From the NCBI GenBank assembly GCA_019244745.1, contig JAFASF010000134.1, positions 1 through 36,503 on the forward strand: a DNA stretch of 36,503 nucleotides, given 5' to 3'. A program made the position numbers and the translations under genes. The notes beneath the pieces are model-generated. The model was given only the letters and a program-made list of their open reading frames with translations. It made no database searches and was not told where the DNA came from. Source of the stretch: Solirubrobacterales bacterium (lineage in GTDB: Bacteria > Actinomycetota > Thermoleophilia > Solirubrobacterales > Solirubrobacteraceae). Below are positions 1 through 36,503 of the stretch, piece by piece. The first letter of the stretch is position 1. Every line of letters starts with the position of its first letter.

Positions 1-1
1 C

Positions 2-3000
2 CTGAAGCTCTCCGAGTGGGGACTCGAGGACCACACCCTCGAGATCAACCTCAAGGCGGCCGAGATCGCTCGCCGGGCGGCCGGCGAGCATCGCTTCGTC
101 GCCGGGTCCATCGGCCCTACCGGCTTTCTGCCCGCCAGCGACGACCCTACGCTCGGGCAGATCCGGTTCGGAGAACTGGTGGACGTGTTCGACGAGCAGG
201 CGCGAGGCCTGCTGTCCGGCGGGGCGGATCTGATCATCATCGAGACCGCGCAGGACATCCTCGAGGTCAAGGCGGCGGTGTTCGGCGTGCGCCGGGCCTT
301 TGGCGAGGCCTCGCGGAGCGTTCCGATTCAGTGCAGCGTCTCGCTTCTACCCCAGGGCGGCAAGATGCTGCTGGGGACGGACATCAGCGCGGTGCTGGCG
401 ACGCTCGAGGCGCTCGAGGTGGACGTGATCGGGCTCAACTGTTCGACCGGACCCGAGGACATGCGAGACGCGATCCGCTTCCTGGGTGAGAATTGCCCGG
501 TCCCGGTCCACTGCATCCCGAACGCGGGCCTGCCGCTTCAGGGACCGGGCGGCGAGACGATCTTCCCGGAAGAGCCCGAGCCGCTCGCCCGCGTGCTGGG
601 GGAGTTCGTGGAGCGTTACGGCACCTCGATCGTCGGCGGCTGCTGCGGGACGACGCCCGAGCACATCCGCGCGATCGCCGAGCGGGTGCACGGGCGGCGG
701 CCCGGCGAGCGGCCGGGACGGCGCCCGCCCCACGTGTCGAGCATGATCGCGGCGACGCCTCTGGTGCAGGACCCGCGGCCGACCCTGGTGGGCGAGCGGG
801 TCAACTCACAGGGGTCGCGCAAGGCCAAGGAGCTGCTGCTCGCGGACGACTACGACGGGCTCCTGACCGTTGCCGAGGATCAGGTCGCGGGCGGGGCGCA
901 CGCGCTCGACGTGTGCGTCGCGCTGACCGAGCGACAGGACGAGGCCGAGCAGATGCGGGAGATCGTCAAGAAGATCTCGTTGTCCCAACCCGCCCCGATC
1001 CAGGTCGACTCCACCGAGCCCGAGGTGCTCGAGGCCGCGCTCGAGCAGATCCCGGGCCGCGCGATCGTCAACTCGATCAACCTGGAGGCGGGGCGCGCCA
1101 AGCTCGATCGAGTGGTGCCGCTGGCGCGCGCGCACGGCGCCGCGCTGATCGCGCTGACCATCGACGAGACCGGCATGGCCAAGACCGCGGATCGCAAGGT
1201 CGAGGTCGCGCGGCGGATCCGGGATCTGTGCTGCGAAGAGCACGGACTCGACCCCGAGGCGCTGATCTTCGACTGCCTGACGTTCACGCTGACGACCGGT
1301 GATGAGGAGTGGCGCCCGAGCGCGGTCGCGACCATCGAGGGGATCCGGCGGGTCAAACGGGAGATTCCCGGGGTAAAGACCTCCCTCGGGGTCTCGAACG
1401 TGAGCTTCGGGGTCTCGCTGCCTGCGCGGAGCGTGCTCAACAGCGTCTTCTTGCACCACTGCGTCGAGGCGGGACTCGATTTGGCGATGGTCAACCCGAA
1501 CCACATCACCCCGTACGCGGAGATCTTGGGGGCCGAGCGGGAGCTCGCCGATGACCTCGTGTTGAACCGGCGCGCCGACGCGCTCGAGCGGTTCATCGCG
1601 CACTTCGAGGCCAAGGGGGATGGCGGCGGTTCCGATGCCGGCGGCGAGCCCGCGGATCCCACGGTGGGGATGGAGCCCGAGGAGGCGCTGCACTTCCACA
1701 TTCTGCGCCGGAAGAAGGAAGGGGTGGAGGACTGGATCGACCGCAGCGTCGAGAAGATCGGGGCCGTCCCCACGCTGAACGACGTGCTCCTTCCGGCGAT
1801 GAAGGAGGTGGGGGACAAGTTCGGCGCCGGCGAGCTGATCCTGCCATTCGTGCTCCAGTCGGCGGAGGTGATGAAGCGCGCGGTCGCCCAGCTCGAGCGC
1901 TACCTGGACAAGCTCGAGGGCTACTCCAAGGGAACGGTCGTGCTCGCGACCGTGTTCGGGGATGTCCACGACATCGGCAAGTCACTGGTGAACACGATCC
2001 TGACCAACAACGGCTACACGGTCGTCGACCTCGGAAAGCAGGTCCCGATCCAGACCATTTTGGACGCCGCGGTCGAGCACGACGCGACCGCGATCGGCCT
2101 GAGCGCGCTGCTGGTCTCGACGTCCAAGCAGATGCCGGCCTGCATCCAAGAGCTCCAAGCCCAGGAGCTGCGATTCCCCGTGCTGGTGGGGGGCGCGGCG
2201 ATCAACCGCAACTTCGGCCTGCGCCTCGTGTACCCGAACGGGGGCGAGTCCGAGGAGGTCTACGAGCCGGGAGTGTTCTACTGCAAGGACGCCTTCGAGG
2301 GGCTCGCGAAAATGGACCAGCTGATCGACCCTGGCGCGCGCGACGGGCTGCTCTCCTCGACGTTCGAGGCCGCGCGACGGCTGCGCGAGCAGCCGGAGGC
2401 TTCCGACGACGATGCGCCGCCCGTCGATGACGCGTCGGTGCGGAGCGCGGCGCGGGTCGACGTCCCGACCCCCGAGCCGCCATTCTGGGGAGTGCGCGAG
2501 GTCGACGTCGACATGGACGAGGTCTACCGGCATCTCGATACGCACGTGCTGTTCAAGCTCCACTGGGGCGGCAGAGGGGTGAAGGGCGAGGAGTGGCGGC
2601 GCCTGGTGCACGAGGACTTCCAGCCCCGGCTCGAGCGCATGTGGCGCGAGCAGAACTATCTCCATCCCCGCGCGCTGCTCGGCTACTTCCCGTGCAACTC
2701 CGATGGCAACGAGCTTGTGGTCTGGGATCCGGAGGCACCAGGCTCGCGCGAGCTCGAGCGCCTGGTCTTTCCCCGCCAGCCCAGGCACGACCGGATCTGC
2801 CTGGCGGACTTCTACCGGCCCCTCGGCCCCGGCGATCTCGATGTGGTCGCGATCCAGGCGGTGACGGCCGGGGACGAGGTGACCTCGCTGATGGCGCGGC
2901 TCGAGGCCGACGGGGAGTTCTCCGAGCAGCTGTTCGTCCACGGGCTGGGCGTGCAGACCGCCGAGGGCATGGCGGAATGGCTCCACGCCCGCGTCCGATC

Positions 3001-3370
3001 AGACCTCGGGATCGCTCCGAGCCAGGGACGCCGCTACTCGTGGGGATACCCGGCGTGCCCCGAGCAGTCAGAGCACGAGAAGGTGTTCCGGCTCCTCGAC
3101 GCGGAGTCGGTCGGGCTGCGGCTGAGCGGCGGGTACGCCGTCGAACCCGAGCAGTCCACGCTGGCGATCGTCGCCCACCATCCGCAGGCCGTGTACTTCG
3201 GTATGAAGTCGGGTTTTCTGCCCAAGACCGACAAGCAGGCGGCCGACGAGCTGATCGCCGGCACCGAAAAGGACCCGACTCGGGTGGCGGAGCTCACGGA
3301 CACGGAGCCGCCCGAGGAGGGTGGCGACGCCGGCTCCGCGGACAGCGAGCCCGCGATGGCTGAGGCCTGA
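2..3370 (+). CDS. metH: Cobalamin-dependent methionine synthase, 5'-truncated by the window edge
   Basis: Frame 2 is open from the first base (LKLSEWGLEDHTLEINLKAAEIARRAAGEHRFVAGSIGPTG...), before the listed ATG at 179. Hcy-methyltransferase GGCCGTTPEHI, pterin-binding GERVNSQGSRKAKELL, B12-binding DVHDIGKSLV and AdoMet-activation YSWGYPACPEQSEHEKVF segments are all present. Confidence 0.96.
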   Translation: MKLSEWGLEDHTLEINLKAAEIARRAAGEHRFVAGSIGPTGFLPASDDPTLGQIRFGELVDVFDEQARGLLSGGADLIIIETAQDILEVKAAVFGVRRAFGEASRSVPIQCSVSLLPQGGKMLLGTDISAVLATLEALEVDVIGLNCSTGPEDMRDAIRFLGENCPVPVHCIPNAGLPLQGPGGETIFPEEPEPLARVLGEFVERYGTSIVGGCCGTTPEHIRAIAERVHGRRPGERPGRRPPHVSSMIAATPLVQDPRPTLVGERVNSQGSRKAKELLLADDYDGLLTVAEDQVAGGAHALDVCVALTERQDEAEQMREIVKKISLSQPAPIQVDSTEPEVLEAALEQIPGRAIVNSINLEAGRAKLDRVVPLARAHGAALIALTIDETGMAKTADRKVEVARRIRDLCCEEHGLDPEALIFDCLTFTLTTGDEEWRPSAVATIEGIRRVKREIPGVKTSLGVSNVSFGVSLPARSVLNSVFLHHCVEAGLDLAMVNPNHITPYAEILGAERELADDLVLNRRADALERFIAHFEAKGDGGGSDAGGEPADPTVGMEPEEALHFHILRRKKEGVEDWIDRSVEKIGAVPTLNDVLLPAMKEVGDKFGAGELILPFVLQSAEVMKRAVAQLERYLDKLEGYSKGTVVLATVFGDVHDIGKSLVNTILTNNGYTVVDLGKQVPIQTILDAAVEHDATAIGLSALLVSTSKQMPACIQELQAQELRFPVLVGGAAINRNFGLRLVYPNGGESEEVYEPGVFYCKDAFEGLAKMDQLIDPGARDGLLSSTFEAARRLREQPEASDDDAPPVDDASVRSAARVDVPTPEPPFWGVREVDVDMDEVYRHLDTHVLFKLHWGGRGVKGEEWRRLVHEDFQPRLERMWREQNYLHPRALLGYFPCNSDGNELVVWDPEAPGSRELERLVFPRQPRHDRICLADFYRPLGPGDLDVVAIQAVTAGDEVTSLMARLEADGEFSEQLFVHGLGVQTAEGMAEWLHARVRSDLGIAPSQGRRYSWGYPACPEQSEHEKVFRLLDAESVGLRLSGGYAVEPEQSTLAIVAHHPQAVYFGMKSGFLPKTDKQAADELIAGTEKDPTRVAELTDTEPPEEGGDAGSADSEPAMAEA

Positions 3371-3428
3371 TTTCCGAGTCTGGTGGAAGTTTCGCGGTCG
3401 CCTGAGCGCGGCCCGGAGGGAGCGCGGC

Positions 3429-4307
3429 CTAGTGCATCGACGTCGACATCGACATCGAGGACGTGCTTGCGCCGCCCGGGACGGTCAGCGCCGGGACCCG
3501 GTCCGGCGCCAGCGCGACGCCGATCGCCAGAGCGGCGAGGACCACGGCCACCGCCGTGACGGCTGTCCCCCGCCAGGGCAGCAATTTCTCGGCCGCGATC
3601 AACGCGCCGATCACGAGCATCCACGCGATGCTCATCGCACCCAGCGCGAACAGTGCGGCCATCAGCGCCCAGCAGCAACCGATGCACCACAAACCGTGCT
3701 CGGTGCCCATCTCGATGGCCCCCAGGCGCCCGTCGCGCCAGTTTCCGAGTATGAACGCGAGCGGGCCGCGGCATCGCGTGAGACATGCTCCCTTCAGCGA
3801 CGTGAACTCGTAGGCCGCGGCTGCGGCGATCACCGCCACCGCCGTCCAGCGCCCGGCGCTGTGCCAGGCGAACACGTCGCCGGCCCAGGCCCGGCCGGCC
3901 TTCAGCACCGCGTAGCCGAGCACGCCGGACGCTCCCCAGACGAGCAGGTAGCCGGCAACGAACAAGATCGTCGTGCCCCTGGCGCCGGCGGTTCCCCGCG
4001 CGCGCCGTCCGCGCTGCACGTTGCGGTACATCAGCACCATCGGCGCGATCGACGGAAACATCATCGCGGCCATCATCACCACCCAGGTGCTGATGTAGAA
4101 GCCAAAGGCGCCCGGATCGGTCCCCGGCCCCATGTCCATGCCGGCCATCCGCAGGTCGGTGACCACCCAGGCCACGGCGGCCAGCGCCAGCAGCGCCCCG
4201 ATCGCGACGAGCTGGCCGGCGAGCAGGTCGCGGGCGGGACCTCGCCTCAGGCGCGCGAGCTCAGGCGGACCAGGCGAAGTGAGCGGAGAACCCGGATTTG
4301 CCGCCAT
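3429..4307 (-). CDS. DUF2182 family predicted metal-binding integral membrane protein
   Basis: WVVMMAAMMFPSIAPMVLMY, CLTRCRGPLAFI and GLWCIGCCWALMAALFALGAM segments typical of DUF2182; multiple TM helices; Met/Ser-rich tail SSMSMSTSMH. Confidence 0.88.
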   Translation of the reverse strand: MAANPGSPLTSPGPPELARLRRGPARDLLAGQLVAIGALLALAAVAWVVTDLRMAGMDMGPGTDPGAFGFYISTWVVMMAAMMFPSIAPMVLMYRNVQRGRRARGTAGARGTTILFVAGYLLVWGASGVLGYAVLKAGRAWAGDVFAWHSAGRWTAVAVIAAAAAYEFTSLKGACLTRCRGPLAFILGNWRDGRLGAIEMGTEHGLWCIGCCWALMAALFALGAMSIAWMLVIGALIAAEKLLPWRGTAVTAVAVVLAALAIGVALAPDRVPALTVPGGASTSSMSMSTSMH

Positions 4308-4869
4308 TGTCGATCATCATCCCGAACGCGCTGAGGTGCGAATCTTCGTCGGCCTTGGCGATGGTCAGCTCGCTACCGGCCGGGTGAAACACGCCGGCGA
4401 GCCGCGCGGGCTCGCCGGTTTCGACGCCGATCGGGACGACGTCCTGCACGGACACCCGCCCGCGATCGCCCACCGTGAGGTGGTGGCTCCCGTTCTCGGC
4501 CGAGAACTCCATCGGCACCCGCTCGGCCCCGAGCTGTTCGCCGACCAGGCCGGCGAGCGCGCCCATGGGACCACCTAGCTCACCACCGAACACCGCGCCG
4601 AGCTTCTCCGCCTGCTCCTCGGTGGCCCTGTCATCGATCAGCACGCCGAGGCGCCAGTTGCCCTCGTGCATGTACTTCGGGGTATCCGCGACCACGGCCA
4701 CCGTCAGATCGCTGACGTCGACTCCCTCCACCTCCCCGGAGTCGACGTGGAACGCGAGCACCACCCGGCAGCGATCGTAGTCGGCGCCGAGCGCCAGCGA
4801 TGCTGTGCAGGGACAGACAACCTCGCACGAGCAGTTCTCGAAGTACCTCCCCTCGATCGACCAAGCCAT
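4261..4869 (-). CDS. DUF1326 domain-containing protein
   Basis: MAWSIEGRYFENCSCEVVCPCTASLALGADYDRCRVVLAFHVDSGEVEGVDVSDLTV... matches the DUF1326 pattern with Cys-rich N-terminus. Start placed at the internal Met; 47-nt overlap with the DUF2182 gene. Confidence 0.88.
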   Translation of the reverse strand: MAWSIEGRYFENCSCEVVCPCTASLALGADYDRCRVVLAFHVDSGEVEGVDVSDLTVAVVADTPKYMHEGNWRLGVLIDDRATEEQAEKLGAVFGGELGGPMGALAGLVGEQLGAERVPMEFSAENGSHHLTVGDRGRVSVQDVVPIGVETGEPARLAGVFHPAGSELTIAKADEDSHLSAFGMMIDNGGKSGFSAHFAWSA

Positions 4870-4963
4870 GACCGTCACCTTCTTGTTCGCGGGCCGTGGA
4901 TTAGTTCGGACCATAGCGGGCAGCCAGTGATTACACGAACGCGGACGGCGAAAGGAGCCGTGA

Positions 4964-5635
4964 ATGCCCTGGACCGAACTGAAGCCACGCAAGTTCCCGG
5001 CGATGGAAAAGCAACTCGACGGGATCTCCCAGCAGACGATGGCGGACCACTACAAGCTCTACGAGGGGTACGTCAAGAAGTCGAACGAGTGCCGCAAGCT
5101 CCTCAACGAGTTCAAGTACTCGGAGATCGAGGGCAACCAGGTCTACTCCCAGCTGCGCGCGGTGTCGATCGATTACACGTTCGCGCTGCTGGGCTTCAAG
5201 AACCACGACCTGTACTTCGGCCACCTCGGCGGCGACGGAGGCGGGCCCACGGGACGTTTCGCCGAGCTGATCGAGAGCGAGTTCCACGGCGGCGTGGAAG
5301 AGTGGGATCAGGCCGTGCGCAAGGCCGCCTCAGCGGCGCGCGGCTGGGTTATGGTCGGCTACGACCTGAACGACGGCTCGCTGTTTAACTACATCATGGA
5401 CACGCAGAACCTATGGGCCGTCTACAACATGGTCCCGGTGCTCGCGATCGATGTCTACGAGCACGCCTACGTGCGGGACTTCGGGGCGACCCCGGACGGC
5501 CGCAAGCAGTACGTCGAGGCGTTCTTCCGCAATCTCGACTGGGACCACGTCAACCGGCAGCTGGCGCAGGCCGAAGCCGCGAAGCAGGGTGCGGATTCGG
5601 CTCAGGCGCACGAGCAGGTGCCGGTGGGCCACTGA
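4964..5635 (+). CDS. Divergent Fe/Mn-family superoxide dismutase-like protein
   Basis: ISQQTMADHYKLYEGYVKKSNE, GFKNHDLYFGHLGGDGGGPTGRFAELI and VPVLAIDVYEHAYVRDFG...YVEAFFRNLDWDHVNRQL align with the SOD ligand regions. RBS-like aaaggag upstream. Confidence 0.88.
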   Translation: MPWTELKPRKFPAMEKQLDGISQQTMADHYKLYEGYVKKSNECRKLLNEFKYSEIEGNQVYSQLRAVSIDYTFALLGFKNHDLYFGHLGGDGGGPTGRFAELIESEFHGGVEEWDQAVRKAASAARGWVMVGYDLNDGSLFNYIMDTQNLWAVYNMVPVLAIDVYEHAYVRDFGATPDGRKQYVEAFFRNLDWDHVNRQLAQAEAAKQGADSAQAHEQVPVGH

Positions 5636-5679
5636 CGCGCCAGAGGTACGCCGCTGACCCCGAGTGGGTCGCGTCCGGA

Positions 5680-5710
5680 GGCCAGGCCGGGCAACGCGCT
5701 CGGTCTGGCC
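5680..5710 (+). terminator. Hairpin between convergent sod and GT/LPG genes; candidate terminator
   Basis: GGCCAGGCCGGGC-aacgc-GCTCGGTCTGGCC: 13-bp stem, 5-nt loop, two G-U wobbles in + sense, 45 nt past the sod stop. No U tract. Confidence 0.55.
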
Positions 5711-5717
5711 CTCGCGG

Positions 5718-8072
5718 CTAGCCCTCGGCTTTCACCGGGACGCGCGTGCGGCGCCGGCTCGGCCGCGCCGGCAGCTTCACGGGCGCGGCGTGCATCGCCC
5801 GCAGCCTGACCTCACGCCAGGACATGCCCTCCTTGAGGAGCGCCGGCATGCCCATCATGATCGCGGTCGTGACCTCGACGGCCTGGAGGATCACGCCGTA
5901 GGCGACGCCGGTGCCGTAACCGACGTGCCAGCCGGTGTGGAGCACCGCGGCACACGCCGCCTGGAAGACGCCCAGGTTCGCCGGCGTCGCCGGCAGCACC
6001 GCGGTGATGTTGACCGCGAACAGAACCGCGGCAGCGGCCGCGAACCCGGTCTGATTGGCGAGCCCCAGCGCCACGAGCAGCATGTAGCAGGACAGACACT
6101 GAAGCCCCCAGGCGGCGAGCTGAGCGCCGGCGGCGATCGCGCCGAGGCGCGGCCGCCGGAAGACCGTGAGACCGGCGCGGACGCGCATCATCCCCGCGCG
6201 GGCCTGCTCGACGGCGGCCTGCAGCCGGCGAGGACGCGAGCCCCCGGAGCCTTGGCGGAGGAGGAGCGGTGAGAGCAGCACGATCACGAGCAGTACCAGT
6301 GGCGCGATTGCCGCGACCACCAGCGCGTCCTGATGGCCGTTGAACAGGTCGACCGAGGAGAACATCACCGCGCCCAGGACGGCCAGGGCAACGATGTTCA
6401 GAAGCGTCTGGGAGACGACCGTGCCGAGCACGACCGGGAGGTTCTCCCGCGGTCGGCCGGTCCGACGGGCGACGACCAGCGCTCGGGATGGCTCGCCGAG
6501 ACGCGCCGGCAAGGTGGAGGACATGAGGACCCCGATGAACGTCCCCTGGGCGGCGTCCGACAATCGGACTCTTGCCCGGGGAAGCGCGGCCTTGAGGATC
6601 GCGTGCCACGAGAACGCGCGCATCACCATCGCGCTGCACATCACGCCCAGCCCGATCAGCACGAACGTCGGACTCGACGCGACCAGCGCCGCGGCGATAT
6701 GGCCGAGGCCGATCTTCTGCAGCGCCATCACTGCCAAGACGGCGCCGGCAAGGGTCACCGCCGCCAGCCCGAGGCGGCGCACAAGCGCCAGGCGGGCGGA
6801 GCCCCGTCCGACGGCCGCGGTGCGCGGCTCGAGGCTGGGCAGCCGGCGGGCCGGGACGCGGGGCTTGAGGTCGGCGGGGCGAGCTCCGATCCGGACCGCC
6901 GTGCGCTGGACAGCGCCCTCCGGGGCCGGGGTCGCGATCGCGTCCTCGTAGGCGCCCATCACCTCGCCGGCCACCCGAGGCCAGGCGAACCTCTTGACGT
7001 CGCGCGCGGCCGCGCGGGCCATGTCGGCGCGGCGCGCCGGCTCTTCGTACAGATCGCGCAGGGCCTCGGCCAGCGCGAGCGGATCGCCCGGGGGTACGAG
7101 GAGGCCGTCGACGCCGTGCCGGACCACGTCCCGGTAGCCGGCGATGTCGGACACCACGACCGGAGTCCCCGCGGCGAACGCCTCGGTCAAGACCATGCCG
7201 AAGCTCTCGCCTCGGAGCGACGGAGCGCACAGGACGTCGGCCTGCTCGAGCTCACGGCGCTTGAGCTGGTCGTCGACCTTGCCGAGCGCACGAACGTTGC
7301 GGGCGTCGATCAGCAATGGCGAGAGCTCCTCGTGGGATGGCCCGATCACGGTCAGCTCCGTCGGGATGTGCTCGCGCAGCGCCTCGAACGCGCGCAGCAG
7401 CAGCGGCAAGCCCTTGCGCTCCACCGATTGGCCAACGAACACGATTCGGAGGCGGTCCCCGTGGGGTCGCAGCGCGGCCCGGGAGGCTCGCTCGAGATCG
7501 AGGTGAACCCCATTCGGTATGACGCGGTAGTGGCCGCCGAAGAACCGCCTGGCCGTCCAGGCCGCCGCCTGCGAGACGGCGATCCGCACGTGCAGCCGGT
7601 TCATCATCCTACGCGCGCCGAGCACGTTCGCGACGCCGTTCGAGATGCGGTTCTCGTTGTAGGTGTGAAACGTGCCCACCAGGGGCAACCGCGCCCAATC
7701 CGTCGCCACCCATGGCACCACGGGGGCGATGGGCTCGTGGATGTGCGCCACGTCGTAGCCGCCGGTGCGCAGCTCGCGGTGCATGATCGCCACGCCATCC
7801 GGGGTGATCGAGAGATTCGACACCGCGCCGTTGGCTTTGAAGCCGACCGTTCGCCCCAACGAGACGAGATATTCCGGCGACTCCAGAGGCTGTGGTCGTG
7901 CGCCGCGATGAAGCACCGCGGAGCGGGTGTCCGGCGGGTCGAAGGGGGCAAGCACGCGGACCTCGTGGCCATCGGCGAGGAACTGCTCCGCGAGGGCTTC
8001 GATGTGCCTCGTGACGCCGCCGGGATACGTCCAGGAGTACGGCGACACGAGGGCGATGCGCATACGTTTCAT
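5718..8072 (-). CDS. GT4 glycosyltransferase (PimA/PimB-like) fused to C-terminal lysylphosphatidylglycerol synthase TM (UPF0104-like) domain
   Basis: N-term MRIALVSPYSWTYPGGVTRHIEALAEQF...VIPNGV...EAFAAGTPVVVSDIAGYRDVVRHGVDGLLVPPGD (GT4). C-term from about residue 440: polytopic, with STLPARLGEPSRALVVARRTG and NITAVLPATPANLGVFQAACAAVL typical of LPG_synthase_TM. Confidence 0.9.
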   Translation of the reverse strand: MKRMRIALVSPYSWTYPGGVTRHIEALAEQFLADGHEVRVLAPFDPPDTRSAVLHRGARPQPLESPEYLVSLGRTVGFKANGAVSNLSITPDGVAIMHRELRTGGYDVAHIHEPIAPVVPWVATDWARLPLVGTFHTYNENRISNGVANVLGARRMMNRLHVRIAVSQAAAWTARRFFGGHYRVIPNGVHLDLERASRAALRPHGDRLRIVFVGQSVERKGLPLLLRAFEALREHIPTELTVIGPSHEELSPLLIDARNVRALGKVDDQLKRRELEQADVLCAPSLRGESFGMVLTEAFAAGTPVVVSDIAGYRDVVRHGVDGLLVPPGDPLALAEALRDLYEEPARRADMARAAARDVKRFAWPRVAGEVMGAYEDAIATPAPEGAVQRTAVRIGARPADLKPRVPARRLPSLEPRTAAVGRGSARLALVRRLGLAAVTLAGAVLAVMALQKIGLGHIAAALVASSPTFVLIGLGVMCSAMVMRAFSWHAILKAALPRARVRLSDAAQGTFIGVLMSSTLPARLGEPSRALVVARRTGRPRENLPVVLGTVVSQTLLNIVALAVLGAVMFSSVDLFNGHQDALVVAAIAPLVLLVIVLLSPLLLRQGSGGSRPRRLQAAVEQARAGMMRVRAGLTVFRRPRLGAIAAGAQLAAWGLQCLSCYMLLVALGLANQTGFAAAAAVLFAVNITAVLPATPANLGVFQAACAAVLHTGWHVGYGTGVAYGVILQAVEVTTAIMMGMPALLKEGMSWREVRLRAMHAAPVKLPARPSRRRTRVPVKAEG

Positions 8073-8217
8073 CCTAGCCGCTGACCCGGGTCAGCTCGGC
8101 GCGCGCGTTGCTCGACCGTCAGGCTTCTCATACCCGTTTCGCTCACCGGGATCGCCGCTTGTAAACCATCGGAGCGCGCCGGTTTCACGCGATCGCGCTG
8201 CGTATCATCAATCACGC

Positions 8218-8904
8218 ATGCCAGTACGGCATTTCGTCAAATACACCTTCTTCAAGATCGATCCCGCATGGCGGCGCCTCGACGATGAGCGCCGCTCGGC
8301 CGACAAGCGCGAGTTCATCGCCGCCTGCGAGGATTTCGCCGACGGCCACCTGCTGCGCGCCTTCTCGCTCGTGGGGACCCGGGGCGACGCCGACCTGATG
8401 CTCCTTTCCCAGGCCCAGAACCTCGAGCGGATCCACGAGTTCCACGTGGTGCTCGCCCAGAGCGGACTGATGAGCTGGGCCACCGTGCCCTACTCCTTCC
8501 TGGCGATGACCAAGCCCTCCGAATACTCCGACGAGTCGCGCCTCGAGGTCCGGCCGGGGCACAGCAAGTACCTGTTCGTCTATCCGTTCGTGAAGACCCG
8601 GGCTTGGTATGCGCTCCCGGCCGAGGAGCGCTGGCGCATCATGCAGGACCACATCCGGGTGGGACGCGAGTATCCGTCGGTGGACATAAACACCACCTAC
8701 TCGTTCGGGCTCGATGACCAGGAGTTCGTGGTCGGGTTCGAGACCGACAATCCGGCGGACTTCCTCGACCTCGTGCAGCGGCTGCGGACGACCGAGTCGA
8801 GCTCGTACACGCTCCGCGACACGCCCACGTTCACGTGCATCTCGTGCTCGGTGGAGCGCGCCCTCGGCGCGCTCGACGGAGCCTCGCTCACCGTCACCGC
8901 ATGA
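8218..8904 (+). CDS. hemQ: HemQ-like chlorite-dismutase-family coproheme decarboxylase
   Basis: MPVRHFVKYTFFKIDPAWRRL...GTRGDADLMLL...SKYLFVYPFVKTRAWYALPAEERWRIMQDHIRVGREYPSVDINTTYSFGLDDQEFVVGFETDNPADFLDLVQRLR, a characteristic HemQ sequence. Confidence 0.92.
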   Translation: MPVRHFVKYTFFKIDPAWRRLDDERRSADKREFIAACEDFADGHLLRAFSLVGTRGDADLMLLSQAQNLERIHEFHVVLAQSGLMSWATVPYSFLAMTKPSEYSDESRLEVRPGHSKYLFVYPFVKTRAWYALPAEERWRIMQDHIRVGREYPSVDINTTYSFGLDDQEFVVGFETDNPADFLDLVQRLRTTESSSYTLRDTPTFTCISCSVERALGALDGASLTVTA

Positions 8905-9968
8905 CCACCGATCCCGTCAGGCTGGCCACCGACATGGACGAGGTCCGCGACGTCACGGTGATCGGCGCCGGCCCGGTCGGGATGTGCACCGCGTTCTGGG
9001 CGGGGATGCGCGAAGCCTCCTCGCGGATCATCGACTCCCTGCCCGAGCTCGGGGGGCAGCTCACCACGCTGTATCCCGAGAAGTGGGTCTTCGACGTGCC
9101 CGGACATCCACGCGTGCTGGCGAAGGACCTGGTCGAGATGCTCCGGGTGCAGGCGCTCGAGCAGTTCGACGTGCCGGTGCATCTGAACGTGACGGCCGAG
9201 ACGATCTCCTGGGAGGGCTCGGACGAGGACCGGGCGGTGGTGCTGCACACCGATCGCGGCGAGCTGCGATCGCGCACGGTGATCGTCGCCGGCGGCCACG
9301 GAGCGTTCGAGCCCAAGAAGCTGCCCGGATTCGACATGACGCCGTGGGAGGGCCGCGGCGCCTACTACATCGTCGGCGAGAAGTCCGTGTTCGAAGGCAA
9401 GCGCGTGATGATCGTCGGCGGTGGCGACTCCGCCTGCGACTGGGTGATCAACCTGCTCGACACCGCCAGCTCGCTCTCGCTCGTCCACCGGCGCGAGGGG
9501 TTCCGGGCGCACGAGGTCACGGTCGGGCAGGTACTCGAGGCGGCCGAGCGCGGAGACGTGGCCCTGCACGTGCCCTTCCAGATCAAAGAGGTCTACGGCG
9601 ACGGCAGCGTCGAGCGCGTGCGCCTGTTCCATTCCGAGGACGAGGCCCACGAGATCGAGGTCGAGGTCGACGCGATCCTCCTCCAGCTAGGGTTCAAGAC
9701 CGCGCTCGGACCACTGAAGGACTGGGGGTTCGAGGTCATCAAGGGCGCGATCGCGGTCGACCAGGTGATGAAGACATCGCTCGAGCGCGTGTGGGCGTGC
9801 GGGGACATCACCACGTTCGACGGCAAGCTCAAGCTGATCGCCACCGGCTTCGCCGAGTCCGCGATCGCCGTCGCCCAGGCCGTCCACGAGATCCGGCCGG
9901 AGGTCAAGATCCAACCGAAGTACTCGACCAATACCGGGGTCCCGGGGGCGGTTGCCGGGCAACCGTAA
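8901..9968 (+). CDS. Ferredoxin--NADP(+) reductase, TrxR-like type (NAD(P)/FAD-dependent oxidoreductase)
   Basis: VTVIGAGPVGMCTAFWAGMREASSRIIDSLPELGGQLTTLYPEKWVFDVPG, second GGGDSACDW dinucleotide motif, GDITTFDGKLKLIATGFAESAIAV. No CxxC thioredoxin-reductase motif. ATGA overlap with hemQ stop. Confidence 0.88.
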   Translation: MTTDPVRLATDMDEVRDVTVIGAGPVGMCTAFWAGMREASSRIIDSLPELGGQLTTLYPEKWVFDVPGHPRVLAKDLVEMLRVQALEQFDVPVHLNVTAETISWEGSDEDRAVVLHTDRGELRSRTVIVAGGHGAFEPKKLPGFDMTPWEGRGAYYIVGEKSVFEGKRVMIVGGGDSACDWVINLLDTASSLSLVHRREGFRAHEVTVGQVLEAAERGDVALHVPFQIKEVYGDGSVERVRLFHSEDEAHEIEVEVDAILLQLGFKTALGPLKDWGFEVIKGAIAVDQVMKTSLERVWACGDITTFDGKLKLIATGFAESAIAVAQAVHEIRPEVKIQPKYSTNTGVPGAVAGQP

Positions 9969-10626
9969 GCCGGCGCTTGATCGGGAGCGCTCGGGTCGGG
10001 AGTCCGAGGCAGCCGCGGTCAAGCATCTGCGCGCCGCCGACCCGGTGCTGCGGGCGCTGATCGACGAGGTCGGAGTCGACGGACTGGCCGACTGGCGGGT
10101 GCGACGACAGCCTGACCACTATGCGGCGCTGGTGCGCTCGATCGTCGGCCAGCAGCTTTCGACCAGGGCCGCCCGGGCGATCTTCGGGCGGTTGACCGAA
10201 AGGTTCGGCGGGCGGGCGCCGACGCCGGCGGAGGTCCTGGCCGATGATCCCGATGAGCTCCGGATCGCCGCCGGCCTGTCGCGGGCGAAGGTCACGTATC
10301 TGCGGTCGCTGGCCGAGCACGTGCTCGGCGGATCGCTCCAGCTCGACCGCCTCGATGAGCTGCCCGACGACGAAGTGGCGGCCGAGCTCGAGGCGATCCG
10401 CGGGTTGGGGCGCTGGAGCGCGGACATGTTCCTGATGTTCCAGCTCGGGCGGCCGGACGTGCTCGCGGTGGGCGATCTCGGGATCCGGCGGGCGGTGATG
10501 GTCCGCTACGGCCTGCCGGCGCTCCCCAGCCCCGCGCAGCTCGAGCCGATCGCCGAGCCGTGGCGGCCGTACCGGTCGCTGGCGTGCCGCTTTCTGTGGC
10601 GGTCGCTGGCGACGGCGCCGGTGTAG
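9952..10626 (+). CDS. DNA-3-methyladenine glycosylase II-like (HhH-GPD superfamily)
   Basis: HYAALVRSIVGQQLSTRAARAIFGRLTERFG...LEAIRGLGRWSADMFLMFQLGRPDVLAVGDLGIRRAV: HhH plus GPD with catalytic-type Asp. TTG start. Confidence 0.88.
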   Translation: MPGNRKPALDRERSGRESEAAAVKHLRAADPVLRALIDEVGVDGLADWRVRRQPDHYAALVRSIVGQQLSTRAARAIFGRLTERFGGRAPTPAEVLADDPDELRIAAGLSRAKVTYLRSLAEHVLGGSLQLDRLDELPDDEVAAELEAIRGLGRWSADMFLMFQLGRPDVLAVGDLGIRRAVMVRYGLPALPSPAQLEPIAEPWRPYRSLACRFLWRSLATAPV

Positions 10627-10677
10627 GGGCGGCGGGCGGGCGAGCGCCGCGGCGGCGCGGATGATCCCGCCGGCGCG

Positions 10678-10736
10678 CGCGCGTCAATCATGAGCGTGTG
10701 CGACGAGCGTGTGCGCGCGCCAATCATGGGCGTGGG
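10678..10736. repeat. Two imperfect 23-bp direct repeats with 36-bp period
   Basis: CGCGCGTCAATCATGAGCGTGTG (10678-10700) and CGCGCGCCAATCATGGGCGTGGG (10714-10736): 20/23 identical. Confidence 0.7.
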
Positions 10737-10823
10737 AAATAACTGTCGCTATGCGGTAGGTATCTCCCACGCTCCCTGGACCGTGGGAGATTTCTCGGAA
10801 ATAGCCCGAGGTATTTCCCGCGC
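10730..10823. repeat. Alternating inverted array of a ~14-bp motif (consensus about GCGTGGGARATACC)
   Basis: GCGTGGGAAATAAC (10730-10743, +), GGTATCTCCCACGC (10759-10772, -), CCGTGGGAGATTTC (10781-10794, +), GGTATTTCCCGCGC (10810-10823, -). Includes perfect ATCTCCCAC/GTGGGAGAT and GGAAATA/TATTTCC inverted repeats. Confidence 0.75.
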
Positions 10824-10894
10824 TCGCCGGCGCGAGCGAAAACCGGATCACGAAACGGGGCCCGAGAGCCGGACCGAAACGGCCGGCCGGCGCC

Positions 10895-11248
10895 TCAGAC
10901 CGCCGAGACCTCTTCCTCTTCGGCCACCCGGAACGACGACCCGCAGCCGCACGCCGCGATCACGTTCGGGTTGTCGACCTTGAAGCCGGCGCCTTGGAGG
11001 CCATCGACGAAGTCGATGACCGAGCCCTTGACGTACGGAAGGCTCGGCCGGTCCACGAGGAGGCGGATGCCCTTGTCCTCGAAGACGCTGTCACCGTCGC
11101 GCTGCTCGTCGAACGCGAGCGCGTACTGGAAACCAGAACAACCGCCGCCACGAACTCCTACTCTGAGCCCGGCGGTCTCGGCCACGGCCGCCTGCGCCGA
11201 CAGGAACTCGCGGACCTTCTCCGCACCCTTGTCAGTCAGAGTGATCAT
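10895..11248 (-). CDS. erpA: Iron-sulfur cluster assembly/insertion protein (HesB/IscA/ErpA family)
   Basis: MITLTDKGAEKVREFL...GLRVGVRGGGCSGFQYALAFDE...VDNPNVIAACGCGSSF: conserved CxnCGCGxSF cysteine pattern. Confidence 0.93.
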   Translation of the reverse strand: MITLTDKGAEKVREFLSAQAAVAETAGLRVGVRGGGCSGFQYALAFDEQRDGDSVFEDKGIRLLVDRPSLPYVKGSVIDFVDGLQGAGFKVDNPNVIAACGCGSSFRVAEEEEVSAV

Positions 11249-11291
11249 GCTTCATTCAGTATAGCCACGGGCCCTCGCTAACCTTGAGGAC

Positions 11292-11531
11292 ATGACGGCC
11301 GGCCCCGTGTCAGCCACCCCGGATGAGCTCAAGGCCCGGATCGAGGCCGAGATTCCGAACGCCCGCGCGGTGGTGACCGGAGACGGCCACCACTTCAACG
11401 CGATCGTATCCTCGCCGGCGTTCCGGGGCCTCTCCCGGATCGCCCAGCACCGGCTCGTCTACGAGGTGTTCGGAGACGAGGTGGGCGACCGCATCCACGC
11501 ACTGTCGATCCAGACGAAAGCCGACGATTGA
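11292..11531 (+). CDS. BolA family protein
   Basis: ELKARIEAEIPNARAVVTGDGHHFNAIVSSPAFRGLSRIAQHRLVYEVFGDEVGDRIHALSIQTK, a typical BolA/IbaG sequence. Confidence 0.92.
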   Translation: MTAGPVSATPDELKARIEAEIPNARAVVTGDGHHFNAIVSSPAFRGLSRIAQHRLVYEVFGDEVGDRIHALSIQTKADD

Positions 11532-11575
11532 GAGCAACTCGCGGGGCTGGGAGGCCCGGCGGAGGAGACGAACCA

Positions 11576-11977
11576 TTGAGCGATCAGAGCACCAACCCCC
11601 TGCGCGACGAGATCCAGAAGGCCATCTCCGAGAATCGCGTGATCCTGTTCATGAAGGGCACCCCGGAACAGCCGATGTGCGGCTTCTCGGCCCGGACGGT
11701 CGCGGTTCTGGAGTCGATGCGTCAGTCGTTCGCGGCGGTCGACGTCCTGCCCGACCCGCGGATCCGGCAGGAGCTGTCCGCGCTCTCGAACTGGCCCACG
11801 ATCCCCCAGCTGTTCATCGACGGCGAGCTCGTCGGCGGCTGCGACATCGTCACCGAGATGTACCAGTCGGGTGAGCTTCAGGAGGCGCTCGGCCTGGATG
11901 CCGGCGCACCGGGGGAGGCGGCGCCAGAGCCCGAGCCAGCCCCCCAGCAGCCGCTGTCGATCGAGAACCGCCTCTAG
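11576..11977 (+). CDS. Monothiol (CGFS) glutaredoxin, Grx4 family
   Basis: RVILFMKGTPEQPMCGFSARTVAVLE...NWPTIPQLFIDGELVGGCDIVTEMYQSGELQEAL. TTG start behind ggaggag RBS. Confidence 0.94.
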   Translation: MSDQSTNPLRDEIQKAISENRVILFMKGTPEQPMCGFSARTVAVLESMRQSFAAVDVLPDPRIRQELSALSNWPTIPQLFIDGELVGGCDIVTEMYQSGELQEALGLDAGAPGEAAPEPEPAPQQPLSIENRL

Positions 11978-13725
11978 AAGGTCCGGTGCCGACTGGCCGG
12001 CCGGCGCCGGCCCCCGGTGGCGCCGACCACGTCGAAGCGCAGCCTGATGGCCCCCGTGATCAGCAGCGCCGGGTCACGGTATGCCGGCCTCGGCCCGCCC
12101 CCGTTCCACCGGATCCGCAACCCGTCGTAGGTCGAGATAGCGGCGAACTCTGAACGCAGCGTCTGCATCGACGTCGGCGCCGGCGGGGGCGGCGCCGACG
12201 CGGATCCCCCGCCGAGCACCGCGACCAGGCTTCCGGTGACCGTCGACGTCGGGCTCATCGGCGGGGCCGGGGGCGGAGGACCTTGGAGCGTTCCCGTGAG
12301 CACGTGCCGGGAGCCCGCTGGTATGCGGAGCTTGAACGCGACGCCTTCAACCGCGCCACGGAACCTCCGCACGCGCAGGTGGACAGTGACGAGCTGGCCC
12401 GCCCGCACCCGACGGGGAGCTCGGACACCGACGATGGTCCCTTCGAGCAGGCCCCGGCGAGCGTCGATCCTGATCGAGACGTTCTCGACATGCAACGTCG
12501 CGAACTGGACCTGCTCGAGCAGACCGAACGCCGCCGCCAGATCCGTGGTCACCCCGGCGGCGAGCTCGGGCGGCCCCGGGGCGCTGTCCCCGGCCAATCC
12601 GGTTCCGACGTACCGGTTGCAGAACGCGAGGGGCTGGCGGCTCTCGCGGAGTCGCAGCGTGACGCACATGCGCCCCGACTCGTTGGCCGGCGGACCGTTG
12701 TAGATCTGGGCCGCGGCCTGACCCGCTGCCACGGGCGCGACCAGGTCGACGAGCGAGGTCCCCAAGGGCAGGCCAACATCGGTTTCGTCGGCCACCTCGG
12801 TCTCGAGCCGCAGGACGTTCCTCGTGTCGAGGTCGTTCGCGGTCACGTTCACCGGAACGAGCGGCGGCGGCTGGCCCACGACGCCGAGGACCCCGTTCGG
12901 CGTATCGCTGGTAAGGGTGCCTTCGGTGTGACCCGGCGCGGCGAATTTGTAACTCTGGCCGAGCGGATTCCCGATCACGGAATAGACGTACGCGTCCTGG
13001 AGCAGGAGCGCGCGCCGGCCGGCGCCGTCGAGCTCGTGCCCGAACGCGTACACGGTGCTCCCGTCGCGATACGTCACCGTTCCGACCGCGCCCATCGGTA
13101 TCGCGCCCACGGAGTAGCTCGCCGCGACGGACGCACCCGGAACCAGCGCTTGCACCGGGAAGCTCGTCGCCGAGCCCGCCGGCGCGGCGAGCACCACGCG
13201 CCCCACGCGCCGGCCGGCCGCCTGGAGCACGTTCAGCATCCCCGGCGAGAGCCCGCCGACGGTCAGGGGACCGAGCAGCGGCCTTACGCGCGCTGTGAAT
13301 CGCGGCGCCGACCGTGGTGCGTTCACGGGCTCGCCGAGCATCTGCTCGATCGGGGTCACCAGTGCGTCGTAGTTGCCGAAGTCGCCCACGCCCTCCGAGA
13401 TCGCGCCGGCATTGCGCATCGTGCCGAAAGCGTCCGGACAGTAGACCGGGGACCCGGAGAACCCCTGGGCGATTCCGGTCCCCGCGACCGCCGGCCCGGA
13501 CGCCCGGACGAGGATCCGGGCGCCTTCGCCGGGCTCTTGGACCACACCGATCACGCGGACGTCGAAACTCGAGAGCGCGGTGCCCTGGATGACGGTCTCC
13601 CCGGTGCAGTCCATCCCGGCCTGCACCTCGGACAGGGACATGATCGGGCCACCGTCCGCGAGCGCGCCCGTTGCCGGCAGCGCGAACGCCGCGGCCACGC
13701 ACAGGATCAAGGCTCGGAAATGCAT
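11974..13725 (-). CDS. Exported SpoIVB peptidase S55 domain-containing protein
   Basis: Signal peptide MHFRALILCVAAAFALPATGALA, then GGPIMSLSEVQAGMDCTGETVIQGTALSSFDVRVIGVV...GTGIAQGFSGSPVYCPDAFGTMRNAGAISEGVG, matching S55 with the SGSPV Ser motif. Confidence 0.82.
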   Translation of the reverse strand: MHFRALILCVAAAFALPATGALADGGPIMSLSEVQAGMDCTGETVIQGTALSSFDVRVIGVVQEPGEGARILVRASGPAVAGTGIAQGFSGSPVYCPDAFGTMRNAGAISEGVGDFGNYDALVTPIEQMLGEPVNAPRSAPRFTARVRPLLGPLTVGGLSPGMLNVLQAAGRRVGRVVLAAPAGSATSFPVQALVPGASVAASYSVGAIPMGAVGTVTYRDGSTVYAFGHELDGAGRRALLLQDAYVYSVIGNPLGQSYKFAAPGHTEGTLTSDTPNGVLGVVGQPPPLVPVNVTANDLDTRNVLRLETEVADETDVGLPLGTSLVDLVAPVAAGQAAAQIYNGPPANESGRMCVTLRLRESRQPLAFCNRYVGTGLAGDSAPGPPELAAGVTTDLAAAFGLLEQVQFATLHVENVSIRIDARRGLLEGTIVGVRAPRRVRAGQLVTVHLRVRRFRGAVEGVAFKLRIPAGSRHVLTGTLQGPPPPAPPMSPTSTVTGSLVAVLGGGSASAPPPPAPTSMQTLRSEFAAISTYDGLRIRWNGGGPRPAYRDPALLITGAIRLRFDVVGATGGRRRPASRHRTF

Positions 13726-13793
13726 CAGGCGTGGCTTCCAATCCGGCGGGGGCGCGCAAGCGTATCTCACGCTCCTGCGGATAGCATCATGAG

Positions 13794-14852
13794 ATGACCA
13801 GCACGGCGCGCCCGAGTGCCGGCACCCTCGCGCCGCCCACCAGCCCGGTTGTCGCGGTTCGATACGCCGACGGGGTGCTGTGGGCGATCGACCAGACCGA
13901 ACTGCCGTGGCGCGAGCGCGACCTGAAGCTGACCGACGCCGAGGAGGTGGCCGCGGCGATCAAACGCCTGGCGATCCGTGGGGCGCCGCTGATCGGGGTG
14001 GCCGCCGGCTACGGCGTGGCGCTCGAGCTCATGAGCGACCCACGTCCGGAGGCCCTCGATCGCGCGTGCGCGCTGCTCCGCGAGGCGAGGCCGACGGCGG
14101 TCAACCTCGCTCGGGCCGTGGACCGGGTTGCCGGCGCGGCGGCCGCCGCGCCATCGGGCGAGCGGGCCGACGCGGCGCTGCATGAGGCCCGTGCCATAGA
14201 AAACGAGGAGCTCGCGGCCAGCGATGCGATCGCTCGCCACGGCGCGGAGCTCCTTGCCCACGCGAGCCGGATCCTCACCCACTGCAACACGGGCGCGCTG
14301 GCTGCCCCGGGCCGCGGAACGGCGCTCGCGGTCATCGCCGAGCTCGCCGTGCGCGGCACGCTGAGCGAGGTGATCGCCACCGAGTCTCGCCCGCTGCTTC
14401 AGGGGACTCGCCTCACCGCCTACGAACTGTCCCGGCTCGCGATTGCGCACCAGCTGATCGTCGACTCGGCCGCCGCTGGCCTGATTGCCTCGGGCGCAGT
14501 CGACGCGGTGGTCGTCGGTTGCGACCGAGTGGCCGCGAACGGCGACGTCGCGAACAAGGTCGGCACGTACGGCCTGGCGCTGGCCGCAAGCGCAGCGGCG
14601 ATCCCGTTCGTGGTCGCCGGACCCACCTCCACGATCGACGAAGACTGCCCAAGCGGCGATGGGATCTCGATAGAGGAGCGCGACCCCGACGAAATCAGCT
14701 CCGTCGGCGGCCGGCGACTGGCGCCCCCCGGCACCCCGTGCCGCAATCCGGCGTTCGACGTGACGCCGGCAGCATTGGTGACTGCGCTCGTGACCGAGCG
14801 CGGCATCGCCCAACCGGTCACCACCGACTCGCTGCTGGCGCTGAAGCAGTGA
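13794..14852 (+). CDS. mtnA: S-methyl-5-thioribose-1-phosphate isomerase (MtnA family)
   Basis: IKRLAIRGAPLIGVAAGYGVAL, ILTHCNTGALA, VGCDRVAANGDVANKVGTYGLALAA, NPAFDVTPAALVTALVTERG: diagnostic MtnA motifs. Confidence 0.93.
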   Translation: MTSTARPSAGTLAPPTSPVVAVRYADGVLWAIDQTELPWRERDLKLTDAEEVAAAIKRLAIRGAPLIGVAAGYGVALELMSDPRPEALDRACALLREARPTAVNLARAVDRVAGAAAAAPSGERADAALHEARAIENEELAASDAIARHGAELLAHASRILTHCNTGALAAPGRGTALAVIAELAVRGTLSEVIATESRPLLQGTRLTAYELSRLAIAHQLIVDSAAAGLIASGAVDAVVVGCDRVAANGDVANKVGTYGLALAASAAAIPFVVAGPTSTIDEDCPSGDGISIEERDPDEISSVGGRRLAPPGTPCRNPAFDVTPAALVTALVTERGIAQPVTTDSLLALKQ

Positions 14853-15817
14853 GGGTCGCGCGTTCGTACGCCCCCGACGAGGTTCGCATCGAACACGCCG
14901 AGGACCCGGAGCCGGGGCCCGAGGAAGTCGTCTGCGACGTCCTCGCGTGCGGCGTGTGCGCCTCGGACGTCCTCGATTGGTACGTGGCGCGCAAGCTCCC
15001 AACGGTGCTGGGCCACGAGCTGGCGGGCATCGTGCACGCCGTCGGCCTGGGTGCCGACGGCGTGCAAATTGGCTCCCGGGTAGCGATACACCATCACGCG
15101 CCCTGCGGAGAGTGCCGGCGCTGCCGACGCGGTCACGAGACGCTGTGCGAGCGCTTCCGGGCAACCAACCTCCACCCCGGCGGCTTCGCCGAGCGCTTGC
15201 GGGTGCCGGCGGAGCTCGTCGGCGAGCTGCTGGAGCTCCCGGACGACATGGATGCCGTCGCGGCCACATTCGTCGAGCCGCTGGCGTGCGTGCTGCGCGC
15301 CGAGGATCGAGCGAGGCTACAACCCGGTGACAGCCTCCTGGTGGTCGGCGCCGGCGTCAACGGTCTGCTCGCCATCGCCTCCGCGCACGCCCGCTCGGTG
15401 GAGGCCGTGTGGGTGCGAGAGCCGAACCCGGACCGGATGGCCCGGGCTCAGGCTTTCGGGGCCGAGCGCCATGGCAACGAGCTGGTCGACGTTGCGATCG
15501 TCTGCACGCCGAAGCCCGACGCGATCGCGGATGCGGCCGCCGCGCTCGCCCCGGGCGGCACGCTCTGCCTGTACGCGCCGCCGGCTCCCGAGGCGCCTCC
15601 GGCGTTCGACGGCACCTCGTTGTTCATGCGGGAGCTGACGATCACCGCCAGCTACTCGGCGGGCCCGAACGACATGCGCCGCGCGCTCGAGCTGATCTCC
15701 TCCGGGCAGATCGATCCGCTTCCCCTGGTGACTCACCGCCTAGCGCTCGAGGAGACCGCGGCGGCACTCGCGCTCCAGCGCGGAGGTGGCGCGCTCAAGG
15801 TGGTGGTCGTGCCATGA
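14849..15817 (+). CDS. Zinc-dependent alcohol dehydrogenase (MDR family)
   Basis: CGVCASDVLDWYVARKLPTVLGHELAGIV, CGECRRCRRGHETLCERF structural-Zn loop, VVGAGVNGLLAI. GTG start overlaps mtnA stop (GTGA). Confidence 0.88.
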   Translation: MRVARSYAPDEVRIEHAEDPEPGPEEVVCDVLACGVCASDVLDWYVARKLPTVLGHELAGIVHAVGLGADGVQIGSRVAIHHHAPCGECRRCRRGHETLCERFRATNLHPGGFAERLRVPAELVGELLELPDDMDAVAATFVEPLACVLRAEDRARLQPGDSLLVVGAGVNGLLAIASAHARSVEAVWVREPNPDRMARAQAFGAERHGNELVDVAIVCTPKPDAIADAAAALAPGGTLCLYAPPAPEAPPAFDGTSLFMRELTITASYSAGPNDMRRALELISSGQIDPLPLVTHRLALEETAAALALQRGGGALKVVVVP

Positions 15818-16767
15818 GAGCCGCGCTCCTCTACGGCCCCGAGGACCTGCGCGTCGAGGACGTCGAGGAGCCCGAGGGGGAAGTGGTCGTGGAAGTGCAG
15901 GCAGCGACCACCTGCGGCACGGACGTGAAGATGTGGCGTCACGGACACCGGGCGCTGGCGCCCTACCCGTGCCGGTTCGGGCATGAGACCGCGGGCGTCC
16001 GGCTGGATACCGGGGACCGCGTGCTGGTCTCGGACTCGATCGCCTGCGGCGAGTGCGCCCCGTGCCGGGCGGGGCGACCCCAGATCTGTCGCGCGCCGAT
16101 CTGGGTCCTGGGGGGATTCGGCGAGCGGATCGCGGCACCCCCCGAAGCGCTTCACCCCATCCCGGACCACCTCTCGGCGGCCGCCGCGGCGATCGCCGAG
16201 CCTCTTGCGGCCGCGATCCATGCGATTGCCCGCGGCACCGACTCGAGCGACGTCGGGGTCATCGGAGGCGGACCGATGGGCCTGATGCTGGGTGCGTTGA
16301 TGGCCGCCGATGGCCGCTCGGTCGCGGTCTCCGACCCGCATCCCGAGCGCCGCACCCAGGCTACGCAACTCGGCGCCAGCGCCGTCGATGCCCAAAACCT
16401 CGGCCAGCACGACCTGGTGTTCGAAGCGGTCGGGCGACCCGAGGCGTGGCGCGCCGCGGTCAACGCCGCGGCACCCGGCGGCGTCGTCGTGTTTGTGGGC
16501 GGCTGCCCCAAGGGCGCGGAAGTCACGCTTCCGCCCGCGCCGATCCACTACGACGAGCTCGAGCTGCGCGGCACCTTCCATCACTCCCCCGCCGAGGTCG
16601 ATCGCGCGCTCGCGATTCTCGGAGCGGGCGGGATCGAGTGGCAGGTGCTGCTCGGCGAAACGATCTCGCTCGAGGAACTGCCGCTAGCGCTCGCGGCGCC
16701 GTCCGGTGGGCCGGCCAAGAAATGGGTGGTGGACCCCCGCACGAGGGCTACTGGTGCTGCCGTCTGA
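15814..16767 (+). CDS. Second zinc-dependent alcohol dehydrogenase (MDR family)
   Basis: TTCGTDVKMWRHGHRALAPYPCRFGHETAG, CGECAPCRAGRPQICR, VGVIGGGPMGLMLGAL. ATGA overlap with preceding gene. Confidence 0.88.
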   Translation: MRAALLYGPEDLRVEDVEEPEGEVVVEVQAATTCGTDVKMWRHGHRALAPYPCRFGHETAGVRLDTGDRVLVSDSIACGECAPCRAGRPQICRAPIWVLGGFGERIAAPPEALHPIPDHLSAAAAAIAEPLAAAIHAIARGTDSSDVGVIGGGPMGLMLGALMAADGRSVAVSDPHPERRTQATQLGASAVDAQNLGQHDLVFEAVGRPEAWRAAVNAAAPGGVVVFVGGCPKGAEVTLPPAPIHYDELELRGTFHHSPAEVDRALAILGAGGIEWQVLLGETISLEELPLALAAPSGGPAKKWVVDPRTRATGAAV

Positions 16768-16996
16768 AGTCGAGGTACTCCACGATGCGGCGCGAGTCGC
16801 AGATCGCCTCCCCGTCGATCACCAGGACGGGCACCCGCCGCTGGTCGGTCAGCGCCTCGACCTCGGGTCGCCGTGAGCGGCGTTGTGGGACCTTCACTTC
16901 CGCAAAGGCGATCCCTTCTCGGCTGAGCGCGCGCGCCACCTTACCGCACGGGCACAGCCAGTTCGTCGGGGTCGTGCAGCGGTACAGCGTGGCCAC
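16748..16996 (-). CDS. Stand-alone glutaredoxin-like / GST N-terminal domain protein
   Basis: VATLYRCTTPTNWLCPCGKVARALSREGIAFAEVKVPQRRSRRPEVEALTDQRRVPVLVIDGEAICDSRRIVEYLDFRRQ: thioredoxin fold with cis-Pro VPVL. GTG start. Confidence 0.75.
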   Translation of the reverse strand: MATLYRCTTPTNWLCPCGKVARALSREGIAFAEVKVPQRRSRRPEVEALTDQRRVPVLVIDGEAICDSRRIVEYLDFRRQHQ

Positions 16997-17034
16997 CGGC
17001 CAAGGACGATAGAGCGCCTGCGCACAGACGTCGC

Positions 17035-18087
17035 TCAGCCGAGCCCGGTCCGCCTGAGCACGCTCGCCGCCGCGCGCAGCGGCAGTGACTGGCGCGAGCC
17101 GACCGCCGGCAGCCGGGCGCCCTCGCGCTCGCGATACCAGGCAATGGTCTCCTCCAGGGCGTCCTCGTGCGGCGAAGTGCGCCATCCCAGCTGTTCCTTG
17201 GCTTTGGTGTTCCTGAACGCCCAGGTCAGCGAGGCGGCGCGGATCTCCGGCGGGGGCGGCATCCGTGGGCCCATGCCGGGAACACGCTGCCCCGCCGCGG
17301 CCAGCGCGAGCGCCACCGGGACGGGGAGCTTCACCGCCGGCGGCTCCACCCCGGACAATCGGCCCAGGTCGGCGAACAGCCGGTCCAGCGTGTAGTTCCG
17401 ATTCCCCAGGATGTACCGCTCCCCCACCGTCCCGCGTTCATCGGCCAGCAGGTGACCGCGCGCCACGTCCTCCACGCCGACGATGTTGAGCGTTCCGTCC
17501 ACGTAGGCCGGAATTCGGCGCAGCATGAACCGCCGCACCAGTGCCGTTGAGGAGCGTCCCGGATCGCCCGCCCCCAGCGCGTACGTCGGGTTGACGATCA
17601 CCAGCGGGAGCCCGCGGACGACCAAGCGCAGCGCCATGACCTCCGCCTCGTGCTTGGAGTCCACATAGGCGATCCCGTAGCGGCCGGCATCCCAGACGTT
17701 CGTCTCATCGGCGGTGGAGCCCTTCGGAGCGGGTCCGACCGCGGCGACCGACGAGGTGTAGACGACGCGCTGCACGCCGGCTCGGAGTGCCTCCTCGAGG
17801 ACGATACGGGTGCCCTCGAAGTTCAGCGCGAACGCCTGCTCGCGGGGCAGCCCGAGATTGGTGGTGCCGGCGGCGTGAAAGACGCGATCGACGCCCCCGA
17901 GCGCCCGCCGGATCGATTGCCGGTCGCGCACGTCCGCGCGCGCCTGTTCGACCGGGAGGCCGGCGAGGGCGTCGAGTCTGGAATCCGCACGAACGGTGAC
18001 CCTCACCTCATCGCCTCGCTCGACGAGCAACCGGGTGATGTGCGACCCGATGAAACCGGTCCCGCCGATAATCAGCGTGAGGGGCAC
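17035..18087 (-). CDS. NAD-dependent epimerase/dehydratase, extended SDR (HpnA-like)
   Basis: LIIGGTGFIGSHITRLLVERGDEV, VVYTSSVAAVG, YVDSKHEAE (YxxxK), VIVNPTYALGAGD. Confidence 0.88.
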   Translation of the reverse strand: MPLTLIIGGTGFIGSHITRLLVERGDEVRVTVRADSRLDALAGLPVEQARADVRDRQSIRRALGGVDRVFHAAGTTNLGLPREQAFALNFEGTRIVLEEALRAGVQRVVYTSSVAAVGPAPKGSTADETNVWDAGRYGIAYVDSKHEAEVMALRLVVRGLPLVIVNPTYALGAGDPGRSSTALVRRFMLRRIPAYVDGTLNIVGVEDVARGHLLADERGTVGERYILGNRNYTLDRLFADLGRLSGVEPPAVKLPVPVALALAAAGQRVPGMGPRMPPPPEIRAASLTWAFRNTKAKEQLGWRTSPHEDALEETIAWYREREGARLPAVGSRQSLPLRAAASVLRRTGLG

Positions 18088-18106
18088 CTCAGCAAGCCCA
18101 GTGTAA

Positions 18107-18269
18107 GTGGTTCTCTTCGTAAGTACGGCGACACCGAGAGGCGTCCCTGGCGGATGACTGTCGAGGACGCAGCGAGCGTGGCGTACCTGGAAGGTATGCG
18201 AGCGAGCGAGGACGAAGACAGGCGCCGTCAGGGCGGCTCGAATGTCGTCGTATTTGCGAAGAGGACCAC
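18107..18269 (+). ncRNA. Putative structured RNA: ~163-nt extended hairpin in the divergent intergenic region upstream of degV
   Basis: Arms 18107-18133 and 18243-18269 form 27 consecutive pairs (23 Watson-Crick, 4 G-U). Inner helices: CGAG/CTCG, CCCTGGCGG/CCGTCAGGG, CTGTC/GACAG, GCGTACC/GGTATGC, with TGGAA loop at 18188-18192. Confidence 0.65.
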
Positions 18270-18351
18270 GAGACCGGGCCGTGATCCTGGCCAGGACTCA
18301 AGCCCAGCTCAACTCCTCGCACGCTGCTATTCGCCAAGCTAGGGTCCCGCC

Positions 18352-19206
18352 GTGATGGCCGTCGCGATCGTCACCGATACGTGCCATTACCTTCCCCGCG
18401 ACCTCATAGAGGCGCAGGGGATCCGCGAGGTCAGCCTGTACCTGCACTGGGACGGGGAGACCCAGCGCGAAAGCGACATCACGAACTACGATGCCTACTA
18501 CGAGCGCCTGCGCACGGCCCCGGAGCTCCCGAGCACGTCGCAACCGTCGATCGGAGACTTCCTCGCCACGTACGAGCCGCTGCTGCGCGCCGGCGACGAC
18601 GTCGTCTCCATCCACCTCGCCGGCGGCATGTCGGGGACGGTGCACGCCGCAGAGCAGGCGCGCGAGCAGCTCGGAAAGCTCGCGGGTCGCGTACACGTGG
18701 TCGACTCCGAATCCGCTTGCGGCGGCGAAGGGCTGGTCGTCCTGGCCGCCGCGGCGGCCGCGCGAGCCGGCGCCGACGCCCCCGGGGTAGTGGGGCGCGC
18801 GCACCATGCCCGGGCCCATCTGCGCTTGTGGTTCGCGATCGACACACTCGACTACCTGCGTCGGGGTGGCCGGATCGGGGGCGCCCGAGCGTGGCTGGGG
18901 TCGGCGCTGCAGATCAAGCCGATCCTGACCGTCGAGTCCGTAATCACGCCGGTCGAGCGGGTGCGCACGTCGCGGCGCGCGTTCGAGCGCCTGGTGGAGC
19001 TGCTGCGAACGCGAGCGAGGGATGGAGCCGACGCCTGGGTCATCCAGCACATCCAGGCCTACCGCGAAGCCGAGGAGCTCGCCCGGTTGGGCCAGGAGAT
19101 GTTCAAGCGCGAGCCGCTGGTGGTTTCCCAGGTCGGCCCGGTCATCGGAGCCCATGTCGGACCCGGGCTGCTGGGTGCCGGCGGAATCCCCGCCAGCCTC
19201 ATCTAA
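18352..19206 (+). CDS. degV: DegV family (fatty-acid-binding) protein
   Basis: VAIVTDTCHYLPRDL, STSQPSIGDFLATY, VSIHLAGGMSGTVHAAEQA, DYLRRGGRIGGARAWLGSALQIKPIL: DegV motifs. GTG start. Confidence 0.92.
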   Translation: MMAVAIVTDTCHYLPRDLIEAQGIREVSLYLHWDGETQRESDITNYDAYYERLRTAPELPSTSQPSIGDFLATYEPLLRAGDDVVSIHLAGGMSGTVHAAEQAREQLGKLAGRVHVVDSESACGGEGLVVLAAAAAARAGADAPGVVGRAHHARAHLRLWFAIDTLDYLRRGGRIGGARAWLGSALQIKPILTVESVITPVERVRTSRRAFERLVELLRTRARDGADAWVIQHIQAYREAEELARLGQEMFKREPLVVSQVGPVIGAHVGPGLLGAGGIPASLI

Positions 19207-19212
19207 GGCTGG

Positions 19213-19461
19213 TCAGGACCCGGAACCGCGCTGGCGCCGGCCGAACGCGATCGCCGCGATCGCAGCCACGCCACCGCCGAGCACAAACCCCGCGACCCCG
19301 GCCCCGATCATGATCTCGCGCTGGTGGTTTCGAAGCTGAGCTCGCCAGTCGGTCAGGCGGCCCACTTCGAGCCGCAGCTTCTCGAGCGAGGTGCCTAGCT
19401 GCTGGCGATTCTGCTCGATCGAGGCGCGGATCTCCTGCGGCGAGCGCGCGGGCGCGGGCAT
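19213..19461 (-). CDS. DUF3618-like membrane protein
   Basis: RSPQEIRASIEQNRQQLGTSLEKLRLEVGRLTDWRAQLRNHQREIMIGAGVAGFVLGGGVAAI: coiled N-term plus one TM. Confidence 0.78.
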   Translation of the reverse strand: MPAPARSPQEIRASIEQNRQQLGTSLEKLRLEVGRLTDWRAQLRNHQREIMIGAGVAGFVLGGGVAAIAAIAFGRRQRGSGS

Positions 19462-19946
19462 CAGCGATTGGCCTCGGGGCGCGTGGGAGCGGGCACCTGC
19501 TCGCCCTCCCTGACCGCGGGCACGGGCATATGCCGATCGGCCTCCGCCTTGGACACCGTCTCGCGGATCCGCTTTGCCTCGTCGATCGCCATCGTCGGCG
19601 TCGGCGCTCCGACCCGGAGCTTGCGCCAGGCGAACAACCCCGCGATCAGCGCCAGCACGAACAGGCCCCCCGTCACGATCAGGAAACCAATCCAGAGATC
19701 TCCCGCCCCGCTTACGAACACCGCGTTCAGCGCCCACGCGATCGTCTCCATGGCAAACCAGATCCCGAACACCGCGAACACGGCGCCGGCCGCCACCGCG
19801 GCCGCGCCCCGGGCGATGCTCGAGACCTTCGCCTTTACCTCCGCCTTGGCGAGTTCGACCTCCTCGCGCACGAGCACCGACATCCGCTCGGAGACCTCGG
19901 TCACCGCGGTCGTGATGTTCTCGTTCTTGCCGGGCTCAGTGGGCAA
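19461..19946 (-). CDS. Phage-holin-superfamily III / YqjE-like membrane protein
   Basis: TTAVTEVSERMSVLVREEVELAKAEVKAKVSSIARGAAAVAAGAVFAVFGIWFAMETIAWALN, two TM segments. Confidence 0.8.
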   Translation of the reverse strand: MPTEPGKNENITTAVTEVSERMSVLVREEVELAKAEVKAKVSSIARGAAAVAAGAVFAVFGIWFAMETIAWALNAVFVSGAGDLWIGFLIVTGGLFVLALIAGLFAWRKLRVGAPTPTMAIDEAKRIRETVSKAEADRHMPVPAVREGEQVPAPTRPEANR

Positions 19947-20151
19947 TGCGCCTGAGGATCTGGGCGAGTAAGAACGCGCCGGCGAACACGGCGCCGACGG
20001 CGAGCTCGGGGCGGTCGTGGATCAACTCACCGGCGCGGTCGGTCAGTGGCTTACCAGCGCCATCGGTCGTGGGTGATCCCGGAACCGCGGGCAGCGAGCC
20101 CGCACCGGCAGGGGCTGGCTGGGCGCTCGGACTCGCGGGTTGATCGGTCAC
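19936..20151 (-). CDS. Small membrane protein of the holin/DUF3618 cluster
   Basis: 71-aa ORF with C-terminal hydrophobic segment LAVGAVFAGAFLLAQILRRIAH; overlaps both neighbours, co-oriented. Confidence 0.6.
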   Translation of the reverse strand: MTDQPASPSAQPAPAGAGSLPAVPGSPTTDGAGKPLTDRAGELIHDRPELAVGAVFAGAFLLAQILRRIAH

Positions 20152-20345
20152 TCGGGTGGCTCTTCGCCGAAGACGCGCGTCCAGATCAGCGCTGCCAATC
20201 GCGCCGCGACGATGCTTGCGAGCGCGCCGGTGCCGGCTAGCAGTCCTGACCAGAGTAGACGCTTGACCAAAGGGCTCTCCGTCATCGGTCGGGATTCAAT
20301 CAGACTTGCCGGGCGTTGCGGGACCGGCGGCTGACCCGCGCTCAT
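20148..20345 (-). CDS. Small membrane protein (DUF4235-like)
   Basis: 65-aa ORF: SPLVKRLLWSGLLAGTGALASIVAARLAALIWTRVFGEEPPE; 4-nt overlaps with both neighbours. Confidence 0.65.
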   Translation of the reverse strand: MSAGQPPVPQRPASLIESRPMTESPLVKRLLWSGLLAGTGALASIVAARLAALIWTRVFGEEPPE

Positions 20346-20947
20346 CGCTCGAGCCCCCGGCAGATCGTCTCGACGATCAGGCCCTTGGCACGTTCGAGCT
20401 CCTCCTCGCCGGCCCCCCCGGCCTCGAAGATCCAGCTCGTCAGCACCTGCTCGACGAGCCCGTAAAAGGCCAGTGAGGCAAACTGCGGGGTGATCTCCCT
20501 TCGGAACGTGCCCTCGGCCTGCGCCCGCGCGACGATGGCCGCGATCTGCTCATACGCCTCGCGGATCTTGGCCAGATGGGTGCGGCCGAACGTGTTGGCG
20601 GCACGCGTCACCTCGACGATGATCACCTTCATCAGGTCGGGGTCGTGGCGGTAGGAATCGATGATGAAGGCCGCGATCGCGTAGAGCTTCTCCCGCGGCG
20701 AGCTTCGCGACGCGTCGGCCTCGGAGATCGCGGCCAGCATCACGTCCCAGCGCTCCAGGAACAGCGTGTCGAGGATCTCCTCCTTGGAGGAGAAGTAGTG
20801 GTAGACGAGCCCGTAGGCGACACCGGCCTCGTCGGCGATGTCCGAGACCCGGCAGGTGTGAAATCCCTGGCGCGCGAACACCCGCACCGCCGCGTCGAGG
20901 ATCACGCGGCGCTTGTCGACCGCCGCCGTCGTCGCCGAAGCGGTCAT
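20342..20947 (-). CDS. TetR/AcrR family transcriptional regulator
   Basis: RRVILDAAVRVFARQGFHTCRVSDIADEAGVAYGLVYHYFSSKEEILDTLF HTH plus helical ligand domain. Start placed at MTASATTAAVDK. Confidence 0.92.
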   Translation of the reverse strand: MTASATTAAVDKRRVILDAAVRVFARQGFHTCRVSDIADEAGVAYGLVYHYFSSKEEILDTLFLERWDVMLAAISEADASRSSPREKLYAIAAFIIDSYRHDPDLMKVIIVEVTRAANTFGRTHLAKIREAYEQIAAIVARAQAEGTFRREITPQFASLAFYGLVEQVLTSWIFEAGGAGEEELERAKGLIVETICRGLER

Positions 20948-21768
20948 AGAGCCGCCGTGGGATCGCGCACGTCGTCCCGGCGATGCGCGAGCGACGGAAG
21001 CCGTTGCCTGATATCGCGCAGCGCCGCGAAGTCGAGGTCGGTCACGATCACGGTCTCGGAGTCGGGGGCCAGAGCAAGCACGAGTCCCCAGGGATCGACG
21101 ATCATCGATCGGCCGCCCGCGCGGTGACCGGGCGGATGGGCCCCGACTTGATTTGCGGCGACCACGAAGCACTGGTTCTCGATCGCCCGCGCCCGGAGCA
21201 ACACCTCCCAGTGGTCGCGGGTGGTGGCGAGGGTGAACGCGGCGGGAACCGCGATCACCTCGGCGCCCCGCGCGCTCAGGATTCCGTACAGCTCGGGAAA
21301 GCGCACGTCGTAGCAGATGGTCAGGCCGATCAGGATCCCGTCGGCGAGCTCGGACACGACCGACTCGTCGCCCGCCTCCTCGGTCGCTGACTCCGCGTAC
21401 TGCACCCCGTCGACCTCGACGTCGAACATGTGAATCTTCCGGTAGACCGCGCGCAGCTCTCCGTCAGGTCCGACGTGGACGCTCGTGTTCGCCGTCTTGG
21501 TGCGGCCCTCGAGCTTCTCCGCGATTGATCCGGCCACGAGATCGATCCCCAACTCGCGGGCGGCCGAGCGCGCCCAGGTGATACAGGCGCCGTCGAGGGG
21601 CTCCGCTCCGGCCGTCATCTGTTCGGCGGTCCCCAGCACGCTCCACTTCTCGGGCAGCACGACGAGCTGCGCCCCGCGCCCGGCGGCCTCCCGAACCAGC
21701 CGGTCGGCCGTGGCCAGATTGCGATCGATGTCTTCCGTGGAGTTGAGCTGTACGGCGGCGGCGCGCAT
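20944..21768 (-). CDS. Carbon-nitrogen hydrolase (nitrilase superfamily)
   Basis: Glu-Lys-Cys triad: LVVLPEKWS, YRKIHMFD, GLTICYDVRFPELYGIL. ATGA overlap with TetR gene. Confidence 0.92.
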   Translation of the reverse strand: MRAAAVQLNSTEDIDRNLATADRLVREAAGRGAQLVVLPEKWSVLGTAEQMTAGAEPLDGACITWARSAARELGIDLVAGSIAEKLEGRTKTANTSVHVGPDGELRAVYRKIHMFDVEVDGVQYAESATEEAGDESVVSELADGILIGLTICYDVRFPELYGILSARGAEVIAVPAAFTLATTRDHWEVLLRARAIENQCFVVAANQVGAHPPGHRAGGRSMIVDPWGLVLALAPDSETVIVTDLDFAALRDIRQRLPSLAHRRDDVRDPTAAL

Positions 21769-21792
21769 CGCTGACCACCTATGGGTATCAGA

Positions 21793-22509
21793 TCACGACG
21801 CGTGGTGGTGGGCGCGTCGGAGCGCCGCCAGCAACAGCTTCGAGTGCATCGCGCCGATCAGGTCACGGAGCGGTTCGGCTCCCGAGGAGATGATCTCGAC
21901 CGCGCGCTCGACCGCCACCCCGCCCGCCAGGCGGTCGAGGAGCACCCGCACCTCCTCGTCCACCAGCGGCTCGAGCGCGTGCCGATAACGGAGCGTGTCG
22001 TATACGGTGAAGCCGATCGCCTCCTCATAGCCCCCCGCGCGAAAGCGCGATATCGCCTCGATGATCGCCACGTCGTCGGCGTCATAACCGCGGGCGGTCG
22101 GGGTCAGCACGGCGATGTCCTCGAGCCGCTCCAGGACGTTCTGCGGCATGGCATAGGTCTCCCGGACCTTCGTCCGCGACACCCGCCGCGTCTCGCGAGC
22201 CTCGATCGCCTGCTCGAGGATCCTGTCCTCGAGCTCGATCAGCCGCGCCGCCCGTTCCGGGTCTGAGCCGATCAGGTCGCGGATCACTCGCAGAGGCATG
22301 AACCGTTCCTCCTGCAAGCGCTTGATCAGCCGGACCCGGTCGACGAACTCCACCGGGTAGTAGGCCATGTTCCGGCTCGTGCGCACGACCTCGTCGTCCG
22401 TGCCGAGCAGCCCCTCGCGCAGGTAGTGCTTGATCGTCCCCGCGCTGACCCCCGAGCGCACCGCGAGCTCGGACATCCTGAGCATCCCGTTTGCCGCGGT
22501 CGAGGTCAT
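21793..22509 (-). CDS. MerR family transcriptional regulator
   Basis: LRMSELAVRSGVSAGTIKHYLREGLL...RNMAYYPVEFVDRVRLIKRLQEERFMPLRVIRDLI, MerR HTH, with a ~150-aa C-terminal region. Confidence 0.9.
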   Translation of the reverse strand: MTSTAANGMLRMSELAVRSGVSAGTIKHYLREGLLGTDDEVVRTSRNMAYYPVEFVDRVRLIKRLQEERFMPLRVIRDLIGSDPERAARLIELEDRILEQAIEARETRRVSRTKVRETYAMPQNVLERLEDIAVLTPTARGYDADDVAIIEAISRFRAGGYEEAIGFTVYDTLRYRHALEPLVDEEVRVLLDRLAGGVAVERAVEIISSGAEPLRDLIGAMHSKLLLAALRRAHHHAS

Positions 22510-23750
22510 GATGCGCTCATGAACGACCCGCGCGCGGCCTCGGCGGCCCCGGGCCCTGCGACCGCCCCGGCGTCGTGGAGCGCGGAGATCTCCTGGGGGG
22601 AATATCCAGCCGCCCTGAGGACTTCATCGGTGTGCTGCCCGAGCGCCGGCCCCGGCGCGCGGGTGGGATCGCCGGGCGTGCGGCTCAGCTTGACCGGCAG
22701 CCCCAGCAGCCTGACCGGTCGCTCAGCCCCCGGCTGGTCGAGCTCCACCACCATCTCCCGAGAGGTCACGAGCTCCGACTCCAACGCCTCGTCCAGGTCA
22801 AGGACAGGTTCCAGGCAGCAGTCATGCTCGGAGGCGAACGCCCGCCACTCCTCGCGGGTCCGCGCGGCAAAGACCTCGCACACCGCCCGGTGGACGTCCG
22901 ACCCCGGTGGGTCGAACGCATGCTCCAGCAGGTCCTCGCGGCCGACGCCGACACAGAACGTCCTCCAGAACTTCGGCTCGAGCGCGCCGAGCGTCACGTA
23001 GCCGTCGGCGCATCGGTACGGCCGGTAGCACGTCAGACCGCCAGCCAGCGGCAGCTGTCCACGATGAGGCCACCCTCCGGTCGCCAGCGCGTCCGCCGCC
23101 ACGAACGCGAGCCACGCCATCGACCCGTGGAACATCGAGCAGTCCACAAGCTGGCCGGCGCCGGAGCGCTCCCGCTCTCGCAGCGCGATGAAGATGCCGA
23201 CCAGGGCGGTCAGTGCCCCGCCGCCGAGGTCCGCGATCTGTCCCGCGGACTGAACCGGAGGACCATCGCCCTCTCCGGTGAGGCCCAGGATCCCGTTGAG
23301 TCCGAGGTAGTTCATGTCGTGGCCGGAGCGATCCCGGCTTGGACCGTCCTGACCGTAGCCCGTGATCGCGCAGTACACGAGCCCCGGGTTCTCGAGGCGC
23401 AGGCGCTCGAAACCGACCCCGAGCCGGTCAAGGACGCCGGGACGGAAAGATTCGAGCAACACGTCGGCGTGTCGCGCCAGGCGGATCAGCACCTCCTTAC
23501 CGGCGTCGGTCTTCAGGTCCACCCGTATCGAGCGCTTGCCGCGATTGAGCGCCAGGAACAGGGCGCTGCGCGCGCTCGGATCGGCGCCTTCGTAGTACGG
23601 CGGCGACCAGCGGACGTAGTCGCCGAGGCCCGTGTCCTCGACCTTGATCACGTCGGCGCCGAAGTCGGCGAGCAGCAGCGAGCAGAACCCGCCCGGGAGG
23701 AGCCTCGTCAGGTCGAGGACCTTCAGGTCCGCCAGCGGTAGCTCACTCAT
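22506..23750 (-). CDS. Family III CoA-transferase (CaiB/BaiF)
   Basis: LADLKVLDLTRLLPGGFCSLLLADFGADVIKVEDTGLGDYVR...LNRGKRSIRVDLKTDAGKEVLIRLARHADVLLESFRPG. Confidence 0.93.
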   Translation of the reverse strand: MSELPLADLKVLDLTRLLPGGFCSLLLADFGADVIKVEDTGLGDYVRWSPPYYEGADPSARSALFLALNRGKRSIRVDLKTDAGKEVLIRLARHADVLLESFRPGVLDRLGVGFERLRLENPGLVYCAITGYGQDGPSRDRSGHDMNYLGLNGILGLTGEGDGPPVQSAGQIADLGGGALTALVGIFIALRERERSGAGQLVDCSMFHGSMAWLAFVAADALATGGWPHRGQLPLAGGLTCYRPYRCADGYVTLGALEPKFWRTFCVGVGREDLLEHAFDPPGSDVHRAVCEVFAARTREEWRAFASEHDCCLEPVLDLDEALESELVTSREMVVELDQPGAERPVRLLGLPVKLSRTPGDPTRAPGPALGQHTDEVLRAAGYSPQEISALHDAGAVAGPGAAEAARGSFMSAS

Positions 23751-24631
23751 GCCCTCACCGGCGTCGGGATGCCCAACAGCTCTCGGGCCTCGGCGACCGT
23801 CGCCGGCCGGCGTCCCACCTCCTCGGTCATCCGACGCGCCTTGGCGATCAGGTCTCCGTTGGAGCGCGCCATCGAGCCGTCAGGCAGATAGAAGTTGTCC
23901 TCGAGCCCGACCCGGATCGACCCCCCCAGGGTCAGCGCGGCGGCCACCAGCATCCACTGGTCGCGGCTGATCCCGATCACACCCCAGTGCTGGTTGCCGG
24001 CCGGCATGTTATCGGCCATCGCGGCGAGGTTGCGGGCCGTCGCGGGCACGCCCCCGACGACCCCCATCACGAAGTCCGCGTGCAGCGGCTCGTCGAGCAG
24101 TCCCATGTCGAGGAGCGGGGCAAGCGAGCCGACGTGGCCGAGGTCGAAGCACTCGTGCTCGGGCTTGATCGCAAGCCGGCGCATCGCCTCGAGCAGCTCG
24201 ATGATCTCCTCGAACGGGTTGGCGAACACGAACTTGAACACGAAGTCCTTGCGCTTGCTCGAGTACTTCGCGTAGTTCATCGAGCCCATGTTCAGCGCGG
24301 CAACCTCCGGGCGCCCGGCTTCCAGGTACGCGATGCGCTTGGCGACGGGCACACCGATCGTCCCGGTCGAGAAGTTGATGATCGCCGCATCCCCGACCTC
24401 GCCGACGATCGCCTCGCGGATCGCCACAAAGTCTTCGACCTCGTACGAGGGCGTGCCATCCGGCCTGCGTGCGTGGATGTGGATGTGGACGCCGCCCTCG
24501 TCGACGATCCGGCGGGCCTCGGCGGCGTACTCCTCGGGCGCGTAGGGGATCGCGGGGCACTGATCGCGATTGGCGATCGCGCCCGAGATCGCGCACGTGA
24601 TCACAACGGGGCGGCCCAGGTCGACGCTCAT
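23747..24631 (-). CDS. BKACE family protein (3-keto-5-aminohexanoate cleavage enzyme/DUF849)
   Basis: PVVITCAISGAIANRDQCPAIPYAPEEYAAEARRIVDEGGVHIHIHARRPDGTPSYEVEDF...INFSTGTIG...RVGLEDNFYLPDG: diagnostic BKACE motifs. Confidence 0.93.
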   Translation of the reverse strand: MSVDLGRPVVITCAISGAIANRDQCPAIPYAPEEYAAEARRIVDEGGVHIHIHARRPDGTPSYEVEDFVAIREAIVGEVGDAAIINFSTGTIGVPVAKRIAYLEAGRPEVAALNMGSMNYAKYSSKRKDFVFKFVFANPFEEIIELLEAMRRLAIKPEHECFDLGHVGSLAPLLDMGLLDEPLHADFVMGVVGGVPATARNLAAMADNMPAGNQHWGVIGISRDQWMLVAAALTLGGSIRVGLEDNFYLPDGSMARSNGDLIAKARRMTEEVGRRPATVAEARELLGIPTPVRA

Positions 24632-26202
24632 ACCGGGGCGACGCCGTTGCGCTTCCAGGGCCGCGGCACTCGCTTGCCGGCGGCCATCTCGAGCGCCCGG
24701 CAGATCGTGGGCCGCGTTTCGCGGGGATCGATCACGTCGTCGATCATGTCGTTGCCCGCCGCGATGTACACGTCGATGATCTTGCGAAAGTCCGCAATCA
24801 GCTCCGCCCGCTTCGCGGCCGGGTCATCGGCGGCCTCGACCTGCTTGCGGAAGATGATCTCCACTGCGCCCTCGGGACCCATCACGCTGATCTCCGCCGA
24901 AGGCCAGGCGACGATCAGGTCCGGCTCGTAGGCGCGGCCGCACATCACGTAGTAGCCGGCGCCGTACGCCTTTCGCAGGACGACCGTGATCTTCGGAACG
25001 GTCGCGTTCGCGGTGGCGTAGAGCATCTTCGCCCCGTGGCGGATGATCCCGGCCTCTTCGACCTTGGTCCCCACCATGAAGCCGGGCACGTCCATCAGGT
25101 AGACGAGCGGGATCCCGTAGGCGTTGCACAAGTTGATGAACCGCGCCGCCTTGTCGGCCGAGTCGTTGTCGAGGATCCCGCCCAGCTGCTTGGGCTGGTT
25201 GGCAACGATGCCGGCGGGCCGGCCGCCGAACCGGGCCAGACACGTGATGATCGTCTTGGCGAACTGCGGCTTGAGGTCGAAGTACTCCCCGTCGTCGACG
25301 ATCCGGCGAACGACCTCGTACATGTCATACGGCTTGCGGTTGGAATCGGGAAGCACGTCGAGCAGCTCCTCGTCGCCGCGGTCGATCGAGTCGGTGCACG
25401 GCACCACCGGAGGCGGCTCCTCGCAATGCGAAGGGAAGTAGCCGAGATACCGCTTGATGGCCTCGATGCACTCCGGATCGTTCGCGACCTCGAGGTCGCC
25501 GACGCCGGACTTGCGGCAGTGCACGCGCGAGCCGCCAAGCTCCTCCTGGGTCACCTCCTCCCCGACGGCCGCGCGGACCAGGTGGGGGCCCGCGAGCGCC
25601 ATCGAACCACGACCGCGAACCATCGGCACGAAGTCGGCCAGCCCGGGGATGTACGCGGTCCCGGCGGCGCACGGACCCATCAGCGCGGCGACCTGGGGGA
25701 TCACGCCCGAGTTGATCACCTCCTCGCGGAACAGGTGCCCGGAGCCGGCGAACAGCGACCCCACCGCCTCCTGGATCCGGGCGCCGGCCGAGTCGAGCAG
25801 CCAGATCATCGGGATCCGCTTCGTCAGCGCCAGCTCCCGCAGCCGCGTGACCTTGAGCTCGCCGGTCATCCCCATGGATCCAGCCATCACCGTGAAGTCG
25901 TAGGCGGCGACGGCGACGAGCCGCCCGTCGATCTTGCCGTAGCCCGTGATCACTCCGTCCGCCGGCGCCTCGCGACCCTCCATCGCGCGCTGCGAGAAGT
26001 GCGGTCGGCCGTGGATGCCGAGCTCCACGAACGTGCCGGCGTCGATCAGCAGATCCAGGCGCTCGCGCGCGGTCAGCTTCTCGGCGGCGTGTTGGGTGGC
26101 GATCTTCTCTGGGCCGCCACCACGCTTGATCTGCTCGCGCCGAGCGCGGAGGTCTTCCGCGAGCGGTCTCAGCAGGCTGGGAGCGGTGGCGTCGGTGGTC
26201 AT
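24628..26202 (-). CDS. Acyl-CoA carboxylase, carboxyltransferase (beta) subunit
   Basis: MTTDATAPSLLRPLAEDLRARREQIKRGGGPEKIATQHAAEKLTARERLDLLIDAGTFVELG...GSMGMTGELKVTRLRELAL...YLMDVPGFMVGTKVEEAGIIRHGAKML...AYGAGYYVMCGRAYEPDLIVAWPSAEISVMGPEGAVEII. Confidence 0.94.
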   Translation of the reverse strand: MTTDATAPSLLRPLAEDLRARREQIKRGGGPEKIATQHAAEKLTARERLDLLIDAGTFVELGIHGRPHFSQRAMEGREAPADGVITGYGKIDGRLVAVAAYDFTVMAGSMGMTGELKVTRLRELALTKRIPMIWLLDSAGARIQEAVGSLFAGSGHLFREEVINSGVIPQVAALMGPCAAGTAYIPGLADFVPMVRGRGSMALAGPHLVRAAVGEEVTQEELGGSRVHCRKSGVGDLEVANDPECIEAIKRYLGYFPSHCEEPPPVVPCTDSIDRGDEELLDVLPDSNRKPYDMYEVVRRIVDDGEYFDLKPQFAKTIITCLARFGGRPAGIVANQPKQLGGILDNDSADKAARFINLCNAYGIPLVYLMDVPGFMVGTKVEEAGIIRHGAKMLYATANATVPKITVVLRKAYGAGYYVMCGRAYEPDLIVAWPSAEISVMGPEGAVEIIFRKQVEAADDPAAKRAELIADFRKIIDVYIAAGNDMIDDVIDPRETRPTICRALEMAAGKRVPRPWKRNGVAPV

Positions 26203-26987
26203 CGACCCTTCCACTCGGGCTCGCGCTTGTCGAAGAACGCCCTGACTCCCTCCGCGAGGTCCTCGGTCGAGAACGCGATCGTTAGCTGCGATCGCAGGAA
26301 CTCGATCGCATCGGCGAACGCCATGTCCTGCTGGCGGAACATCGCGTCCTTGCCCAGCCGCATCATGACCGGCGAGGTGCGGGCGAGCTTCTCCGCCCAC
26401 TCGCGGACCGTGTTCTCGAACTCGCCGGCGGGCACGACCCGGTTGACGATCCCGATCCGATGGGCTTCCTCGGCCGAGATCTGCTCACCGAGCAGGAGCA
26501 GCTCGTTGGTCGCCTTGCGCGGAACGTTTCTATAGATCAGCGCCATGATCATGAACGGGAACACGCCCACGCCGATCTCTGGGGTCCCGAAGCGGGCGCC
26601 CTCCCGGGCGATGATCAGATCGCAGGCCAGCGCGATCCCGAGCGCGCCCGCGAGCACGTGCCCGTTGGCCGCGCAGATGGAAGGCTTGCCGAGCTCACCC
26701 AACAGGCGGAACACGCGCGGGAAGCGCTCGGTGGCGAAATGCTTGTGCACGAGCGGCACGTCCGCGCCAAAGCCCGCGAGGTTGGCGCCAGCGGAGAACA
26801 CGCGCTCGTGGGTGGAGGTCAGCACCACGCAACGCACCTGCGGGGCCTCGCGCGCGGTCTCGAGCACATCGATCAGCTCTCCGAGCAGTTCGTCCGAGAG
26901 CGCGTTGCGCGTCTCGGGTTGGTCGAGGGCGATCGTGGCGACGCCGCTCTCGGACACTTCGTAGCGCAACGTGGCATAGGGCATCAA
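26199..26987 (-). CDS. Enoyl-CoA hydratase/isomerase
   Basis: VATIALDQPETRNALSDELLGELIDVLE...VFSAGANLAGFG...KPSICAANGHVLAGALGIALACDLIIAREGARFGTPEIGVG crotonase fold. Confidence 0.93.
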   Translation of the reverse strand: MMPYATLRYEVSESGVATIALDQPETRNALSDELLGELIDVLETAREAPQVRCVVLTSTHERVFSAGANLAGFGADVPLVHKHFATERFPRVFRLLGELGKPSICAANGHVLAGALGIALACDLIIAREGARFGTPEIGVGVFPFMIMALIYRNVPRKATNELLLLGEQISAEEAHRIGIVNRVVPAGEFENTVREWAEKLARTSPVMMRLGKDAMFRQQDMAFADAIEFLRSQLTIAFSTEDLAEGVRAFFDKREPEWKGR

Positions 26988-27008
26988 CGGGATCCTCTCA
27001 CAAGAAGT

Positions 27009-27035
27009 AGTAAGTAGGAAGTCCTACTGTTTACT
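27009..27035. promoter_or_regulatory. Interrupted palindrome in the divergent promoter region; candidate operator
   Basis: AGTAA-GTAGGA-AG-TCCTAC-TGT-TTACT between divergent ECH operon (start 26987) and acyl-CoA dehydrogenase (start 27067). Confidence 0.6.
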
Positions 27036-27066
27036 TTCTGCTCGGCTACCGGTACGGTCCTCTGCC

Positions 27067-28251
27067 ATGACAACCGTCGATGTCCTCAAACCTGACTTCG
27101 CCGCCCAGCGCAAGCATTTCATCTTCACCGACGAGCACGAGCAGCTGCGCGAGTCGATCCGCCGTTTCGTGATCAACGAGCTCCAACCGCACGCCGAGGA
27201 GTGGGAGGAGACCACCTTCCCCGACTGGGTCTTCGAGCGGATGGGCGAGCTCGGCTTCCTGGGCCTCGACAAGCCCGAGCAGTACGGCGGTCAGGGCGGG
27301 GACTACTACACCGCGCTGGTGCTCGCCGAGGAGCTCGTGCACGCGCACTGCGGCGGCCTGGGCATGGGGATCGCGGTTCAGACCGATATGGCGATGCCGC
27401 CGATCCTCAAGTTCGGCACCGAGGAGCAGAAGCGCGAGTGGCTCGTGCCGGCGATCCAGGGCAAGAAGATCCTCTGCCTGGGAATCAGCGAGCCCGACGC
27501 GGGCTCAGATGTCGCTGGAATCAAGACCCGCGCGCGCAGGGACGGCGACGAGTACGTGATCGACGGCTCCAAGACGTTCATCACCAATGGCCACCGCGCC
27601 CACGGCATCGTGCTGGTCACCAAGACCGACCACGAGGCGGGGTACGACGGGTTCACGCTGTTCTTGGTACCCATGGACCTACCGGGCGTGATCCGAGAGA
27701 AGCGCCTCGAGAAGCTCGGCATGCACGCCTCCGACACCGCTCTCTTGGCCTTCCAGGACGTGCGCGTTCCCGCCTCCGCCGTGCTCGGTCAAATCGGCAA
27801 GGGCTTCTACCACATCATGTGGGAGCTCCAGGGCGAGCGCCTGATCGGCGCGGCGGGATCAGTGGCCGGCGCCCAGCACGTGTTCGATCGCACGCTTCAG
27901 TACGCCAAGGAGCGAACCGCGTTTGGCCGCGCGATCGGTCACTTCCAGGTCACTCGGCACAAGTTCGCCGAGATGGCGACCAAGATCGAGACCGCGCGTC
28001 AGATGGTCTACACCACGGCCTGGCGCTTTCAGCATGGCGAGTACCCCGTCCGCGAGATCACGATGGCCAAGCTCCACGCGGCCCGCATCGCGGTCGAGGT
28101 GGCGGACGAGTGCATCCAGATCCACGGCGGGAACGGCTATATGAAGGAGTACGGGATCGAGCGCTCGTGGCGCGATCTGCGGCTGAACCGCATCGGCGCC
28201 GGCACGGACGAGATCATGCTCGATGTGATCGGGCGCTCGTACGGTCTGTAG
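27067..28251 (+). CDS. Acyl-CoA dehydrogenase
   Basis: CLGISEPDAGSDVAGIKTRARRDGDEYVIDGSKTFITNG...ERTAFGRAIGHFQVTRHKFAEMATKIETAR...CIQIHGGNGYMKEYGIERSWRDLRLNRIGAGTDEIM. Confidence 0.95.
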   Translation: MTTVDVLKPDFAAQRKHFIFTDEHEQLRESIRRFVINELQPHAEEWEETTFPDWVFERMGELGFLGLDKPEQYGGQGGDYYTALVLAEELVHAHCGGLGMGIAVQTDMAMPPILKFGTEEQKREWLVPAIQGKKILCLGISEPDAGSDVAGIKTRARRDGDEYVIDGSKTFITNGHRAHGIVLVTKTDHEAGYDGFTLFLVPMDLPGVIREKRLEKLGMHASDTALLAFQDVRVPASAVLGQIGKGFYHIMWELQGERLIGAAGSVAGAQHVFDRTLQYAKERTAFGRAIGHFQVTRHKFAEMATKIETARQMVYTTAWRFQHGEYPVREITMAKLHAARIAVEVADECIQIHGGNGYMKEYGIERSWRDLRLNRIGAGTDEIMLDVIGRSYGL

Positions 28252-28344
28252 AGGATCGGGACGGGTGTGACATTTCTCCATTTGAGAAGCGTCGCCCTGT
28301 GAGATAGTTAGCCGATTCTAAGGGGCAACGAGAAGGAGAGCCGG

Positions 28345-29181
28345 ATGGCACTCGCAGAAGACAAACGCACGGCGCCGACGTCGCGCAAGACCAGCCGCTA
28401 CGGCTGGCTACCGGACCTTCCGGATCCAAGGGACCGGATATTCAACCTCGAGGAGGCGATCTCGCGGGCCGATCAGGTGCCGCCGAAGGTCGATCTGAGC
28501 CCGAACATGCCGCCGATCTACAACCAGGGGCACCTGGGGTCGTGCACGGGCAACGGGATCGCTCGCGCGCTCGAGTACGAGCAGACTCGGCAAAGCGAGC
28601 CCGCGGTGACGCCCTCGCGTTTGTTCATCTACTACAACGAGCGCGTCATCGAGGGCACGGTCAACCAGGACTCGGGCGGGCAGATCCGGGACGGAATCAA
28701 GGTGGTGGCAACGCTGGGCGCGCCGCCCGAGGCGGAGTGGCCCTACTCGGACGCGAATCCGGGCCCGTTTGAGCAGAAGCCCCCGCCCAACGTCTACCAG
28801 GACGCGACCAAGCACGAGGCGCTGGTGTACAAGCGCGTGCTGCTCGGCGGCGCCGGCGCCCCGCTGCGCACCGCGCTCGCGGCCGGCTACCCCGTGGTGT
28901 TCGGCTTCAGCGTGCCGATGTCGTTCGAGGACGGCTCCTGGGACCCGACCAAGGAGCCGCTGCCGGTTCCCGGGCCAGGCGAGCAATTCATCGGCGGCCA
29001 CTGCGTGGTCATGAGCGGCTATGACTTCACTCGCACCCGGTTCAGCGACCCGGCCTTTCAAATCGAGAACTCGTGGGGCGAGGGCTGGGGAATGGGCGGC
29101 CGCTTCTGGATGGACGCGCACTGGTTCGACCCGAACGCGGGGCTGGTGTCGGACCTCTGGGTGATCACGAAGGTCACGTAG
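28345..29181 (+). CDS. C1-type (papain-like) cysteine peptidase family protein
   Basis: IYNQGHLGSCTGNGIARALEYEQ (Gln/Cys), GGHCVVMSGYD (His), FQIENSWGEGWGMGGRFWM (Asn). No obvious signal peptide. Confidence 0.85.
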   Translation: MALAEDKRTAPTSRKTSRYGWLPDLPDPRDRIFNLEEAISRADQVPPKVDLSPNMPPIYNQGHLGSCTGNGIARALEYEQTRQSEPAVTPSRLFIYYNERVIEGTVNQDSGGQIRDGIKVVATLGAPPEAEWPYSDANPGPFEQKPPPNVYQDATKHEALVYKRVLLGGAGAPLRTALAAGYPVVFGFSVPMSFEDGSWDPTKEPLPVPGPGEQFIGGHCVVMSGYDFTRTRFSDPAFQIENSWGEGWGMGGRFWMDAHWFDPNAGLVSDLWVITKVT

Positions 29182-29288
29182 TCGTTCGGCGGCCCAGACC
29201 CGCCCTTCACACATAAGCACGCGGAGCTCCGGGCCGCCGTCCGGCGGGTCGTGAAGAGCGCACTTCGCGCGGGTATCACAATGTCGCC

Positions 29289-29837
29289 GTGGACTCGATG
29301 CGCGGAAAGCTCCTGATCGCCGGACCCGGGCTCCTGGACCCGAACTTCTGGCGCACGGTGGTGCTCGTGATCGAGCACACCGAGGATGGAGCGCTCGGCG
29401 TGGTGCTCAACCGGCCGTCCGAGACGACGGTCGGCGAGGCCGTCCCGCAGCTTGAGGAGCTCGTCGACCTGGGCGATCAGCTGTTCATCGGCGGGCCGGT
29501 GCAGCCGTCCTCGGTGATAGTGCTCGCGCAGTTCGAGGATCCGGACGATGCGGCGCTGATCGCGTTCGAGGATGTGGGGGTGCTCGGCGCCGGCTCCTCG
29601 CCGGAAGACGGTCCGGTCTCCGGAGTACGCACCGGCCGCGCGTTTGTGGGTCACTCGGGCTGGGGGCCGGGACAGCTCGACGGGGAGCTCGAGCGCGGCG
29701 ACTGGATCCTGGAGAGCGCCCGGCTTCCCGATGCTTTCACCGCCGAGCCGGTGGCGCTGTGGTCCGAGGTCCTGACGCGCAAGGGCGGGAACTACGCGTT
29801 GATCGCGCGCATGCCGCCCGATCCGTCGGTTAACTGA
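29289..29837 (+). CDS. YqgE/AlgH family protein (UPF0301)
   Basis: GKLLIAGPGLLDPNFWRTVVLVIEHTEDGALGVVLNRPSETTVGEAVP...LFIGGPVQPSSVIVLAQ...AFVGHSGWGPGQLDGELERGDWIL. Confidence 0.93.
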   Translation: MDSMRGKLLIAGPGLLDPNFWRTVVLVIEHTEDGALGVVLNRPSETTVGEAVPQLEELVDLGDQLFIGGPVQPSSVIVLAQFEDPDDAALIAFEDVGVLGAGSSPEDGPVSGVRTGRAFVGHSGWGPGQLDGELERGDWILESARLPDAFTAEPVALWSEVLTRKGGNYALIARMPPDPSVN

Positions 29838-29841
29838 GCGC

Positions 29842-30768
29842 ATGGCGCACGACCACGTCCACGCGACGCGAGCCGCCGATGGCCGCGCGCTGACCTTCGC
29901 GCTGGTCCTGATCCTCGCCTTCATGGTCGCGGAGGTCGTGGCCGGCGTCCTGGCGTCGTCGCTGGCGTTGCTGTCGGACTCGGCCCACATGCTCACCGAC
30001 GCCGCGGCGCTCGGCCTCTCGCTGGCCGCGGCCCACTTGGCCGCGCGCCCGGCGCGGGGGGCGATGACCTACGGCCTCGGTCGGGCAGAGATCCTGAGCG
30101 CCCAGGCCAACGGCGTGACGCTGCTGATCCTCGCGCTGCTGATCGTCTTCGAAGCGATCAGGAGGCTCGTGTCGCCACCGGAGGTGCACGGCACGCTCGT
30201 GCTCGTGGTCGCGCTGGTGGGGATCGTCGTGAACCTGTTCGCGGCCCGGATCCTCGCGGGCCGACCGGGCGAGACCCGCACCCTCAACGTCGAGGGATCC
30301 TACCGGCACATCCTCACCGACCTGTACGGATTCATCGCCACCGCGCTGGCGGCGGTCGTGATCATGGCCACCGGCTTCGATCGCGCGGACGCGATCGCCT
30401 CGCTGCTCGTCGCCGCGCTGATGTTGCACGCCGCTTACGGGCTGCTGATGGCATCGGGCCGGGTGTTCATGGAAGCTGCGCCAGCCGGGCTGGACCCCGA
30501 GCAGATCGGCCGCCTGCTCGCCGCCTACCCGGGGGTGGTCGAGGTCCACGACCTCCACGTGTGGGAGGTGACCTCGGGATTTCCGGCGCTCTCCGCCCAC
30601 GTCGTGGTGCGCGCCGGCAGCGACTGCCACGAGCTTCGCCGGGCGCTCCAGCGGCTGCTCGAGGACCGCTTCGACCTGCACCACACCACGCTCCAGGTCG
30701 ACCACGAGGCGGCGTCGCAACCGCCGCTGCAGATCGAGGTCGCGGGCCAGCCCGAGGACCGGAGGTAG
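29842..30768 (+). CDS. Cation diffusion facilitator (CzcD-like) transporter
   Basis: LALLSDSAHMLTDAAALGLSLAAAHLA, YGLGRAEILSAQANGVTLL, SYRHILTDLYGFIATALAAVVI; cytoplasmic domain GVVEVHDLHVWEVTSGFPALSAHVVV. Confidence 0.94.
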   Translation: MAHDHVHATRAADGRALTFALVLILAFMVAEVVAGVLASSLALLSDSAHMLTDAAALGLSLAAAHLAARPARGAMTYGLGRAEILSAQANGVTLLILALLIVFEAIRRLVSPPEVHGTLVLVVALVGIVVNLFAARILAGRPGETRTLNVEGSYRHILTDLYGFIATALAAVVIMATGFDRADAIASLLVAALMLHAAYGLLMASGRVFMEAAPAGLDPEQIGRLLAAYPGVVEVHDLHVWEVTSGFPALSAHVVVRAGSDCHELRRALQRLLEDRFDLHHTTLQVDHEAASQPPLQIEVAGQPEDRR

Positions 30769-30806
30769 ACTGGCGCGATGAGAGCTGTCCGTCCCTGCCG
30801 GGCCCG

Positions 30807-31184
30807 ATGAAGGTGGTCAAGCCGGGACCCGACCGAGAGGTGCCTCGCGGGGTCGTGGGAGGCTCGGAGATCTCGCAGGCCACCGCCGGCGCGCAGAACA
30901 TCTACATGGCCGTGTTCCGCGTGCCGCCGGGTGCACAGTCGCGCCCGCACTACCACGAGGGATGCGAGAGCGCCGTGTACATGCTCTCTGGGGAACTGCG
31001 AGTCAAATGGGGCGACCACCTCGAGGAGGAGCTGATGCTCGAGCCGCGCGACCTCGTCTACGTCCCGCCGCGCGAGACGCACGTGCTCGTGAACCCTTCC
31101 AACAGCGAGCCCGCCGAATACGTGGTGGCTCGCGACTCGCCGCTCGAGGACGCGGTCATCGTGCCCTGGGCGGAGGGCCCGTAA
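30807..31184 (+). CDS. Cupin domain protein
   Basis: NIYMAVFRVPPGAQSRPHYHEGCESAVYMLSGELRVKWGDHLEEELMLEPRDLVYVPPRETHVLVN, cupin motifs 1 and 2. Confidence 0.9.
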   Translation: MKVVKPGPDREVPRGVVGGSEISQATAGAQNIYMAVFRVPPGAQSRPHYHEGCESAVYMLSGELRVKWGDHLEEELMLEPRDLVYVPPRETHVLVNPSNSEPAEYVVARDSPLEDAVIVPWAEGP

Positions 31185-31188
31185 AAGA

Positions 31189-31235
31189 GGGTGTTCGAGA
31201 TAAGGCGCCATATTCGCGCCTTATCTCGAACACCC
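31189..31235. terminator. Perfect 20-bp inverted repeat with 7-nt loop; probable bidirectional terminator between convergent genes
   Basis: GGGTGTTCGAGATAAGGCGC-catattc-GCGCCTTATCTCGAACACCC; starts 5 nt after the cupin stop and contains the stop codon of the opposing gene. Confidence 0.75.
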
Positions 31236-31802
31236 CCGCGCCTCCCCGAGCGATAGCCGGCACCCGCTGAAGTAATCCCCGGCCGGCGAGACCAAATAGC
31301 AGACGATGCCCGCCACGTCCTGGTCGGTGGTCCGCGCGCCCGGGGCAACCATCGTCACGGTGATCTGATGGCGCGCCCACTCGACCGACAGCGTCCGCGT
31401 GAGATTCTCGAGCGCCGCGCGGATCGGTTCGGCGAACGCGCCGGCGCCCGCGCGCGGACCTATCAACACGATCTTGCCGCCGCGCCCGCTGGGGATCAGC
31501 TCTCCGGTCGCGAGCTCATGGATCGCCACCCAGGCTTGTTCGAGCGCGGTCCGGAGCCCTTTCGACCCGCCACCGGCGAACGCCGCGGACGCGTCATACA
31601 CGAGCGCGTGCAGCGGCGCCCGCGCGCGAGCCCAAGACCCGACCACCTCGCCGGCGATCGCCTGCTCGACGTCGGGCTCGAACCGCTCCGTGCGAGCGCC
31701 CAGCTTCACCAGCGACTCCCGGAGCGCCGCTGGGACGCCCCCCGCCACCGCGACCGACCGACCCTCGAGAAGACCTTCGCGCAGCAGCGTCATCGGCGAC
31801 AC
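31221..31802 (-). CDS. SDR-like protein lacking canonical catalytic residues
   Basis: C-terminal SDR-like [65 protein letters not shown]; no GxxxGxG or YxxxK. GTG start. Confidence 0.72.
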
Positions 31803-31864
31803 GCTATCTCCTCGACCTCGTAGCGGACGAGTACGATCGTGCGCGGAGACGGAAGGAGCAGAGG

Positions 31865-33511
31865 ATGACGTTGTCCTATTCGCACGGCGCCTTTGACGAA
31901 CCGCTACTCGGCGAGACGATCGCCCACAACCTGGAACGGACGGTCGCGCGCGTGCCGGATAGCGACGCGCTCGTGTCCTGCCCGCAGAACGCCCGGTTTA
32001 CATACGCTCAGTTCAACGGGGCCGTCGACCGGCTGGCCGCAGGCATGCTCACAGGCGGGCTGCGCAAGGGCGATCGAGTCGGCGTCTGGAGCCCGAACCG
32101 GGCCGAATGGGTGCTCGTCCAGTACGCCACGGCCAAGCTGGGGGTGATTCTCGTCAACGTCAATCCCGCATACCGGACCAACGAGCTCGAGTACGCGCTC
32201 GCACAGTCGGGATGCCGCTGGATCCTGTCCGCGCAGGAGTCCCGCGGCTCGGATTTCGTGGCCATGGTCGACCAGATAAGAGGATCGGTGGGCTCGCTCG
32301 AGCGCGCCGTGTTCTTCGATACGGACGAGTGGGAGGAGCTCGCGGACGGGAGCGGAGGCGGAGGAGCCGCCCATGACGCGATCCAAGCCTCGATGGAAGA
32401 GCTCGACTTCGACGACCCCATCAACATCCAGTACACGAGCGGCACGACTGGCTTTCCCAAGGGCGCGACGCTGACGCACCACAACATCCTCAACAACGGG
32501 TTCTTCGTCGGGGAGCTGCTCGGTTACTCCGAACGCGATCGGGTGTGCATTCCGGTGCCTCTGTATCACTGCTTCGGGATGGTGCTGGGCAACCTGGCGG
32601 CAACCTCGCACGGCGCCTGCATGGTCTACCCGGAGCAGACGTTCGAACCCGAGGCGACGCTCACGGCGTGCGCGCAGGAGCGGTGCACGAGCCTGTACGG
32701 CGTGCCGACCATGTTCATCGCCGAGCTCGGCCTGGCGAACTTCGGCGACTACGATCTGGGCGCGCTGCGGACCGGGATCATGGCGGGCTCTCCATGTCCG
32801 ATCGAGGTGATGAAGCGGGTCTCCTCCGACATGGGGATCGACGAGATGGGGATCGCGTTCGGGATGACCGAGACCTCGCCGGTGACGACTCAGGTGCGTC
32901 GCGACGACACGCTCGAGAACCGGTGCGGGACGGTTGGCCAGGTCATGCCACACACCGAGATCAAGATCGTCGATCCGGCCACCGGACGGACCGTGCCCCG
33001 GGGTGAACCGGGAGAGTTCCTGGCGCGCGGCTACGCGGTGATGCGGGGCTACTGGAACGATCCCGAGCGAACCGCTGAGGCGATCGACGCCCAGCGCTGG
33101 ATGCACACCGGTGACCTCGCCACCATGGACGAGCGGGGCTACGTCCGTGTGGTCGGCCGGATCAAAGACATGATCATCCGCGGCGGCGAGAACGTATACC
33201 CCCGCGAGATCGAGGAATTCCTCTACACGCACCCCGAGATCGCCGACGTACAGGTAATCGGGGTTCCCGACGAACGCTATGGCGAAGAACTGATGGCCTG
33301 GATCGTCATCCGCCCGGGATCGAGGCTGACCGAGGAGGCGGTGCGTGAGTTTTGCCGGGGCCAGATCGCCCACTTCAAGATCCCCCGCTACGTGAAGTTC
33401 GTCGAGTCCTTCCCGATGACCGTCACCGGCAAGGTGCAGAAGTTCAAGATGCGCGAGGAGGCGATCGACGAGCTTGGGCTGGCCGGCGCGGCGGCGATCG
33501 CTACGGCATAG
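31865..33511 (+). CDS. AMP-binding acyl-CoA synthetase (FadD-like)
   Basis: [113 protein letters not shown]. Confidence 0.96.
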
Positions 33512-34313
33512 GACGCGCGCGGCGACTCGTGGCGGCCGCCCCCTCCCTTCCCCGCGCGGCTCGCAGGCGCTCGCGCGCCACCCGCGCCGCCCCCTTGCGA
33601 CCGATCCGCCCGAGCTCGGAGTGTAGCTCGCGGATTCTGCCGAGGATCAGATCCGCTGCCTGCTGCTGCTGCTCGCGCGTGCTGTTCTCGATCGCCGCAA
33701 ATTTGAGCGGCGCACCGAATTGGACCGTCACCTGGGGGAACCGCAGCCGCTTCCAGTTACGCACCTGGTGTGAGCCGAGGATCGCCACCGGAACGACCGG
33801 AGCGCCCGCCTCGAGCGCCAACCGGCCGATCCCCGGCCTGGCCTCATCCGCGATCTTGCCCGTGCGCGAGCGCCCGCCTTCGCAGTACATCACCACCACA
33901 CCTCCCCGGCCGAGGATGGTGAACGAGGTGGTGAAGGCGTCTTCGTCGTGATAACCGCGGCGAACCGGGAACACACCGCCGTGGGTGAACAACCACGTCT
34001 GCGCCCTGCCGCCGAACAACTGGGACTTGGCCATGAACTGCACCCGGCGGCGGATGAACGCGCCGGTGAAGAAGTGGTCCATGAACGAGGCGTGGTTCGG
34101 CGCCAGGATCACGGGGCCGTTGGGAACGTACTCGGTGCCGAACGCTCGCGCGCGGTAGGTGATCAACGCGTGGACGACCGTCGCGATCCTCGCCACCTCG
34201 TATGCCGGCCCCGGAGGACCGGCCCGCGTGCGCGCGTGGAACGGATCGAAGTACTCCTTCGGTCTCGGATCCTTGTAGACCTGCGGCCTGAGCTCTACGT
34301 CCGTTGACGGCAC
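33501..34313 (-). CDS. 1-acyl-sn-glycerol-3-phosphate acyltransferase (PlsC-like)
   Basis: [33 protein letters not shown] (NHx4D), [39 protein letters not shown]. Confidence 0.92.
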
Positions 34314-34412
34314 CGCGTGTACACCTACCCCGCGGCGTGCCGTACGTCACGCTTCGGGCGCGCTCGCGGCGTGCTCGACTGCGCCGCGGCGAGACGGGGA
34401 ATATCTCCCCCT

Positions 34413-35249
34413 ATGACGACTAAAACGACGCTGGTCCCCTCGCTGCACCTGAACGACGGAAGGCAAATCCCCCAGCTCGGCTTCGGCGTTTTCCAGGTGC
34501 CGCCGGAGGACACGGCCGAGATCGTCGCGCACGCGCTACGCACCGGATACCGCTCGATCGACACGGCTGCCATGTACGACAACGAGGCGGGCGTCGGCGA
34601 AGCGATCGCGCGCAGCGAGTTGGATCGCACGGAGGTGTTCATCACCACCAAGGTCTGGAGCAGCGACCACGGCCACGACGCGGCGCTCCGGGCGTTCGAG
34701 CGCAGCCTGGAGCGGCTGGGGCAGGATTACGTTGACCTGTACCTGATCCACTGGCCGGCGCCGGCGCAGGGCAAGTACGTCGAGACCTGGCAGGCGCTGA
34801 CCGAGCTGAACGCCGAAGGGCGCGCGCGGTCGATCGGAGTGTCCAATTTCCAGCCCGAGCATCTCGATCGGATCATCGACGCGACCGGCGTGGTTCCGAC
34901 CGTCAACCAGATCGAGCTGCACCCGCGCCTCCAGCAGCGCCAACTGCGCCGTTATCACGACGAGCACAACATCCGGACCGAGGCGTGGAGCCCACTCGGC
35001 AAGGGCACCCTGCTCGGCGATCCGACGATCGAGTCGATCGCCTCGCGCCTACGTCGCACGCCGGCGCAGATCGTGCTGCGCTGGCACATTCAGCTCGGAA
35101 ACGTCGTGATCCCGAAGTCCGTCACGCCCGGGCGCATCGAAGAGAACTTCCAGATCTTCGACTTCGAGCTGACCGAAGATCAGATGCGCGAGGTGGAGCA
35201 GCTCGACAGCGGCGAGCGCACCGGGCCTGACCCGGATACGTTCGGCTAG
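34413..35249 (+). CDS. Aldo/keto reductase
   Basis: LNDGRQIPQLGFGVFQVPPEDTAEIVAHALRTGYRSIDTAAMYDNEAGVGEAIARS...DYVDLYLIHWPAPAQGKYVETWQALTEL...SIGVSNF...NQIELHPRLQQ...VIPKSVTPGRIEENFQIFDFELT. Start moved to ATG 34413. Confidence 0.95.
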   Translation: MTTKTTLVPSLHLNDGRQIPQLGFGVFQVPPEDTAEIVAHALRTGYRSIDTAAMYDNEAGVGEAIARSELDRTEVFITTKVWSSDHGHDAALRAFERSLERLGQDYVDLYLIHWPAPAQGKYVETWQALTELNAEGRARSIGVSNFQPEHLDRIIDATGVVPTVNQIELHPRLQQRQLRRYHDEHNIRTEAWSPLGKGTLLGDPTIESIASRLRRTPAQIVLRWHIQLGNVVIPKSVTPGRIEENFQIFDFELTEDQMREVEQLDSGERTGPDPDTFG

Positions 35250-35258
35250 GCCTGCGGG

Positions 35259-35441
35259 CTAGATCCCGCCCCGGGCGACGATCAACGCGCCGAGCGCCGC
35301 GGCGATCAGCAACGCCACGACGAGCAACGGTAGCGCCAGCCCGAGCGCCGGCCGCGTCGGCCGGCGACGCGCCAGGTCACGCCGCGAAACCGAGCTGATG
35401 AAGACGCTCTTTCCCTCCATCTCCCTTCCCACGAGGATCAA
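35259..35441 (-). CDS. Small single-pass membrane protein
   Basis: 60-aa ORF (possibly 53 aa from MEGKSV): basic N-term SSVSRRDLARRRPTRP then LGLALPLLVVALLIAAALGALIVARGGI TM helix. Confidence 0.5.
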   Translation of the reverse strand: MILVGREMEGKSVFISSVSRRDLARRRPTRPALGLALPLLVVALLIAAALGALIVARGGI

Positions 35442-35583
35442 AGACCAAAAGGCGAGGTTCAGTCAAGCGGGCGGTCCGGACGGAACCCGGAAATAGGCGG
35501 GAATCGCCCGTGCTCATCCGGGCGCTTCACCGGCCGCGGCTATCCTGCCGCACCAATGCACCCACACAGGAGGACCGGTTAGG

Positions 35584-35796
35584 TTGCCCGAGATCGAGGC
35601 CCACATCACGGGAACCGTCTGGAAGATCGAGGTCGAGGTCGGGGACAACGTCGAAGAGGGCGACACGGTCGTGATCCTCGAGTCGATGAAGATGGAGATG
35701 CCGGTGGAGGCCGAGGACCCCGGAGTGGTGAGCGAGATTCTGTGCCGAGAGGGCCAGTCGGTTTCCGAGGGCGATCCGCTCGTTGTCCTCGAGTAG
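35584..35796 (+). CDS. Stand-alone biotin/lipoyl carrier protein (BCCP-like)
   Basis: EIEAHITGTVWKIEVEVGDNVEEGDTVVILESMKMEMPVEAEDPGVVSEILCREGQSVSEGDPLVVLE: ESMKME attachment motif. TTG start, aggagg upstream. Confidence 0.9.
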   Translation: MPEIEAHITGTVWKIEVEVGDNVEEGDTVVILESMKMEMPVEAEDPGVVSEILCREGQSVSEGDPLVVLE

Positions 35797-36503
35797 CCCC
35801 GGCGGACGCCTCCTGCTGGACGAGCCGGCATCCGGCGTCGCGCGCCTGACGATCTCCAATCCGGGCCGGCGCGGCGCCCTCGATCGCACCATCCTCGACG
35901 GCTTCGCCTCCACCCTGCCGCGGCTCGACGCCCGCTGCGTGATCATCACCGGCGAGGAGAACGCGTTCTCGGCGGGCTACGACCTCGGGGACATCTCCCA
36001 ATTGGAGGGGTTCGCCGAGGAGGCCGAGAAGCTCATCGCGCATCCGTTCGCCGCCGCGCTCGACGCCGTCGAGGCGTATCCGTACCCGACCGTCGCCGCG
36101 CTCAACGGCCACGCGATCGGCGGCGGCCTCGAGCTCGCGCTGGCCTGCGACCTGCGGATCGCCGCTTCCACGATCGCTCTCGCGATGCCGCCCGCCAAGC
36201 TCGGGCTCGTCTACTCGCACACCGGAATCCGCAGGTTCATCGACGCCATCGGAGTGGCGCGAACGCGCGAGCTGTTCCTGGTCGGCCGGCGGATCGACGC
36301 CCGTACGGCCCGGTCGTGGGGACTGGTCAACGCGGTTGCAGAGGAGTGGCGCCTAGGCGAGGAGGCGCTCGAACTCGCCGTCGAGATCGCCGGCAATGCT
36401 CCGCTCGCTCAGCGCGGCAACAAGCGCGTCATCCGCGCCGTGCAGGACGCCGGCGCCCGGCTGGACCCGGACACCGAACGCGAGCTGATCGAGCTTCGAA
36501 GGG
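35783..36503 (+). CDS. Enoyl-CoA hydratase/isomerase family protein, 3'-truncated by window edge
   Basis: Not in the ORF track because no stop falls in the window. Frame reads SSSSPGGRLLLDEPASGVARLTISNPGRRGALDRTILDGF...CVIITGEENAFSAGYDLGDIS...YPTVAALNGHAIGGGLELALACDLRIAASTIALAMPPAKLGLVYS. TTG start at 35783 is tentative. Confidence 0.87.
   Translation, partial: MSSSSPGGRLLLDEPASGVARLTISNPGRRGALDRTILDGFASTLPRLDARCVIITGEENAFSAGYDLGDISQLEGFAEEAEKLIAHPFAAALDAVEAYPYPTVAALNGHAIGGGLELALACDLRIAASTIALAMPPAKLGLVYSHTGIRRFIDAIGVARTRELFLVGRRIDARTARSWGLVNAVAEEWRLGEEALELAVEIAGNAPLAQRGNKRVIRAVQDAGARLDPDTERELIELRR

What the first reader, a model, noticed from the sequence alone, without database searches (positions are those of the whole stretch)
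18107..18269. Strand-diagnostic long hairpin: candidate structured RNA upstream of degV
Seen: GTGGTTCTCTTCGTAAGTACGGCGACA (18107-18133) pairs with TGTCGTCGTATTTGCGAAGAGGACCAC (18243-18269) over 27 consecutive positions with no mismatch if G-U is allowed: 23 Watson-Crick plus 4 G-U. The four non-Watson-Crick positions are G-U only in + strand RNA; on the - strand they would be A-C mismatches, so the pairing itself indicates the transcribed strand. The interior continues as short helices to a TGGAA loop, with two further G-U pairs in the same sense and a purine-rich zone with possible tandem G-A pairs. Inference: selection on RNA folding, as an independent sRNA or a 5' leader of degV.
Basis: partly seen in the sequence, partly recalled or inferred. 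Interest (0 to 1): 0.85.

Follow-up and report, generated by a model that had tools for sequence, protein, structure and literature searches.

The report
Mobile structured hairpin element in Solirubrobacterales
The long hairpin is real, but it is one copy of a large, apparently undescribed family of about 164-base mobile elements, scattered through soil actinobacteria, whose one strand keeps an elaborate RNA-like fold while its sequence changes almost freely.

Summary
In detail: 18107-18133 pairs with 18243-18269 over 27 bp (23 Watson-Crick, 4 G-U). The + strand folds at -105.8 kcal/mol (z -12), the - strand at -68. It is not a degV leader. Four relatives with the same epimerase-degV pair lack it, and its own genome holds over 30 diverged copies. 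A broad model finds the superfamily in 137 of 232 genomes, 44 of 54 genera of the order. Across genera the arms have unrelated sequences yet stay paired: 42 of 47 pairs show double compensatory changes, 88.8% of cells paired against 37-42% when slid. G-U greatly outnumbers A-C on one strand (209:15). A purine core (AGGACGCA...CGAGGAC) is nearly invariant. Copies begin and end at CTAG-like sites, mostly gene stop codons. A 65-nt hairpin module nests in many copies, always on the same strand. Rfam, phage and plasmid searches find nothing; IS630 DDE, Y1/RAYT and reverse transcriptase genes do not track it. Best reading: a non-autonomous mobile element whose folded single strand (RNA slightly favoured over ssDNA) is the selected form; mobiliser unknown.

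The parts
18106..18270 (+). whole element (165 nt), one copy of the superfamily
   Evidence: boundaries from alignment A1 with nine other uninserted copies and from models R1/R2
18107..18133 (+). 5' arm of the long hairpin
   Evidence: 27-bp ungapped pairing with the 3' arm, 4 G-U, 0 A-C
18243..18269 (+). 3' arm of the long hairpin
   Evidence: as above; arm positions covary across copies
18164..18172 (+). 5' half of the conserved purine core, AGGACGCAG
   Evidence: core invariant or nearly so in A2; GGACGCA in 128 of 138 copies
18207..18214 (+). 3' half of the conserved core, CGAGGACG; proposed tandem sheared G-A pairs with the 5' half
   Evidence: nearly invariant in A2; the G-A pairing itself is inferred from sequence
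18178..18200 (+). apical hairpin with short loop
   Evidence: fold; 7 of 7 pairs of this helix covary in A2
18100..18106 (.). left junction; CTAG/CTNAG-like in most copies, here TGTAA
18269..18274 (.). right junction; most copies read CACTAG, here CACGAG

Best explanation
It is one copy of a non-autonomous mobile element about 164 nt long. Shown: it is dispersed, absent from orthologous sites, inserted at CTAG-like sites (mostly stop codons), and its + strand folds into one long covarying hairpin with a nearly invariant G-A-rich core. Inferred: the folded single strand (RNA slightly favoured, about 55:45, over single-stranded DNA) is what an unidentified trans-acting enzyme recognises, by shape and core motif rather than by arm sequence. 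The enzyme then places the element into a CTAG site, duplicating about TA to CTAG. Selection therefore keeps pairing, G-U tolerance and core while arm sequence drifts. Copies are tolerated by the host because they usually leave the neighbouring stop codon intact.
For: Copies: 27 BLAST and 56 model matches in the own genome; 43 of 61 relatives; 137 of 232 genomes of the order. Empty sites: junction of roughly 45-90 nt in four relatives against 264 nt here, i.e. 99 plus the 165-nt element. In G008 an insertion sits exactly at the degV stop codon TAG, with CTAG on both sides. Ends: A before GTG in 63 of 77 copies, T after CAC in 58, TA in 53, and no duplication of 4 nt or more outside this. Fold: A2 has 42 of 47 pairs with double changes, 0 of 500 shuffles as good, slid versions 37-42% paired. 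G-U to A-C is 99:3 in the BLAST-found own-genome copies (summed) and 209:15 in model-found copies of relatives. The foldable strand is more stable in 137 of 138 copies, median 26 kcal/mol. Two alignment columns pairs are G-U in the majority of sequences (17/161 and 43/136), which favours RNA. Patchy presence within the genus fits mobility.
Against: No mobiliser found: PF13358 and PF01797 are absent from the own genome and several element-rich relatives, and RT genes do not track copy number. No transcript data. Of the gene ends that abut copies about 38 would read through into the - strand and 22 into the + strand (counted), so + strand RNA is not obviously made at most loci; that favours ssDNA. 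The window copy's own junction lacks a clean CTAG pair.
Confidence: 0.72

Rival explanations
1. Ordinary MITE of an IS630/Tc1-mariner-type DDE transposon (TA duplication in CTAG); strand-specific folding is a by-product.
For: TA within CTAG is a published IS630 target preference (Tenzen and Ohtsubo 1991, cited in PMC2170065); the CTAG...CTAG ends fit.
Against: The arms share almost no sequence across genera beyond GTG...CAC, whereas a transposase of this family binds its terminal inverted repeats specifically (PMC2170065 abstract). Element-rich G000, G005, G007, G008, G009 and G026 have no DDE_3 gene, while element-free G006, G011, G012, G015 and G024 do. It does not predict the 209:15 G-U to A-C ratio or the near-invariant internal core.
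Confidence: 0.13
2. Single-stranded DNA element mobilised at replication forks, IS200/IS605- or REP-like in logic but with a different enzyme (the ssDNA branch of the best explanation).
For: In the complete genome G119 (dnaA at coordinate 1) 18 of 19 copies have the foldable strand opposite to fork movement. Adjacent copies on a contig in other genera agree in strand 16 of 21 times. With DNA parameters the same strand is more stable.
Against: No Y1 transposase in any of the element-rich genomes of the genus. The foldable strand lies on the leading-strand template, opposite to IS608/ISDra2, whose transposed strand is favoured on the lagging-strand template (PMC5371812). No orientation signal in the window's own genus (4 of 10 pairs).
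Confidence: 0.3
3. Arms kept complementary by quasi-palindrome correction (template switching in hairpins), not by selection.
For: A known neutral route to concerted change of both arms (general knowledge, not tested here).
Against: It should also erase the G-A mismatches, which are among the most conserved positions, and does not predict majority G-U columns.
Confidence: 0.07
4. Cis-acting leader or sRNA for degV, or a 3' UTR regulator of host genes.
For: Strong fold upstream of degV; copies abut gene ends. The single orthologous pair found, in G022/G023, is about 97% identical where its flanks are about 90%.
Against: Empty sites, unrelated neighbours, both orientations relative to the abutting gene.
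Confidence: 0.05

Closest known systems
bcr1 and other B. cereus group repeats
   Same: Short (100-400 bp) dispersed repeats with mobile-element features, a family-specific target motif and a predicted common fold (PMC6542083; PMC2267715).
   Different: bcr mobility is tied to a TTTAT motif and the family is restricted to one species group; here the target is CTAG-like, arms vary almost freely, there is a nearly invariant G-A core, and the family spans an order and beyond.
REP/BIME elements mobilised by RAYT Y1 transposases
   Same: Palindromic, many copies, predominantly downstream of coding regions; strand-specific ssDNA recognition by the transposase (PMC3733652).
   Different: REPs are 20-40 bp with a GTAG or CGTC tag at one end; here 164 nt with CTAG-like ends on both sides, and no Y1 transposase in the element-rich genomes of the genus.
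IS630-type MITEs (Tc1/mariner superfamily)
   Same: CTAG target with possible TA duplication.
   Different: No conserved terminal inverted repeat sequence; no matching transposase in the own genome; strand-asymmetric, covarying fold.
ERIC, YPAL, NEMIS hairpin repeats
   Same: About 100-170 bp stem-loop repeats, some known to act as RNA hairpins (PMC2267715).
   Different: To my knowledge these keep sequence similarity through their arms and have no shared structural core across many genera.

Membership tests
IS630-type MITE | sequence-conserved terminal inverted repeats | tested here: not met
   only CTAGTG/CACTAG is shared; arms differ between genera while pairing is kept
IS630-type MITE | TA target duplication | tested here: inconclusive
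   T at -2 in 42 and A at -1 in 63 of 77 copies, A at +2 in 53 of 77; CTAG both sides in G008
IS630-type MITE | related transposase in the genome | tested here: not met
   PF13358: no match in G000 and several other element-rich genomes; assemblies are incomplete
REP/RAYT system | Y1 (HUH) transposase in the genome | tested here: not met
   PF01797 absent from every element-rich genome of the genus
REP/RAYT system | 20-40 bp unit with GTAG or CGTC tag | tested here: not met
   unit 162-168 nt, CTAG-like ends
Group II intron or other Rfam RNA | match to an Rfam covariance model | tested here: not met
   no match at gathering score for the window, none at E<=1 for 18050-18350
Retroelement | reverse transcriptase tracks the element | tested here: not met
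   G010, G007, G018, G019 carry elements without a PF00078 match; G011 has 11 matches and no elements
degV leader / riboswitch | conserved upstream of degV orthologues | tested here: not met
   not seen upstream of degV in the relatives with enough sequence
bcr1-like repeats | TTTAT motif | tested here: not met
   junctions are CTAG-like
Folded RNA selected as such | + strand transcript | not testable with these tools
   no RNA-seq held

The most novel reading that the evidence does not exclude
A mobile element recognised by the shape of a folded single strand rather than by end sequences, moved by a machinery that is not HUH/Y1, not IS630-type and not a known reverse transcriptase, spread through Thermoleophilia and Acidimicrobiia, and able to nest smaller hairpin modules inside itself on one strand only.
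Probability: 0.4. Interest if true: 0.9.

Novelty: new variant of a known kind. Interest (0 to 1): 0.72.

Why it matters
If right, it is a very large family (dozens of copies in some genomes, most genera of an order) that Rfam and the phage and plasmid collections searched here do not hold. Its mode of recognition (structure kept, sequence free, near-invariant non-Watson-Crick core, one strand only) is unlike sequence-specific terminal repeats. It gives a testable case of whether bacterial hairpin repeats move as RNA or as single-stranded DNA, and points to an unknown mobiliser in a poorly studied class.

Tried and rejected
degV leader: rejected by empty sites. Rfam: nothing. IS630 DDE_3, RVT_1 and Y1_Tnp as mobilisers: no association in the genus. 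Viral contigs: 37 pattern stretches, none a long hairpin of this kind (best arm score 13). Plasmids and phages: no match. Longer target duplication: none of 4 nt or more. Sense-strand 3' UTR role: orientation is mixed and leans antisense. Replication-strand bias: striking in one complete genome, moderate in other genera, absent in the window's own genus, so reported but not relied on. Literature: no paper in the held library combined the terms tried with Solirubrobacterales or Thermoleophilia, nor matched the general descriptions tried; preprints and most subscription journals are not held.

Full report
OBSERVATION. The hairpin is as described. 18107-18133 pairs with 18243-18269 over 27 positions, 4 of them G-U and none A-C. 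The + strand of 18100-18276 folds at -105.8 kcal/mol (z -12), the - strand at -68 (z -4.2). Rfam has no match, at gathering scores for the window or at E up to 1 for the element.

IT IS A REPEAT. A BLAST search of the own genome (4.89 Mb, 463 contigs) gives 27 matches. Uninserted copies are about 162-168 nt and mostly begin and end AGT...ACT. In the 25 places examined in the own genome the arms hold 99 G-U and 3 A-C positions (summed); these were found by ordinary DNA similarity, so the strand bias is not built in by the search. A covariance model from ten copies (R1; 62 pairs, 32 with double changes) finds 56 matches in the own genome, a minority being the opposite strand of the same copy, and matches in 43 of 61 genomes, with a patchy pattern inside the genus. 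In 60 further copies the arms hold 209 G-U and 15 A-C in 1778 positions.

A SUPERFAMILY. Copies from other genera have unrelated arm sequences but the same length, the same CTAGTG...CACTAG ends and the same core AGGACGCAG...CGAGGACG. Identical elements link the unnamed relatives to Solirubrobacteraceae records (for example L286 and L200), so the window's family is probably Solirubrobacteraceae (inference). In a 26-sequence alignment 88.8% of cells pair, against 37-42% when partners are slid, and 42 of 47 pairs carry double changes, with 0 of 500 shuffles as good. Two column pairs are G-U in most sequences. Model R2 finds the family in 137 of 232 genomes and 44 of 54 genera of the order; E-values from these models are rough, and the weaker matches include a shorter class. 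Over 138 copies the foldable strand is the more stable in 137, by a median of 26 kcal/mol with RNA parameters and 11.6 with DNA parameters.

THE CORE. Read as a helix, the core gives tandem sheared G-A pairs (GGAC opposite GGAC, flanked by further GA/GA steps). This pairing is inferred from sequence. What is measured is that GGACGCA occurs in 128 and the two halves in order in 126 of 138 copies, partly because later copies were found with the core.

INSERTION. At the window locus four relatives keep the epimerase and degV side by side with a junction of roughly 45-90 nt and no element; here it is 264 nt, i.e. 99 plus the element. In G008 another copy sits at the 3' end of degV, starting at its TAG stop codon and ending in CTAG. 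Over 77 copies the flanks read (C/T)(T)A|GTG...CAC|TA(G/A), with no duplication of 4 nt or more outside that. With a simple codon-usage gene caller, 55 of 83 copies touch the 3' end of a gene within 8 nt (counted), one lies in an ORF, and the element's + strand is antisense to the touching gene about 38 times and sense 22 times. At least two loci carry copies in opposite orientation in two species, i.e. independent insertions.

NESTED MODULE. A 65-nt hairpin (AGCCGGATGACTCGGGCGCGGCCC...GCCGAGCGGGCCGCAAGCCCGAG), with 34 matches in the genome, lies inside main copies at several positions, always on the same strand, replacing 4-5 nt of the host in 10 of 14 cases examined. It also occurs in other hairpin families.

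WHAT MOVES IT. In the 28 genus genomes neither DDE_3 (IS630), RVT_1 nor Y1_Tnp tracks the element; Y1 is absent from all element-rich genomes. These are incomplete assemblies. IS630 prefers TA in CTAG (PMC2170065), so the target alone looks like that family, but the lack of conserved terminal repeat sequence does not.

REPLICATION. In the complete genome G119, with dnaA-dnaN-recF-gyrB-gyrA at coordinate 1, 11 of 12 copies in the first half are on the - strand and 7 of 7 in the second half on +. This puts the foldable strand on the leading-strand template, the reverse of IS608 and ISDra2 (PMC5371812). Elsewhere adjacent copies agree in strand 16 of 21 times, but in the window's genus only 4 of 10. 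I treat this as a lead, not as proof.

VERDICT. RNA against ssDNA is open (I lean 55:45 to RNA because of the majority G-U columns), and the mobiliser is unknown.

Noticed in passing
L032-L061 (own genome), e.g. G000:C246:3157-3221: 65-nt hairpin module, 34 matches, nested inside the main element and other hairpins, always on the host element's foldable strand where tested, usually replacing 4-5 nt.
   Followed up: partly
L043, L046, L049, L051: A second hairpin family (GGTTCGTGGGAAAATGAGATC...GTCATCCAGGCC...) that also hosts the module.
   Followed up: no
L048, L054, L057: Arrays of short GCATGC-centred palindromes, with the 65-nt module next to them.
   Followed up: no
L299, L308, L316, L335, L356, L364; partial R2 matches in G129, G053, G125: A shorter (about 105-118 nt) class with the same core but different arms and no CTAGTG ends.
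   Followed up: partly
G119 (C1, 5,953,270 bp): 18 of 19 copies have the same orientation relative to replication; not seen in the window's genus.
   Followed up: partly
L151 (G023) and L172 (G022): One orthologous copy shared by two species: about 5 differences in 166 nt in the element against about 10% in the flanks.
   Followed up: partly
L174 (G018) and L185 (G000): Copies with similar left and right flanks (GACGA.GAGTT.GTCCA; GAGTCTA), possibly the same insertion or site in two species.
   Followed up: no
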